A stretch of DNA of 49,366 nt, taken from a virus. The translations under genes were made by a program, and so were the position numbers. Position 1 is the first letter of the stretch; each line of letters starts with the position of its first letter. Below, piece after piece: positions 1 through 49,366 of the stretch. The notes beneath the pieces were generated by a model, which made no database searches, was not told where the DNA came from, and saw only the letters and a list, made by a program, of their open reading frames with translations. The stretch spans positions 1 through 49,366 of the IMG/VR virus record IMGVR_UViG_3300030329_004100; one strand, 5' to 3'.

Positions 1-156
1 AGGATCCATTATAAACACGCGATCACACTTAGTAACTGCGCACATAGAATTAATGCCCCAAACCTCATCGTACTCCTGACTATGAGAAAGGCTCATGTGA
101 AAATCCAGTTGGCTCTGCCCCATAGCAACCAGTGCAATGTGTTTGTTTTCTAGCAT
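1..156 (-). CDS. Conserved phage protein, N-terminal fragment cut by the window edge
   Basis: An ATG at 154-156 opens a minus-strand frame that runs 52 codons to base 1 without a stop. The fragment contains VAMGQSQLDF near its start and EVWGIN and DRVFIMDP further on, a pattern I recall from uncharacterised marine podovirus proteins with a Rossmann-like beginning; no function is known to me. It lies directly downstream of the adaptor gene, so it is probably co-transcribed in the late operon. The rest of the gene is off the left edge. The frame is phase-compatible with the open frame at the right edge if the molecule is circular, but that has a one-in-three chance of being accidental. Confidence 0.7.
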   Translation of the reverse strand, partial: MLENKHIALVAMGQSQLDFHMSLSHSQEYDEVWGINSMCAVTKCDRVFIMDP

Positions 157-158
157 TT

Positions 159-818
159 TTATTGTTGTGGTGCTACAACACCGCGTTGTTTATCAAAGCG
201 GTTCTCGTCTCTCGTTGATCTTCCTTCCATTAAATTTTTAACTCGAACAAGGTTTTCTTGAAAACGCTGTTCAAACATATTGGTCTCATTAAGGTCCTGT
301 TTTAAGAAAATGCTCGCCTCTACAAGAGAGCCGTACAGCAATAAATCTGGGGTATTGTCTGAAATCCAAGTTGTGCCACTGTCGCCCGCTGCGGTTAGCG
401 AAGCAGGTTGGTACAAATAATGCAGTTCAAACGTTAAATTAGCGTTGGGGGTCGGCGCTAGAATAAAGGTGTCATCGTCAAATTGACCATAATACTTGGG
501 TACTCCGGTCGTTGACGCTGCTTGCGTGTAATTACGCATAAAACTAGGGTGTTTCAACAACAAATAAGTGTATTTGCTGTCACTATCCAACACAGCCAAG
601 CTCAAAGGTGCAACAAAATCCGTAGGCGCGGATAGGTACTGGTTTCCTGATGAAGCGGTTCCTGTGACGTTTTTACGAAAAACATTAAGCTCAATCGTAT
701 TAAATATACGGTTTTCCGCTTGCTTAATAAAGGTGTCAAGCGTATTGGTAAACGTTGTTTCAGAACTGTCCATGTAGTTCTGAATCGCTGTTTTCATTCC
801 ACTATAGGTAAAACTCAC
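159..818 (-). CDS. Head-tail adaptor, SU10-like phage adaptor protein
   Basis: This 219-residue protein closely matches the SU10-type adaptor pattern: a helical start (YSGMKTAIQNYMDSSETTF), then ENRIF, FRKNVTGTASSGNQYLSAP, PKYYGQFDDDTFILAPTP and LHYLYQPASLTAAGDSGT, ending in a helical segment and a basic tail. Adaptors of this family dock to the portal ring after packaging and connect it to the tail. The start overlaps the end of the upstream 253-residue gene by 4 nt, which implies coupled translation. Family assignment is from remembered sequence pattern, not a search; the role at the neck is inference from family and position. Confidence 0.8.
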   Translation of the reverse strand: MSFTYSGMKTAIQNYMDSSETTFTNTLDTFIKQAENRIFNTIELNVFRKNVTGTASSGNQYLSAPTDFVAPLSLAVLDSDSKYTYLLLKHPSFMRNYTQAASTTGVPKYYGQFDDDTFILAPTPNANLTFELHYLYQPASLTAAGDSGTTWISDNTPDLLLYGSLVEASIFLKQDLNETNMFEQRFQENLVRVKNLMEGRSTRDENRFDKQRGVVAPQQ

Positions 819-1576
819 GATGTTGGCCCTGCTGTTGCTGTAGATCCGCCACCGGTAATATCACCGGTTGTAGCGGTTCCTGTTGAAGTAAATTTATATT
901 CGTTGTCGTCCACAACAGTTATTGTATACCCATTTGAGCTTTCAAGCACGGTTGTTGTTATTCCATCAAACGCTTCGGTGCTGCGAAAACGAACTGTGTC
1001 GCCCGTGGTCCTGTTGTGCTTGAACTCGGTCACATGAATTATAGCGTTTTCTCCCGAAGCCGCTGTTCTAAACGGATTTAAAGGCAACAACGCCTGGGCT
1101 GGACCCACTGAAACGAAGGCTCCTCCGCCTCTTGCCCCACTTGTGCCTGTTCCAGTAACAGCTGAAAAAGTATAGGTGTCGTCGTTGACTTTTGTAATTG
1201 CATACGCGTCTGGATCAGTCAACGTTGCAACGGTGAACCCGTCAAAAGCCTCGGCTCCTCTAAAACGTACTTTGTTCCCGGTACTTCGACCATGGTCATC
1301 TTCAAAAACTTTAATAACCGCACTTCCCGCTGTTGAAAGAAAAGGATTATTGGTCAATAAAGCTTCGGCAACAGGTTCTGTTCTGTCAGGTCTTGGGTTT
1401 CTTAAAGCTTGTGGGTCTGTTGCAAAATGAGGAGGGTCTAGTTGTGGGTGTTTTGTATCAAACTGATCTGGACCAACACGAAGACCGTTCCACTGCATTT
1501 TCATGTCTTTTAGTCTGTATCTTTGTCCAGAAATGTCACAAATACCCCAAGCATATTTGCCCGCCGAAAAAGCCAT
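815..1576 (-). CDS. Virion-associated protein with two internal beta-rich repeats
   Basis: This 253-residue protein has a short N-terminal segment followed by two copies of a domain of about 80 residues. Each copy begins NPF, continues with a GxxVRFRxxEAFDG core, and then has YxITxVxDxxYxFxxxTGT and a glycine-rich end; copy 1 is roughly residues 76-160 and copy 2 roughly 165-250. The same kind of core (NDFVTFSGAATLGG, then SYTIEAKDTDGDT) occurs in the 625-residue tail protein at 47184-49061. This looks like a beta-sandwich used in virion surfaces, but the fold is inferred. It overlaps its upstream neighbour by 1 nt. Function unknown. Confidence 0.7.
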   Translation of the reverse strand: MAFSAGKYAWGICDISGQRYRLKDMKMQWNGLRVGPDQFDTKHPQLDPPHFATDPQALRNPRPDRTEPVAEALLTNNPFLSTAGSAVIKVFEDDHGRSTGNKVRFRGAEAFDGFTVATLTDPDAYAITKVNDDTYTFSAVTGTGTSGARGGGAFVSVGPAQALLPLNPFRTAASGENAIIHVTEFKHNRTTGDTVRFRSTEAFDGITTTVLESSNGYTITVVDDNEYKFTSTGTATTGDITGGGSTATAGPTS

Positions 1577-2235
1577 TATATCACCACTCTTGGCGGTACA
1601 AATTTAGAGCTTACTGAATCAATGTCTTCAAAAGCAGCCCGATCAAACTCCTCATCATATATTTGCTTTAACATTTGTACTCTGTCTGGTGCTCTTTTTA
1701 TTGCTATGTAATAAGCCAAACCAGCGGTCATACATGGAAGAAAACGAAAAACTGTCTCCATAGTGTTTGTATAATCCCCTACGTCTTGCATACGAGTTAA
1801 AGCGTAATAATAAACAACGTCTGTAGAGTTCTCCGGTGTCGGATATAAATAAATTCTAGGTGTTATGTGTCTTTCTAAGAAAAACTGAGTTGGTTTAGCT
1901 TTGTCTGCTTTTTCTGGTGTGTATAAGAAATCAGACCTACTTATACGCTCAAGTTGAAAATCTGTGTTATCTCTTTGAATGACAGCCGATGTTATGTCTA
2001 TAACATCTGTGCCGAGATCAACATAGTTTGTGCCTTCAGTAACTGTAAAATTATTTTTAACAATTAACCACTGATTGAGCCCTCTATTTGCCCATTCTGC
2101 AATCATAAGGTTTAACGAACGACGTGCAGTTTCTAAATCGTACCCAGTACGAAGTTCAATTCCACATCGCTCGTATGCTTCTTCAATAATCTCATCGACA
2201 CTCAAGTCGAATGTCGTTGTTCCTGAAGTCGCCAT
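1576..2235 (-). CDS. Head-tail connector, gp4-like
   Basis: This 219-residue protein starts with a helical region (SVDEIIEEAYERCGIE, then ETARRSLNLMIAEWANRGLNQW) that matches phage packaged-DNA stabilisation and connector proteins of the P22 gp4-like kind. The middle contains a PRIYLYPTP strand followed by YYYALTRMQDVGDY. In such phages two successive adaptor layers are common, which fits this gene sitting in tandem with the adaptor at 159-818. Assignment is by pattern and gene order; it could also be the first of two adaptor rings rather than a true gp4 homologue. Confidence 0.65.
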   Translation of the reverse strand: MATSGTTTFDLSVDEIIEEAYERCGIELRTGYDLETARRSLNLMIAEWANRGLNQWLIVKNNFTVTEGTNYVDLGTDVIDITSAVIQRDNTDFQLERISRSDFLYTPEKADKAKPTQFFLERHITPRIYLYPTPENSTDVVYYYALTRMQDVGDYTNTMETVFRFLPCMTAGLAYYIAIKRAPDRVQMLKQIYDEEFDRAAFEDIDSVSSKFVPPRVVI

Positions 2236-2237
2236 GA

Positions 2238-2468
2238 TTAAGGCCTACGAGACTTGACTTTACCGCCGCTTTTGTAGCCTCTTATAGGACTCTTTCGCTT
2301 ACTGGTACTTTTGGTTGCTCTTGATATAGACTCGGATACTCCTGGGATCCTTCCACTTCCTCCTCCTACAATCATGCCACCGTACTTATAGCCTTTAGCC
2401 TTGGAATTAGGCTTAGTCCAATCTTTTCCTTCTTGTATTGCTCTTCTTCTATTTGTTAGTCCCGGCAT
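2238..2468 (-). CDS. Small basic virion-operon protein with GG motifs
   Basis: This 76-residue protein is strongly basic and glycine-rich, with YKYGGMIVGGG near residue 27 and YKSGGKVKSRRP at its end. It has no enzymatic motif. It sits tightly between a connector gene and a capsid-region gene, with a good Shine-Dalgarno (TAGGAGT) upstream, so it is likely translated. The YxxGGxV element recurs in other virion proteins of this genome. Function unknown. Confidence 0.6.
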   Translation of the reverse strand: MPGLTNRRRAIQEGKDWTKPNSKAKGYKYGGMIVGGGSGRIPGVSESISRATKSTSKRKSPIRGYKSGGKVKSRRP

Positions 2469-2477
2469 ATTTTACTC

Positions 2478-2900
2478 CTAGTTATTAGGTGCTTCGTAAT
2501 ATTTATTAAACTCACACCAAACCGTGTACTCGTTTCCAGCATCAGCAGTTGACGGAATTACTAAAAGAACGTCTCCTGTATATCCCGATGCCTCCGTATT
2601 GACCAGACCTCCAATAGAACTAAAATCGAACATGTTATCGTATGCCAAAGTCAAAAAGGTAACGTTTGTAGTTGCGTCCCAATCAAGAGATGCTGGCGCG
2701 TCAGGCGCTCCACTACAGGTGTACCAGATTTTGTTCAGCGCTACATGAGCACATGTTTCTTTATTAGCAGACTGGTTCAAAGCAGAAACATCAACTAATG
2801 TTGTGCTACTGCCTGTTCCATCTGAATAAACAGAACAATATGTAACCAGTTTCTTATCGTAGTCGTATTGAATAGTTGGTCCTGTGACTGAATCAGCCAT
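2478..2900 (-). CDS. Hypothetical virion-operon protein
   Basis: This 140-residue, mostly hydrophilic protein lacks transmembrane segments and recognisable catalytic motifs. It contains several aromatic, strand-like stretches (VTYCSVYSDG, KIWYTCSG, EYTVWCEFNKYYE). An AGGAGGT Shine-Dalgarno lies about 8 nt upstream of its ATG. Position between the 168-residue capsid-region gene and the connectors suggests a structural or head-decoration role, which is inference only. Confidence 0.6.
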   Translation of the reverse strand: MADSVTGPTIQYDYDKKLVTYCSVYSDGTGSSTTLVDVSALNQSANKETCAHVALNKIWYTCSGAPDAPASLDWDATTNVTFLTLAYDNMFDFSSIGGLVNTEASGYTGDVLLVIPSTADAGNEYTVWCEFNKYYEAPNN

Positions 2901-2910
2901 GTGTTACCTC

Positions 2911-3417
2911 CTACGAATCTGCGAATGGTGTTACTATAGTTCCTGATCCAAGAATGAGTCCTTCAACAGCATACTTAGCAGAAGCCATCGCGGTTACTTT
3001 TACAATACTACCAGCAAGTCCGCCCTTAGTGCTTCCGTTCATAGTAATAACATCATTACTTGAGCCAGATATAAAGGTCTTACCTGTTGCATCATCGACT
3101 CCAGTATAAAGACCGCCCACAAATTTATCTGTGCCGTCGGTCAGTATGTCCATATCTGTCGCTGCTGTAACAACTATAAATGTAAAAGTAGCGCCTAGAT
3201 TATTGGTTTGGTTAGGATCGTCGTCACTGCCTGGTGCAGTTGCAACAATTGAAGGTAGTGTGAACTTACCGTCTGCGTCATTGGTTATCAAGACTTTGCC
3301 CGCGTGCGAAGCCACGGTCAAAGATGTGTCAGCAGTCAAACTAACTACGTTAGCGTTTCCTGCGGAAATAAAACCAGCCAATGATTTAACTGGTCCCGAA
3401 AAGGTTGATTTAGCCAT
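2911..3417 (-). CDS. Putative capsid decoration or structural protein
   Basis: This 168-residue protein is rich in Ser, Thr, Gly and Ala with alternating polar and non-polar residues typical of beta-structured virion proteins. It begins MAKSTFSGPVKSLAGF and contains repeated short T/V/I strands. The start has a strong AGGAGG Shine-Dalgarno. Similar proteins lie just after the capsid gene in marine podovirus-like phages, to my recollection, but none has a proven role. It is preceded by the 172-nt intergenic region after the capsid gene. Confidence 0.6.
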   Translation of the reverse strand: MAKSTFSGPVKSLAGFISAGNANVVSLTADTSLTVASHAGKVLITNDADGKFTLPSIVATAPGSDDDPNQTNNLGATFTFIVVTAATDMDILTDGTDKFVGGLYTGVDDATGKTFISGSSNDVITMNGSTKGGLAGSIVKVTAMASAKYAVEGLILGSGTIVTPFADS

Positions 3418-3589
3418 AATTTTCCTCCTAAGAAAAAAATAAGTCCTACCGTCTTGGCTTGTCTGCTAGGTCAGTCTGTAGGACAAGTTACTCCTAGATA
3501 CAATAACTATACTACTTGGAAAGATGTGAAAAAGAAAGAGAAAGTGTGCCGGGTTGAGTAAGAAACCCCCGGCGGGGTTCCATATTAGG
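3418..3589 (-). promoter_or_regulatory. Intergenic region after the capsid gene: weak terminator hairpin and leader stem
   Basis: On the minus strand, the capsid gene stop is followed by a hairpin of AACCCC and GGGGTT (3564-3579) and a short T-rich tract, compatible with partial termination. Further downstream, GTCCTAC (3478-3484 read in reverse) pairs with GTAGGAC (3443-3449), closing a 42-nt segment that contains AGACAAGCC, then comes a strong AGGAGG before the next ATG. A TATAGT-like -10 is present but no good -35. This may tune capsid versus downstream expression. Confidence 0.45.
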
Positions 3590-4498
3590 TTATGCTCCAG
3601 GGCTACCGAATACTGCTCTTGGATCACTCCATCCAAAAGAGTATCTTTCTCTAGCCTTATAGCGCACATTACCGGTGTCAAAATCAGCTTCCATAGAAGT
3701 TCTGATTGGTGAACGATCAAACATTTTGAATCCGTTCGGACAATCAGTCTTTATGAACCAAGCATCAGTGTCGGTTAGATAATGATTAACTGTATATCCT
3801 TCAGGGACCATGCCCATATTCTTAACAGCATTAATATCATTGTCTGAAGTACCAACTCTGCCAGGGCTCATCAATATTCTGTCAGCGGTGAATTGTAGCT
3901 CTTTAGGAATAATCATTTTCATTCCTTGTAAAGCCACTTTCAAACCACGCTCGTCAGTAAAAGCTGCAATGTCAATTAGTGCTTGTTCTAATGAAGTTTC
4001 ACTTAGGTCAGCTGCTGTAGAAAGCTCATTACGCAGATTAGCACCGCCCACAGTTGGGTGGTCTGTTGCGCAAAGCTCTTTCGTGTCGCCGCCTGGATAA
4101 CTTGAATTGAACGCTCTATTTAACACAGATGCTGCTTTAACTTGCTTCGTGTTAGCCATACTTCGAGCAAGTGCTCTAGTATATCTTGCAGATAGTCTGT
4201 CATACAGATTATCTTCCACTGCTTCTTCAGTAATTGAGAAGGCCAATGCTATCGTTTCGTGAGTATATCTTGATGTAAACGCTTCTTGCGCTTGGTCAAA
4301 AGCTACTCCTGCTCCTTCTGACTTAACGGGTGCGGTATCAAAACCTGTCAACATTACTTCTTCTTCAAAAGCACGATCACTTGACTCCATGTCATAAATT
4401 TCTTCATGTTCTCTGTCATATCTGTCGTACTCAAGTCCAAATAATGCGTTCAGGCCTGGAAGCAACTCTTTAACCAATTGCGCTCTGCTAATTGCCAT
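3590..4498 (-). CDS. Major capsid protein
   Basis: This 302-residue protein forms the icosahedral shell. Its start (ISRAQLVKELLPGLNALFGLEY), the long acidic loop region, SITEEAVEDNLYDRLSARYTRALARSM, the ICATDHP-like segment (ELCATDHPTVGG), and the C-terminal YKARERYSFGWSDPRAVFG match HK97-fold capsid proteins of the type found in Mu-like and marine phages. The length is usual for a capsid without a fused scaffold domain. It lies between the second capsid-region gene and the terminator-containing gap, and a scaffold-like gene and a co-chaperonin are close upstream, the standard morphogenesis context. Confidence 0.85.
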   Translation of the reverse strand: MAISRAQLVKELLPGLNALFGLEYDRYDREHEEIYDMESSDRAFEEEVMLTGFDTAPVKSEGAGVAFDQAQEAFTSRYTHETIALAFSITEEAVEDNLYDRLSARYTRALARSMANTKQVKAASVLNRAFNSSYPGGDTKELCATDHPTVGGANLRNELSTAADLSETSLEQALIDIAAFTDERGLKVALQGMKMIIPKELQFTADRILMSPGRVGTSDNDINAVKNMGMVPEGYTVNHYLTDTDAWFIKTDCPNGFKMFDRSPIRTSMEADFDTGNVRYKARERYSFGWSDPRAVFGSPGA

Positions 4499-4509
4499 TT
4501 AAATTACTC

Positions 4510-5091
4510 CTAAGTTCCTGCAACAGGACCTCTATAAGCGTGCTCGTTGATTATTACAACCAAATTTGCATTATCCGCCGTGAGATCCCCATTAATATCA
4601 TCTTGAACAACACCAACGATTTTAAGCTGTAGTGCCTGCGTTGTTGCTATAGTGCTAGAGTCCAGTTCGCGTGTGGAGACACCTGTTGTCGTACTACCAC
4701 CAATACCGTCAGTATCAGCATTTCTGCCTATACATGTAACGGCTGAAGCACCGTCCGCTTGAACAACAAACATTTGGTTAGGGTCGTCATAGATATATGC
4801 TTCTATGGCGCCACTGCCTAGTGCCGTTGTGCTGGCTGGATAGTAATTCTTAAAGGTAGGCGTGCCGTCAGTAGCAACATAATAACAGTGTGAAAACACA
4901 CCAACTAGATTAGCAGAACCAGCTGCCGCTCTGTTGATATATCCACCTGCGAATATACACAAATCACCTTGGAAGATGCTTGTGCCATATCCTGATGGAT
5001 CAATATTATATTTGTTTGCTTCCTGAACAGCGGATCCGACATTAAGACCTTTATAAGGTCTTAGCCCAAAGGCCTTGTCTACATTTGCCAT
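4510..5091 (-). CDS. Capsid-associated structural protein
   Basis: This 193-residue protein begins MANVDKAFGLRPYKGLNVG and has IFQGDLCIFAGGYINRAAAG, AYIYDDPNQMFVVQADG and a C-terminal LVVIINEHAYRGPVAGT. I recall proteins with the same opening next to capsid genes in many marine phages, where they are annotated as structural or head-decoration proteins. It is directly upstream of the capsid gene with an 11-nt gap. The precise role (cement or minor head protein) is inferred from position. Confidence 0.65.
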   Translation of the reverse strand: MANVDKAFGLRPYKGLNVGSAVQEANKYNIDPSGYGTSIFQGDLCIFAGGYINRAAAGSANLVGVFSHCYYVATDGTPTFKNYYPASTTALGSGAIEAYIYDDPNQMFVVQADGASAVTCIGRNADTDGIGGSTTTGVSTRELDSSTIATTQALQLKIVGVVQDDINGDLTADNANLVVIINEHAYRGPVAGT

Positions 5092-5131
5092 TTAAACTTT
5101 CCTCTATTTCAAGAATTAAAATTAAGAACCC

Positions 5132-5656
5132 TTAGTTCGATGAACCTTGAGTTCCGCCAATTGTTACGCGAGATTGTCTATTAGGTTTACTAATTGACAT
5201 GCTGGAATGACTTCCTTCCTTCATCATATCGTTGTCTACAGCGTCCATTTGACCTTGTTCCTTTGCAGTGAAAAAGGCTTTTCTTTCTTCTACAGTCTCG
5301 ACTGGAATCCGGCAGAGAATCAATCCTCCAACTCCGATTACTCCTTGAAATTTGCCGTCCTCTACCACTGGAGCATCAAAATCTGGGTATTCGTCTGCTC
5401 TCACAGGCTCCCACCCTTCACGAAGTTTTGCCATGACATTCTTGCGATCGTCAAAGCCTCTTACTTCCATTCTGATCCAACGGTGAACGTATCCTTCAGG
5501 AGGATTCGGTGCATCCAAAGCGGATGGTGGTGCCCAAGGTTTTCTCGCTGCTTTTTTCTCGCGAGTCTGGGCTTCGCGTGGTTCGCGACTTGCGTCGACT
5601 TTATTATTTTTTTGCATTGTTGTCTCCACGTTATTCAACATATTTCGCGTATTCAT
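5132..5656 (-). CDS. Hypothetical protein in the capsid module
   Basis: This 174-residue, highly charged protein has a basic, disordered first 45 residues followed by a compact segment (GYVHRWIRMEVRGFDDRKNV, KLREGWEPVRADEYPDF) and a Ser-rich tail. The WxRM and KLREGWEPVRA features recur in uncharacterised proteins beside scaffold genes in marine podoviruses, to my recollection. Its start lies inside the last 26 nt of the scaffold-like gene, indicating coupling. It might be a minor head or assembly protein; no enzymatic motif is seen. Confidence 0.6.
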   Translation of the reverse strand: MNTRNMLNNVETTMQKNNKVDASREPREAQTREKKAARKPWAPPSALDAPNPPEGYVHRWIRMEVRGFDDRKNVMAKLREGWEPVRADEYPDFDAPVVEDGKFQGVIGVGGLILCRIPVETVEERKAFFTAKEQGQMDAVDNDMMKEGSHSSMSISKPNRQSRVTIGGTQGSSN

Positions 5657-6566
5657 CTAAAGGCACACCCAATTTTTTTGCTATTGCGACCTGTGAAGGT
5701 GTGAGTCTCACAGACTTGCGTCCAGTTTTAGCACTGCGTTTTGCAGGTGCCACCGCTTGAACGGGTCGGTTTTGCTGACCAGATTCCCCACCACCAAAGC
5801 GGTGTGGAAACTCGTCACGAATCCGTTTATCTATCTCACTATAATACTCATCGCTCGTCGCGTCAAACCCTTCGTTGAGAAGATCCTGGTGAATTACAAA
5901 AGACGTCATGGTCATGGCTCTGTCGTCGCCAAACCAAGAGTTGTCTTCTGCCCAAGCTTCTGCTTTAGGATCAGGAGGCGCTGGGCGCTGTTGTTCTTGT
6001 GAGAAGTCCTGTGTAAATTGTTGTGGTGCTGAAAGTTGTTGCTCTTGAACCGCTCTACTTTGATTGAGTGCCTGTACGCGTTGGGCCTCTACTGCAAGAG
6101 CAGCTAGTTTTTGCTGAGCTTCAACTTGTTTTTCAGTGTTTTGTTCTTCGTTTGCTGATTTTAATAAGTTTTTTGTTGCCTCGGTTTCAGCGGTGATTCG
6201 ATTCGCTTCCGCAATTATATAGTTACTGTCTATGTTCTGCTTCTGCTCTTTTAATGTCGCGTTTTCCTTGTGTACATTTTTTGCGTATTGTGTCGCTGCT
6301 TGTTCTCTTCTTTCTGCTTCGCGCAACTTACCTGTCAGCTTGTCTATTCGTTTTTTTACGTTCTTGCTATATTCTTCGTGCTCGTCTTTTTCTTCTACAA
6401 CTTCGACAGCTTCTTCCGGTTCATTCTCCAAAATAGATTTTGAAGGCGTTACAGCCTCAAAAGAAGGAACGGCGTCTTCTGGAAGTTCTACGTCTACTTC
6501 AGGACCTGAATCGTCAATGGGTACAAGTTCTTCCGCAGGGTTTAGGTTTAGTTTATGTTTTGGCAT
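5631..6566 (-). CDS. Scaffolding-like capsid assembly protein
   Basis: This 311-residue protein has an acidic start rich in Glu, Asp and Pro, then a long predicted coiled coil from about residue 70 to 180 with many Lys, Glu, Gln and Ala, a Pro/Gln-rich linker, and a folded region (AEAWAEDNSWFGDDRAMTM). It ends in a basic segment with LTPSQVAIAKKLGVPLDEY, like the capsid-binding C-terminal part of scaffolding proteins. Placement just upstream of the capsid module supports an internal scaffold that guides procapsid assembly. No protease is recognised nearby. Confidence 0.75.
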   Translation of the reverse strand: MPKHKLNLNPAEELVPIDDSGPEVDVELPEDAVPSFEAVTPSKSILENEPEEAVEVVEEKDEHEEYSKNVKKRIDKLTGKLREAERREQAATQYAKNVHKENATLKEQKQNIDSNYIIAEANRITAETEATKNLLKSANEEQNTEKQVEAQQKLAALAVEAQRVQALNQSRAVQEQQLSAPQQFTQDFSQEQQRPAPPDPKAEAWAEDNSWFGDDRAMTMTSFVIHQDLLNEGFDATSDEYYSEIDKRIRDEFPHRFGGGESGQQNRPVQAVAPAKRSAKTGRKSVRLTPSQVAIAKKLGVPLDEYAKYVE

Positions 6567-6581
6567 GGGTCTTTCCTCATG

Positions 6582-7031
6582 TTAAAATTGATGCAGAATT
6601 GCTTCTGGGTCTGCTACTCTGGCAATGATTTCATCATCGTTGAGTATTTTTATTTCACCGCCCTCAATTTGAAAACGAGAACCGGCGTATCGTCCAAACA
6701 ATACCCAATCCCCTTCTTCGCACCAAGGTCCAGTAGAAAATCTTTCTCCGCTATAGGCCAAAGGACCTACTTTTAGGACATATCCTAAAACGGTACTTAT
6801 TTGTTGCCTTCCAAGCGTTTCGTCTGTTAATTCAATTCCTCCCTTTGTGGTTCTTTTGCCTCTATATGGAAGAATCATAATTCGCCATCCAGTTGGATCT
6901 GGAAGCTGATCTAATAATGAAGTCTCTATTTTTTCGGGGTTTAGAGTTGCCCCTTCGTCATAGGCTTTTTCTAAGGCTGATTTTTCTGCCTCTTCTTTGT
7001 CCCATTTTTCTTGTAGCGCTGGATTAACCAT
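6582..7031 (-). CDS. GroES-like co-chaperonin
   Basis: This 149-residue protein carries a Cpn10 fold. The core from residue 46 reads PTGWRIMILPYRGKRTTKGG, then VLGYVLKVGPLAY, GDWVLFGRYAGSRFQIEG, GEIKILNDDEIIARV, matching the strand order of GroES, with a mobile-loop region around residues 58-74 (TTKGGIELTD). A 45-residue charged N-terminal extension is not typical of bacterial GroES. Phage co-chaperonins such as T4 gp31 replace host GroES on GroEL to fold the capsid protein; its position between scaffold and portal genes fits that role. The target here is inferred. Confidence 0.85.
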   Translation of the reverse strand: MVNPALQEKWDKEEAEKSALEKAYDEGATLNPEKIETSLLDQLPDPTGWRIMILPYRGKRTTKGGIELTDETLGRQQISTVLGYVLKVGPLAYSGERFSTGPWCEEGDWVLFGRYAGSRFQIEGGEIKILNDDEIIARVADPEAILHQF

Positions 7032-7221
7032 TTTCTATGTCCTGATTTTTTAGAATCGTTCTAATTTCTTCGCGAATGAAGTTCAGCGCTTCGATATGAC
7101 CAACAAGGTTTTGATAATGAGACCAATCTTTTGTTTCACCATTGGTCATCATTTCTTGTATTTGCTGTTCTTTTCTTCCTATTGCGCGCGTTACAGCCGT
7201 CGCGAAATCTAATATGTCTAT
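7024..7221 (-). CDS. Small helical protein with a probable ATA start
   Basis: A 65-codon frame fills the gap between the repeat protein and the co-chaperonin. It reads IDILDFATAVTRAIGRKEQQ onward and ends IKN-type helix NQDIENG. The frame opens after a TAG and holds no ATG, GTG or TTG before codon 29, but an AGGAG sits 6 nt before an ATA at 7219-7221. Its stop overlaps the GroES-like start (ATGGTTAA). The amphipathic sequence and tight overlaps look coding; I recall similar small proteins beside portal genes in other marine phages. The start choice is the uncertain part. Confidence 0.55.
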   Translation of the reverse strand: MDILDFATAVTRAIGRKEQQIQEMMTNGETKDWSHYQNLVGHIEALNFIREEIRTILKNQDIENG

Positions 7222-7222
7222 T

Positions 7223-8206
7223 TTAAACTCCTAAATAGTCCTCTGGTACCGGTATCGTTGTTATTCCCCCCATACTCGGAACTCCTTGAGCTCCGTATGG
7301 GTCTCCTTGATACTGGCCACTTAAATAAGGATTATACCCCTGTGGTCCAGCAGGAATCAAATATTGTTTGCTCATTTCTGCTTCTTGGGCAGCTCTTGCT
7401 GCAGCTTGTTCTTGTTGTTGTGCCGCCTGTGTTTGTTGTTGTGCTTGCATATCAGCAATCATTTGTTGTAGTTGTTCAACCATGGACATAGCAGGAACCG
7501 GGTCTTTTTTAAAATCTACAACTGGTTCCTCTTCTATACTAATTACTGGATACCTGTCTCCTGTTATAGGGTCTGGCGCAGGGTCCATTGTTATACCCAT
7601 CAAAGAAGGCGGAACATTTGGACGCGCTTCTTGGAGAGCGGTAATTTGTTCTTGAAGACCTGTTGGATCAAACATTTGTCTTCCTTGTAGTTCAGCGATT
7701 TGTTCTTGAAGACCTGTTGGATCAAACATTTGTCTTCCTTGCAGTTCAGCGATTTGTTCTTGAAGACCTGTTGGATCAAACATTTGTCTTCCTTGCAGTT
7801 CAGCGATTTGTTCTTGAAGACCTGTTGGATCAAACATTTCTCTGCTTTCTAATGCGCCGAGTCTCGATTTTAAACCGCTTGGATCAAACATTTGTCGGCC
7901 TTCCAAATCACCTATTCTTGCTTGTAGCCCTGAAGGGTCAAACATTTGTCTTCCTTGTAACTCAGCAATTTGCTCTTGAATACCTGTTGGGTCAAACCTT
8001 TCCCTACTTTCTAATGAGCCGAGTCTTTCTTGAAGCCCTGCTAGTCCTTGCATAGAAGGAGCTGGAGGCAATCTCATAGGTTTATCAGCTGGGCCTAAAG
8101 GAGAAATAAGTTCTCTTGGTGGTCTTATAGGTCTGCTTTCAGGGAGCATAGACATAATGCCCGGACCAGGCATCATCTTTTTGTTTCCCATAAACCTACT
8201 TGCCAT
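7223..8206 (-). CDS. Virion-operon protein with tandem 18-residue repeats
   Basis: This 327-residue protein has a Pro/Met-rich start, then seven full and one degenerate copy of an 18-residue unit with consensus MFDPTGLQEQIAELQGRQ (about residues 65-195), followed by a Gln/Ala-rich coiled-coil stretch and a Gly/Pro/Tyr-rich tail. Three adjacent copies are almost identical at DNA level (54-bp period at 7650-7850), so recent duplication is likely. The start overlaps the portal stop by 11 nt. It could be a fibrous or scaffolding component; function unknown. Confidence 0.65.
   Translation of the reverse strand: MASRFMGNKKMMPGPGIMSMLPESRPIRPPRELISPLGPADKPMRLPPAPSMQGLAGLQERLGSLESRERFDPTGIQEQIAELQGRQMFDPSGLQARIGDLEGRQMFDPSGLKSRLGALESREMFDPTGLQEQIAELQGRQMFDPTGLQEQIAELQGRQMFDPTGLQEQIAELQGRQMFDPTGLQEQITALQEARPNVPPSLMGITMDPAPDPITGDRYPVISIEEEPVVDFKKDPVPAMSMVEQLQQMIADMQAQQQTQAAQQQEQAAARAAQEAEMSKQYLIPAGPQGYNPYLSGQYQGDPYGAQGVPSMGGITTIPVPEDYLGV
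7660..8010. repeat. 54-bp tandem repeats inside the 18-residue-repeat gene
   Basis: About seven units of 54 bp encode the MFDPTGLQEQ repeats. The four units at the low-coordinate end share nearly identical DNA (TTGTTCTTGAAGACCTG recurring every 54 nt), while those at the other end have diverged. Because 54 is a multiple of 3, other frames stay open too, which explains spurious long frames here. Confidence 0.85.
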
Positions 8207-10694
8207 CTTTTTTATCCTCTTTCTTGTCTTTGGCTATGCGTTCTCTTTCTACACTGGCTTTAAGTGCGGCCATGTCTTCTTGAGAACTGATTTTCTCTTC
8301 TTCCATTCGCATCTTCAGAACAGCTATGTCTTCTTGAGATTTTAGCTTTTCTTCTTCAGACTCGTCCTTCTGCCTAAGTTTTGCTTTATCTAAAGCAAGT
8401 TTCTTCTCAGCGATTTCTTTATCGTCTTGATTTTCTTGTGCTCTGAGCTGCAGCTCTTGCGCTTTTAGTTTTACCACTCCGTCATCAGGTGGTGTCAAGA
8501 TTTCCTCAAGTGCAGGCATTACTGTTTCCATTAATTGTAGCTCAATTTGTGCTTTAAGTGCTTCTTTTTCTGGATTAGGTGGAGGGGGCACCGGTCCCCC
8601 TTCTTGCATTTGTGGTGGCATCATACCGTTTGCTCCTGGTGGCATAGGCTGTTGTTCCGGCATTTGTTGGTCGGCAATCTTTTGCGCTTCCAGTGATATG
8701 TGCTGAAAGATGTGTGAAACCATGGACGGCATTGTTGCCGGATTCATCATAGCCACAGGGCTTTCCAATAAGGTTAGGTGCGCCTCGATATGCGTCATGT
8801 GTTCCTGTTCAGGGAACGCTGTAGCAGGAGCACCCATAAGTGCCGCACCATTTTCTTGCGCCGGGTCCACAGGAGCGGGAGGTGGTGGATCGGGCATTAA
8901 TAGTGCGTCAATGTTTTCTGAGCCTAACGCTTCATACATACGGCGATAGGATTCTTTAATATTGTGTATTTCTGGATTGCTTTGAACCAATTGTAGCTCT
9001 TGTTGCGCAAGCGAGATTCTTTGACTCATGGAAAAGAAGTTCGGATCAGAGACTGGAATGACATCAACGCGACCGTCAAAGTCTTGTTGTTTTATCATTT
9101 GATCCCCACCAGCTACTTGATACGGATACTCTGGTGGTAAAAATTCTGCGAACAATCTTGCAAGTATTTGAAACTCTGTTTTTTGTGCATAGTGCAATCG
9201 CTTATGGACCGCGGACATAACTCGTGTGCCTTGCTCCAAGAGTGCCATGGTGGTTCCAACAGGAAGTTCTTGATTGCCTTCGCCAATTTGTAGGTTAGCC
9301 AGTGAAGCAAATCTTTGACCTGCTTCCACGCACGAACCCATTAATGCAAGCAGAGTTTGTGACGGTTCTTTATAAGGAAGAGGTACTAAAGAATCTCGAA
9401 GTGCGCCTCCAGGTGCATCGACATCTCTAAACTCACCCGGCTCTAGTGGAGTCTCGTCGTCTCGGATTCTAAGCCCTCTGGCTTTAAATCCAGCGGGAAG
9501 ATTAGCGAGTGTTCCAGCATCGATTAATTGTCTTAGTGCTCCGGTGGCTGTTTTGGAGAGTCCTCCAATCATGTGAATTAAGCCGAATCCGTAGAAACCC
9601 AAGCCAGGGAGAAACTTGTAATGAACGAAGTATTGAATTTTTGTTTTCAGTGGATCGTTCGGATTATAGTTTCTACGGATCGCTAGAACCTGGTTTGATG
9701 TTCGATCGACGGTTATTATGTATGGGAGATGAAAACCATCAGGATCTTCAAAACCAGGTATGTCCATGGATACATGAAACTCTAGGAGCTCATACATCAT
9801 TTCATTTGTTCCTGTGCTCAGCCCTTCGAGCTCGTCTACTTTGTCTTTTGGCTTGCTAGCGATATTTGTTTCGCTGGCCTCTAGGGTAATGTCTCGATAA
9901 AAACCTGCTACTTGTTGTGTTCGCACTTCGTTGTACGTCATTTTTACAACATGGGTTACGCGCTCGCACGTTTCAATGTCACTGGCTGTGTACGGAACAA
10001 CTAAATCTTCAGTGGGTACAAAAGTGCTGACTGCTCTTTGTTTGCTGGGATCAAAATAAACTTTCTTAAAAGCAGAACCGGCTAGGGGCAAATAAAACAG
10101 TAATTGGTCCATTTCAGGGGTGTATTCCTGCATTATTGTCGTGATTTGGTAGTTCATAAACTCTTGCACGCGTTGCGCTTGAGCCTCACTATCTGGGTTT
10201 TCAAGCCCCATAATTCTGGTTTTTACCGGTCCTTTTGCTGGAAGCAGCTCTTTAAAGGCTTGGGCTTGGAATTGTGTAACTGATTCTGCTAGGAGGGGGT
10301 GGGTGACACCGCTTGCGCCTGGAAACGGTCGTTCACGATCTTCATATTTGAAACCAAGTAGATTAAGTCCTTCGACATAGGTTTGTTCCCAATCTTGTCT
10401 GCTGGAATGGTCGTCTTCAAAATCACCAACCAGCTCGTTGGCAATTCGTCCCAGTTCGGATTCATCAATATATTCTGCTAAATTGGCCTCAAACGGAATA
10501 TCTGCTTGCACGTCCATCTCTTCTGGACCAAAGTTTATTTCTGCTGAACCGTCTTCTATAAAAGAAACCGCAGCACCATTGTCCATGGTCCCTGGTTCTT
10601 CGATCTCGACCGTTTGTCCGTCCTCGACTTCCAAGTCGATTAGATCAGAAATTCGATCTATGTTCGTCGGCTTATTTCCGCCAATCATTGCCAT
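8196..10694 (-). CDS. Portal protein
   Basis: This 832-residue protein forms the dodecameric DNA channel at the unique vertex. Family features include an acidic start of about 70 residues, DWEQTYVEGLNLLGFKYEDR, PFPGASGVTHPLLAESV, TEDLVVPYTASDIETCERV, HFLP-like YKFLPGLGFYGFG and GGLSKTATGALRQLIDAGTL, typical of the P22/SU10-type portals of marine podovirus-like phages. From about residue 735 a long charged coiled coil forms a C-terminal barrel-like extension. It starts 1 nt into the stop of its upstream neighbour. Assignment is firm; the exact subfamily is by recollection. Confidence 0.85.
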   Translation of the reverse strand: MAMIGGNKPTNIDRISDLIDLEVEDGQTVEIEEPGTMDNGAAVSFIEDGSAEINFGPEEMDVQADIPFEANLAEYIDESELGRIANELVGDFEDDHSSRQDWEQTYVEGLNLLGFKYEDRERPFPGASGVTHPLLAESVTQFQAQAFKELLPAKGPVKTRIMGLENPDSEAQAQRVQEFMNYQITTIMQEYTPEMDQLLFYLPLAGSAFKKVYFDPSKQRAVSTFVPTEDLVVPYTASDIETCERVTHVVKMTYNEVRTQQVAGFYRDITLEASETNIASKPKDKVDELEGLSTGTNEMMYELLEFHVSMDIPGFEDPDGFHLPYIITVDRTSNQVLAIRRNYNPNDPLKTKIQYFVHYKFLPGLGFYGFGLIHMIGGLSKTATGALRQLIDAGTLANLPAGFKARGLRIRDDETPLEPGEFRDVDAPGGALRDSLVPLPYKEPSQTLLALMGSCVEAGQRFASLANLQIGEGNQELPVGTTMALLEQGTRVMSAVHKRLHYAQKTEFQILARLFAEFLPPEYPYQVAGGDQMIKQQDFDGRVDVIPVSDPNFFSMSQRISLAQQELQLVQSNPEIHNIKESYRRMYEALGSENIDALLMPDPPPPAPVDPAQENGAALMGAPATAFPEQEHMTHIEAHLTLLESPVAMMNPATMPSMVSHIFQHISLEAQKIADQQMPEQQPMPPGANGMMPPQMQEGGPVPPPPNPEKEALKAQIELQLMETVMPALEEILTPPDDGVVKLKAQELQLRAQENQDDKEIAEKKLALDKAKLRQKDESEEEKLKSQEDIAVLKMRMEEEKISSQEDMAALKASVERERIAKDKKEDKKDGK

Positions 10695-11305
10695 TAGTCT
10701 ACCCTCATTTTTGGATCAGCTTGGCCCCAGGACCTAGGAAGAGGTTGTAACCAGTCCATTAGAAACTCACCTGTTTTCTCTCCGAAGCTCGGTTCTGGCA
10801 CCATCGTTGCCTCTGCCATTTTTGCAAGGGCTGGTGCTAACGCAGCTCCAAGGACGTATGGCTTATCAGAAAGACCTCTCTTGTAGTCGGTTTCTTTCGC
10901 TAGTTCAATTATATCTTTTATTTCTCGGTTTATCTCGTTAGCCCTTTGATCGTAGAATCTTTTTTCTTTCATGTCTCCTCCCAAGCTTTTCTTTTGAACG
11001 TTACGAAGACTCATAATCGTGTTTTGAGCATAGGTTAGTGCCGCCATGTCTTCAATGTCGGGATTTGCAGCTTTAATGATTTTTGCAAGAAGGTGTATGC
11101 TTTTCTGGTCGTCGCCTTTGTGCAAATGCTGGTGAATCCACTCATAGTTTCTGGTGGAGTCCCCTTGTATTTTCGGGGATCCAACATAGGGCGCTCGCCC
11201 ATGTTTTTTCAACCGCTGGAGCTTTTCTATTGCCAGCATCGTAGGGTCTTCTGTTCTATCAAACAAAGACGCTATGCCTTTTGCTGCTTTAACTGGGTTG
11301 GGCAT
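10694..11305 (-). CDS. Hypothetical late protein
   Basis: This 203-residue protein has helical charged regions (MLAIEKLQRLKKHGRAPYVG, EINREIKDIIELAKETDY) and a short hydrophobic LGAALAPALAKMAEA segment. No catalytic motif is seen. It sits between the portal gene (1-nt overlap) and another unknown gene, all in one late operon, so it may be a minor virion protein carried in through the portal. That is inference from position. Confidence 0.55.
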   Translation of the reverse strand: MPNPVKAAKGIASLFDRTEDPTMLAIEKLQRLKKHGRAPYVGSPKIQGDSTRNYEWIHQHLHKGDDQKSIHLLAKIIKAANPDIEDMAALTYAQNTIMSLRNVQKKSLGGDMKEKRFYDQRANEINREIKDIIELAKETDYKRGLSDKPYVLGAALAPALAKMAEATMVPEPSFGEKTGEFLMDWLQPLPRSWGQADPKMRVD

Positions 11306-11308
11306 TAG

Positions 11309-11953
11309 TTAGTCCCCAAACAGTCTGTTGAAAAGCAATAAGTCCGCTATTGAACCTTCTTCAAGTCCGGGTTCTGGGTCAGGTTCGTCATAACCGCCTC
11401 CTGCTGATGCTCCCATCATTGTTGCGCCCATCATTTTACCAACAGCATCGCCTGTATCTCTCATGCCTCTGAACTCTGGTTTAACCAAAAAAGAGTCTTG
11501 TATCATTTCAGGAAGTCTGCCTTCTCTGGCCGCTCCTTCCATCATTGCGCCTCCTACAAAACCTGCGCCTGTTGCTCCTATCATTTTTATAATGTCCATA
11601 GAAAGTTGAGCTGGATTTGCTTTAGCAAGTGCAGCAGAATCTGCATTTCTAACAGCTGTTGCTGCTGATTTAATCGCTTCTACTTTTTTATCTGCTGGAA
11701 GATCCATTTTCATAACTGAATCTTTAATCATTTCCATGGTTTCGTCTCCGACTTTCTTGGCTCGCATGGCTGTGGTTCCAGGGCTTCTGACAGGGGAGGC
11801 ATATTTATAGCGCATGTATTCACCCAGTACCCGTTCCTCTTGTTCCTTGGCTTTTCTCTCCGCTATTTCTTCCGGGGTCAGTCGACGGTTGGGCTTGGGC
11901 TTTCTTTTAAGCAAAGACCCAATGCCTTTAGTAAGTAGACTTCTAATTGCCAT
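11309..11953 (-). CDS. Hypothetical late protein with a glycine-rich hydrophobic segment
   Basis: This 214-residue protein has a basic start (LLKRKPKPNRRLTPEEI), a helical Ala/Lys region, then a Gly-rich hydrophobic segment (MIGATGAGFVGGAMMEGA) near residue 130, and an acidic tail. Such segments resemble those in internal virion proteins that enter membranes during ejection. Its ATG overlaps the stop of the 54-residue gene. Function unknown. Confidence 0.55.
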   Translation of the reverse strand: MAIRSLLTKGIGSLLKRKPKPNRRLTPEEIAERKAKEQEERVLGEYMRYKYASPVRSPGTTAMRAKKVGDETMEMIKDSVMKMDLPADKKVEAIKSAATAVRNADSAALAKANPAQLSMDIIKMIGATGAGFVGGAMMEGAAREGRLPEMIQDSFLVKPEFRGMRDTGDAVGKMMGATMMGASAGGGYDEPDPEPGLEEGSIADLLLFNRLFGD

Positions 11954-12117
11954 TAGTAGACGCCTGTAAAATTAGTGCCGCGTTCTGCTGCGCCTTTGCC
12001 TCTTGATTTACCTTTCCCTGCGCCGGGTTTTGGTCCTTTGCTGGTTGCCATGGTTTTTTGTTTTGCATAAGGAACAAACCCTTGGTCTTTGATTACCTCA
12101 CCTTTTTTAGCTTTCAC
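11953..12117 (-). CDS. Small basic Lys/Gly-rich protein, GTG start
   Basis: A 54-residue frame fits between the large terminase and the 214-residue gene. It begins at a GTG (12115-12117) with GGAGAGATCA upstream, reads KAKKGEVIKDQGFVPYAKQK, and continues with SKGPKPGAGKGKSRGKGAAE. Its TAA overlaps the next ATG (TAATG). It is highly basic and may bind nucleic acid or the acidic portal region; no family is recognised. Confidence 0.6.
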   Translation of the reverse strand: MKAKKGEVIKDQGFVPYAKQKTMATSKGPKPGAGKGKSRGKGAAERGTNFTGVY

Positions 12118-12126
12118 TGATCTCTC

Positions 12127-13638
12127 CTAGTAATATTCTTTAATTCTGCGTGGATTATTGTCCTGCATATCGTAATCCGATTCTAACCCAATAAAGCCGC
12201 CTTGTCGATAGCGCAACAACGCTTGCGTGGTCGAATCCACCAAATCGTCGTGGTCGCCAAACGGAAAAGCGGCACATTCTTCAACCAGTTCTTCCGCCCA
12301 ACGGGTGTCTGGTACATACACCATGCCCGATTCCAGAATTGGTGCAACAGAATTTACACGCGCAATTTTATCTTGCCCTTTACCAGGGGAGTAATTCACT
12401 ACAGGAATCCCCGCTGCTCGCAATTCGTCAGTAAGCGGCATACCGGAGGCTTTGGCTTCAATAATAATGGTGTCGGGGTCCCAATAACTGTACTGATCGT
12501 AGGCCACTCGTTTGAGTTCAGGAAAATCCCACCGCCCTTTTTTGCTGTCCAGGAGTAATAATGCCGGTCGTGGTGAGCCTTCTTCAGGTTGGAACACACA
12601 CCAAGTAGTAATAGCTGAATAGTCCGCTGTTTCTTTTTTGGAAAACGCTGTGTCGTAGCTTTGAATGACGTAGTGCATTTCTGGCACTTCTTTTTTGTTC
12701 CATTTTTTCCACCACTCTCTTTTTAGTATCGCCCCTTCTTCCGAAGTCGGGTTTTGCATCCACTGGGCTTCCCATTTAGACACCGGAAGTGAGGCTTTTA
12801 CCCCTTGGAGCTCTTCAAGTCTCCAATATTCCGGCCATAGCGCTTTGCCAGATTCAGGGAAAATAGCTGGAAATTCTACGACTTCCCATTGATCGGCATG
12901 ATCTTCGACCTGTTTGCTAAGCAGTCTCCCAGTTAAGTCTTTGGTGCTCCATCTCGTCATCACAATAACAATAGCACCACCGGGTTGTAGTCTTTGGCGA
13001 GGGCCTGAAGAATAGTATTCCCACGCATTGTCCAGGGCCGTTGGACTCAAAGCGTCTTGCTCCGAGTGAATATCATCGAGTACCAATAAATCTGCCCCCC
13101 GTCCGGTAACGGCACCGCCAATACCAGAATAAAACGCTTCGCCTCCCCCGTTGGTTTCCCAACGTCCTGCAGATTTACTATCGGCTTTTAGCGCCACCCC
13201 TGGAAAAACTCCTTGATAATCAGGCGAGTCAATAATATCTCGGACGCGCCGTCCAAAACGAAAGGCAAGTTCAGCGGTGTGCGTAATCTGCATGACCTTT
13301 AACTTTGGGTTTCTGCCTAAAATCCATGACGGGAAGTAAGTGGAAGCAAATTCACTCTTCGTGTGTCTGGGAGGCATATTGATAATAAGCCGTTTCAGCT
13401 CTCCGCGTGCGACTCGTTCGAGCTTCTCAGCAAATATTTGGTGGTGTCGACCTTCAACAAAGTCTGGCCACATGTGTTTGACATACGTCAGAAAGCTTTC
13501 TGCGCCATTGCGTTGGAGTTGTTTAGCGTTTAACGCCTCTGTTAGTTCAATTAATTCCTTAGTCGCATCAGGGTATTGCTCTGCTAAACGATCCAAGTCA
13601 ATATCTACATTATACGTCGATTCAGTTCCTTTTTGCAT
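12127..13638 (-). CDS. terL: Terminase large subunit
   Basis: This 503-residue ATPase-nuclease pumps and cuts phage DNA at the portal. The Walker A is MPPRHTKS at residues 88-95, the Walker B LLVLDDI at 184-190 and the coupling TRW at 228-230. The RNase H-like nuclease has D329 (SYDT), E394 (IIIEAKASG) and the DHDDLVD cluster near 462-468. All key residues are present, so the enzyme should be active. It follows a small 60-residue gene, which overlaps its start by 34 nt, and precedes the portal group. The small subunit gene is not adjacent: a candidate is at 21107-21607. Confidence 0.93.
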   Translation of the reverse strand: MQKGTESTYNVDIDLDRLAEQYPDATKELIELTEALNAKQLQRNGAESFLTYVKHMWPDFVEGRHHQIFAEKLERVARGELKRLIINMPPRHTKSEFASTYFPSWILGRNPKLKVMQITHTAELAFRFGRRVRDIIDSPDYQGVFPGVALKADSKSAGRWETNGGGEAFYSGIGGAVTGRGADLLVLDDIHSEQDALSPTALDNAWEYYSSGPRQRLQPGGAIVIVMTRWSTKDLTGRLLSKQVEDHADQWEVVEFPAIFPESGKALWPEYWRLEELQGVKASLPVSKWEAQWMQNPTSEEGAILKREWWKKWNKKEVPEMHYVIQSYDTAFSKKETADYSAITTWCVFQPEEGSPRPALLLLDSKKGRWDFPELKRVAYDQYSYWDPDTIIIEAKASGMPLTDELRAAGIPVVNYSPGKGQDKIARVNSVAPILESGMVYVPDTRWAEELVEECAAFPFGDHDDLVDSTTQALLRYRQGGFIGLESDYDMQDNNPRRIKEYY

Positions 13639-13787
13639 TTATTAATGTGCTTCTTTTTTGAATTAGGGTTGTTTATATACGACAACAGGTCCTTGGTCGA
13701 AGTGCCTTTCATCCAATAATAAACGACCTTGGTCTTTCCTGTCCGGCGATCAAAGAGCTTTTCTGTTGGTTTAAATTTAATCGGCAT
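13605..13787 (-). CDS. Small basic protein upstream of the large terminase
   Basis: This 60-residue protein contains FDRRTGKTKVVYYWMKG, then TKDLLSYINNPNSKKKH and a basic KCKKELNRR end. I recall comparable short proteins with a TxELxxxLN...KxKxKxxxELxRR pattern placed just before terminase genes in marine phages, which supports it as real despite a 34-nt overlap with terL. Its start overlaps the HNH gene's stop by 11 nt. Function unknown. Confidence 0.6.
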   Translation of the reverse strand: MPIKFKPTEKLFDRRTGKTKVVYYWMKGTSTKDLLSYINNPNSKKKHINKCKKELNRRIM

Positions 13788-14229
13788 TACCTGTCTCTTT
13801 TGTTGTTACTATGTTTTTGCACCACCAATACAGTTCTCCTTCTCCCAGGGTGTGTTTCATTATATTGACTCGTTGTGTCACCAGTTGAATGTTTCCTATT
13901 ATATAGCCTTTATTAGGATCTTTTCTATCAATACTGGCATTAAGATCCTGTTTGCCTTCACCCCCTTGCCAGGTCATAAACACCCCGGACAAAGCGCAGC
14001 GCCCACGTTGTTTCTGCCAAAGTTTTTTAATATGCGCTAAGGAAATGTCCCATTCCATGCTTTTCCTAGCTGCCTTGAGTTTACTAAAAACGACAGCGAG
14101 ATAGGATTCCGGCGTATGATTCCTTGCCGCGTTTCTTTTAAAAGAGGTGCATCGCTTACAGACGTTTCGCTTGCCGGTGTACTTTTCATTGGAAAGTTCC
14201 CTTTGGCAAGTGATGCAAGTTTTTTTCAT
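13777..14229 (-). CDS. HNH endonuclease with N-terminal zinc-binding module
   Basis: This 150-residue protein has a zinc module with CxxC at 5-8 and 24-27, then an HNH-type core: RGRCALSG at 76-82 and SIDRKDPNKGYIIGNIQLV at 99-117 followed by QRVNIMKH. This resembles phage HNH enzymes that sit beside terminase genes and nick DNA during packaging, as well as free-standing homing nucleases. As the first gene after the late promoter, next to terL, a packaging role is favoured. Whether it is a homing element instead is open. Confidence 0.75.
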   Translation of the reverse strand: MKKTCITCQRELSNEKYTGKRNVCKRCTSFKRNAARNHTPESYLAVVFSKLKAARKSMEWDISLAHIKKLWQKQRGRCALSGVFMTWQGGEGKQDLNASIDRKDPNKGYIIGNIQLVTQRVNIMKHTLGEGELYWWCKNIVTTKETGNAD

Positions 14230-14272
14230 ATAAAAAATTTTTCCTTCGACCAGGGACTCCTAGACCCTTTTT

Positions 14273-14301
14273 GTTATATAAAAGGGATTAAAAAATGTCA
14301 A
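14273..14301 (-). promoter_or_regulatory. Late-operon promoter with tandem 9-bp repeat upstream
   Basis: Reading the minus strand, TTGACA (14296-14301) is separated by exactly 17 nt from TATAAC (14273-14278), a near-consensus sigma70 promoter facing the HNH-terL-portal operon. Immediately upstream of the -35, CAGAATATT occurs twice in tandem (14301-14318), a possible regulator site. The giant inverted repeat lies about 35 nt further upstream. Confidence 0.75.
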
Positions 14302-14351
14302 ATATTCTGAATATTCTGTACCCGTCTGTTTTCTGCTCTTTAGAAGATAAT

Positions 14352-14452
14352 AGACAAGCTAGCAATAGGGGGGGATAGCCCCTTTGTATATTCAATTAGT
14401 ACAAGTATGCCTAATTGCAAAGGTTCTATCCCCCCCTATTGCTAGCTTGTCT
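14352..14452. repeat. Giant inverted repeat: 27-bp perfect arms with nested stems
   Basis: Arms 14352-14378 and 14426-14452 are perfect reverse complements over 27 bp, starting AGACAAGCTAGC and including a run of seven G paired with seven C. Inside, CCTTTG (14381-14386) pairs with CAAAGG (14418-14423), and CAATTAG (14393-14399) with CTAATTG (14411-14417), leaving an 11-nt loop. The outer ends AGACAAGC and GCTTGTCT match the hairpin-repeat family at 15.7-17.9 kb. It lies in a 287-nt gene-free stretch between the late promoter and the early genes and could act as origin, packaging site or terminator. Confidence 0.9.
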
Positions 14453-14476
14453 GGGCCGCCGATTTGAGTAGCAAGC

Positions 14477-14509
14477 GCCCTTAGAGTGCGTTAGAGGCGC
14501 TCTAAGGGC
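14477..14509. terminator. Hairpin downstream of the small minus-strand genes
   Basis: GCCCTTAGAG (14477-14486) pairs perfectly with CTCTAAGGGC (14500-14509) around a 13-nt loop, 8 nt beyond the stop of the 65-residue gene. There is no good U tract on either side, so termination is plausible but not certain; it may also stabilise the mRNA 3' end. Confidence 0.5.
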
Positions 14510-14516
14510 TTATTGG

Positions 14517-14714
14517 TTAGATGTCTAAGTCAATCCCGTTCTCAGAGATGATTGCTTTCGCAACATGAATAATTCTCGCTAGTATCTTACGTTCCTTACA
14601 CATTGAAAGGTAGGTTGTGTAATCACCAGCTTCCATTATGTGAATCATAGATTCCAACGATTCTAAATCAAGTTCTAGTTTATCTAGTGTTTTATCTAAG
14701 TAGATCATTTTCAA
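14517..14714 (-). CDS. Hypothetical small early protein
   Basis: This 65-residue, largely helical, Leu/Glu-rich protein (LDKTLDKLELDLESLESMIH) contains no recognised motif. It is third in a minus-strand unit starting from the promoter at 15259-15286 and is followed by a hairpin. A GGGGGGATAG stretch upstream may serve as ribosome binding site. Function unknown. Confidence 0.55.
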   Translation of the reverse strand: MKMIYLDKTLDKLELDLESLESMIHIMEAGDYTTYLSMCKERKILARIIHVAKAIISENGIDLDI

Positions 14715-14726
14715 CTATCCCCCCTG

Positions 14727-15014
14727 TTATTTTCCAAATTGATTAGTATTAGTCACCAGTTTTAGCAAGTTTGGTACACCTTTGGCTGTATTCATTGATT
14801 GATCTCTACCATAAGGCGCGATTCCATTGTCTTGCATAGACACTTGATGATCGTGAACATCGAACAACTCATCAACAACAGCTGTTGGTAGATGTAGCAC
14901 ACAAAGGCCTGTTCTATATTCATGCTCACCACTACAACTGCGTTTTATAGAGGACGCAGACTCAGTTGAGTCTGCGTCTGCTATTTTCCAGTCGCTATAA
15001 AGCCAACTATCCAT
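14727..15014 (-). CDS. Hypothetical small early protein
   Basis: A 95-residue frame starting at the ATG at 15012-15014 (MDSWLYSDWKIADADSTESA) overlaps the upstream gene's stop within ATGGATAG, suggesting translational coupling. An upstream alternative start would overlap the previous gene by 80 nt and is less likely. Middle residues read GEHEYRTGLCVLHLPTAVVD. A 26-bp near-palindrome (14953-14978) lies within the coding sequence. No family recognised. Confidence 0.5.
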   Translation of the reverse strand: MDSWLYSDWKIADADSTESASSIKRSCSGEHEYRTGLCVLHLPTAVVDELFDVHDHQVSMQDNGIAPYGRDQSMNTAKGVPNLLKLVTNTNQFGK

Positions 15015-15213
15015 CGTTGGTAATCCTTGGTGCGTTGTCCAAAGTATCAGTAATGGTATCAATGGCAAATTGGACATTGTGGTCAATGTTGCCTTGATTT
15101 TTACTGGCTAAGAGTTTGATTAAACTCATCACTACTTTGATGTCGTCTCTATCGAGATCGCACGCTATAGCCATCATTGGTACGTCGTTTACGTTTGTTA
15201 TTTCATTTGGCAT
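15007..15213 (-). CDS. Hypothetical small early protein
   Basis: This 68-residue acidic protein (MPNEITNVNDVPMMAIACDL, then VVMSLIKLLASKNQGNID) is first in the minus-strand early unit. The AAAAGGGGGCTAAA sequence upstream provides a ribosome binding site. No motif is recognised. Confidence 0.6.
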   Translation of the reverse strand: MPNEITNVNDVPMMAIACDLDRDDIKVVMSLIKLLASKNQGNIDHNVQFAIDTITDTLDNAPRITNDG

Positions 15214-15233
15214 TTTAGCCCCCTTTTTTATTG

Positions 15234-15286
15234 GTAGGCTTAATTGCCTACTCTTACTATCTTAATGATTTTATAGGATATGTCAA
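15234..15286 (-). promoter_or_regulatory. Minus-strand early promoter with leader palindrome
   Basis: TTGACA (15281-15286, read on the minus strand) lies 16 nt from TAAGAT (15259-15264). Just past the expected start site, GTAGGC (15246-15251) and GCCTAC (15234-15239) form a 6-bp palindrome around AATTAA, a possible operator or 5' hairpin. It faces the three small genes at 14517-15213. Confidence 0.65.
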
Positions 15287-15331
15287 TAATTATTTTATAT
15301 TGGTGTTTGTTTTTAAACAACGCATTTAGGC

Positions 15332-15359
15332 TTGACTTATGGGATAGGTCGCGTAGAAT
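15332..15359 (+). promoter_or_regulatory. Plus-strand early promoter
   Basis: TTGACT (15332-15337) and TAGAAT (15354-15359) are 16 nt apart. With the divergent minus promoter at 15259-15286, this makes a two-way early control region. An AACGAGGATG Shine-Dalgarno precedes the first gene. Confidence 0.65.
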
Positions 15360-15389
15360 CTTAGATGTACTTAACAACGAGGATGTTCA

Positions 15390-15572
15390 ATGAGTAATCT
15401 ACACAACATAGAACAAGAGGAACGCATCATTGATGAAGTCTATAACGACAACAGTCAAGAAATGCAATTAATGATAACTGGCGTAATGCTCAGCTTTGGA
15501 ATAGATAGAGATATGGCCATGATTAAAATAGCAGAGATGCGCGTTCACCAATGGAGGAAAGCCCATGATTGA
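15390..15572 (+). CDS. Hypothetical small accessory protein
   Basis: This 60-residue acidic helical protein (NLHNIEQEERIIDEVYNDNS, MAMIKIAEMRVHQWRK) has a good Shine-Dalgarno (CGAGGATG). It is first in a two-gene accessory cassette and its stop overlaps the start of a 26-residue membrane protein. Function unknown. Confidence 0.6.
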   Translation: MSNLHNIEQEERIIDEVYNDNSQEMQLMITGVMLSFGIDRDMAMIKIAEMRVHQWRKAHD

Positions 15573-15645
15573 TTTATATTTTATCCTGTTTGGCATAGGC
15601 GTCGTTCTGTTCGCTGTTGTCTGTATCATGGCAACCATTAGGTAA
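15565..15645 (+). CDS. Single-pass membrane miniprotein
   Basis: A 26-codon frame beginning MIDLYFILFGIGVVLFAVVC and ending IMATIR is almost entirely one hydrophobic helix. It overlaps the upstream stop (ATGATTGA), has GGAGGAAAGCCC just before its ATG and is followed by a rho-independent terminator. A second miniprotein of the same build ends another cassette at 17200-17283. It may act at the inner membrane, for example as a small inhibitor or a lysis-timing protein; this is inference. Confidence 0.6.
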   Translation: MIDLYFILFGIGVVLFAVVCIMATIR

Positions 15646-15657
15646 CAAATGCCTCAA

Positions 15658-15688
15658 ATCCCCCGTCAGAAATGGCGGGGGATTTTTT
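15658..15688 (+). terminator. Rho-independent terminator
   Basis: ATCCCCCG (15658-15665) pairs with CGGGGGAT (15676-15683) around a 10-nt loop and is followed by a T tract. It ends the first accessory cassette. Confidence 0.9.
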
Positions 15689-15690
15689 AT

Positions 15691-15948
15691 TGCCCGATCC
15701 GACGCCGTGCTGCAGGCCAGCACGTTCTTTTAGATAGAAAAGACAAGCAAGCGCGTTGCTTTGCCTAGCCTTTTCGCTTCGCACAGGCCCGGCATTGCTT
15801 GTCTTTCCCCGCCCGAAAAAACAAGCAAGCAGATCCTGGACAGCAGGCCGTAGTTCTTTTAGATAGAAAAGACAAGCGAGCACTTCGTTTCGCTAGCCTG
15901 AAGGCCCGCGTCGCTTGTCTTTTCCCGCCCGAAAAAACAAGCAAGTGG
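15691..15948. repeat. Hairpin-repeat units U1 and U2
   Basis: This gene-free region (15646-16068) carries two related units. Each has a TTTTAGATAGAAAAGACAAG box (15727-15752; 15856-15881), a variable 30-45-nt GC-rich loop, a GCTTGTCTTT arm and then CCCGCCCGAAAAAACAAGC. In U1, 15739-15750 pairs with 15795-15806 (12 bp perfect); in U2, 15866-15879 pairs with 15911-15924 (14 bp perfect). An A-to-G change in U2's left arm is matched by T-to-C in its right arm. CGTGCTG/CAGCACG adds a small hairpin at the start of U1. Confidence 0.85.
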
Positions 15949-15977
15949 TTGTATTTGTATAGGATTTTTCGTATAAT
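15949..15977 (+). promoter_or_regulatory. Cassette promoter 1
   Basis: TTGTAT (15949-15954), 17-nt spacer, TATAAT (15972-15977). The sequence from GAAAAAACAAG through TATAATAACGGGGTGG is nearly identical to that of cassette promoter 2 at 16543-16571. It drives the 102-residue gene. Confidence 0.85.
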
Positions 15978-15983
15978 AACGGG

Positions 15984-16060
15984 GTGGCTAGAGTTAAAGG
16001 CTTAGAGTTAAAAGCTCAACAAGTAGAAAAGTCTAGCCACACAACTTAACTAATAACAAG
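15984..16060 (+). ncRNA. Structured 5' leader 1
   Basis: The expected +1 (7 nt after the -10) coincides with the foot of a stem: GTGGCTAGA (15984-15992) pairs perfectly with TCTAGCCAC (16032-16040). Two imperfect 14-nt direct repeats (15991-16004 and 16005-16018) lie within. After the stem comes ACAACTTAAC, shared with leader 2, then the ribosome binding site. Confidence 0.65.
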
Positions 16061-16068
16061 GAAAGAAT

Positions 16069-16377
16069 ATGGACGACTACGAAAAAGAATACGAAGAAGT
16101 GTTTAAAATCACACAAACATCTGTAGAAGCATTGGGCGAAACTATGTTAGACCTTACTAAAAAGAGAGGTGAGAAAACAGGGGAAGCAACCGATGCGTCG
16201 ATGTTGATAGAGCACTTAATCAAGCATGTGTGCGGTTTCATTCTCTGTGCTTTAGCAGATGATGCTGAAGAAAGAGAGGAAGCTATGGATATAATAAGGG
16301 AAGCAGTTAGACATGCTGACAAGTATGCACTAGACGCTTTGGAAGTAGCAGAGGCAAAAGAAAAAACTAAACACTAA
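16069..16377 (+). CDS. Hypothetical accessory protein
   Basis: This 102-residue acidic, helical protein has no recognised motif; the middle holds a hydrophobic VCGFILCALADDAEE stretch that is too short and polar to be a clear membrane segment. An AAGGAAAGA Shine-Dalgarno precedes the ATG. It is the only gene of its cassette, bounded by a promoter with a structured leader and a terminator. Small early phage proteins of this type often target host functions, but nothing here identifies a target. Confidence 0.6.
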   Translation: MDDYEKEYEEVFKITQTSVEALGETMLDLTKKRGEKTGEATDASMLIEHLIKHVCGFILCALADDAEEREEAMDIIREAVRHADKYALDALEVAEAKEKTKH

Positions 16378-16400
16378 GCCTCCTTGTTATAGTGTTGGAA

Positions 16401-16427
16401 GGGCCACCGAAAGGTGGCCCTTTTTTA
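16401..16427 (+). terminator. Rho-independent terminator
   Basis: GGGCCACC (16401-16408), loop GAAA, GGTGGCCC (16413-16420), then a T tract. A tight, stable tetraloop terminator ending the 102-residue gene's cassette. Confidence 0.95.
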
Positions 16428-16542
16428 TTTCCCGATCCGAAGCACGCCCTGCGTCCGGCAGCTCCGGAAACTCTTTTAGATAGAAAAGACAAGCAAGCAT
16501 CAAATCTTGCTTGTCTTTGGGCGACCGACGGAAAAAACAAGG
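16428..16542. repeat. Hairpin-repeat unit U3
   Basis: Within the 295-nt gene-free stretch 16378-16672, CCCGATCCGA is followed by the TAGATAGAAAAGACAAGC box (16473-16498). AAAGACAAGCAAG (16485-16497) pairs perfectly with CTTGCTTGTCTTT (16506-16518) with only an 8-nt loop, the tightest hairpin of the family. The unit ends in GGAAAAAACAAG, directly joined to the next promoter. Confidence 0.85.
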
Positions 16543-16571
16543 TTGTGTTTATATGAGATTTTTTGTATAAT
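16543..16571 (+). promoter_or_regulatory. Cassette promoter 2
   Basis: TTGTGT (16543-16548), 17-nt spacer, TATAAT (16566-16571), followed by AACGGAGTGG. It is a close copy of cassette promoter 1 in sequence and context. Confidence 0.85.
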
Positions 16572-16577
16572 AACGGA

Positions 16578-16665
16578 GTGGTTGAGAAACAAGATTAAAT
16601 TCGGACAAGGAAATCTCATTAAAATTATTCCTAAACAATGCCACACAACTTAACAATAATAAGGA
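16578..16665 (+). ncRNA. Structured 5' leader 2
   Basis: GTGG at the expected +1 (16578-16581) can pair with CCAC (16641-16644), and TGAGA (16583-16587) region with TCTCA (16614-16618). The stem is weaker than in leader 1, but the sequence GCCACACAACTTAAC before the ribosome binding site is identical, so the leaders are homologous. Confidence 0.5.
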
Positions 16666-16672
16666 GAACGAT

Positions 16673-17206
16673 ATGGGAATGGACGTTTATGGATTGAATC
16701 CAACAACAACTGCACCAGCACAACCTAACCACGACGACTTTGATTCGGAAGATTGGAAGGCGTATTGGGAAGGTCAATCATTATCTGGTCAATACTTTAG
16801 AAACAATGTTTGGTACTGGCGACCGCTTTGGAATTATGTTGCCAACCTTTGTTCTGAGGTTATCACCGAAGAAGATCTTGACGCTGGACATCACAACTCT
16901 GGGCATGTTATTGACGCTGAAAGGTGTAAGTATATTGCCAACGCTTTGGCGCACGAACTTTTGAACGGTGGTGTTGAGGAGTATAAGAAAGAATACGACA
17001 AGGCCATTGAAAGATTGCCGTTGGTCAAGTGTGATATTTGCGACGGTACTGGTCAACGAGATGATGAGTATGTGCGAGGCGACTGCAACGGCTGTGGTGG
17101 TAAAGGAGAGCGTAAGCACTTCGATACTGGCTACCCGTTTGAAGTGTCAAATGTTCGAGAGTTTCATACCTTCGTCAAGAACTGCGGAGGATTTGAGATA
17201 TGTTAG
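16673..17206 (+). CDS. Conserved phage protein with DnaJ-type zinc finger
   Basis: This 177-residue protein starts MGMDVYGLNP and has YFRNNVWYWRPLWNY, a pattern I recall from a widespread but uncharacterised phage and bacterial family. Residues about 135-160 hold two CxxCxGxG units (CDICDGTG and CNGCGGKG), the zinc-binding signature of the DnaJ cysteine-rich region, here without a J domain. It may bind zinc and partner proteins. An AAGGAGAACG Shine-Dalgarno precedes it and a membrane miniprotein gene overlaps its end by 7 nt. Confidence 0.7.
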   Translation: MGMDVYGLNPTTTAPAQPNHDDFDSEDWKAYWEGQSLSGQYFRNNVWYWRPLWNYVANLCSEVITEEDLDAGHHNSGHVIDAERCKYIANALAHELLNGGVEEYKKEYDKAIERLPLVKCDICDGTGQRDDEYVRGDCNGCGGKGERKHFDTGYPFEVSNVREFHTFVKNCGGFEIC

Positions 17207-17283
17207 CTGAACACGCTTTAGTGGTTGTCATTGGTTTGGCTTTTATTATCGCACTCATTGGATTTTTAGCGACAATAGACTAA
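17200..17283 (+). CDS. Single-pass membrane miniprotein
   Basis: A 27-codon frame (MLAEHALVVVIGLAFIIALI, ending GFLATID) forms one hydrophobic helix. GGAGG lies 10 nt upstream of its ATG, inside the end of the zinc-finger gene. Like the 26-residue miniprotein at 15565, it is the last gene of its cassette, just before a structured RNA and a terminator. Function unknown. Confidence 0.6.
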   Translation: MLAEHALVVVIGLAFIIALIGFLATID

Positions 17284-17398
17284 CCGCAAAGTCCCGTTGG
17301 CTAGGTGTTGCAGTTAACTAAGGTTAGAATAAAAATAGCGCAACTTCTAACCCTAGCCAACCGACCAAGAACCCCCGACAGAAATGTCGGGGGTTTTT
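17284..17398 (+). ncRNA. Structured RNA candidate with nested pairing, ending in a terminator
   Basis: GTTGGCTAGG (17296-17305) pairs perfectly with CCTAGCCAAC (17352-17361). Inside, GTTGC (17307-17311) can pair with GCAAC (17340-17344), and GGTTAGAA (17322-17329) with TTCTAACC (17345-17352). These interleave, so they form either a pseudoknot or alternative states. A terminator follows at 17371-17397. No separate promoter is evident, so it may be the 3' part of the cassette mRNA or a processed small RNA. Confidence 0.55.
17370..17398 (+). terminator. Rho-independent terminator
   Basis: AACCCCCGACA, loop GAAA, TGTCGGGGGTT, then a T tract: a strong 11-bp tetraloop hairpin at 17370-17395. It ends the zinc-finger/miniprotein cassette. 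Confidence 0.95.
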
Positions 17399-17906
17399 TA
17401 TTTCCCGATCCGAAGCACGCCCTGAAGCGTCCCCGCAGCTCTTTTAGATAGAAAAGACAAGCAAGCGGTCTTTTCTCCCCCGCCGATCCGAGAGTCAGGC
17501 AGCTCCTGCTGCCAGGGGAAACTTTCTTTAGATAGAAAAGACAAGCAAGCCCAGGTTTTACCAGGGCCCATTGTCTTTTCTCCCCCCGAAAAAACAAGCA
17601 AGCCTCTTCCAGGAAGAAGCGGGCCCTGATCCTTTTTAGATAGAAAAGACAAGCAAGCCTCTTCCAGGAAGAAGCGGGCCCTGATCCTTTTTAGATAGAA
17701 AAGACAAGCAAGCCCTAGCCATCCGTGTCCTTCTGGCCCAGGCTGCTTGTCTTTTCGCCGACTGGAAAGACAAGCAGGCACGGCGTAACCCCGGCAGGGT
17801 CCCAGCTCCTTTCCTCAGAAAAGACAAGCAAGCAAATACCACGGGTGTGCGCAACACAGCAATGGGCCCTGAAGACGGGTCGTCTCTCAGAAAAGACAAG
17901 CAAGCA
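17399..17906. repeat. Dense hairpin-repeat array (U4 onward)
   Basis: A gene-free stretch with seven GAAAAGACAAGC-type boxes (17441, 17526, 17632, 17687, 17817 and 17888, plus a variant at 17762). Matching arms GTCTTTTC occur at 17468, 17571 and 17745, giving stems of 8, 10 and 12 bp. GC-rich variable segments of 15-60 nt separate the boxes. CCGATCCGA recurs at 17405 and 17483. The array ends 1 nt before the stop of the minus-strand nuclease gene. No credible gene is present: the open frames coding for ACLSFLSK-like repeats are by-products of the repeats. Confidence 0.85.
17604..17713. repeat. 55-bp perfect tandem duplication
   Basis: Bases 17604-17658 and 17659-17713 are identical: each holds CTCTTCCAGGAAGAAGCGGG, CCCTGATCC and one TAGATAGAAAAGACAAGC box. 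This shows that a unit has been duplicated recently. Confidence 0.95.
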
Positions 17907-18338
17907 TTAAGGAAGGATCAGGAACCGACTGATCGGTCGTTTAATGACCTTTGACCAAGCTTCTTCAAACTCGGACCAAGAACCTTGGTCAAAGGACAAA
18001 AGAGCAGGTGTTTTGAGTCCAAGGACGACCAACGACTCTATTTGGTCAGCCGAAAAGAGATACAAGCCATATTTTCTGGGGTACTTCTTCGAGAGCCCCT
18101 GGACCAAGATAAATGCCGGGGCTTTTTCTCTTAGCTTATGGTATGCAATTTGATGTGGCGAGAAGGAAACTTTATTACTTTCGGTTACTTTGAGCTCAGC
18201 TGTGAAATAGATGTTGTCCGGAGATACGCCTAAAACATCGGGAATCCCTTGATTAGTCCACGATTCTATACGGATTAGCTCGAACGTTTTTAAATTCGAC
18301 TTAACTTTTTTCCAAAATAAAGATTCTTTTTTCGCCAC
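17907..18338 (-). CDS. PD-(D/E)XK nuclease, VRR-NUC/resolvase-like
   Basis: This 143-residue protein has a small PD-(D/E)XK fold: an early helix, ESWTNQGIPDVLGV (residues 25-38, with P33-D34), then FTAELKV with E48 and K50, and SPHQ with Q63. This is the arrangement of VRR-NUC and phage Holliday-junction resolvase-like nucleases. It is alone on the minus strand between the hairpin array and the clamp operon. A role in branched-DNA cleavage, perhaps on cruciforms, is inference. The gene has no close terminator; the array lies just past its stop. Confidence 0.75.
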   Translation of the reverse strand: MAKKESLFWKKVKSNLKTFELIRIESWTNQGIPDVLGVSPDNIYFTAELKVTESNKVSFSPHQIAYHKLREKAPAFILVQGLSKKYPRKYGLYLFSADQIESLVVLGLKTPALLSFDQGSWSEFEEAWSKVIKRPISRFLILP

Positions 18339-18362
18339 AGTAAGGAAAGTATATCAGAACAG

Positions 18363-18391
18363 TTGAATATATACGACAAATACTATATAAT
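18363..18391 (+). promoter_or_regulatory. Promoter of the clamp operon
   Basis: TTGAAT (18363-18368), 17-nt spacer, TATAAT (18386-18391). Downstream, ATATTAAT (18400-18407) can pair with ATTAATAT (18421-18428), placing AAGGGAG in the loop and the start codon's AT in the stem, a possible weak translational control. Confidence 0.75.
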
Positions 18392-18426
18392 TGGGGGCAA
18401 TATTAATTAAATAAGGGAGTATTAAT

Positions 18427-19125
18427 ATGACAAATAATATCGATAACTTAAACGGAGAAATGTTGGCCCGTGCGTGCCTTTTTGCCGCAAAGGGAGATGT
18501 ACGTTACTACTTAAACGGGGTTTTTATTCAAAAGAGACAGAGACCGGGCGGTGGAGTATATATCGTAGCAACCAATGGACACTATCTTTGTGTATATGAG
18601 GATAAAGAGGCGTTTGCTCATGTAGCTTTCAAAGACGTCATCTTAAATGTTTATCAAGAAAACTCTAAAAAACTTAATCCTGTTTTCACACAATTAAAGA
18701 AAACGGATTCTAAAAGAGTGGACTTGGTTGATATGGACGCCTCTGCTGACGGAACCATTGATCCTTTTCCACAACAGCTGTATCTGGTCCAAACCGATGA
18801 AGACGGTGATAATGTAGCCACCAGACTACCTGTACTTGAAGGAAGTTTTCCAGATTGGCAACGTGTTGTTAGTTCTGGTTTTGATCTAAGTGAGCCGGTC
18901 AGCTTTAACACAAAATACCTGGCTAAACTCAAAGACTTTGTGCTCAAAGAGGAAAACAAGAAGTTTCCAACTATGGCACTTGTCTCTGGGTCTCCAACTG
19001 GGCCTAATGTTTGGCAGTCTGAAAACGGTGTTGTGGTCATCATGCCTACAAGACTTAACAAAGACTTTAAGATCAACAGGTTGGTTGAACCAGAGGTTGT
19101 TGAGTTAGAAGAGGTGGCCCAATGA
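18427..19125 (+). CDS. Sliding-clamp-like protein, two-domain length
   Basis: This 232-residue protein has features of beta-clamp domains: ARACLFAAKGDVRYYLNGVF, YIVATNGHYLCVYED, then PVLEGSFPDWQRVV and SFNTKYLAKLKDF. The EGxFPxWxxV and VATNGHxL elements are typical of DnaN-type domains. Bacterial clamps have about 366 residues in three domains; here only two would fit, as in PCNA-like or other phage clamps. It would tether the phage polymerase to DNA. It is the first gene of an early plus-strand operon with a strong promoter. Assignment is by pattern and moderately sure. Confidence 0.6.
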   Translation: MTNNIDNLNGEMLARACLFAAKGDVRYYLNGVFIQKRQRPGGGVYIVATNGHYLCVYEDKEAFAHVAFKDVILNVYQENSKKLNPVFTQLKKTDSKRVDLVDMDASADGTIDPFPQQLYLVQTDEDGDNVATRLPVLEGSFPDWQRVVSSGFDLSEPVSFNTKYLAKLKDFVLKEENKKFPTMALVSGSPTGPNVWQSENGVVVIMPTRLNKDFKINRLVEPEVVELEEVAQ

Positions 19126-19430
19126 GTGACTGGACAGATGAAACAGTATTAACTGAAACAGTAGGGAATGAATATTGTGATTACAGATTAATCAAAGTTA
19201 AATACAAAGGCAAATGGACAGAACCTATTCTTGAATACAACGATTATAGAGGCACGGGCGATGACGAATGGGGAGAGGTTCAACTCTTTGAGCATTTTTC
19301 TAAAGGCGATATAGCTTATTTGAAAGAAAAATTTGGTATGAGTTTTCCATTAATGTATGAAGATACAGTAGAAGAATTGATTGATACTAATGCTCTTGTT
19401 GCATTTAAAGAATGTGAGGTGGTGACATGA
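19122..19430 (+). CDS. Hypothetical early protein
   Basis: This 102-residue acidic protein (SDWTDETVLTETVGNEYCDY, later GDDEWGEVQLFEHFSKGDI) shows no recognised motif. Its ATG overlaps the clamp gene's TGA by 4 nt (ATGA), and its own stop overlaps the next start in the same way, so it is translationally coupled. Function unknown. Confidence 0.65.
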   Translation: MSDWTDETVLTETVGNEYCDYRLIKVKYKGKWTEPILEYNDYRGTGDDEWGEVQLFEHFSKGDIAYLKEKFGMSFPLMYEDTVEELIDTNALVAFKECEVVT

Positions 19431-19663
19431 GCATCTACAATGGAAAAAACAAAGTTGAACTTGGGGAGGACAGCGTAGGAACTGTCCACCTTGGGTTCGG
19501 ACGCGGTAAGGTGCACTTCAAAAAGAACTCGGAAGGTGAGATTGTTGAGTGGTGGTTGCCAGAAGAAAAAGAACCTCATGTGGAGGCTGCACTTATAAAA
19601 AGAGCCAGGGACATTTATAAAAAAGAGTGTCCAGAGGAGTGGATAGATGCCAAGCCCTTCTGA
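19427..19663 (+). CDS. Hypothetical early protein
   Basis: This 78-residue protein (SIYNGKNKVELGEDSVGTVH, later EIVEWWLPEEKEPHVE) has strand-rich first half and a charged helical end. It starts in a 4-nt overlap with the upstream gene and its end overlaps the next start by 17 nt. No family recognised. Confidence 0.6.
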   Translation: MSIYNGKNKVELGEDSVGTVHLGFGRGKVHFKKNSEGEIVEWWLPEEKEPHVEAALIKRARDIYKKECPEEWIDAKPF

Positions 19664-19844
19664 AACAATAGAAACAGAAGAACTAAGGAGAAAGCTGACC
19701 GAGGGGTTGGCTGACTCCTTAAAACAAATGCGAGGTGCTGAAACAGAAACAATATCGCATGGAGAGTTTATTGGTATGGCTGCTACTTATTCTGCTCTCT
19801 TGCTTTGGTTGGAAAGAAAAAGTATATTAAAAAACAAGAAATAG
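19647..19844 (+). CDS. Hypothetical small early protein
   Basis: This 65-residue protein (PSPSETIETEELRRKLTEGL, later MAATYSALLLWLERKS) is helical with one short amphipathic hydrophobic stretch. GGAGTGGATAG upstream can serve as ribosome binding site. It overlaps the previous gene's last 17 nt. Function unknown. Confidence 0.5.
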   Translation: MPSPSETIETEELRRKLTEGLADSLKQMRGAETETISHGEFIGMAATYSALLLWLERKSILKNKK

Positions 19845-19849
19845 CAGAC

Positions 19850-20164
19850 ATGATTGAAAAACACGAAAACAATTTCTTTATCGTACACCAAGGCGAGAAA
19901 CACAAACTAAAGCTGGGCGATCTTCTCAACGTTCCTTGGGGAAAAGCGAGTGAACAAATGGCTTGTGTTGTAAAAATCACAGAGACAAACATTCATATAA
20001 AGAAATACAAAGCATCAAGTGGTGAGTGGGCAAAGGTTTCTACAAGCCTCCCGACAGCTCACTACGAAAAAACAAAGTTTAATCCAGGGCAATTCGCTAA
20101 CAGGGGCCTTTTAGTTAATAGGTATAGCCTAGGAGATCTTTTGCTGGGGAGTAAAAATGACTAA
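19850..20164 (+). CDS. Hypothetical early protein
   Basis: A 104-residue protein starting at the ATG at 19850 (MIEKHENNFFIVHQGEKHKL, later GDLLNVPWGKASEQMACVVK). An in-frame TTG at 19805 would overlap the upstream gene by 40 nt and is less likely. The sequence is strand-rich with a basic character. Its stop overlaps the next start by 8 nt. Function unknown. Confidence 0.55.
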   Translation: MIEKHENNFFIVHQGEKHKLKLGDLLNVPWGKASEQMACVVKITETNIHIKKYKASSGEWAKVSTSLPTAHYEKTKFNPGQFANRGLLVNRYSLGDLLLGSKND

Positions 20165-20366
20165 GTTGTGGAGAAAAAAAGAGTGGGAAGATCTTGACAA
20201 GGAGCTCGAAAAAGATCCGGGCTTTCACATGTTTGTTAGACACATGTTTGAAGAAAACACGGCTGAAAGACAAAGAGAGGGAAACACCCCCTTTATAAAC
20301 ATGTTTGAATATTATCGAACATACCCAGGATGGTTAAAAGCTGTTTACAAGAAAAAACATGGCTGA
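20157..20366 (+). CDS. Hypothetical small early protein
   Basis: This 69-residue charged protein (TKLWRKKEWEDLDKELEKDP, later FEYYRTYPGWLKAVYKKKHG) is rich in Lys, Glu and aromatic residues. It overlaps both neighbours by 8 nt, and GGGGAGTAAAA precedes its ATG. Function unknown. Confidence 0.6.
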   Translation: MTKLWRKKEWEDLDKELEKDPGFHMFVRHMFEENTAERQREGNTPFINMFEYYRTYPGWLKAVYKKKHG

Positions 20367-20637
20367 GATTTACGACACTTTTGGAAAAAGCCACGCTATG
20401 CCAGACAAAGAGCCTGATTTGGTAAACCACCCCCCACACTACAACCAGGGAGGGATTGAGTGCATTGACGCAATAGAGGCAAGTATGTCACCTCAAGGAT
20501 TTAGAGATTATTTGAAAGGAAATATATTAAAATATCTGTGGAGATATGAACAAAAACATGGACTAGAGGACTTAGAAAAGGCTCAATGGTACTTAACAAG
20601 ACTAACTTTAAACCTGGAGGAAGAAAAAAATGGCTGA
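20359..20637 (+). CDS. DUF3310 family protein
   Basis: This 92-residue protein shows the full DUF3310 signature: VNHPPHYNQGGIECIDAIEA, then FRDYLKGNILKYLWRYEQKH and LEDLEKAQWYLTRL. DUF3310 proteins are widespread in phages and sometimes linked to nucleotide-kinase annotations, but the biochemical role is not established. It is embedded in a chain of overlapping early genes. Family call is firm, function is not. Confidence 0.85.
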   Translation: MAEIYDTFGKSHAMPDKEPDLVNHPPHYNQGGIECIDAIEASMSPQGFRDYLKGNILKYLWRYEQKHGLEDLEKAQWYLTRLTLNLEEEKNG

Positions 20638-20809
20638 GGAAAAAGATTTTAAAGTAAGAGGAACCTACAGACTGGTGCAAGACAGCCGCTCTAAAGAGTA
20701 TCGCATAGTCGATAACAAAGGACATGGAGTAAAACTAGGGACCAGTAAATTATCAAACGCCAAAAAACGTTCCGAGCTGGCTATACGAAAAATGGAAAAA
20801 ACTCGATGA
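20630..20809 (+). CDS. Hypothetical small basic protein
   Basis: A 59-codon frame (MAEEKDFKVRGTYRLVQDSR, later SNAKKRSELAIRKMEKTR) lies between the DUF3310 gene (8-nt overlap) and the next gene (ATGA overlap). TGGAGGAAGAAAAAA upstream is a strong Shine-Dalgarno. It is basic, with a strand-rich first half and a helical end. Function unknown. Confidence 0.65.
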   Translation: MAEEKDFKVRGTYRLVQDSRSKEYRIVDNKGHGVKLGTSKLSNAKKRSELAIRKMEKTR

Positions 20810-21117
20810 TTAGGTACAGAACCTACTTAGAGGTTGACCAGGCAAACAATCTAATTGATGCTATAAACCAAAATCAACTACATGATTTACTTCCTTTTCT
20901 TAGAATCGGTCTAAAAGGAGCAAAGAAAAGCTATCGGCTTTGTATAGATTGCCCAATAGACAGTCACCCAAGAATAGCTAATAAACTAGAAGACACCATG
21001 GGACTAACTTTGACCTGGGAAGAATATGATAATGCGGTTAAACCTAAAGAAGCTGTAGGAATGACACCAGAGTTCAGAGAATACGTTGACGAGCTACACA
21101 AAAAAACTATTCGGTAA
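20806..21117 (+). CDS. Hypothetical early protein
   Basis: This 103-residue protein (IRYRTYLEVDQANNLIDAIN, later YRLCIDCPIDSHPRIANKLE) has mixed secondary structure and no recognised motif. It ends the early chain and its last 11 nt overlap, tail to tail, the end of the small terminase gene. No terminator separates them. Confidence 0.6.
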   Translation: MIRYRTYLEVDQANNLIDAINQNQLHDLLPFLRIGLKGAKKSYRLCIDCPIDSHPRIANKLEDTMGLTLTWEEYDNAVKPKEAVGMTPEFREYVDELHKKTIR

Positions 21118-21607
21118 ACTGCGCCTCTTCTGCTTCCAACAAGGGTTTATAGTCTCCAAGTAGCTTTTGTATTCGTTTTTTAATCTCTATTTCACTTAAA
21201 GATTCCAAACTACCTGTGCGAACTTCTTTTCTTTCTACATAAAGACCCGCAGCTCGACCTCTTTGAACCTCAGCTGAAACAGCAGCGGTTAAGTTTCCTT
21301 TGTCTATGGCCTGGTCTCTTATATCAGCTAGTTTTTTAACGTGTCTTCCGAAAGTAACTTCGTACTTCTTGTCCACTTCCGACTGGAGCTCTCTTATATA
21401 TCGAACAACAAGCGGATATTTTTGTGGGTTTAGCAGCTCTGATGCCCGAACATGAGCACTCGACTTGCCGTACCCAGCAGCTACAGCACACTCGGTTTGT
21501 GTTTTTGATCCATCGTTATAAACAAACTCTTTAGCAAAACGAATCTGTTTTGGCGTCAAGTGTTTGTCGTTACGACCTGATATGTTTCCTGATTGTCCTT
21601 TTGGCAT
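21107..21607 (-). CDS. terS: Terminase small subunit candidate
   Basis: A 166-residue protein from the ATG at 21605-21607 (MPKGQSGNISGRNDKHLTPK). Residues 20-70 hold QIRFAKEFVYNDGSKTQTEC and AAGYGKSSAHVRASELL, the classic helix-turn-helix of terminase_2-type small subunits that recognise packaging sites; the remainder is a helical oligomerisation region (YIRELQSEVDKKYEVTFGRH). It lies 7.5 kb from terL and is not in the late operon, unusual for this pair. A frame extending further upstream lacks support: the ATG is the first with sensible sequence. Confidence 0.8.
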   Translation of the reverse strand: MPKGQSGNISGRNDKHLTPKQIRFAKEFVYNDGSKTQTECAVAAGYGKSSAHVRASELLNPQKYPLVVRYIRELQSEVDKKYEVTFGRHVKKLADIRDQAIDKGNLTAAVSAEVQRGRAAGLYVERKEVRTGSLESLSEIEIKKRIQKLLGDYKPLLEAEEAQFTE

Positions 21608-22107
21608 AACTAAATTATATAGTTTTAAGTAAGATTTAGTAAGTATTTTTTCACCTAACCCACCGCACCTCCACCGCACCTCTGTCAGGTTAGGTGAAAA
21701 CCCCTATAAACAAAGGTTTTCAAGGAAAACGCACCTCCGCACCTCACTTTTCCAACTTTTTTTCGTATTAGTCTTTTGTAAAATCACAAAAGTAGAAGTT
21801 CAGGTTAGGTGGTAGTCGTCTATATAGGAAAACAAGACCCCTTGATTTTAAAGGGTTTCAGAGCCTTCGTAGCTGTGTTTTCACCTAACTTTTAGTGAAC
21901 TTCTACGTTTTTTTGAGGTGCGGTGGAGAAATCAACACTTCCCCTGGAGAAACCCGCCCTCCTGCTGGAGAAACAAGCAAGTCACCCTTAGAAACAAGCA
22001 AGTCACCCTTAGAAACAGGACAAAAGTCCCTGGTCCTTGGACCTTGGTCAATCTCACGAACGACAAAACACCCTTTTCCTTCGTGCTCAAAAAAATATAC
22101 AAAATAT
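21608..22107. promoter_or_regulatory. Repeat-rich control region upstream of terS
   Basis: No gene is seen here. On the minus strand, TATAAT (21614-21619) with a weak TTACTA -35 faces terS. TTTTCACCTAACC (21648-21660) and GGTTAGGTGAAAA (21688-21700) form a 13-bp inverted repeat over it. GCACCTC recurs about four times (21665-21744) and as GAGGTGC near 21915. GTTAGGTG plus GTAGAAGTTCA (21792-21811) mirror CACCTAAC and TGAACTTCTAC (21882-21906). CTTTTGT/ACAAAAG (21773-21792) is a further stem. This could be an operator, an origin or a packaging region. Confidence 0.6.
21970..22011. repeat. 21-bp tandem direct repeat with ACAAGCAAG core
   Basis: Two identical 21-nt copies, each starting GAAACAAGCAAGTCACC, lie at 21970-21990 and 21991-22011, followed by a partial third (GAAACA). 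The ACAAGCAAG core is shared with the hairpin-repeat array at 15.7-17.9 kb. CTGGAGAAA occurs several times just upstream. Confidence 0.85.
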
Positions 22108-22137
22108 TGTTTACTTTATGTTACTTTGGGGTATAAT
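22107..22137 (+). promoter_or_regulatory. Plus-strand promoter
   Basis: TATAAT (22132-22137) is preceded by TTGTTT (22107-22112, 19-nt spacing) or TTTACT (22110-22115, 16-nt). It faces the small genes starting at 22256 and a structured leader. Confidence 0.6.
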
Positions 22138-22144
22138 TCATTTA

Positions 22145-22250
22145 CTCGGTTGGCCTCCTTTAATTTCGGATCCGATCTTAGTCCGTTAGCCTGGTTCTTT
22201 GGGCAACCGAGATAAACATATAATAAAGAACTGGGCATAAGATCAGGGAG
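22145..22250 (+). ncRNA. Structured 5' leader 3
   Basis: At the expected +1 (8 nt after the -10), CTCGGTTG (22145-22152) pairs with CAACCGAG (22204-22211), closing a 67-nt segment with an internal TCGGATCCGA palindrome (22166-22175). The closing stem size and placement resemble leaders 1 and 2. AGGGAGAAAAA follows as ribosome binding site. Confidence 0.55.
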
Positions 22251-22255
22251 AAAAA

Positions 22256-22342
22256 ATGGAAGAACATATAGAAAAATGCACTTGTGGAAAAGATGTTGAA
22301 GACTGTCCAGACGCTTATTCCCATGTGACCCAAGGGTATTGA
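22256..22342 (+). CDS. 28-residue Cys-containing miniprotein
   Basis: A short frame, MEEHIEKCTCGKDVEDCPDA then YSHVTQGY, has three Cys in a CxC...C arrangement and an AGGGAG Shine-Dalgarno 5 nt upstream. It is first after the structured leader and 3 nt before the next gene, so translation is likely. It could bind a metal or act as a leader peptide; unknown. Confidence 0.55.
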   Translation: MEEHIEKCTCGKDVEDCPDAYSHVTQGY

Positions 22343-22345
22343 ACC

Positions 22346-22561
22346 ATGAACCAGGAAGCATTAATCAAGCGCATGGATCAGGCTGAAGTAAAAGCTCTGG
22401 AATCTCTATCCCGATATAAATTCGAGATGTTTGGATATTGGTCCAGTGCCTGGGTACGTTATAACCAGTTAGCCGTTGAGATGGGCATTTTTGAGAAAAA
22501 AAGACCTAACCCGTTCCGGTTCCTGGTGAACGCGGCTAATGAGGAGATTAACCAGGGATGA
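22346..22561 (+). CDS. Hypothetical small protein
   Basis: This 71-residue helical protein (NQEALIKRMDQAEVKALESL, later FEMFGYWSSAWVRYNQLAVE) has no recognised motif. It overlaps the next gene by 4 nt (ATGA). A weak Shine-Dalgarno (AAGGGTATTGA) lies in the end of the previous gene. Function unknown. Confidence 0.6.
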   Translation: MNQEALIKRMDQAEVKALESLSRYKFEMFGYWSSAWVRYNQLAVEMGIFEKKRPNPFRFLVNAANEEINQG

Positions 22562-22878
22562 GCAATAGCGATCCAATAACACTTGTCTATTACAACAAAG
22601 AAGACGCCGATTTCTTATCGCACACCTGTACGTTATTCACAGACGATTTTAACCTAACTGAAATATACAAAGGCGAAATGCCCAATGGCAAGAGCAAATC
22701 CGTGATGCACTTCTACTCGGATCAATTAACCGCGCTCACGGCCTATAAAATTTTTAATGAGCTAGACATGACAGCGTGTCTAGGGGCAGTTTTAATGCAA
22801 TGGGAGGACAACGGCACCTTAGAATGGGTGGTCGTGGTCGATGATCCCAAGAAACACTCAGAGTTTTTGAGTAGCTGA
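22558..22878 (+). CDS. Hypothetical protein
   Basis: This 106-residue protein (SNSDPITLVYYNKEDADFLS, later YSDQLTALTAYKIFNELDMT) ends in a strand-rich stretch with WVVVVDDPKKHSEF. No family recognised. It is translationally coupled to the gene before it. Function unknown. Confidence 0.6.
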   Translation: MSNSDPITLVYYNKEDADFLSHTCTLFTDDFNLTEIYKGEMPNGKSKSVMHFYSDQLTALTAYKIFNELDMTACLGAVLMQWEDNGTLEWVVVVDDPKKHSEFLSS

Positions 22879-23029
22879 CGCCTTGTTAAGACGGATTTGG
22901 TCCCAGTTCGGTAGTTTATGTGTGTGGTGTCAGCGTACGTCGATAAAATTGCAGACATAAACAATGGGACTTTAAAGAACATATGGGTCGAGAAGAGATG
23001 TTTGCGCGTTGAGGAACGGCCCAGGTGTA

Positions 23030-23060
23030 GATCGGGGGAAATAACTCCCCCGATTTTATT
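23030..23060 (+). terminator. Probable terminator hairpin
   Basis: ATCGGGGG (23031-23038) pairs with CCCCCGAT (23046-23053) around a short loop and is followed by TTTATT. It closes the transcript of 22256-22878 but lies just before a small frame with a good ribosome binding site. Confidence 0.65.
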
Positions 23061-23069
23061 GGAGAGAGC

Positions 23070-23195
23070 ATGAAAGACTTAATAAGAAAAATAAGAATAA
23101 TAGGTTGGTTGATACCCAGGTTCAACAAAGGCTTGTCGAACCCTAAAAACTACATGCCTATTATAGCTAGTCGCAAACCCCGCCTGCACAAGTAA
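23070..23195 (+). CDS. 41-residue basic miniprotein
   Basis: A frame starting MKDLIRKIRIIGWLIPRFNK has a GGAGAGAGC Shine-Dalgarno directly before its ATG and a strongly basic, partly hydrophobic composition. It lies just past a terminator-like hairpin, so it may depend on read-through. Its end overlaps an opposing minus-strand gene by 29 nt. Function unknown. Confidence 0.4.
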   Translation: MKDLIRKIRIIGWLIPRFNKGLSNPKNYMPIIASRKPRLHK

Positions 23196-23331
23196 TATGG
23201 CCCTCGTCAACGAGGCGTCCTTGTTCCACCGTCTCTTCTATTTTTTGGTGCAAAGCCTCCTCTCTATAACCTTGGTTATACCAATATAAAGCCGCTTTTT
23301 CCCTAGATATATCGTCTTCCGTAGTCTCCAT
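23167..23331 (-). CDS. Hypothetical 54-residue protein after the ejection protein
   Basis: A 54-codon frame begins at the ATG at 23329-23331, inside the last 29 nt of the giant upstream gene (METTEDDISREKAALYWYNQ, later EETVEQGRLVDEGHITCAGG). Its composition is even and charged, as expected for a real small protein. A TTGAATT sequence offers no clear Shine-Dalgarno, so translational coupling is assumed. Function unknown. Confidence 0.5.
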   Translation of the reverse strand: METTEDDISREKAALYWYNQGYREEALHQKIEETVEQGRLVDEGHITCAGGVCD

Positions 23332-26300
23332 AATTCAATACTTGATTCGTTGCTTTCTTAACCAATCCCCCTTTCTGATAACCTTCCCAGGCTCCATATA
23401 GTACAGCCGTCTCCCTTAGTGGTGCGATCTCTAAGGCACGAACTTTAACAGGGCCCTGTTCACGTCTTCCTGTCGCCGGGTTGTATATGTTCGCTGTAAA
23501 CTCATCGACCACTTTAAAATCTAGTTTAAACTTGTCCGCAATCTTTTGTGCCTCTTCTAAAGCTTGGAAATAAGGAGTCCTGGGAGAATCGCCGTACCCG
23601 GCATCAGGAATGTAGATGTGAGTAATATCTGGATCGTGTTGCAAAGTCTTTACAATAGATGCCTGTAATAAAGCTTTGGGCCAATCCGCTTTTAGCGGGT
23701 AATCTGGACGTATGTCGGCGTCTCTAACCTGGGACCCATCGAACGTCTTCTTGGCGTCCTTGTATTCCTTATGAGAAGGCGCCGTATTTTCTATAAAAGG
23801 TAAAGCAATATCTGTCAGCCCAGGAACTGCGAGTAAAGCGTCCCTATAAATCTCTTGGTTTTGAGCAATAAAAGCGTCCCTTTTACTGGCAGCAACGTTA
23901 ACAAGCGTGTTTTTAGCCAGAGAAAGCGCATCATCCACCGTAGCCACAACTTCAGGGTCTTCCACAAACTCTTCGTCCAAAAGCCCCATACGAACAAGGT
24001 TCTTTCTCCACCTTGATGGGCCTAGCCAAAAGGTACTATCCTTCCCGTGTTTTATGTCTTTAAGATACTCCTTTGTTTGGGCCTCAGTTAGGTTAAGACC
24101 TATGGACGCAAAAGGCTGTGTTTGCTGGAAAGCCGCCACCGCTACATCAAAAGCCGCCGGACCGATCTCGTTTTCAGAAAACTCGCCTGCTCTTTTGTCA
24201 AAAGCTTTTATTTTTTCTAAGTCTACATAATTCTTCAAATAGGATCTAAACGCTTCAGCTATGTCTTTAGGGAAAACAGGGGTTTCTGTTCTAGCCATGT
24301 CCTCTTGAAAACGAACGCCGGGAAAAGCAGAAGCGTCAGGCGTTGTTCCCATCGCCTCTTTAGGCAGAAAAGGCAACAAAATCGTTTTACCCAACTCCTT
24401 TGCACCACCAGTCAAAGAACCGTATTGGAGCTCAGGGTTGCTTAATACCGCGTCCCAAGCGCTCGTTATTTTTGTGCCTTCTCGGTACTGATCTTTTTCT
24501 TTTTCGGACATCGCGTCCTTGTTTTTAACATGTGATCGGTATATTTCGCTTTTATCTGGGTCCTGAGAAGACCCGTGTAGTTTTGACTGTATTTCTGCTA
24601 AAAGCGCGCCTTTGGCGTTTTGGTACTTTTCATCTATGTGCGAAAACATGCCGCCTCTCCACCAGGCAAGCGTACTGGGGTCTGTCCAAGCGTGCGTAGT
24701 GTCTCCGTCATCATAAACAGCGGGATCAGCTCTTTTACGATTAGCTCTTGACTCCACCCAGATTCTCAGCTTCGTCAAAAAAGGCATGTCTTGGTCTCTG
24801 TTTGCGTCGTCAAGGGCAAACTGTTCTTTGGTTCTATTGGTAATCTCTGGAGTGTAGATCAGTGGCATTTCTAAGTCTTCCCCCAACCTACGCAAGTTAT
24901 CGGTTCCCTCTCCTGTGTGCCTACCAAACAGGTGACTGGTACCGTGCTTAGGCATATAAGGCTCTGTGGCTCTTTGGCTAGCGTCTACTTTAGGTGGCGT
25001 AAGAATGTTAATAACTGGAGCCAGGTCCAAATACCCTTTCATTTTCTTCTGTATCCTTGGTTCCACAACATCAACCCACTCATCAGCAAGACGTTCATTT
25101 GTTCGCTGATCGCCGATGCCCTGATAGTCGTCTGGAAGAATCTCCGATTTCTCGATCTCCTCTTTTTTTATTTTTTGATACACTCTTCCTAAGTAAGTGT
25201 TTGACGCGTCTTCAAAAATGGCCATGTCTCCCTCTTCCAAGGAGTAAGCAGACTCCCCCGGAAGTTTCGCCTCATTAGCCGCCCATTCCCTACTTCCCAC
25301 CAATGGACCAAAAGACTTGGGCAGCGCCATGGCAGTGGCTACATCCTCACCCACTCCTTTAAGGACCAACGCTTCGCGAACACCATCGTCTGGCCTCACC
25401 TCTATTGCGTTGCTAGAAAGCAGGACAGACTTGAAGTTGTTGCGGTGATTGGTATAAACGTCCAAAACCTCTTGTTTAGTAACCTTTTCTCCAGCGTTTA
25501 TTCTGTCCTGCAAAAACTCCGCTACTCCCGATTCAATCGCTTGTCTTGCAATCTTGGATTTGCTTTTCTTTGTCTTGGTTGCCTGAAAATCACCGTGCAG
25601 TCTACCTTTCGCGCTTCCTGGAGTCTTAACATACAGCCAACGCATCATCTCGGCAGCAGGGATAGGCTCGTTGTTTACAAGTTTTTTTGGAAAGTCTACT
25701 TTATCCTCTTTGTTCTCCCACCGTCCTTCTAAGTGCTGAATTAAAGGGCTATAGGACATAAAGGTAGGATCAAGGGGACCTTTTGGAGCGTCTCTCATAA
25801 AGCCGATTTGCGGATCGGTATAAACCTGGTGTACAGAGCCTAAAGGAAAGACAGTAGATAAAGCATTGGAACCAATGGCAACTCCACCAGCCGTAAGAGG
25901 GAAAAGTTCGGGCGTAGTTTTCCAAAGAGCGTCTCCCCCATAGGGAACATTCGTCCCTTCAAAACGACCTTCATCTAAAGTGGCTGTAAAATCTGTTTGG
26001 TAGGTTGAAGCTCTGTTTTTTGCAAAGTCTTCGACTGCGGACATATCAAAAAAGTCTAGGCTATCCATTTCGCCAGGACCATAGTCATGGTCGATGTCTG
26101 CCAAGTTTATAGTGTATTCATCAGGAGCTCTTTGTAGTTCATCGAGAACGTCTTTAAAAACACTATTTTGGTCTTTTTTATTTAAACCAAGCCCTGCGAT
26201 TGTTTCTTTTACAGCTCCCAACTCTTTGTCTACCTTTTGCATAGCACCATCGTCGCCCAGGTACTCCTGAACCATGTCGTCTTGGTCTAAAAGTATTTTT

Positions 26301-27373
26301 CGTGTAAAGGTGTCTACTTCTAAAGGAGACATGGTTTCGGCAAGGTTTGGCAATTTTTCCTTCAACAAAACCTTTTTTTCAGCCTCGGCTTTTCGTATAG
26401 AGTCTTGCACATCTGGGAAAACTCCTTCTTCCCTGGCCTTCTTTTTCTCTGTCAGGGTTTTTTCCGCGCTTTTTTTACTTCTGGCTGCTGTTACACCCAG
26501 TTTCTCTGCCCCAGCTTGCACCGCCGCTTTACCTATGTCTGTACCCGCTTGGGTAACTCCCCCTGCGCCAGCACCCAATAAACCCTCTCCAAGCGCGGCT
26601 TTGTGGTCTAGTCCTTGTATATACTGACCTAGACGGGAAGTGTCAACATACGTTTTGTCTGGATCATAGCCTACGTCGCTCTGTTCTTGTGCGTCGATCT
26701 GTTCTTGTGTCATATCAGCGCCTTTTACAAGACGCACTAGGTCTTTGTAGGGCTCAGTTCCTAGTGTACCACCAACTTGTTCCGTGTAACCTTGCAGCCA
26801 TTCGGTGCCTCCTTCCGACGCTGTTGCTTTTGCCGCTCTTTTAGCGGTTTGCCCTGCTTTGCCGATGTTATTAAGCACACCCACATTTTTAATACCAACA
26901 GCGTTTAGGGCTCCTGAAAAAGCAGAAGCGCTCAGTGCGCCCTTCCAATCTTCCCAAGTAGGCTCTTCTCTCTTATTGTTTCTGGCTCTTTCATAGGCAA
27001 TGGGTCCTGCAAGCTGTACGGCCTCAAACAAACCCGGACCTAATAAAGCACCAACAGCCGCCCCAGCTGGGCCCCCTGCTAGTCCTCCAAGCACTGTCCC
27101 TACACCTCTTGTCAATATGCTTCCAGCGATTTGTCCCGCTTGTTCAAAGACTGCCATTGGAAAATGCTCCCACTTAAACCCTTTGTCTTGAGCATTTATA
27201 AACTTTCCAGCTGCTGCTTCATAGTTTTCTGGTGTTTCGACAAGATCGCGCAAAAAATCTTCCCAACCCTCCATGCCGAGGGCTTGAAATGTGGTTGCCA
27301 TGTTCTCCAGAGGCTGATCGAAAGAGTGCTTAAAAGCCGAAGACAGGCTTGTATCTTTAGGGGATGTTGCCAT
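23303..27373 (-). CDS. Giant internal virion (ejection) protein
   Basis: A 1356-residue protein from the ATG at 27371-27373; a GTG five codons upstream at 27388 is the alternative. Residues about 85-125 hold a Gly/Ala-rich hydrophobic hairpin (VLGGLAGGPAGAAVGALLGP) as in proteins that insert into membranes during DNA ejection. A long helical middle follows, and the C-terminal part (ITHIYIPDAGYGDSPRTPYF) resembles domains of large polyvalent phage proteins. YQKGGLVKK lies near the end. Together with the 1872-residue protein it would form an ejectosome. Family call is inferred from size, composition and position. Confidence 0.6.
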   Translation of the reverse strand: MATSPKDTSLSSAFKHSFDQPLENMATTFQALGMEGWEDFLRDLVETPENYEAAAGKFINAQDKGFKWEHFPMAVFEQAGQIAGSILTRGVGTVLGGLAGGPAGAAVGALLGPGLFEAVQLAGPIAYERARNNKREEPTWEDWKGALSASAFSGALNAVGIKNVGVLNNIGKAGQTAKRAAKATASEGGTEWLQGYTEQVGGTLGTEPYKDLVRLVKGADMTQEQIDAQEQSDVGYDPDKTYVDTSRLGQYIQGLDHKAALGEGLLGAGAGGVTQAGTDIGKAAVQAGAEKLGVTAARSKKSAEKTLTEKKKAREEGVFPDVQDSIRKAEAEKKVLLKEKLPNLAETMSPLEVDTFTRKILLDQDDMVQEYLGDDGAMQKVDKELGAVKETIAGLGLNKKDQNSVFKDVLDELQRAPDEYTINLADIDHDYGPGEMDSLDFFDMSAVEDFAKNRASTYQTDFTATLDEGRFEGTNVPYGGDALWKTTPELFPLTAGGVAIGSNALSTVFPLGSVHQVYTDPQIGFMRDAPKGPLDPTFMSYSPLIQHLEGRWENKEDKVDFPKKLVNNEPIPAAEMMRWLYVKTPGSAKGRLHGDFQATKTKKSKSKIARQAIESGVAEFLQDRINAGEKVTKQEVLDVYTNHRNNFKSVLLSSNAIEVRPDDGVREALVLKGVGEDVATAMALPKSFGPLVGSREWAANEAKLPGESAYSLEEGDMAIFEDASNTYLGRVYQKIKKEEIEKSEILPDDYQGIGDQRTNERLADEWVDVVEPRIQKKMKGYLDLAPVINILTPPKVDASQRATEPYMPKHGTSHLFGRHTGEGTDNLRRLGEDLEMPLIYTPEITNRTKEQFALDDANRDQDMPFLTKLRIWVESRANRKRADPAVYDDGDTTHAWTDPSTLAWWRGGMFSHIDEKYQNAKGALLAEIQSKLHGSSQDPDKSEIYRSHVKNKDAMSEKEKDQYREGTKITSAWDAVLSNPELQYGSLTGGAKELGKTILLPFLPKEAMGTTPDASAFPGVRFQEDMARTETPVFPKDIAEAFRSYLKNYVDLEKIKAFDKRAGEFSENEIGPAAFDVAVAAFQQTQPFASIGLNLTEAQTKEYLKDIKHGKDSTFWLGPSRWRKNLVRMGLLDEEFVEDPEVVATVDDALSLAKNTLVNVAASKRDAFIAQNQEIYRDALLAVPGLTDIALPFIENTAPSHKEYKDAKKTFDGSQVRDADIRPDYPLKADWPKALLQASIVKTLQHDPDITHIYIPDAGYGDSPRTPYFQALEEAQKIADKFKLDFKVVDEFTANIYNPATGRREQGPVKVRALEIAPLRETAVLYGAWEGYQKGGLVKKATNQVLNYGDYGRRYI

Positions 27374-27388
27374 ACCCCTATAATACAC

Positions 27389-27646
27389 CTAATGTTTGGT
27401 TGAGAAAAGTCCTTGGTCCGTCGTCGTTTCCATAATGAATGTGGTCAACTGAATCAAGACCTCTTTGTCCAAGTCAGAACTGCTTGTTAGCGAAGACAAC
27501 AGGACCACTAAGGCTGTTGCCATGTCCCAAGGCGCAACATCGTCTCGTTCGCAGTGCGATTTAACAATAGGTAAAAGGTCCGCAAGAATGTCGTCAACCG
27601 TTGTTTGTGTAGCCGGGTTTTTTAAGTATTTTTTATAAGAAGCCAT
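27389..27646 (-). CDS. Hypothetical small protein
   Basis: This 85-residue helical protein (ASYKKYLKNPATQTTVDDIL, later MATALVVLLSSLTSSSDLDK) precedes the giant ejection-type gene with no gap. A weak ribosome binding site (AAGGTATACTGAGTT) is present upstream. It lies after the SNF2-type helicase gene on the same strand. Function unknown; a partner of the ejection protein is possible. Confidence 0.55.
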   Translation of the reverse strand: MASYKKYLKNPATQTTVDDILADLLPIVKSHCERDDVAPWDMATALVVLLSSLTSSSDLDKEVLIQLTTFIMETTTDQGLFSTKH

Positions 27647-27659
27647 AACTCAGTATACC

Positions 27660-29117
27660 TTATTTAAACCAGTTGCGTATTTCTCCAAGAACCTCGTTGC
27701 TAATCTTAACTTTGCTTAAAAGGTTTTGAAGAATTTTTTCATCAACCGTGTCCTTGGACACCAGATCAACATAGGTACAGCTTTTATCTTGCCCGATTCT
27801 GTGAATACGATCCTCTGCCTGGACTCTCAGCTCTAGGTCATAGGAATTAGAATAAAAGATCATGGTGCTGGCCTCTGTTAAAGTAATACCGCGACCGCCT
27901 GTTTGTGGATTAGAAATAAAATAGCGTAGCTCGCTGTCGGGATCTTGGAACTTATCAATAATCCGCTGTCTATCGTCCTGGGGCGTCTTACCATAATAAG
28001 AGGCCACAGATCTTTCACCAAATTTTGCAGCAATAGCCTTTTCTAATTGTTGTATATCGGTTTGAAACACCGCAAAAACAACCACCTTTCCAGAAGTTTC
28101 TTCTAATAGGTCCAGCACCGCACGGACTCTGTTGTTTTTCAAGACAATCGTTTCACCTTCTTCGTTACGCAGACTACCTGCGACCACCTGTTGCAGTCGC
28201 ATAATCTGTGTCAGTACATTCATGGTGCTAAACACTTCGTCTTCCAAGATCATCAATGCTTTTTGTTTCATGGTGCCATAAGCTTTCTTTTGCTCGTCCG
28301 TTAGTTCGACATAACGCTTTGTATATACTTTGGCAGGAAGATCCAGGCATTGGTCTTTCGTTTTACGGATTGAAAAGTCTTTAATAGATTGTTGGAGCTC
28401 TTCAAGTTTTTGAAAACCAACAATTTGCTGGAAAGAATGAGCGCCCATTCTGCGTGCCTGGGTGATCGCATACCTTGCACTAAACGCATAGTAGCTAGAA
28501 AACCCCAACAAGTTAGGCGACAGAAAATAACACTGTGAGTACAGGTCAAGAGGAGCTTTGGTAATGGGGAACCCTGTTAGGATTCTTCGGTAATCAGCTA
28601 GAGGAGCCAGCTTAATTAAATGTTTCGTTCTCTTAGCTTTCGGATTCTTTATCGTAGTGGATTCATCAATCGCCATCATTACATCGTGTGTTACCAAAAA
28701 CTCTTCAACAAATTTACATGCCTTAACTGTTGCAAAGGCTTCGACGTTTACTAGAAAAACATTTAAAACACCGTCACTATCCTCTTTAACCATTTTATCG
28801 TAGTCCCTGGTCCATCGTTTTGTGTGATTGGGTTGCCATACCAGGACATTTCTCTCTATGCGATCAGGTAAATGCTTGTTGATCTCATGTGTGTCCCAGT
28901 TCCTTAAATTACCTTTTGGTGTTATAATTAGCAGACCAGATATTTTTCCTTGCTCGAAGAGCATACCGGCGTTATCTAATAAGATTTTTGATTTGCCAAG
29001 GCCCATCTCAAGGAAAAGTGCATAGAGATTTTTATGAGCACTCCTGGCAAGAGTCTCCATTTGGTGCTCGTAAGGTTCGGTTTTGAATTTATAAGTTTCT
29101 ATATCCATTGTTTTCAT
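27660..29117 (-). CDS. SNF2-family helicase (SF2)
   Basis: This 485-residue ATPase has motif I EMGLGKSK (residues 37-44), a motif II reading DEST (151-154) in place of the common DEAH, motif III-like LTGFPI, and motif VI QAEDRIHRIGQ (433-443). The two RecA lobes are intact and the RIHRIGQ form is diagnostic of SNF2-like helicases found in phages. It would act on phage DNA as a translocase in replication or recombination. It lies divergent from the replication operon and upstream, on the same strand, of the ejection protein gene. GAAGGATATG gives its start. Confidence 0.88.
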   Translation of the reverse strand: MKTMDIETYKFKTEPYEHQMETLARSAHKNLYALFLEMGLGKSKILLDNAGMLFEQGKISGLLIITPKGNLRNWDTHEINKHLPDRIERNVLVWQPNHTKRWTRDYDKMVKEDSDGVLNVFLVNVEAFATVKACKFVEEFLVTHDVMMAIDESTTIKNPKAKRTKHLIKLAPLADYRRILTGFPITKAPLDLYSQCYFLSPNLLGFSSYYAFSARYAITQARRMGAHSFQQIVGFQKLEELQQSIKDFSIRKTKDQCLDLPAKVYTKRYVELTDEQKKAYGTMKQKALMILEDEVFSTMNVLTQIMRLQQVVAGSLRNEEGETIVLKNNRVRAVLDLLEETSGKVVVFAVFQTDIQQLEKAIAAKFGERSVASYYGKTPQDDRQRIIDKFQDPDSELRYFISNPQTGGRGITLTEASTMIFYSNSYDLELRVQAEDRIHRIGQDKSCTYVDLVSKDTVDEKILQNLLSKVKISNEVLGEIRNWFK

Positions 29118-29185
29118 ATCCTTCGTTCTTTATTAAAATATTTCTTGCAATCTATTCTACATATAGTATATGCTTAGTGCAAGTT
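29118..29185. promoter_or_regulatory. Divergent control region between helicase and replication operon
   Basis: TTGCAA (29145-29150) with TATGCT (29169-29174) 18 nt on forms a moderate plus-strand promoter. The first plus gene's ATG at 29186 lies only a few nt past the expected +1, so its mRNA may be leaderless. AT-rich sequence upstream could serve the minus gene. Confidence 0.4.
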
Positions 29186-29491
29186 ATGAATAAGGAACGA
29201 AGAACGACAACCAAAATAGAAGTCTGTAGCGACAGAAAAAACAGATGGTTTATAAACTTTGCTCCTTTTGAAAAAAACTTACGCGAATCAATAGGCCCTT
29301 TCGCTAGTTTAGACGAAACACTAAGATATGTGTACTCCGTCTTAGACCAACCAGAAGGATCTGTTGAAGTCGTCGAAGTAAATAACGAGGGACTAATTTT
29401 TTTCATACCAGAATTTGAAATAAATTTAGATAAAGAAGAAGAACGAGTACCGAATAACATAATACCTATAAATAAGGGGAAGAAAAAATGA
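29186..29491 (+). CDS. Hypothetical early protein, first in the replication operon
   Basis: A 101-residue protein from the ATG at 29186 (MNKERRTTTKIEVCSDRKNR, later FASLDETLRYVYSVLDQPEG). A longer frame from a TTG at 29108 would begin with a hydrophobic stretch that runs into the opposing helicase's start, so the shorter form is preferred. The end is acidic then basic. Its stop overlaps the next ATG by 4 nt. Function unknown. Confidence 0.55.
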   Translation: MNKERRTTTKIEVCSDRKNRWFINFAPFEKNLRESIGPFASLDETLRYVYSVLDQPEGSVEVVEVNNEGLIFFIPEFEINLDKEEERVPNNIIPINKGKKK

Positions 29492-30057
29492 AGATGAACG
29501 AAATGTTTGAAGAAAACATCAAAAAAGCAGTTGAGGACATGGACGAATCTGCTATAAAAAGTCTAAGTAAGTTGTGTCACGATTTACTGGTCCTAGAGGG
29601 AGAAATAGGGAACACAGAAGAAAGGCTGAGAAAAATAAAAGATCAGCACAGAGAACTTTCTGAGCAAACTATTCCAGATAAATTAGCTGAACTCGGCGTT
29701 TCTGATCTAAAACTCAGTGACGGATCACGAATTTCAGCAGATCCATTTTACAGCGCACGCATTACTGCCGCCAACCTGGAGGCAGCGCACGATTGGTTAA
29801 GAGATAACGGTCATGGGGACATTATAAAGAACACCCTAACTGTTTCTTTTGGTCAAGGCGAAGATGCTGACGCTTCCAGATTGGTAGAAATGCTTTCTAA
29901 AGAAGGGTACTTACCCGAAACTAAGGAAGCAGTTCATCCAAGCACCCTTCGAGCTTTCGTAAGAGAAATGATCGAATCGGGTAATTCATCGTTTGATGTA
30001 GACATACAGAAGAAATTCTCTGTGTACACAGGCAAACGCACAAAAATAAACCGTTGA
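29488..30057 (+). CDS. Phage gp33-like protein
   Basis: This 189-residue protein has a helical coiled-coil first half, then IPDKLAELGVSDLKLSDGSR, ADPFYSARI, AHDWLRDNGHGDIIKNTLTV and SFGQGED, ending FSVYTGKRTKINR. I recall this arrangement from the gp33-like family of phage proteins found beside SSB and recombination genes; no activity is established to my knowledge. AGGGGAAGAAAAA is its ribosome binding site. The neighbourhood suggests a replication accessory role. Confidence 0.65.
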   Translation: MKMNEMFEENIKKAVEDMDESAIKSLSKLCHDLLVLEGEIGNTEERLRKIKDQHRELSEQTIPDKLAELGVSDLKLSDGSRISADPFYSARITAANLEAAHDWLRDNGHGDIIKNTLTVSFGQGEDADASRLVEMLSKEGYLPETKEAVHPSTLRAFVREMIESGNSSFDVDIQKKFSVYTGKRTKINR

Positions 30058-30079
30058 ACGAATAAAGAGGAACCAAGAT

Positions 30080-30877
30080 ATGGCAACGAAGAAAGGAAAT
30101 GGGACATCCATAACGTCCCTATTTGAAAACATCGAAGAAAAAGGCTTCGGAGATGTAAGTGCAGATGACCTTCGCACACCTCGTTTGAGTATAGTTCAGG
30201 CGCTGTCTCCACAGAGACAAAAAACGTCTAGTGACTATAACCCAGATGCGGAAGAAGGGGATTTGTATTATAGCGGAACCAACATCGTCATTAATGGCGA
30301 TGAAGGCCTTCTGTTTTTACCGGCTTACTACACCAAAACACTCGTTGAGTGGGGGTTGCGTGAGAAAGGTGGAGGCATAAAGGCTGTACATCCCGCTGAC
30401 TCCGATCTTTTAAATCGGTGCACACGCGATAGTCAAGGTCGATTAATCACTCCAGGAGGGGAAACCCAACTGACAGTGACGGCTAATCACTATGGCTACG
30501 CGCTCGTTGATGAAACACCTCAAAAGTGTGTAATCAATATGACAGGATCGCAACTAAAACACTCTCGTGCTTGGAACACTATGATCCAAGGAACGAAACT
30601 AAAGGGTGCTAAGGGGATGTTTACTCCGCCTGCGTACTCTCACTGGTATCGTTTATCCACTCAAGTAGAGTCCAATGATCGTGGTAGTTGGTATAGCTAT
30701 AACATCACACAGGAGCGGATGCTTGAGGAGAGCGAAAAGGACCTTTTTGCAGAAGCAGAAGAGTTCTCTAAGCACGTTGCAAAAGGCGGCATGGACCAAA
30801 TTGGTGGTCCTGGCGCAAAGAGCAACAATCCTGCGTTAGAACAGTCTGGTAAAAAAGCAGATTGGGAAGACGACTAA
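30080..30877 (+). CDS. Candidate single-stranded DNA-binding protein
   Basis: This 265-residue protein has a flexible start, a strand-rich core (VINGDEGLLFLPAYYTKTLV, NHYGYALVDET) with many aromatic residues, and a low-complexity linker ending in the acidic tail KKADWEDD. Acidic C-terminal tips of this kind recruit replication proteins in phage SSBs. It stands just before the AEP primase. A related role in annealing is possible. The call rests on tail, length and context. Confidence 0.55.
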   Translation: MATKKGNGTSITSLFENIEEKGFGDVSADDLRTPRLSIVQALSPQRQKTSSDYNPDAEEGDLYYSGTNIVINGDEGLLFLPAYYTKTLVEWGLREKGGGIKAVHPADSDLLNRCTRDSQGRLITPGGETQLTVTANHYGYALVDETPQKCVINMTGSQLKHSRAWNTMIQGTKLKGAKGMFTPPAYSHWYRLSTQVESNDRGSWYSYNITQERMLEESEKDLFAEAEEFSKHVAKGGMDQIGGPGAKSNNPALEQSGKKADWEDD

Positions 30878-30884
30878 GTAAACG

Positions 30885-30923
30885 GCGCTCCTTTCCTTTA
30901 CGGGGGTTTTGGGAAGGAGCGTT
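30885..30923 (+). other. mRNA hairpin between SSB-like gene and primase
   Basis: CGCTCCTT (30886-30893) pairs with AAGGAGCG (30914-30921), with two further C-G pairs across a one-base bulge. No T tract follows, so it is more likely a processing or stability element than a terminator. Confidence 0.5.
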
Positions 30924-30941
30924 CCAAAATGAAGGAAACGC

Positions 30942-32528
30942 GTGGAAAAAACAGCGGAAAAACTTATGCAAATTTTTTCTGGTTTAACAAGGGCACATGG
31001 CATCTACGAAATAACCGGAAAACAGAAGAACACAGAAAAGGGAATCAAAAAAGAAGGCAGGGGCAGAACACTACACGAACCATTAACCATTGAGCTATGG
31101 AAAAAACATCTAGCCGGTAAGCTATCTTTAGGAGTCGTTCCTTTAACCGATGACGAGACCTGTTCTTGGGGGTGCATCGATGTCGATGAGTACCCAATAA
31201 ATGTCAAAGAAATACTAAAAACAATCAAGGAGATGAAATTGCCCCTTGTACCCTGCATGACTAAATCAGGTGGGGTACATCTGTTCTTATTTACCAAAGA
31301 GCCTATCCCGGCTTTTAAACTTCAAAACAAACTAGAAGAAATAGCGGCTTCAATGGGAAGAACAGGAGACGAGATTTTTCCTAAACAATATGAGTGGTCT
31401 AAACAACTACCGCAAGAAAAACAAACTGGAAACTGGCTTAATATGCCCTATTTTTCTGGAAACGACACAACCCGTTATGCAATAAACGCAAAAGGAGACG
31501 CTGCTGGACCGGAAGAGTTTATTAGAATAGTTAAAAGAAGGGCCATTAGCGAAGAAGAGTTAGACGCTTTTGTCGCAGTACGCAAAGGTCGAAAGAAACA
31601 ACTAAACGGAGACGGCCTATGGGATGAGGCACCTCCTTGCTTGGTGCACATGAAACTTAACGGTGTGCCAGAAGGTACGAGAAACAATGCAATGTTAAAC
31701 TACGGTGTGTTTCTAAGAAAAGTTTATCCCGAAGGCGAAGAATGGAAAGACAAACTGCAAGAAGTTAACAAAACAGCTTGCGTAAAACCTTTGTCCCACA
31801 GCGAACTTAACACAATTATTCAGAGCCTAGAAAAAAACGAGTACAGATACCAATGTAGCAAAGACCCACTTAAAGGGTTTTGTCAAAGCGGTATATGTAT
31901 TACAAGAAGATACGGCATAGACGCATCACAAAGAGAGCCGGTCTATGGTGGGCTTAGAAAATACATGACAGACCCACCTCTTTGGCATTTAGACATTGAT
32001 GGACAAACCATTGTTTTAGAAACCAAACAGTTGCATAACTTCTCTTTGTACCAACAAAAATGTATGGAAGTTTTAAACACTTGTCCTCCCGATAAAAAGA
32101 AATCAGACTGGGTTGCACAGCTCAATAAGTGGCTACAAGATGTTCAAGTCGTGGATGTTCCGTCAGACATGACAAAGAAAGGTGTACTAAACGAGGTCAT
32201 ACTAGAGTTTTGCAGACTTTCAGAGTCCACTTCAAAACTAGCTGTTGTTTCAGCAGGAGTGTACAGACATGAAGAAGACGACATTAAAGAATGGTGGTTC
32301 ACTGGACGTGATCTAGTGGTATTCATTCAAGAATTTAAAAAGATGAGAAACATAAAAGAAGCAGAAGTGTTTACTCGGCTAAAAGAAATAGGGGCAATCA
32401 ATTCTTCTAAGTGGATAGATAAGTCTGTGGGCAACAAAAAAGTATGGGTCATGGACGTAAAAGAAATAGACGACGCTGTTTCTCCAGAAGAGTTCAGAGT
32501 GCCTGTGGAGGAAAAAGAATGGGAGTAA
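30942..32528 (+). CDS. Archaeo-eukaryotic-type primase (AEP/PrimPol-like)
   Basis: This 528-residue protein starts at a GTG preceded by GAAGGAAACGC. The AEP core shows WGCIDVDEYP with D80 and D82, and SGGVHLF with H113, the metal and nucleotide residues of PrimPol-type primases; residues 200-330 hold a PriCT-like region (GVPEGTRNNAMLNYG) with cysteines around RYQCSKDPLKGFCQSGICIT. The rest is helical. It would prime phage DNA synthesis. It is followed by an SF1 helicase whose start overlaps its stop by 10 nt, so a primase-helicase pair is translated together. Confidence 0.75.
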   Translation: MEKTAEKLMQIFSGLTRAHGIYEITGKQKNTEKGIKKEGRGRTLHEPLTIELWKKHLAGKLSLGVVPLTDDETCSWGCIDVDEYPINVKEILKTIKEMKLPLVPCMTKSGGVHLFLFTKEPIPAFKLQNKLEEIAASMGRTGDEIFPKQYEWSKQLPQEKQTGNWLNMPYFSGNDTTRYAINAKGDAAGPEEFIRIVKRRAISEEELDAFVAVRKGRKKQLNGDGLWDEAPPCLVHMKLNGVPEGTRNNAMLNYGVFLRKVYPEGEEWKDKLQEVNKTACVKPLSHSELNTIIQSLEKNEYRYQCSKDPLKGFCQSGICITRRYGIDASQREPVYGGLRKYMTDPPLWHLDIDGQTIVLETKQLHNFSLYQQKCMEVLNTCPPDKKKSDWVAQLNKWLQDVQVVDVPSDMTKKGVLNEVILEFCRLSESTSKLAVVSAGVYRHEEDDIKEWWFTGRDLVVFIQEFKKMRNIKEAEVFTRLKEIGAINSSKWIDKSVGNKKVWVMDVKEIDDAVSPEEFRVPVEEKEWE

Positions 32529-34060
32529 CAAAATATTTTGGTCCTCCAGGGACAGGGAAAACAACCACTCTTCTTAATATTATAGAAGACCACATCGACA
32601 AAGGAACACAACCAGAGAGGATAGCGTTTATTTCTTTTTCTGTTAAAGCAGCTAATGAAGGAAAGAACAGAGCTCATGTCCGTTTTGGACTGTCTTTTGA
32701 AGAAATGCCGTATTTTTGTACAAGCCATGCGTTCTGTAAAAGGAACATGGGAATATCTCATGTCGTTGGTGGGCGCGACATTTTTGATTTTTTAGAAGAG
32801 TATCAGTTTAACCTAACGAAAAAATACCCCAACAACACAAGAGCCATTAGGTCCGTGGTCCAAGATCCTTACTTCGAGATCATAGAACGAGCGAAAACCA
32901 ATTGTCGTTCTTTAAAAGATGAGCGATTGTCCCTGGACGTAGAGCAAAGAAAAGGGGTTGTTCCTCACATGTTGGAACCAATGGCGGAGGCCTGGGAAGA
33001 ATTTAGGTTGTCTCGAACTCCAGTTATTTATTCTTTTGCCGATATGATTGTTAGTTTTTTAGAAGACGGCACAGCTCCGCCGCTTGATCTTTTAATTGTA
33101 GATGAAGCACAAGACCTGGCAGAACTAAACTGGAGACTGGTGGACAAGTTGGCAGCCGGATCAGAAAAAACATATATAGCAGGAGACGATGACCAAGCAA
33201 TTTATGAGTGGAACGGAGCCCGACCAGAGCGGTTTGTTGATTATGAAGGCGAGAAAATTGTTTTAGACCAATCTTATCGCATACCCAAACAAGTGCATCC
33301 TATTGCTAAAAAGATTTCAGAAAGAATTTTATGTCGAGAGCCAAAAGACTATAAACCAAGAGAGCAAGCGGGAACGGTTAATAATGTTAACTCTATTGAA
33401 ACACTGCCCCTGGAAAAAGGAGAGTGGTTAGTTATGGCTTCTTGTGATTATATGCTCACAGACACTTCTAAAGGGTATAATATTAGAAAGTTTCTAATAG
33501 ATAACGGGTACCCTTTTGTACACAATCATTACCGCTACATTCCAGCCAGAATGATGTCAGCTATAGACACCTGGGAGAAAATCAAAACAGAAGAAATTAC
33601 TTTGTCTGAGCTAGACGATTTGTATTTTCATTTGGGAAAGCAGGGAGTCAAAAGAGGGTATATAAGCAGAGTGGCACAACAAGTAGACAAAGGACAAAAG
33701 ATAACTTTACAAGAAGCCATAGACAATTATGGCCTAAAAGAAGAGATTATAAACAAAACATGGAAAGAACTATTTGATAAAAGCATAGATGTAGAAAGAA
33801 GATCGTTTATAGAAAAAGCAATAAAAAATAATGAAGACTTGCACGGAGAACCGCGAATTGTCATTTCAACGATTCATCAGGCAAAGGGCGGAGAGGCGGA
33901 GAATGTTGCTGTGTATTTGGACTTATCCAAAGCACAAAAACGCTCTTCAGTATTACAACCAGATGGGCTTCACAGACAGTTTTATGTTGCCGTTACTCGC
34001 ACCATAGAGAACTTGTACTTTATACAAGCCCAAGACGATTATTACAGGTACATTATATGA
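32519..34060 (+). CDS. UvrD/Dda-like SF1 helicase
   Basis: A 513-residue helicase from the ATG at 32519. Motif I is GPPGTGKTT (8-16), motif II IVDEAQDL with D195-E196, motif III AGDDDQAIYEW near 222, motif IV-like LDQSYRIP and VI FYVAVTRT near the end. All core SF1A motifs are intact. Such enzymes unwind DNA 3'-5' or 5'-3' at forks and in recombination. It overlaps the primase by 10 nt and the polymerase by 4 nt (ATGA), implying a single replisome operon. No DnaB-type helicase was seen elsewhere. Confidence 0.88.
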   Translation: MGVTKYFGPPGTGKTTTLLNIIEDHIDKGTQPERIAFISFSVKAANEGKNRAHVRFGLSFEEMPYFCTSHAFCKRNMGISHVVGGRDIFDFLEEYQFNLTKKYPNNTRAIRSVVQDPYFEIIERAKTNCRSLKDERLSLDVEQRKGVVPHMLEPMAEAWEEFRLSRTPVIYSFADMIVSFLEDGTAPPLDLLIVDEAQDLAELNWRLVDKLAAGSEKTYIAGDDDQAIYEWNGARPERFVDYEGEKIVLDQSYRIPKQVHPIAKKISERILCREPKDYKPREQAGTVNNVNSIETLPLEKGEWLVMASCDYMLTDTSKGYNIRKFLIDNGYPFVHNHYRYIPARMMSAIDTWEKIKTEEITLSELDDLYFHLGKQGVKRGYISRVAQQVDKGQKITLQEAIDNYGLKEEIINKTWKELFDKSIDVERRSFIEKAIKNNEDLHGEPRIVISTIHQAKGGEAENVAVYLDLSKAQKRSSVLQPDGLHRQFYVAVTRTIENLYFIQAQDDYYRYII

Positions 34061-35922
34061 GTTTTGTTTATAAACCACCTACAGAGTGGACACCACCCGA
34101 TACATTTCCAACCCAGTTATTAAAAGACGCTGATGAAATAGCTATCGACCTTGAAACCAAAGACCCAAATTTAAAAGAACTAGGCCCAGGTTATATTAGA
34201 GGAGACGGAGAGGCAGTCGGAGTTTCCATTGCTTGTGAAGGATTTGCTGATTATTTCCCTTTTGCTCACGAATCCGGGTTTAACTTTCCTAAAAAACGAG
34301 TGCTGGAGTTTGTTCGAGATGTTGTATCAGAACAACAAGATAAGGTTTTTCATAATGCGACGTACGATGTTGGTTGGTTAAAGAACGAAGGCATCGATGT
34401 CCAGGGAAAAATTATTGACACCATGATTGTTGCGCCTTTAATTAATGAAAACATGTATTGGTACACACTCAATTCCCTAGGACAAGAGTATCTGCAAGAA
34501 GGTAAATCAGAGGCAGAGCTTAGACAGGCAGCAGAAGAGTGGGGACTAGATCCTAAAGCAGAAATGTGGAGACTTCCTTCGGCTTATGTTGGCACCTATG
34601 CAACACAAGACGCTGCACTTACCTTAAAACTTTGGAACCGATTTAAAGGTTTGTTGGAAGAACAAAACCTTTGGAACGTGTTTGAGTTAGAAATGAGTGT
34701 TTTACCTGTTGTCCTGGACATGAAACAAAGAGGGGTTCGTGTAGATGTTGAAAGGGCAGCGATACTAAAGAAAAAATTGATTGCGAGAGAAAAGAAAATA
34801 GTAAGAGAGATTATAAAAGAGTCAGGGGTTAAAGAAGTTCAACTCTGGGCAGCAAACTCTTTGTCTAAAGTTTTTGATGCTTTGAAACTGTCTTATTTAA
34901 GAACGCCTACAGGACTACCAAGTTTTACCAAAGCGTTTTTAGAAAACCACTCTCATCCGGTAGCACAGCTAATAAGGGAGGCAAGAGAGGTAAACAAGAC
35001 GCACAGTACCTTTATTGATTCTATTTTAAAACACGAACACAAGGGCAGAATACACGCTGAGATAAGACAACTTAAAGGCGAAACAGGAGGAACCGTTACG
35101 GGAAGGCTTTCAATGAGCAACCCTAATTTACAACAAGTTCCTGCGCGCAACAAAGAAATTGGACCGCTTATTCGTTCTTTGTTTTTGCCAGAAGAAGGAC
35201 AAAAATGGTGCTCAGCTGACTTTTCACAACAAGAGCCGAGAATACTGACGCACTATGCAAGCCGTTCTCATTATGATGGGGCAACAACGATTGCGGATGC
35301 GTACAGGAACGGAGACGCAGACTTTCACCAGGAGGTTGCAAATCTGGTGGGAATTGATCGGAAGACAGCTAAAACAATTGGTCTGGGCATTATGTATGGC
35401 ATGGGCAAAGGCAAGCTTGCCGATCAATTGGGAGTCGGAGTTCCAGAAGCCTCGGAAATACTTGCTAAGTTTAATACTTATGCACCTTTTGTTCGACAGC
35501 TAGCAGACTCTGTAATGAGGAGCGCAAATCAGAAAGGTTATATTAAAACTATTTTAGGAAGGCGGTGCCACTTTGATATGTGGGAACCACTAAAATATGG
35601 CACAGGACGGCCTATGAAATACAAAGAAGCTGTGCATGAGTATAACGGAGAGATTAAAAGAGCGTTTGTTTATAAAGCGCTTAATAAACTAATTCAGGGT
35701 TCGGCTGCTGACATGACCAAGCAGTCCATGGTTCATTGTTATCAAGAAGGTTATCCCCCTTTGTTACAAGTACACGATGAACTGGTGTTTTCTGTGGACG
35801 ATAAAAAGGACATAGAGGATATTTGTAAGATCATGGAAGAAGCCGTGCCTCTGGAGGTTCCAAACAAAGTTGACGCTGAGGTTGGAAAAAATTGGGGCGA
35901 CTCTATGGTCGCAAAAAACTAG
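34057..35922 (+). CDS. polA: DNA polymerase I, family A, with 3'-5' exonuclease
   Basis: This 621-residue enzyme lacks a 5' nuclease domain. The exonuclease has IDLET (D31, E33), NATYD (D104) and YATQD (Y181, D185). The polymerase has motif A SADFSQQEPRI (D388), motif B RKTAKTIGLGIMYG (R435, K439, Y447) and motif C VHDE (D574). The position equivalent to E. coli Phe762 is Leu443, which lies between K439 and Y447. All catalytic residues are present. It is the third gene of a tightly overlapping primase-helicase-polymerase group. Confidence 0.95.
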   Translation: MSFVYKPPTEWTPPDTFPTQLLKDADEIAIDLETKDPNLKELGPGYIRGDGEAVGVSIACEGFADYFPFAHESGFNFPKKRVLEFVRDVVSEQQDKVFHNATYDVGWLKNEGIDVQGKIIDTMIVAPLINENMYWYTLNSLGQEYLQEGKSEAELRQAAEEWGLDPKAEMWRLPSAYVGTYATQDAALTLKLWNRFKGLLEEQNLWNVFELEMSVLPVVLDMKQRGVRVDVERAAILKKKLIAREKKIVREIIKESGVKEVQLWAANSLSKVFDALKLSYLRTPTGLPSFTKAFLENHSHPVAQLIREAREVNKTHSTFIDSILKHEHKGRIHAEIRQLKGETGGTVTGRLSMSNPNLQQVPARNKEIGPLIRSLFLPEEGQKWCSADFSQQEPRILTHYASRSHYDGATTIADAYRNGDADFHQEVANLVGIDRKTAKTIGLGIMYGMGKGKLADQLGVGVPEASEILAKFNTYAPFVRQLADSVMRSANQKGYIKTILGRRCHFDMWEPLKYGTGRPMKYKEAVHEYNGEIKRAFVYKALNKLIQGSAADMTKQSMVHCYQEGYPPLLQVHDELVFSVDDKKDIEDICKIMEEAVPLEVPNKVDAEVGKNWGDSMVAKN

Positions 35923-35949
35923 GATATATCCTAAAATATAATGTATAAT
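35921..35949 (+). promoter_or_regulatory. Promoter with palindrome at the -35 position
   Basis: TATAAT (35944-35949) lies just after the polymerase gene. The -35 position holds the perfect palindrome AGGATATATCCT (35921-35932), not a consensus hexamer, so a dimeric regulator may be required. It faces the 56-residue gene and the exonuclease. Confidence 0.5.
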
Positions 35950-35969
35950 CCAAACTAATAGGAGTTGAA

Positions 35970-36140
35970 ATGGACACTAAAAAGTGGAAAAGCGTAGCAA
36001 TACGCAGACAAATCGTTGATTTAGCAGCAGAAATCGGAGAAAAAACCGAAAGACCGACCAGTAATGTCTTTGCTTTTGCGGTAAAACGCTTAAAACAAGA
36101 CCTGGAAGAAGGAAAACTTTCCGAAGTTCCTAAGCAGTAA
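35970..36140 (+). CDS. Small DNA-binding-type protein (hypothetical)
   Basis: A 56-codon frame (MDTKKWKSVAIRRQIVDLAA, later VFAFAVKRLKQDLEEGKLSE) with AGGAGTTGAA as Shine-Dalgarno. The basic strand followed by two helices is compatible with a ribbon-helix-helix fold, and the palindrome upstream would suit such a dimer; this is inference. One base separates it from the exonuclease gene. Confidence 0.6.
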   Translation: MDTKKWKSVAIRRQIVDLAAEIGEKTERPTSNVFAFAVKRLKQDLEEGKLSEVPKQ

Positions 36141-36141
36141 C

Positions 36142-36858
36142 GTGAAGCATAAAATACTTTACGAGTCGCCGTACGAGTATGGCGTGTTTTCCAGCGAGGA
36201 TAGGAAAGGCGGAAGGTTTTATGACTGCAATGGAGAAAAACTCCCGTCTGTAACCACTATTCTATCTGGCACAAAAGAAGGAGACTTCTTGAAAAAGTGG
36301 ATAGAAAAGGTGGGAGAAGAGGAAGCAGAACGTATTCGTACAGAAGCTGCGACCAGAGGAACCTATATGCACAACATTCTGGAGAAACAGATTGTCAACG
36401 GGGAAATCTGGGACTACAAGCCAGAAGACGCACAACAGAAAAGAGCTTTGAAAATGGCCTGTACGATCATGGACCAAGGGTTTCCTAATATCTCACAGGT
36501 GTATGGTTGCGAAGTATCTTTGTACTATCCTGATAAATACGCTGGTCAAGCAGACGTTATCGGTGTGCATGACGACGATCTTTCTATTATAGACTTTAAA
36601 CAAACCAACAGACCAAAACGTAGACAATGGGTGTGGGACTATTTTCAACAACTTGCTGCCTATTCTTTGGCACACAACGAGCTGTACGGCACAGATATTG
36701 AAAAAGGCGTGATTATGATGTGCTCAGTGGACTGTCTTTACCAGGAGTTTGTTTTAGAAGGGGACGAATTTAAACGCGCTGCCGATGCCTGGATGGAGCG
36801 GGTGGAAAAGTTTAGTCTTCCCAAGGAATCGGAAGATAAGGGTTCCCAAGAAGACTGA
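36142..36858 (+). CDS. PD-(D/E)XK exonuclease, MGME1/Cas4/RecB-like
   Basis: This 238-residue protein starts at GTG. The nuclease motifs are RGTYMHNILE (H77), CEVSLYYPDKYAGQADVIG (E124, D138), IIDFKQ (D151, K153) and WDYFQQLAAYSLAHNELYG (Q169-Y174), the order seen in MGME1-like and RecB-type exonucleases. It lacks the cysteine cluster of typical Cas4. It would process ends in recombination-dependent replication or remove flaps, complementing a polymerase without a 5' nuclease. Its end overlaps the opposing ejection gene by 47 nt. Confidence 0.82.
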   Translation: MKHKILYESPYEYGVFSSEDRKGGRFYDCNGEKLPSVTTILSGTKEGDFLKKWIEKVGEEEAERIRTEAATRGTYMHNILEKQIVNGEIWDYKPEDAQQKRALKMACTIMDQGFPNISQVYGCEVSLYYPDKYAGQADVIGVHDDDLSIIDFKQTNRPKRRQWVWDYFQQLAAYSLAHNELYGTDIEKGVIMMCSVDCLYQEFVLEGDEFKRAADAWMERVEKFSLPKESEDKGSQED

Positions 36859-39800
36859 TTTTTGCCGCAGCAAGTTGTCGGTGTCTTTCGCTTAGTTCTG
36901 CTCTAGGCCAAGTTCTTTCTAAACCATATTCCCTTTTAGCTTTTATAAAGTCTCTTTGAAAAGTGGGGGGAAGAGTCCAAGGGGTGAAAACACCTTTCTC
37001 AATGTTTCTTATAATGGTTGCATCAACCCCAGCGATTTGTCCTAAACGAGCTGTTTGTTCTCTGTATTCTTTGGGGGAAACCTTTAGTTTTTTGAAAGCC
37101 TGTATTTTCATATAAATATCTTGCTGTATTAAAAACCATGCTTCTTGTGAGTCTTGCCACTGATCTAAAACATATGCTTCAGTTATTTTTCTTTTGTCCC
37201 AACGCACGGGGTTCATATTAAAAGCAACCGTATCCGCGTGAAGGTCTTTCACTTTCTGTATATAAAACCCTAAACTAAAATCAGGAGAGGCGTCGCTTTG
37301 TGTCATTCCAGCCAGTTTCATCGCAGAATCAACCACCTCAACCATCTTACCGCTTTTGGTAAACCTATCGTCTCCTTCTGAAACGGCTTTGTACAGATCC
37401 CTTACTTGTCTGTAGCCTCCTGGTCCTGCATTATCTAAAGCGTATTTAAGACCAACACTAAGCTTTTCTCCTAAATTATCCGCAGGGTTATAGATTTGTT
37501 TGTTTGTTGGCGTTTCGTTTTCAAACAGCTCTTTTGATATTTGGGCAGCAATAGAGATTTGATAATAGTCCTCTGCAAACTGTACAACACCATCCCACAA
37601 CCCTTTCATAACCGCTCGTGGAAGGCCTACTCCTTCTTCTTCTCGGTCTTTTATATTTGATTCAACAGCGTTGTATGATCTTTGTAAAAACATAAAAGGA
37701 AACAAATAGTCCAGTAAAATAAAGCTGAACCCACTTCCATCGTCTTTTACAGGACTTGTTGGAGCCCTGGTAGAATTTTTAGAATACTCTGCACCAATTT
37801 CATCGGCTGCTTCTAAGTCTTCGTCATCAACATCGTACATTATTTGAGACATTGCAACGAAAGCAGCGGGAAGACCAACTACAGTGCCTCCTCCAATCAA
37901 TAAACGTTTCATTGCTTTACGATGAAACGGTCTTTGGGCCATTTGTTTAATATAAGGCTTCGTAGGTACCCATTCACCTTCCGCATTTTTCTTTGTGTTC
38001 CAAACAACCTGCTCAGGAGGAAGACCCGCTTCCAGCATTAACTCTTCTGGAATACTATATGTTGCGTCTTTATATTGCATTTGAATCAGGTTTCCAGTCA
38101 CTCGTGTCATCTCAGTTGGAAAAGCAATAAAGTTGCCCAACGGAAGCTGACGCCAAAACCTAGCAAACGCTCCTACATAGTCGTAGTTTGGTATAGTGTT
38201 TCTTGTAATATGTGCTGCTAAATGGTCTATGTAGCCGTCTAAATCAGTTACGTTTCTGTACAGAATCGCTGCATTTGAGCGATATGTTCCTATGTTTGTT
38301 GTTAAAGTGCTTGAATAATCGCGTAAAATTTTAAGTTTAATTTCATCAGACAGAGGCGGACTCCCATTAGCTACAGCAGCGTCTGATAATCGGTCTAAAG
38401 ATTTTCTTATTTCTATTTTATTTGCGCCCCATGTCATTAGTTTAAAGAAATCATCAACCGCTGCGTATGTTCCTTTTAGGGTTCTCCAAACCTTCCCCAC
38501 AGTTTTATCAATAACAAAACCAGGTAAAGTCATGGCCGCAGTAAAAGGGGTTTCTGTGTTTAAGTGTTTTAACGCATAAAGTCCGTGTGTAATTTTTTCA
38601 GTGGTGTCGTACTTGCCGCTGCTCATTTCGTTAAAAATACCAAAAGCATCATTTAGGGTTACACTGGTGTGTGATATACTAAGTAGTCTGGCTGTTCTCA
38701 TGTTTTTACGGGCCGTTGCTTGATCGCCTTTAACGCTTCCGTCTGGGTTATACGTTAATCCCGGAAACAGTTCTTCTCTAATAATGTTAATGGTGTCTGT
38801 CCAATTTCCTTGGTACAAATGCCCTCCCGCGGTGTACATAAGAGCCGCTCCAAACGCGTTTCTGCTTTGCGTGCCTGGACTCAGAACAATCATTCCAGCC
38901 TGAACCCCTCCCTTAGCCCTTAAAAAAGTGTTTTGATAAAGATTAATAAAAGCGTTCCACCTATGTGACTCTGGAAGTGTAGAAATACCAAGCTCTCCCG
39001 CTATGTCTTTGGTTGTCCAAAGTCCCTTTAAAGGATTAAACTCATCTAAGGGGTTTATTTGAGTGTCAAAGGGCCCTACTTTATTTTGAGAAAACATCAT
39101 TTCTCCAGGCATGTTGTTTATTCGTAAAAGGTCTCTGTAGAAGTTTTGTGTCTCAATAAGCTTGGCAATACGAGAAAAAGACGAAGCAACCATAAGTTTA
39201 GGATCAGTTATTTCTCCCATGAGGCGCCTAATAGCAAAAGGAATTTTAAACCGTTCTTGCAAAAGTTTTGGCCCAGAAGGAAGTTTTCCAGTTTGAGCAG
39301 CGTCTTTAACCCTTAAAACCCCTGGTAGTGTTGCTGTGTCAGCGGCCGAACTAAAATATGTCTGGTTTACAATATTGTCCACAACACGGAACGCATCGAC
39401 TTCTGGGTTCCATTCAGGGTCGCCTGAATTCATTTCATTTACAGCAATAACCGCTGATTCATACAATCTTTCAGCTGTTGGGGAACGAAGAAATGTTTTA
39501 CTAAACTTAGGATTAAACCCTAGTTGGGGTTCAAATAGCGCAAAAGAAGTAACGGCGTAAGAGTCTAATTGGTTCTCTAAAATCTGTCTTGTAAGCCCTT
39601 TTTCACCGTCTTTATCTCCGAGCATTTCTTTTGGAAACTCGTTTAAAATTCTAGTGGTCAATGCGTCGATTCCTTTCCGTGCCTTTATAGCCGCATTTTT
39701 AAGCTGTTTTGTAGGCAAATCTTTCACCGCTGTGGTCATTGAGACGGTGCCTGCTGCAAGATCTCGAAGATCTCTTATCCCTTGTTCGTATTCCATAGCC

Positions 39801-42430
39801 TCTTGGTCATTGGCAACGACTGCCGTGCTTCTCGCTGCTTCGAGTCTTTCTATTTCTGCTAAAACAGCCTCCTTTTCTTCTTTGGACAGCTCTACATACG
39901 TTCCTGTTTTTTTAAGAAAAGAGCGAACTAGATTGCGTATTTTTTGCTCTTCTTGTAAGTATTTTTTGTTTTTAAATACGCCAAATGTTTTAGGAACCGC
40001 TTCGATCGCGGCTTTTATAATTGCCACCTCTACATCTGAAGCTATTTCTTTAGCTACTTGATCGTGCATCCTTAAACGAGCTTGTGTGGCTTTTTGTTTT
40101 GTGGTGGACACTAAGCCCATTTTTCCCATGGGTCTAAATAAAGAAGAAAGCCAACCTTTGCCCGATGTAAAAAAATCGCTTTGGTCAGCGGGTCTTGTGC
40201 TTCCCACGAGACGCAAACCCGTCAATTCAATATCAGCTATTTTTGTCAGAGGATCTATTACAAGTTCCTCAATTGTTTTGCCTTCATAGGACGAAAACTC
40301 TTCTTGAGTTAATCCTTTACCTGCTTTGGTTGCTACCAATCTTCCTAGTTTTCCCACCGCCGCTATCTCCGCATCAGACAAAGGCTGCTCTTTGTCAAAG
40401 ATGGCCCTTGACACAAGGTTGTCAAAGTCTTTGTCTTCTAACAACTCTCGTTGAAAATAAATAGTCCCTTTTTCTGTGCCGTCCATGTTGTAAAGAGTGG
40501 CTGCTGCACCGTACGCGTTTCCCTGTTCGGAAATTTCTCGGAGCGTGTGCGGGGTAATTTTAATTCCTTTTTGTTCTTCTCCAGCTACTGTTTCTGTGGG
40601 CTGTACATTAATTACTTCTGGTTGAATAACCATTTCTTTTTTTAACCGTTGGTTTTCCAAAACCATCATTCTGCCAGCAAGCACAGAGGCTAATCCTGAC
40701 TTAGTGTTATACGCTGCCTTAATACTTCCAGGTCTTCCTCGTAATCCAACACTTTTTCCAAGCAAATCTTCCACCGCTCTTTGTAGTTCGTCTTTGGTGT
40801 ACTTGGACGAAAGATTTTCAATGTAGTTTCTGTACCCGCCTCTTCCTTCTAGGGAAGACCAAATAGGCCCGCTAGTTGCTTCTCTGTGAAGTAGTCCCGC
40901 AGACGTATGAGCTAAGGCTTTTCTCGCTTCTCCCCATTGTCCAGGCATCTCTGGATTGTTATAAAACTCGGACTCAAAAGCCGGAGGCAAGAACGTGTAG
41001 TCTCCTTGATTTTCCGCCCAGTATATGTAGTTGTCCCAAGTTTTTTCCGGGGTCGCTCCTTCAAACTCTCTTTGTATATAGTCAAACAGGTCTTGCCCAG
41101 ACATTTCGTCAAATATTTTTGACTGTTGGTTGAGTCTGTCTTCAAACGTAAGCTCACTTAATAAATCTCCCTGCATTTCTGCAAAAGCTATTTCTTGCTG
41201 AGCATCGGCTATGTATTTTTCTTTGAGCTTATTAAACATAGCTTCCGCGTTGTCTCCCGGCAAAATAGTAACATCAAGGACGTCGGCTATTTTTTTAAGA
41301 GCATCGGTGTTTATACCAGTGTAGTTATTTTCTTTTAGTTCTTGCTCCAGTTGGCTTCTTATAGCAGAAAGGTCGTCTACTGTTGTTGTTTCATCATACT
41401 CTTCAAGCATCTCCCGCTCCTGTGGACTCATCTCGTATTCAACCATCTCAGTCATTCTTTGCGTCTCCATAATCTCAAGATGCTTTTCTTTCATAATTGC
41501 ATCTAACAACTGCGAATCGGCAGCGCTGTTTAAGATCGCCTCAGATCTTTCTTCCCAGTTTTTTCTGGCTTCTTCCCTTTCTTGTTTGCTCGTAGCCCTG
41601 CTGTGTCGTCCTCGAACACCTGAAGCTAAGGCAGGGGCTTCAAAAGCAAGTTCTCCAGCAATTCCTCTAGCTACTCCCGTCGTAGGGTCCATGTTGGGAT
41701 CAATGTATTCTTTAACTAAAAGGTTTCCTGTAACCGTGTCACCTGTTTCTGCTCCGGCTTGAAGCATGGCTTGAATAATGGATCTTTTTAAAGGCTCTGC
41801 TGCCCTTCCGACCAAGGCCAAAGGAACAGTTGCAGCGTTGATAACGGCGCTGAGACCTGATTTTTTAAGGGCGTAGTTTTCTGCCCCTTCTTTATCGTCC
41901 GGGTTTTTTTCTAAATGTTCGTAGTAAGCGTTACCAAACTCTTGAGCAAAAACAGCACCACCGCCACCTAACATGGCACCAGCAATCGCGCCATAAGGAC
42001 CAAAATACATTCCAGCAGTTCCCCCTGCCGCAGCTCCTGCTAGAAAAGGAACCGACCCTGGAACAGCTTCACCTATGGTTGCTGCCCACCATTTAGGGTC
42101 TGTTAGGTTTTTAAACTGCTCAACACCTTCTTCGCCGTACCTAGCCCTATAAATCTCTTCTTCCGCGATAGCTCTTTTTTCTTCAATGGTTTTTTCTTTT
42201 TCAGCGACTGCCTCTTCGTCTCCGCGTGCTTCAGCAAGGACTTGTCCTGTTTGACCAAATGAAATTTGTCTTCCTGTACGACCTTTTAACCAGCTTTTTG
42301 AGAAAATCTCTCCAAACCCTTTTTCTTCATCAGGGTCGGTTTCTTTTTCTTCTTCGGGGATAACTTGTTGCAGCGCTTGTTTGGCTTCGTATTCCTCTAT
42401 TCGCCTTAGTTGCTCTTCGGTGTAAGGCAT
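36812..42430 (-). CDS. Giant internal virion (ejection) protein
   Basis: This 1872-residue protein, the largest here, has an acidic helical start, then near residues 115-165 a Gly/Ala-rich membrane hairpin (VPFLAGAAAGGTAGMYFGPY and GAIAGAMLGGGGAVFAQEFG). A long helical middle follows, and the last third has further hydrophobic segments (FIAFPTEMTRV, LLIGGGTVVGLPAAFVAMSQ) and a domain resembling LPD38-type polyvalent-protein regions. It most likely sits inside the capsid and forms a channel across the host envelope. No lytic-transglycosylase or protease motif was recognised. The gene runs into the convergent exonuclease gene. Confidence 0.65.
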   Translation of the reverse strand: MPYTEEQLRRIEEYEAKQALQQVIPEEEKETDPDEEKGFGEIFSKSWLKGRTGRQISFGQTGQVLAEARGDEEAVAEKEKTIEEKRAIAEEEIYRARYGEEGVEQFKNLTDPKWWAATIGEAVPGSVPFLAGAAAGGTAGMYFGPYGAIAGAMLGGGGAVFAQEFGNAYYEHLEKNPDDKEGAENYALKKSGLSAVINAATVPLALVGRAAEPLKRSIIQAMLQAGAETGDTVTGNLLVKEYIDPNMDPTTGVARGIAGELAFEAPALASGVRGRHSRATSKQEREEARKNWEERSEAILNSAADSQLLDAIMKEKHLEIMETQRMTEMVEYEMSPQEREMLEEYDETTTVDDLSAIRSQLEQELKENNYTGINTDALKKIADVLDVTILPGDNAEAMFNKLKEKYIADAQQEIAFAEMQGDLLSELTFEDRLNQQSKIFDEMSGQDLFDYIQREFEGATPEKTWDNYIYWAENQGDYTFLPPAFESEFYNNPEMPGQWGEARKALAHTSAGLLHREATSGPIWSSLEGRGGYRNYIENLSSKYTKDELQRAVEDLLGKSVGLRGRPGSIKAAYNTKSGLASVLAGRMMVLENQRLKKEMVIQPEVINVQPTETVAGEEQKGIKITPHTLREISEQGNAYGAAATLYNMDGTEKGTIYFQRELLEDKDFDNLVSRAIFDKEQPLSDAEIAAVGKLGRLVATKAGKGLTQEEFSSYEGKTIEELVIDPLTKIADIELTGLRLVGSTRPADQSDFFTSGKGWLSSLFRPMGKMGLVSTTKQKATQARLRMHDQVAKEIASDVEVAIIKAAIEAVPKTFGVFKNKKYLQEEQKIRNLVRSFLKKTGTYVELSKEEKEAVLAEIERLEAARSTAVVANDQEAMEYEQGIRDLRDLAAGTVSMTTAVKDLPTKQLKNAAIKARKGIDALTTRILNEFPKEMLGDKDGEKGLTRQILENQLDSYAVTSFALFEPQLGFNPKFSKTFLRSPTAERLYESAVIAVNEMNSGDPEWNPEVDAFRVVDNIVNQTYFSSAADTATLPGVLRVKDAAQTGKLPSGPKLLQERFKIPFAIRRLMGEITDPKLMVASSFSRIAKLIETQNFYRDLLRINNMPGEMMFSQNKVGPFDTQINPLDEFNPLKGLWTTKDIAGELGISTLPESHRWNAFINLYQNTFLRAKGGVQAGMIVLSPGTQSRNAFGAALMYTAGGHLYQGNWTDTINIIREELFPGLTYNPDGSVKGDQATARKNMRTARLLSISHTSVTLNDAFGIFNEMSSGKYDTTEKITHGLYALKHLNTETPFTAAMTLPGFVIDKTVGKVWRTLKGTYAAVDDFFKLMTWGANKIEIRKSLDRLSDAAVANGSPPLSDEIKLKILRDYSSTLTTNIGTYRSNAAILYRNVTDLDGYIDHLAAHITRNTIPNYDYVGAFARFWRQLPLGNFIAFPTEMTRVTGNLIQMQYKDATYSIPEELMLEAGLPPEQVVWNTKKNAEGEWVPTKPYIKQMAQRPFHRKAMKRLLIGGGTVVGLPAAFVAMSQIMYDVDDEDLEAADEIGAEYSKNSTRAPTSPVKDDGSGFSFILLDYLFPFMFLQRSYNAVESNIKDREEEGVGLPRAVMKGLWDGVVQFAEDYYQISIAAQISKELFENETPTNKQIYNPADNLGEKLSVGLKYALDNAGPGGYRQVRDLYKAVSEGDDRFTKSGKMVEVVDSAMKLAGMTQSDASPDFSLGFYIQKVKDLHADTVAFNMNPVRWDKRKITEAYVLDQWQDSQEAWFLIQQDIYMKIQAFKKLKVSPKEYREQTARLGQIAGVDATIIRNIEKGVFTPWTLPPTFQRDFIKAKREYGLERTWPRAELSERHRQLAAAKISLLGNPYLPIPWED

Positions 42431-42436
42431 GGTTTG

Positions 42437-43771
42437 TTACCCTTCATCATTTGGCAAATTAAGAAATTCCGCAACAATAATACGGGAATTAGACAAAGGA
42501 TCCCATTCTTGACCAGCGTTTATTGCCTCCATTCTCTTCATATTAACAAAATCAGAAAAGTTAATAGGACGTCCGTCTAGGTTTTTTATTGCGGCAAGGC
42601 TAGCATCAACGCTCTCAACAAGGTCTTGATGACCGCCTTGGGCTAAATGAACAGGAACATAAGTAGATGGGTCGTTAGCCATTCCTTTTCCTGCGGCGTC
42701 TACGGCTTGTTTGTATATTTTTTCTGGATCAAGGATAGCCTCTTCTTGGTCAAAAATGCCCTCTTGCAGTGCCGCTGTCCATTTGGAATCTTTCCCCGTG
42801 CCTCTGGTGCCGTATCTGTTTTGTCCGTATTGAATTACATCAAGCTCGTCAGACAGAGCTTTGTCCATGGCTGCGGCTTGTGCTGCTTTGCTGGCGTTGT
42901 ATTGTGTAGCAAACCCTAAAATTCCTCCCTGTTTAGTTGGGGGAGCATAAGCTTGCTTTGCTAGGTTTTTTCGCTCTTCAATGATTTCATTGACTCTTTG
43001 CATCATGGCACTGTTGTCTACTCCTGCGTCACCAGCGGTGCCACCTGCCCGTGCAGCCAAACTCATTTTCATAGCATTATCTTTTTCTTCGGGGGACATA
43101 AGTTCCCAAACTTTCCAAGGAAAAGGAATACCGTATTCTTCAAGATCGGCTTCGGTTTTAACTAGCCCGCCTAACTGCATTTCAGGGGCAGTTACCATGT
43201 TTTGAATTTCAGCAACAAAAGCAGGGGTTAAAAGCTCTTCGTCTGGGTGTACTTCAGTAATATCAAACTCTCTTTTAAGTTTATCAAGCTCGTTTGAATA
43301 AGCGACACTTATGCCCTTTAGATACTTTTCTATTTGTGCCATGTCTTTGGTTTTAGTAACAAAACTTCCTATTTGGTCGTAGAACTCTTGTTTAAGCATC
43401 CCCAAGGCGTCCTCAAAGCTCGCAGGTCCTTGGTCCTCCATCATTTCACCTTCGACCATTTCGGTCTCCCCAATCTGCTCTAGGGAAGGGTTGGTCATGC
43501 TCACCATGTTATTAAGCGCCATGTTAATGTCTTGATCGCCTTCTTCAAACAACTGTGTCGGCATAACAGCTCCGCCCATTTGATAGCGTTTGCCGTCCAT
43601 GACTTTTTCTTTTTGTCCCTGGGTCATCTTGTCCCAGATGGTGAACATTCTTTTGCGTTCTTTAGGCGTTGCGCCAATGATACCTCCGCCCTCGTAACTG
43701 GGCCACGGTACAGATCCGCCTCTTTGCATATCGACGGCGGAAGAAAACATGTTTCTTTTCTGCCAGGGCAT
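42437..43771 (-). CDS. Virion-associated protein with several GG motifs
   Basis: This 444-residue protein opens with MQRGGSVPWPSYEGGGIIGA and has YQMGGAVMP and MQLGGLVK further on, four copies of the short GG element also found in neighbours. The middle is acidic and helical (EIEKYLKGISVAYS-like region), followed by an Ala-rich part. No enzymatic motif is recognised. It lies between the giant ejection gene and the 282-residue gene (1-nt overlap). It is probably an internal or neck component; inference. Confidence 0.55.
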   Translation of the reverse strand: MPWQKRNMFSSAVDMQRGGSVPWPSYEGGGIIGATPKERKRMFTIWDKMTQGQKEKVMDGKRYQMGGAVMPTQLFEEGDQDINMALNNMVSMTNPSLEQIGETEMVEGEMMEDQGPASFEDALGMLKQEFYDQIGSFVTKTKDMAQIEKYLKGISVAYSNELDKLKREFDITEVHPDEELLTPAFVAEIQNMVTAPEMQLGGLVKTEADLEEYGIPFPWKVWELMSPEEKDNAMKMSLAARAGGTAGDAGVDNSAMMQRVNEIIEERKNLAKQAYAPPTKQGGILGFATQYNASKAAQAAAMDKALSDELDVIQYGQNRYGTRGTGKDSKWTAALQEGIFDQEEAILDPEKIYKQAVDAAGKGMANDPSTYVPVHLAQGGHQDLVESVDASLAAIKNLDGRPINFSDFVNMKRMEAINAGQEWDPLSNSRIIVAEFLNLPNDEG

Positions 43772-44619
43772 TAGATCATTCCAAACATTCGCATTAAATC
43801 ATACACACCACCGCCAGCTTGAGTGCCGTAGGTGGTTCTAGCGCCTTGTGGCAACATTGGTGCAAGCATGCCTTGATACGCTTGCATACGTTTCCAAGGC
43901 TCCATTGCCATTTGATTTGCTGCATCGTACTGAGCACCGTACATTTGATTTTGGATGCCTCGTCCTGTTTGTCCAAGTCTGTCAAAAGCACCTATCATAG
44001 TGCCAAGACCACGTTGTCCCAACATTCCAAGATCGGCAAATCCTGCGCCCATTTGACCCATGCCTTGACCCAAAGTACCTAGTCCTTGACCCGCTTGTTG
44101 TGCTGCTTGCTGTGCTTGGTTCCAGCCTTGTTGTCTTAAACCACCAACCGCTTGCGTTAGACCACGGCCAAAGGATTTTTCTCGTTCTTGTTCCATTAAT
44201 CTTCCACGCGAACCACCAAAAGCTCCCGCAGATATAGCGCGGTTCCTGTCTTCAATGCCTTGTTGTTGGTTCTGTTTGTTCATTTGCTCTATGACACCTT
44301 GAACCACTTGATCTTCATAGGGGTTGTAAAATTGTTGTGCAGCACCAGGACCAAACATACCTCTTGCTTGTTGCATGGTGTTAAATCCTTGCCCCATCAT
44401 GCCGGACCCTTGTTGAATATAAGGTGCAAAGCCTCCAAGACCCCCTGCCAATTGGCGTGCTTGCATTTCATAGGGATCAAGCCCTGCAAACTGCCTGACC
44501 GGAATTGGCATAGGCTGTTTTGCTAAAGCAGACGCAGACTCTAAGAAGCCACGACGCATTGCTCCAGCATAAGGCTGGTCGTAATAAGCGGTTGTTGATG
44601 GATCGGCGTAACTAGCCAT
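43771..44619 (-). CDS. Gln/Gly/Ala-rich internal virion protein candidate
   Basis: This 282-residue protein has GLDPYEMQARQLAGGLGG, a low-complexity Gln, Gly and Met-rich central region and AISAGAFGGSRGRLMEQERE. The AGAFGGSR element recurs in phage DNA-transfer proteins near tail genes, to my recollection. It resembles P22 gp7- or T7 gp14-like small ejection proteins in length and composition. It overlaps the next gene by 8 nt. Role inferred. Confidence 0.6.
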   Translation of the reverse strand: MASYADPSTTAYYDQPYAGAMRRGFLESASALAKQPMPIPVRQFAGLDPYEMQARQLAGGLGGFAPYIQQGSGMMGQGFNTMQQARGMFGPGAAQQFYNPYEDQVVQGVIEQMNKQNQQQGIEDRNRAISAGAFGGSRGRLMEQEREKSFGRGLTQAVGGLRQQGWNQAQQAAQQAGQGLGTLGQGMGQMGAGFADLGMLGQRGLGTMIGAFDRLGQTGRGIQNQMYGAQYDAANQMAMEPWKRMQAYQGMLAPMLPQGARTTYGTQAGGGVYDLMRMFGMI

Positions 44620-45775
44620 AATAAGGCCTCCCGTTCCCCATGTTGTTAATTTGTTCTAATGTTTCAATACCAACAGCGTCCACAGCGGGTTTTTGAATAA
44701 CAAACTCGCCAGGCTCTAGTTTAGCAAAAGTGACGTCTCCTGGTCGTACTGTTCCACCGCTTTGCATACCTTCATAATTAAATCCCCAAAGCGGCATGTC
44801 AGGCAGGCTGTCTCCCCAATAACTTCCAACAATTATGCCGCTCTTGTTGCTGTGATCCTTTATTTCCGCCATCCTTTCAGCAGATATTGTTTCGTACTGG
44901 CCATTAATATTTACAGCAATAGAGCCGTCTCCAAGGTCTATCACTTGATCGTTTTGTATAGCTGTAAGTATATCCCACTTGGTCGGTTCTCCAACCTCCC
45001 CGCCGCTTTGCATACCTGGTGCGCCTACGTTTGCATAGCCGACTCCTGGCATTAATGCAGGTTGTAGATTAGTGGGTTGATAGTCTTGATAATTAAACGG
45101 TTGTGCTTGTCCATAGGCTTGTTCACCAACGGGAACCACTCCTTTAGGCTCGTCTTTTAGCAAAGATTTCATGGCTAGGAAAGACAGTAACGGATTGCCT
45201 CCCATTAGACTGCCGAGACCGCCTTCGCCGCCTATAGGGATAGGATTACCATTAGCGTCTAATATCAACTTGCCATCAGCGTCTTTCTGATAACCTCCGC
45301 CTTGTCCACCGCGTCCGCCTCCTAATAATCCTCCGCCTGCTCCGGCCCCGCCGAAGCCCAATATTTGACCGAGTATGCCACCGCCTCCTAAAACATTTCC
45401 GCCCAAAGGACCTTCACCTGAGCCGAAAACAACGTCTCTGATTCCAGGAATAACACCCCATCCGAAAGGACCCTGCCAATCATCTTCGGGATCCGCTGCT
45501 GGAGCGGCTGCTGTAGCGGGAAGTTCGTTAAGCCAACTGTAGTCTGCGGGATCACTTAAATCAAAAGGCTCGTCTCCACTAAGAAGCTCTTCTATTGCGG
45601 CGTCTAGTGATAAATCAGGAACTTCATAGTCAAAGATAGAGTCGTCGAAGATAGAGCCTATTCCACTATCATCTCCACCAAACATATCTTCAAATGTTGG
45701 CGTTGATAAATCAGGGACCTCATAGTCGTCATAGAGGTTATTGCCAAAATCAAATGGGTCTAGCTCAAAGGCCAT
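44612..45775 (-). CDS. Virion protein with tape-measure-like C-terminal motif
   Basis: This 387-residue protein has an acidic first part with repeated YEVPDLS segments (residues near 18 and 51), a Gly-rich central region (GGGGILGQILGFGGAGAGGG) and a C-terminal motif LEPGEFVIQKPAVDAVG with LEQINNMG. I know this LxPGEFVI motif from tape-measure and related tail proteins. MQSGGEV and MQSGGTV occur upstream of it. Start and stop context fit the operon. It may be an internal or tail-hub protein; inference. Confidence 0.55.
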   Translation of the reverse strand: MAFELDPFDFGNNLYDDYEVPDLSTPTFEDMFGGDDSGIGSIFDDSIFDYEVPDLSLDAAIEELLSGDEPFDLSDPADYSWLNELPATAAAPAADPEDDWQGPFGWGVIPGIRDVVFGSGEGPLGGNVLGGGGILGQILGFGGAGAGGGLLGGGRGGQGGGYQKDADGKLILDANGNPIPIGGEGGLGSLMGGNPLLSFLAMKSLLKDEPKGVVPVGEQAYGQAQPFNYQDYQPTNLQPALMPGVGYANVGAPGMQSGGEVGEPTKWDILTAIQNDQVIDLGDGSIAVNINGQYETISAERMAEIKDHSNKSGIIVGSYWGDSLPDMPLWGFNYEGMQSGGTVRPGDVTFAKLEPGEFVIQKPAVDAVGIETLEQINNMGNGRPYYG

Positions 45776-45838
45776 TTATGTCTCCGTTGTTGTGTATAGC
45801 TATTTGCATTTTATTCTAACATGTTTTTTTATTAATGT

Positions 45839-46861
45839 TTATTTTCTTCCGCCTTGACCGCTGCTGAACCACCTAGTTGGTTTACCTGTCACAGGATCAA
45901 GACCAGAGCGGTTTACTTTTGCCTCCCTCCCTGTTAAAGCTCTTGCTGCGGCTCTTTTAGCCAACATTCTTCCAATATTGCCTGCCCTTAGTCCTTGGTT
46001 CAAGGACTGTGCGGCTCCAGGGCTTAGACCGGTTAGTTTTTCAAAAGGAAGGCCACCTGTTTCTTCTATTCTGCCACGAAGCATTGCTTCATTCATAGCT
46101 ATGCTTCTATTAAACGCCTCAGCTTTTTCTCTAGCTCTTTCTTCTGGGGTCCCTCTTTTTCGAGCCGTGACCTCTATTTCTTGTATAGGAGAGTCTTCCA
46201 TGCCGTATTTTTCTTCATAAGATTTTATTGGCAGTATTCGAGAAAACAGGTTTCTTAGTTGTGGTCCTAGTCCTTGGCCCAATATACCTTTTTGTCCAGG
46301 TATTCTCTGTTGTATTTTATTCAGCCCCCAACCAAGAGCAAATATTCCTGGAAAAGCTTGGGCAAGCTTTAGTCTGCCAGATACTCTGGGATCAAGAAGT
46401 CCTTGCATAATTCTTGAGCTCATCGGTCTTTTTGAGCTCATAATACCTAAACCTAAAGGTCCTCCTTTGTTTTGCAATAACATTCCCCACGGACCAACTT
46501 TTCTAAACAACGCTTCTATGCCTGCTCGTTGTCCTAGAGCTTTGCCAAGTCCCATAGGTCCTTGGTCCCTGAACATTTTAGCCAACATAAAGTTTTGTCT
46601 AGCTTTAGGATTAGACATAATACCCGTCATCAACATACGTTTGGCAAAGTCTCTTTTAAACTGCTTATCTGCGTCACGAATTGCTTGAACAGCTGGTGAA
46701 ACCTCTTCATCCTCTGTTACCCAAACCGAACCACCTGACTGATACCCTTTGTACCCAGAAGCATACGCAGCTCTCGCTTGTTTTGCAGCTTGAGCTTTGG
46801 TTGGATAAACCTTTCCAGATTTACCCCATTTGTATCCTCCATTAACTTTTTCTATGGGCAT
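45839..46861 (-). CDS. Virion protein with YKWGKSGKVYPTKAQA motif
   Basis: This 340-residue basic protein begins MPIEKVNGGYKWGKSGKVYP and TKAQAAKQARAAYASGYK, a sequence motif widespread in phage proteins but with no proven function. YQSGGSVWV follows directly. The rest is helical with Arg/Lys-rich stretches and ends in FSSGQGGRK. It might bind DNA or scaffold other proteins in the capsid. Its ATG overlaps the previous stop by 1 nt. Confidence 0.55.
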   Translation of the reverse strand: MPIEKVNGGYKWGKSGKVYPTKAQAAKQARAAYASGYKGYQSGGSVWVTEDEEVSPAVQAIRDADKQFKRDFAKRMLMTGIMSNPKARQNFMLAKMFRDQGPMGLGKALGQRAGIEALFRKVGPWGMLLQNKGGPLGLGIMSSKRPMSSRIMQGLLDPRVSGRLKLAQAFPGIFALGWGLNKIQQRIPGQKGILGQGLGPQLRNLFSRILPIKSYEEKYGMEDSPIQEIEVTARKRGTPEERAREKAEAFNRSIAMNEAMLRGRIEETGGLPFEKLTGLSPGAAQSLNQGLRAGNIGRMLAKRAAARALTGREAKVNRSGLDPVTGKPTRWFSSGQGGRK

Positions 46862-47184
46862 TATAAAGAAATAATTGTTGCGCCGTTTGTCGACACAGTT
46901 AAAGTTCCAACAGCACCGGTGGCCTCTAAGCCTACCTCGGTTCTAGTTGATAAATCTTGCCATTTACTGCCGGTATAGACCTGTAAAACGTTTTTACTCG
47001 TGTTCCAAATGACATCACCAGCAGCATACTGGTTCTTATTTAAGGTGGTATCATTGTATTGTGGTGTTGCTGTTGGGTCAAATCTTCCAAGATTTATTTC
47101 TAACACCCGTACCATTCTGTTATAGAGTTCAGGCTCAACAGAACCAATGGCTGTAGGCAGTCTAGTTTCTAGTAATTTAGCCAC
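46861..47184 (-). CDS. Hypothetical tail-operon protein
   Basis: This 107-residue protein (LETRLPTAIGSVEPELYNRM, VIWNTSKNVLQVYTGSKWQD) contains a short beta-hairpin-like GDVIWN...GSKWQDL region typical of phage baseplate or fibre-attached small domains. It overlaps the neighbouring large tail gene by 1 nt. No activity is recognised. Confidence 0.6.
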   Translation of the reverse strand: MAKLLETRLPTAIGSVEPELYNRMVRVLEINLGRFDPTATPQYNDTTLNKNQYAAGDVIWNTSKNVLQVYTGSKWQDLSTRTEVGLEATGAVGTLTVSTNGATIISL

Positions 47185-49061
47185 TATCTTCTGCCATCAG
47201 GTCTAATATCTAGTCGCGTATCTCCCAATCGCCAGCCGACACCTGTTCTTGTTCCAGAAGAACCGTCATCATCGGACTCTATCCTAAGAACAGCTTGTCT
47301 CGCTCTTATTCTTGTGTTTAATTTGGTTGTACTACTGGTTACAGTTTGAGTAGTGTCCGTAGATAAACTCTCCCCTGGATAGTTTCTTGATTTCATTACG
47401 AAATTAATCGTCTGGTCACTTCCACCGTTTCCAGTAAACTTAACATCCGGTATGACATTTCTTACGAAAGATATAAACTCACCGTCGTCTATATCAAAAT
47501 CACTTGATTCAATATACACATTGTCCATGGGCGACCCGTCATCGTCATTTCCTGTCTCGTGCTTGTACAAATAGTTATTATAAGTCGCTCTTGGATAAGA
47601 GGTAATGTCCTGATCTAGCCAAGCGTATCGGGTTAACTGGCCGTAGGTCCAAACACCTTCCTGATAGTTATAAGTAACATACCGATCGATTTCTGTAGAA
47701 CTACCAGAAGGATAAAACCAACCCACTTCACTAAACTGTTTGTTAAGAAAACCAAACACCTTGTACGCTTGGTCCACATTAAAATCGCTAAAGACATAGT
47801 AATGCACGGAGCACGGCACCGCTGCTACACTTCCGTCATAAGAATAAAACCCTTTTTGATCCATCCAATATACACCTACCGGTGTGTTAACAGCTGCTTT
47901 GGGTCCAACCAAACCAACCCCTTGGTTAACCAAGTTAACGCCAAAGGTATAAGGAGGACCGACAAATTGCATACTATAAAGAGAGCTGTCCGTCCAAATC
48001 AATGTTTCCTCTCTTGCAGACAACCCACCAACAATCTCTGAACCAGAAGAAAGCGTTAAAGAACCCGATGTATTATCTGATTTTGGCTCCCATTCAGCCG
48101 CGTTCTCTTGGTCACTCCAGCAAACAAACAAAGGATCTATCGCCCCTGTTCTAGCTGTTCCTCCTGCGTTTAAAGGATCTGCTCCCAGACAAATAACGTG
48201 TCTGTCTTTCTCTGAGACCATAACCTGCAAAGCTTTTGTTGGAGTTAAATTAGCTCCTGAAAGAGCCGACAAAGCAACAGCCCTAGTGCCTGTTCCAGAA
48301 GAAGAGTCCCAATAATAAATACCTCCGTATCTAGGTCCTATTAATAAGTCTTCGCCAAAGTTATCGTGCGTCCACAGTCTTAACTGGTTAGTATCAGACA
48401 GAGCAGTTACAGTTCCCCAAGTGCCATCGCTCCACGGACTTGCGCCCCAACCTGTGCTAGAAACATAGTCATCCAGCCCGACATTAATCTGATAGGCCCC
48501 AACCACACTTGATCCACCGTTGCCACTATCGCTGCTGTTAGCTGTTACGGTGTCCCCGTCGGTGTCTTTGGCTTCAATGGTATAGCTGTTAGCATTAACA
48601 ATAGTTGCAATTTGATACTCTTGGTTTAGAACATTGGCAGTAATAAGTCCCCCTAAAGTAGCGGCACCACTAAAAGTAACAAAATCATTTTTAACCGCAC
48701 CGTGACTAGAGTCTGTAACGGTAATCGTAGCGTCTCCATTGGTCGCAGAAAACGTGACATCTCCGGCAGATGTTGTGGTTCTTAGAGGAGTTACATCGTA
48801 ATAACTATTACCTTCGTTCACATAGTATTTCCAAGTGGTTCCCAGTCCAAGGAATCGAGTAGACTCCAAATCCACCCAACTGTGCAGGGCACGAGCTGTG
48901 CCTAGATAAGTGTTAACATTGTCTTTTTCCCAGCCCCCTATTTTTTCTGGCCTCCCCTGACGAAAACGCACCAAATTAACGTCATACCAACCGCCTTCGT
49001 TGCTATAATCGGTTCCTTCTCGGTTTATTCCTGGTCTAAAATTATACTTACTATAGGGCAC
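47184..49061 (-). CDS. Tail nozzle or tubular protein B-like
   Basis: This 625-residue protein starts FRPGINREGTDYSNEGGWYD, then NLVRFRQGRPEKIGGW, a signature I know from the large tail protein of marine podoviruses. Strand-rich repeats with SxxDNTS-like turns suggest a beta-propeller, and residues about 100-190 hold a domain (DFVTFSGAATLGG, SYTIEAKDTDGDT) related to the repeats in the protein at 815-1576. It would close the tail tip and guide DNA. Position between the adaptor group and internal proteins supports it. Confidence 0.7.
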   Translation of the reverse strand: MPYSKYNFRPGINREGTDYSNEGGWYDVNLVRFRQGRPEKIGGWEKDNVNTYLGTARALHSWVDLESTRFLGLGTTWKYYVNEGNSYYDVTPLRTTTSAGDVTFSATNGDATITVTDSSHGAVKNDFVTFSGAATLGGLITANVLNQEYQIATIVNANSYTIEAKDTDGDTVTANSSDSGNGGSSVVGAYQINVGLDDYVSSTGWGASPWSDGTWGTVTALSDTNQLRLWTHDNFGEDLLIGPRYGGIYYWDSSSGTGTRAVALSALSGANLTPTKALQVMVSEKDRHVICLGADPLNAGGTARTGAIDPLFVCWSDQENAAEWEPKSDNTSGSLTLSSGSEIVGGLSAREETLIWTDSSLYSMQFVGPPYTFGVNLVNQGVGLVGPKAAVNTPVGVYWMDQKGFYSYDGSVAAVPCSVHYYVFSDFNVDQAYKVFGFLNKQFSEVGWFYPSGSSTEIDRYVTYNYQEGVWTYGQLTRYAWLDQDITSYPRATYNNYLYKHETGNDDDGSPMDNVYIESSDFDIDDGEFISFVRNVIPDVKFTGNGGSDQTINFVMKSRNYPGESLSTDTTQTVTSSTTKLNTRIRARQAVLRIESDDDGSSGTRTGVGWRLGDTRLDIRPDGRR

Positions 49062-49366
49062 TATTCTTTTTCCTCTTCTTCGTCTATCTCCCTATAATAT
49101 CCTACAATATGAAGGATTTGCTCCAAATATCGTTTAATTTCACCCATGTTCATAGACAGGTTTTCGTAGCCTTGGCTTGTTAGTCCGTAATAAGCAACTC
49201 TAGGCTCTTCCCCTGCTTCCACTGCGTCGAGATACGCTTGCATCACATCAGGGGACAATATACGCCACTCCACTGGCGATGCTTTAATAGGCTCTGGCAG
49301 CGGTGGATGGTAAATAGGGGCGGATTGTGCAACACGCACGATTTCAACCGGTTTTGTTTCCGGTTG
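49061..49366 (-). CDS. Hypothetical tail-region protein, 5' end cut by the window edge
   Basis: The minus-strand frame stays open to the last base. The visible part reads QPETKPVEIVRVAQSAPIYH, then LPEPIKASPVEWRILSPDVM and NMGEIKRYLEQILHIVGYYR. The first in-window start is a GTG at 49337-49339 without Shine-Dalgarno, so the gene probably begins beyond the edge. I recall similar proteins near tail genes that open with a lipoprotein-like signal, which would make it a spanin or outer-membrane candidate; that part is not visible here. Confidence 0.6.
   Translation of the reverse strand, partial: QPETKPVEIVRVAQSAPIYHPPLPEPIKASPVEWRILSPDVMQAYLDAVEAGEEPRVAYYGLTSQGYENLSMNMGEIKRYLEQILHIVGYYREIDEEEEKE

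Follow-up and report, generated by a model that had tools for sequence, protein, structure and literature searches.

A run of cytosines stands at an almost fixed distance upstream of the putative late promoter of terL in an uncultured group of marine phages, and in most of these phages it lies within one arm of a long hairpin whose arms differ between genomes and pair almost perfectly within each. The presence of the hairpin, its pairing, the spacing of the C-run, and the exchange of the upstream module are documented here. Together, palindrome and C-run suggest a DNA-level control element, of which no earlier description was found in the literature. The account that we prefer, tentatively and with rather less than even confidence, is that the hairpin would form the upstream part of late (terL) promoter control, with the C-run as a promoter element and the palindrome as a helpful, dispensable DNA structure perfected by template switching. 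The window is the whole stretch of DNA that was analysed, the 49,366-base IMG/VR virus record IMGVR_UViG_3300030329_004100 (positions 1-49,366). The features needed below are as follows.

12127-13638, minus strand: terL (terminase large subunit), a first gene of the late operon.
13777-14229, minus strand: HNH endonuclease gene between the late promoter and terL; homing-type insertion, missing in some relatives.
14273-14301, minus strand: putative late promoter, with -35 TTGACA (14301-14296), 17-bp spacer, and weak -10 TATAAC (14278-14273); conserved in relatives.
14297-14337, minus strand: conserved block beside the late -35 (..AAAGAGCAGAAAACAGACGGGTACAGAATATTCAGAATATTTGAC); possible activator site, motif once per relative contig.
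14352-14452, no strand assigned: inverted repeat (hairpin) of 101 nt, with 27-bp perfect arms and a 47-nt loop.
14352-14378, plus strand: late-promoter-side arm (on the late, minus strand it is the 3' arm); the array repeat shares its outer 8-12 bases, AGACAAGCTAGC.
14368-14374, minus strand: C7 run of the late strand (G7 on the plus strand), the constant element; 66 bp to the -35.
14381-14423, plus strand: nested stems CCTTTG/CAAAGG and CAATTAG/CTAATTG within the loop.
14426-14452, plus strand: early-gene-side arm, which is the 5' arm on the late strand.
14430-14436, plus strand: C7 (G7 on the late strand), the hairpin partner of the C-run.
14517-14708, minus strand: small gene upstream of the hairpin, sharing the strand of the late operon.
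15259-15286, minus strand: promoter-like site TTGACA-16-TAAGAT, serving the leftward small genes.
15719-17905, plus strand: array of CTTTTAGATAGAAAAGACAAGCAAGC repeats, some of them paired with an inverted GCTTGTCTTTT; it lies among small early genes, between their terminators and promoters.

The earlier note on this DNA had described 27-bp perfect arms, a G7/C7 block, and two nested stems at 14352-14452, and all of these are present; the arms (14352-14378 and 14426-14452) pair over 27 bp with zero mismatches, and the hairpin does stand, as had been claimed, between the late promoter and the early genes. Folded as single-stranded DNA, the hairpin reaches -47.5 kcal/mol, whereas 200 shuffled sequences gave -17.2 +/- 2.9 (z = -10.4). 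It is the sole inverted repeat with arms of at least 15 bp in the 49 kb window, the runner-up having 14 bp.

A scan for TerL relatives returned 80 loci. Among the loci examined, 62 distinct late-promoter segments had sufficient upstream sequence. A hairpin is found at the same place upstream of the terL promoter in 57 of these 62; in most of the TerL loci with enough upstream sequence the inverted repeat lies 150-200 bp upstream of terL, to which insertion of the HNH endonuclease adds about 550 bp. The 57 hairpins have loops of 16-224 nt and 31 distinct 5' arms, a count that leans on a finder which seeks pairing, so that two other comparisons are preferred. Where the 14 bases outside the G-run were set against the 14 outside the C-run, bases picked regardless of pairing, 11.1/14 matched within a genome and 4.6/14 between genomes; the failures were mostly loci of the L021 type, in which part of the C-run finds its partner in a closer G5 run. 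Among 24 distinct arm sets, 97% of cells were Watson-Crick, versus 42% with re-dealt partners and 20-24% when the arms were slid by 1-3. Double changes occurred at 12/12 tested arm positions and G-T in 1/288 cells of these sets, the segments being related and the counts therefore those of non-independent events; T-A, C-G, A-T, and G-C were all found at one arm position inside one arm class. Differences between arms are thus clearly compensated among relatives, in keeping with the earlier view that so perfect a fold-back must be kept by selection or be of recent origin.

More constant than the hairpin is its C-run. In 62/62 distinct segments, the 5/62 without a long hairpin included, the late-strand C-run (6-8 C) stops short of the -35 by 66 bp (58 segments) or 67 bp (4 segments); in the window the interval runs from 14368 to 14301. 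In more distant relatives, with another motif beside the -35, the distance is 66-68 bp, the second of two equal C6 runs, ending at 68, being the one counted in L081. Between the C-run and the conserved block, the linker is almost unrelated in sequence across classes and unchanged in length. The fixed spacing to the late -35 points to a promoter-linked DNA element, which the earlier note had not named. The late promoter is putative, a consensus reading with a weak -10; the motif adjacent to its -35, AGAATAYYCAGAAWMTTTGAC, occurs in 80 stretches of viral contigs, one per contig, and as a single copy in the window. Hairpin-free relatives (L040, L054, L065, L052, L087) have alternating CG/CA or long polypyrimidine tracts beside the C-run, and some sequence prone to non-B-DNA may lie beside it in every lineage.

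The upstream module is exchangeable between phages. Among phages whose terL genes are 97-100% identical, some have the usual palindrome, others an unrelated one, and others no palindrome. L042 and L043 have 99.6-100% identical terL and a nearly identical late promoter and leader; in L042 the CTTCGCTCG hairpin is present and the upstream genes are directed away, whereas L043 lacks the hairpin and has a gene and terminator that point at the late promoter. L054 (no hairpin) and L057 (hairpin) are a further pair, with 99-100% identical terL, and L046, with 97% identical terL, carries an unrelated palindrome. As hairpin-free phages with 99-100% identical terL exist, the palindrome is dispensable. 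The module breakpoint lies about 35 bp on the promoter side of the C-run, so that a correctly spaced C-run comes with every module.

In the account that we prefer, the C-run 66-68 bp upstream of the -35 would be an upstream promoter element, most likely bound by a phage or host factor that would act with the conserved 40-bp block beside the -35. The palindrome, where present, would work as DNA, the G-run and C-run pairing in negatively supercoiled DNA or in single-stranded DNA during replication; its formation would set the late promoter apart from the early promoters nearby and may couple late firing to replication or supercoiling. The perfect arms would be kept by template-switch copying in replication together with selection for some palindrome at this place. 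Loops of 16-224 nt count against this account, since cruciform extrusion from duplex DNA would be slow. A bolder version appears doubtful to us: a new promoter architecture in which a C-run about 66 bp before the late -35, mostly within a DNA hairpin dependent on replication or supercoiling, would tie virion-gene expression to replication, the module being freely exchanged.

The strongest rival is that the palindrome is a by-product of mutation: the C-run would matter to the promoter and the palindrome would have no task, a stalled polymerase switching onto its own nascent strand and so creating or perfecting palindromes, by a mechanism that is known (PMC7202029). We regard this as a real possibility, on the unlikely side. 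The near absence of G-T or mismatched pairs is what templated copying predicts, and the rival is also favoured by the near-identical phages without a palindrome, by the L046 palindrome, which has arms of unrelated sequence at the same place and is again perfect, by the G8/C8 of L014 against the G7/C7 of L015, and by a tandem duplication in L050 that is mirrored in both hairpin halves. It is opposed by the occurrence of a palindrome in most lineages at one place, by the other C6/G6 runs of four genomes, none of which has such a palindrome, and by the usual cost of palindromes. A 17-mer of the L046 palindrome was found in 7 contigs, about the chance expectation; 6 of them have one arm only and the seventh, L177, is L046 itself. 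The loops of group B hairpins (L050 upstream of terL; L038, L042, L058, L174) hold repeats of GAATGAAT/GAATGAAAG that mirror each other across the two sides and keep fixed mismatches (tandem GA-type), a pattern that growth of the palindrome by mirrored duplication could give.

The earlier note had offered an origin, a packaging signal, or a transcription barrier as the role of the hairpin, and none of the three is well supported. As a replication origin or single-strand initiation site, the single-stranded hairpin would load the archaeo-eukaryotic-type (AEP) primase of the phage. An AEP primase (weak PriCT match), a helicase, and PolA are indeed encoded, and A/T-rich tracts lie just downstream of the late promoter in the window and in relatives; this reading leaves the 66-68 bp spacing to the -35 unexplained, however, the hairpin is dispensable, and GC skew tracks the gene strand with no separate origin signal, and we think it improbable.

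Slightly more improbable still is a transcription barrier or RNase III site that would keep upstream transcripts off the late operon. In group A, to which the window belongs, the upstream gene runs toward the hairpin and the late operon, an intrinsic terminator upstream was mostly not found, and several hairpin-free relatives have an upstream terminator instead, all of which would suit a barrier. Group B, however, keeps the hairpin although its nearest upstream genes, and the promoter-like sites in between, are directed away from it, so that in half of the relatives the hairpin faces no incoming transcription unit. The group B hairpin is flanked by two outward-facing promoters, and transcription of neither strand is therefore expected there. 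This layout, the near absence of G-U pairs, and the missing T-run after the arm favour a role, or a way of arising, at the level of DNA; the hairpin probably acts as DNA and not as RNA. In group A, where upstream transcription could yield RNA of the hairpin, it could have an added RNA role.

A packaging or concatemer-processing site, at which the hairpin would be nicked near terL as proposed for T7-type ends, is very unlikely. Packaging sites often adjoin terL, as this hairpin does. In two near-complete relatives, however, the two ends of the sequence match each other over 150 bp in one and 118 bp in the other (95-97% identity), at a place distant from the hairpin, so that both close into a circular map of about 59 kb; contigs run across the hairpin, and those that end near terL do so at different places, with no base in common. 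Fixed genome ends at the hairpin (cos, direct terminal repeat, or T7-like concatemer junction) are unlikely on these alignments, and no end repeats were found in the 49,366-base window.

Least likely of all is a recombination junction, the palindrome being a hot spot for exchange of the upstream module like the promoter-stem-loop cassettes of T4-type phages: the breakpoint between near-identical phages about 35 bp from the C-run, the array elements between terminators and promoters, and an encoded RusA-like resolvase would fit, but the exchanged modules have no homology at the palindrome and exchange also yields palindrome-free modules.

Several known classes of element were considered and rejected. 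An intrinsic (rho-independent) terminator does not fit, as no arm class has a T-run after its 3' arm on the late strand; a terminator scan at the hairpin flagged only a partial stem, AGGGGGGGATAGCCCCTT, on the plus strand. A structured RNA family was rejected on the lack of an Rfam match in the window and the single G-T among 288 cells. Promoters of the N4 hairpin type, which a giant virion RNA polymerase recognizes, have a stem of 5-7 bp and a 3-nt loop, and the stem here has 27 bp; the two largest ORFs of the window gave no polymerase match. A protelomerase site of the telRL type needs an unbroken central palindrome, and the arms are 47 nt apart here and 16-224 nt in relatives; no protelomerase was matched among the window proteins searched. 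REP/BIME elements of RAYT transposases have many dispersed copies and this hairpin is single-copy; no Y1 (HUH) transposase was found among the window proteins searched. For an invertible DNA switch, 32 distinct loops were compared and no pair was clearly more alike once inverted, counts of concerted change from this loop comparison being partly circular, as the finder seeks pairing.

The earlier claim that the ends of the hairpin are akin to the array at 15.7-17.9 kb holds for the window and its close relatives, to which the likeness, over the outer 8-12 bases, is confined; it fails in the other half of the group, where the late arms (CTTCGCTCG..) are unlike the array (CAAGCAAGC..). In the record, AGACAAGCWAGC has 10 copies, all in the hairpin or the array, and the reversed control has 0; outside the array, its repeat is best matched at 14336-14363, over 28 bases (score 32; next 28; array copies 50-56). 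From 15656 to 17905 a layout is repeated, namely terminator, repeat element(s), sigma70-like promoter, and small gene, with promoters TTGTAT-17-TATAAT at 15949-15977 and TTGTGT-17-TATAAT at 16543-16571; it looks like a region of cassette shuffling. In group B (L039, L044, L049, L192:5736-5804), more long perfect palindromes, with 27-30 bp arms starting CAAGCAAGC, lie between early genes just upstream of promoter-like sites. Early promoters of L065, L038, L057, L078, and others have, between -35 and -10, a palindromic motif resembling GGATATATCC, which a shared repressor might use as its operator; in L029 and L037 an inverted repeat makes divergent promoters share this motif.

The gene set of the window is that of a tailed phage (terminase, portal, capsid, PolA, AEP-type primase, helicases, RusA-like resolvase). 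The HNH gene at 13777-14229, which is not present in L014 and L015, probably encodes a homing endonuclease expressed from the late promoter. A second CTATCCCCCC (late strand: GGGGGGATAG) occupies 14715-14725, where the small gene immediately upstream of the hairpin would have its ribosome-binding site; the same 10-mer also occurs in the hairpin arm. Two ORFs are large: one of 1361 aa (23303-27388) in the early/middle region, very large for an unidentified gene and without a PHROG or Pfam match, and one of 1872 aa (36812-42430) that ends the late block, its sole match being a marginal one to a family of tail-associated lysins. A tRNA scan of the window gave nothing, and two scans of genome contigs gave no host or provirus.

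For the timing of late genes in marine phages that depend on host RNA polymerase, this site offers a precise candidate, an element at fixed spacing. The phages form a natural set of near-identical genomes with the palindrome, with another palindrome, or without one, and they preserve a clear natural example of concerted change in DNA palindromes, which can help to tell selection apart from template-switch copying.

The nearest named relatives are the HTVC023P-type pelagiphages (HTVC023P, HTVC027P), phage 023Pt_psg01, and phage DSL-LC04, with amino acid identities of 56-62% for TerL and 50-54% for PolA; they lack a long inverted repeat and a C7 run at the corresponding place. Hairpins, inverted repeats, and promoters are unmentioned in the main text of a paper on uncultivated HTVC023P-type genomes (PMC9599517). 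In T4-type phages, promoter early stem-loops (PeSLs) are units of stem-loop and promoter between small early genes in a fast-shuffling region (Arbiol 2010 and Comeau 2014, as cited in PMC4503421). The array at 15.7-17.9 kb resembles PeSLs in layout only, and modules are likewise exchanged here upstream of a conserved promoter. The 101-nt hairpin differs in its far longer arms, its lack of a T-run, its single copy, and its fixed distance upstream of a late promoter, and the last two rule it out as a PeSL, which would occur in many copies between early genes. At single-strand initiation hairpins, such as the ssi sites of RSF1010 that are read by RepB', a primase starts synthesis on SSB-coated DNA. 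The analogy would be that the phage has both a long hairpin and a primase of the AEP type; such sites are not known to be held at a set distance from a promoter. In Escherichia coli, quasipalindromes are perfected by template switching, a process known in bacteria (PMC7202029). The hairpins described here are like them in having perfect arms, changes mirrored in both arms, and almost no one-sided intermediates; unlike them, the palindrome recurs in most phage lineages at one place and is tied to a C-run of fixed spacing.
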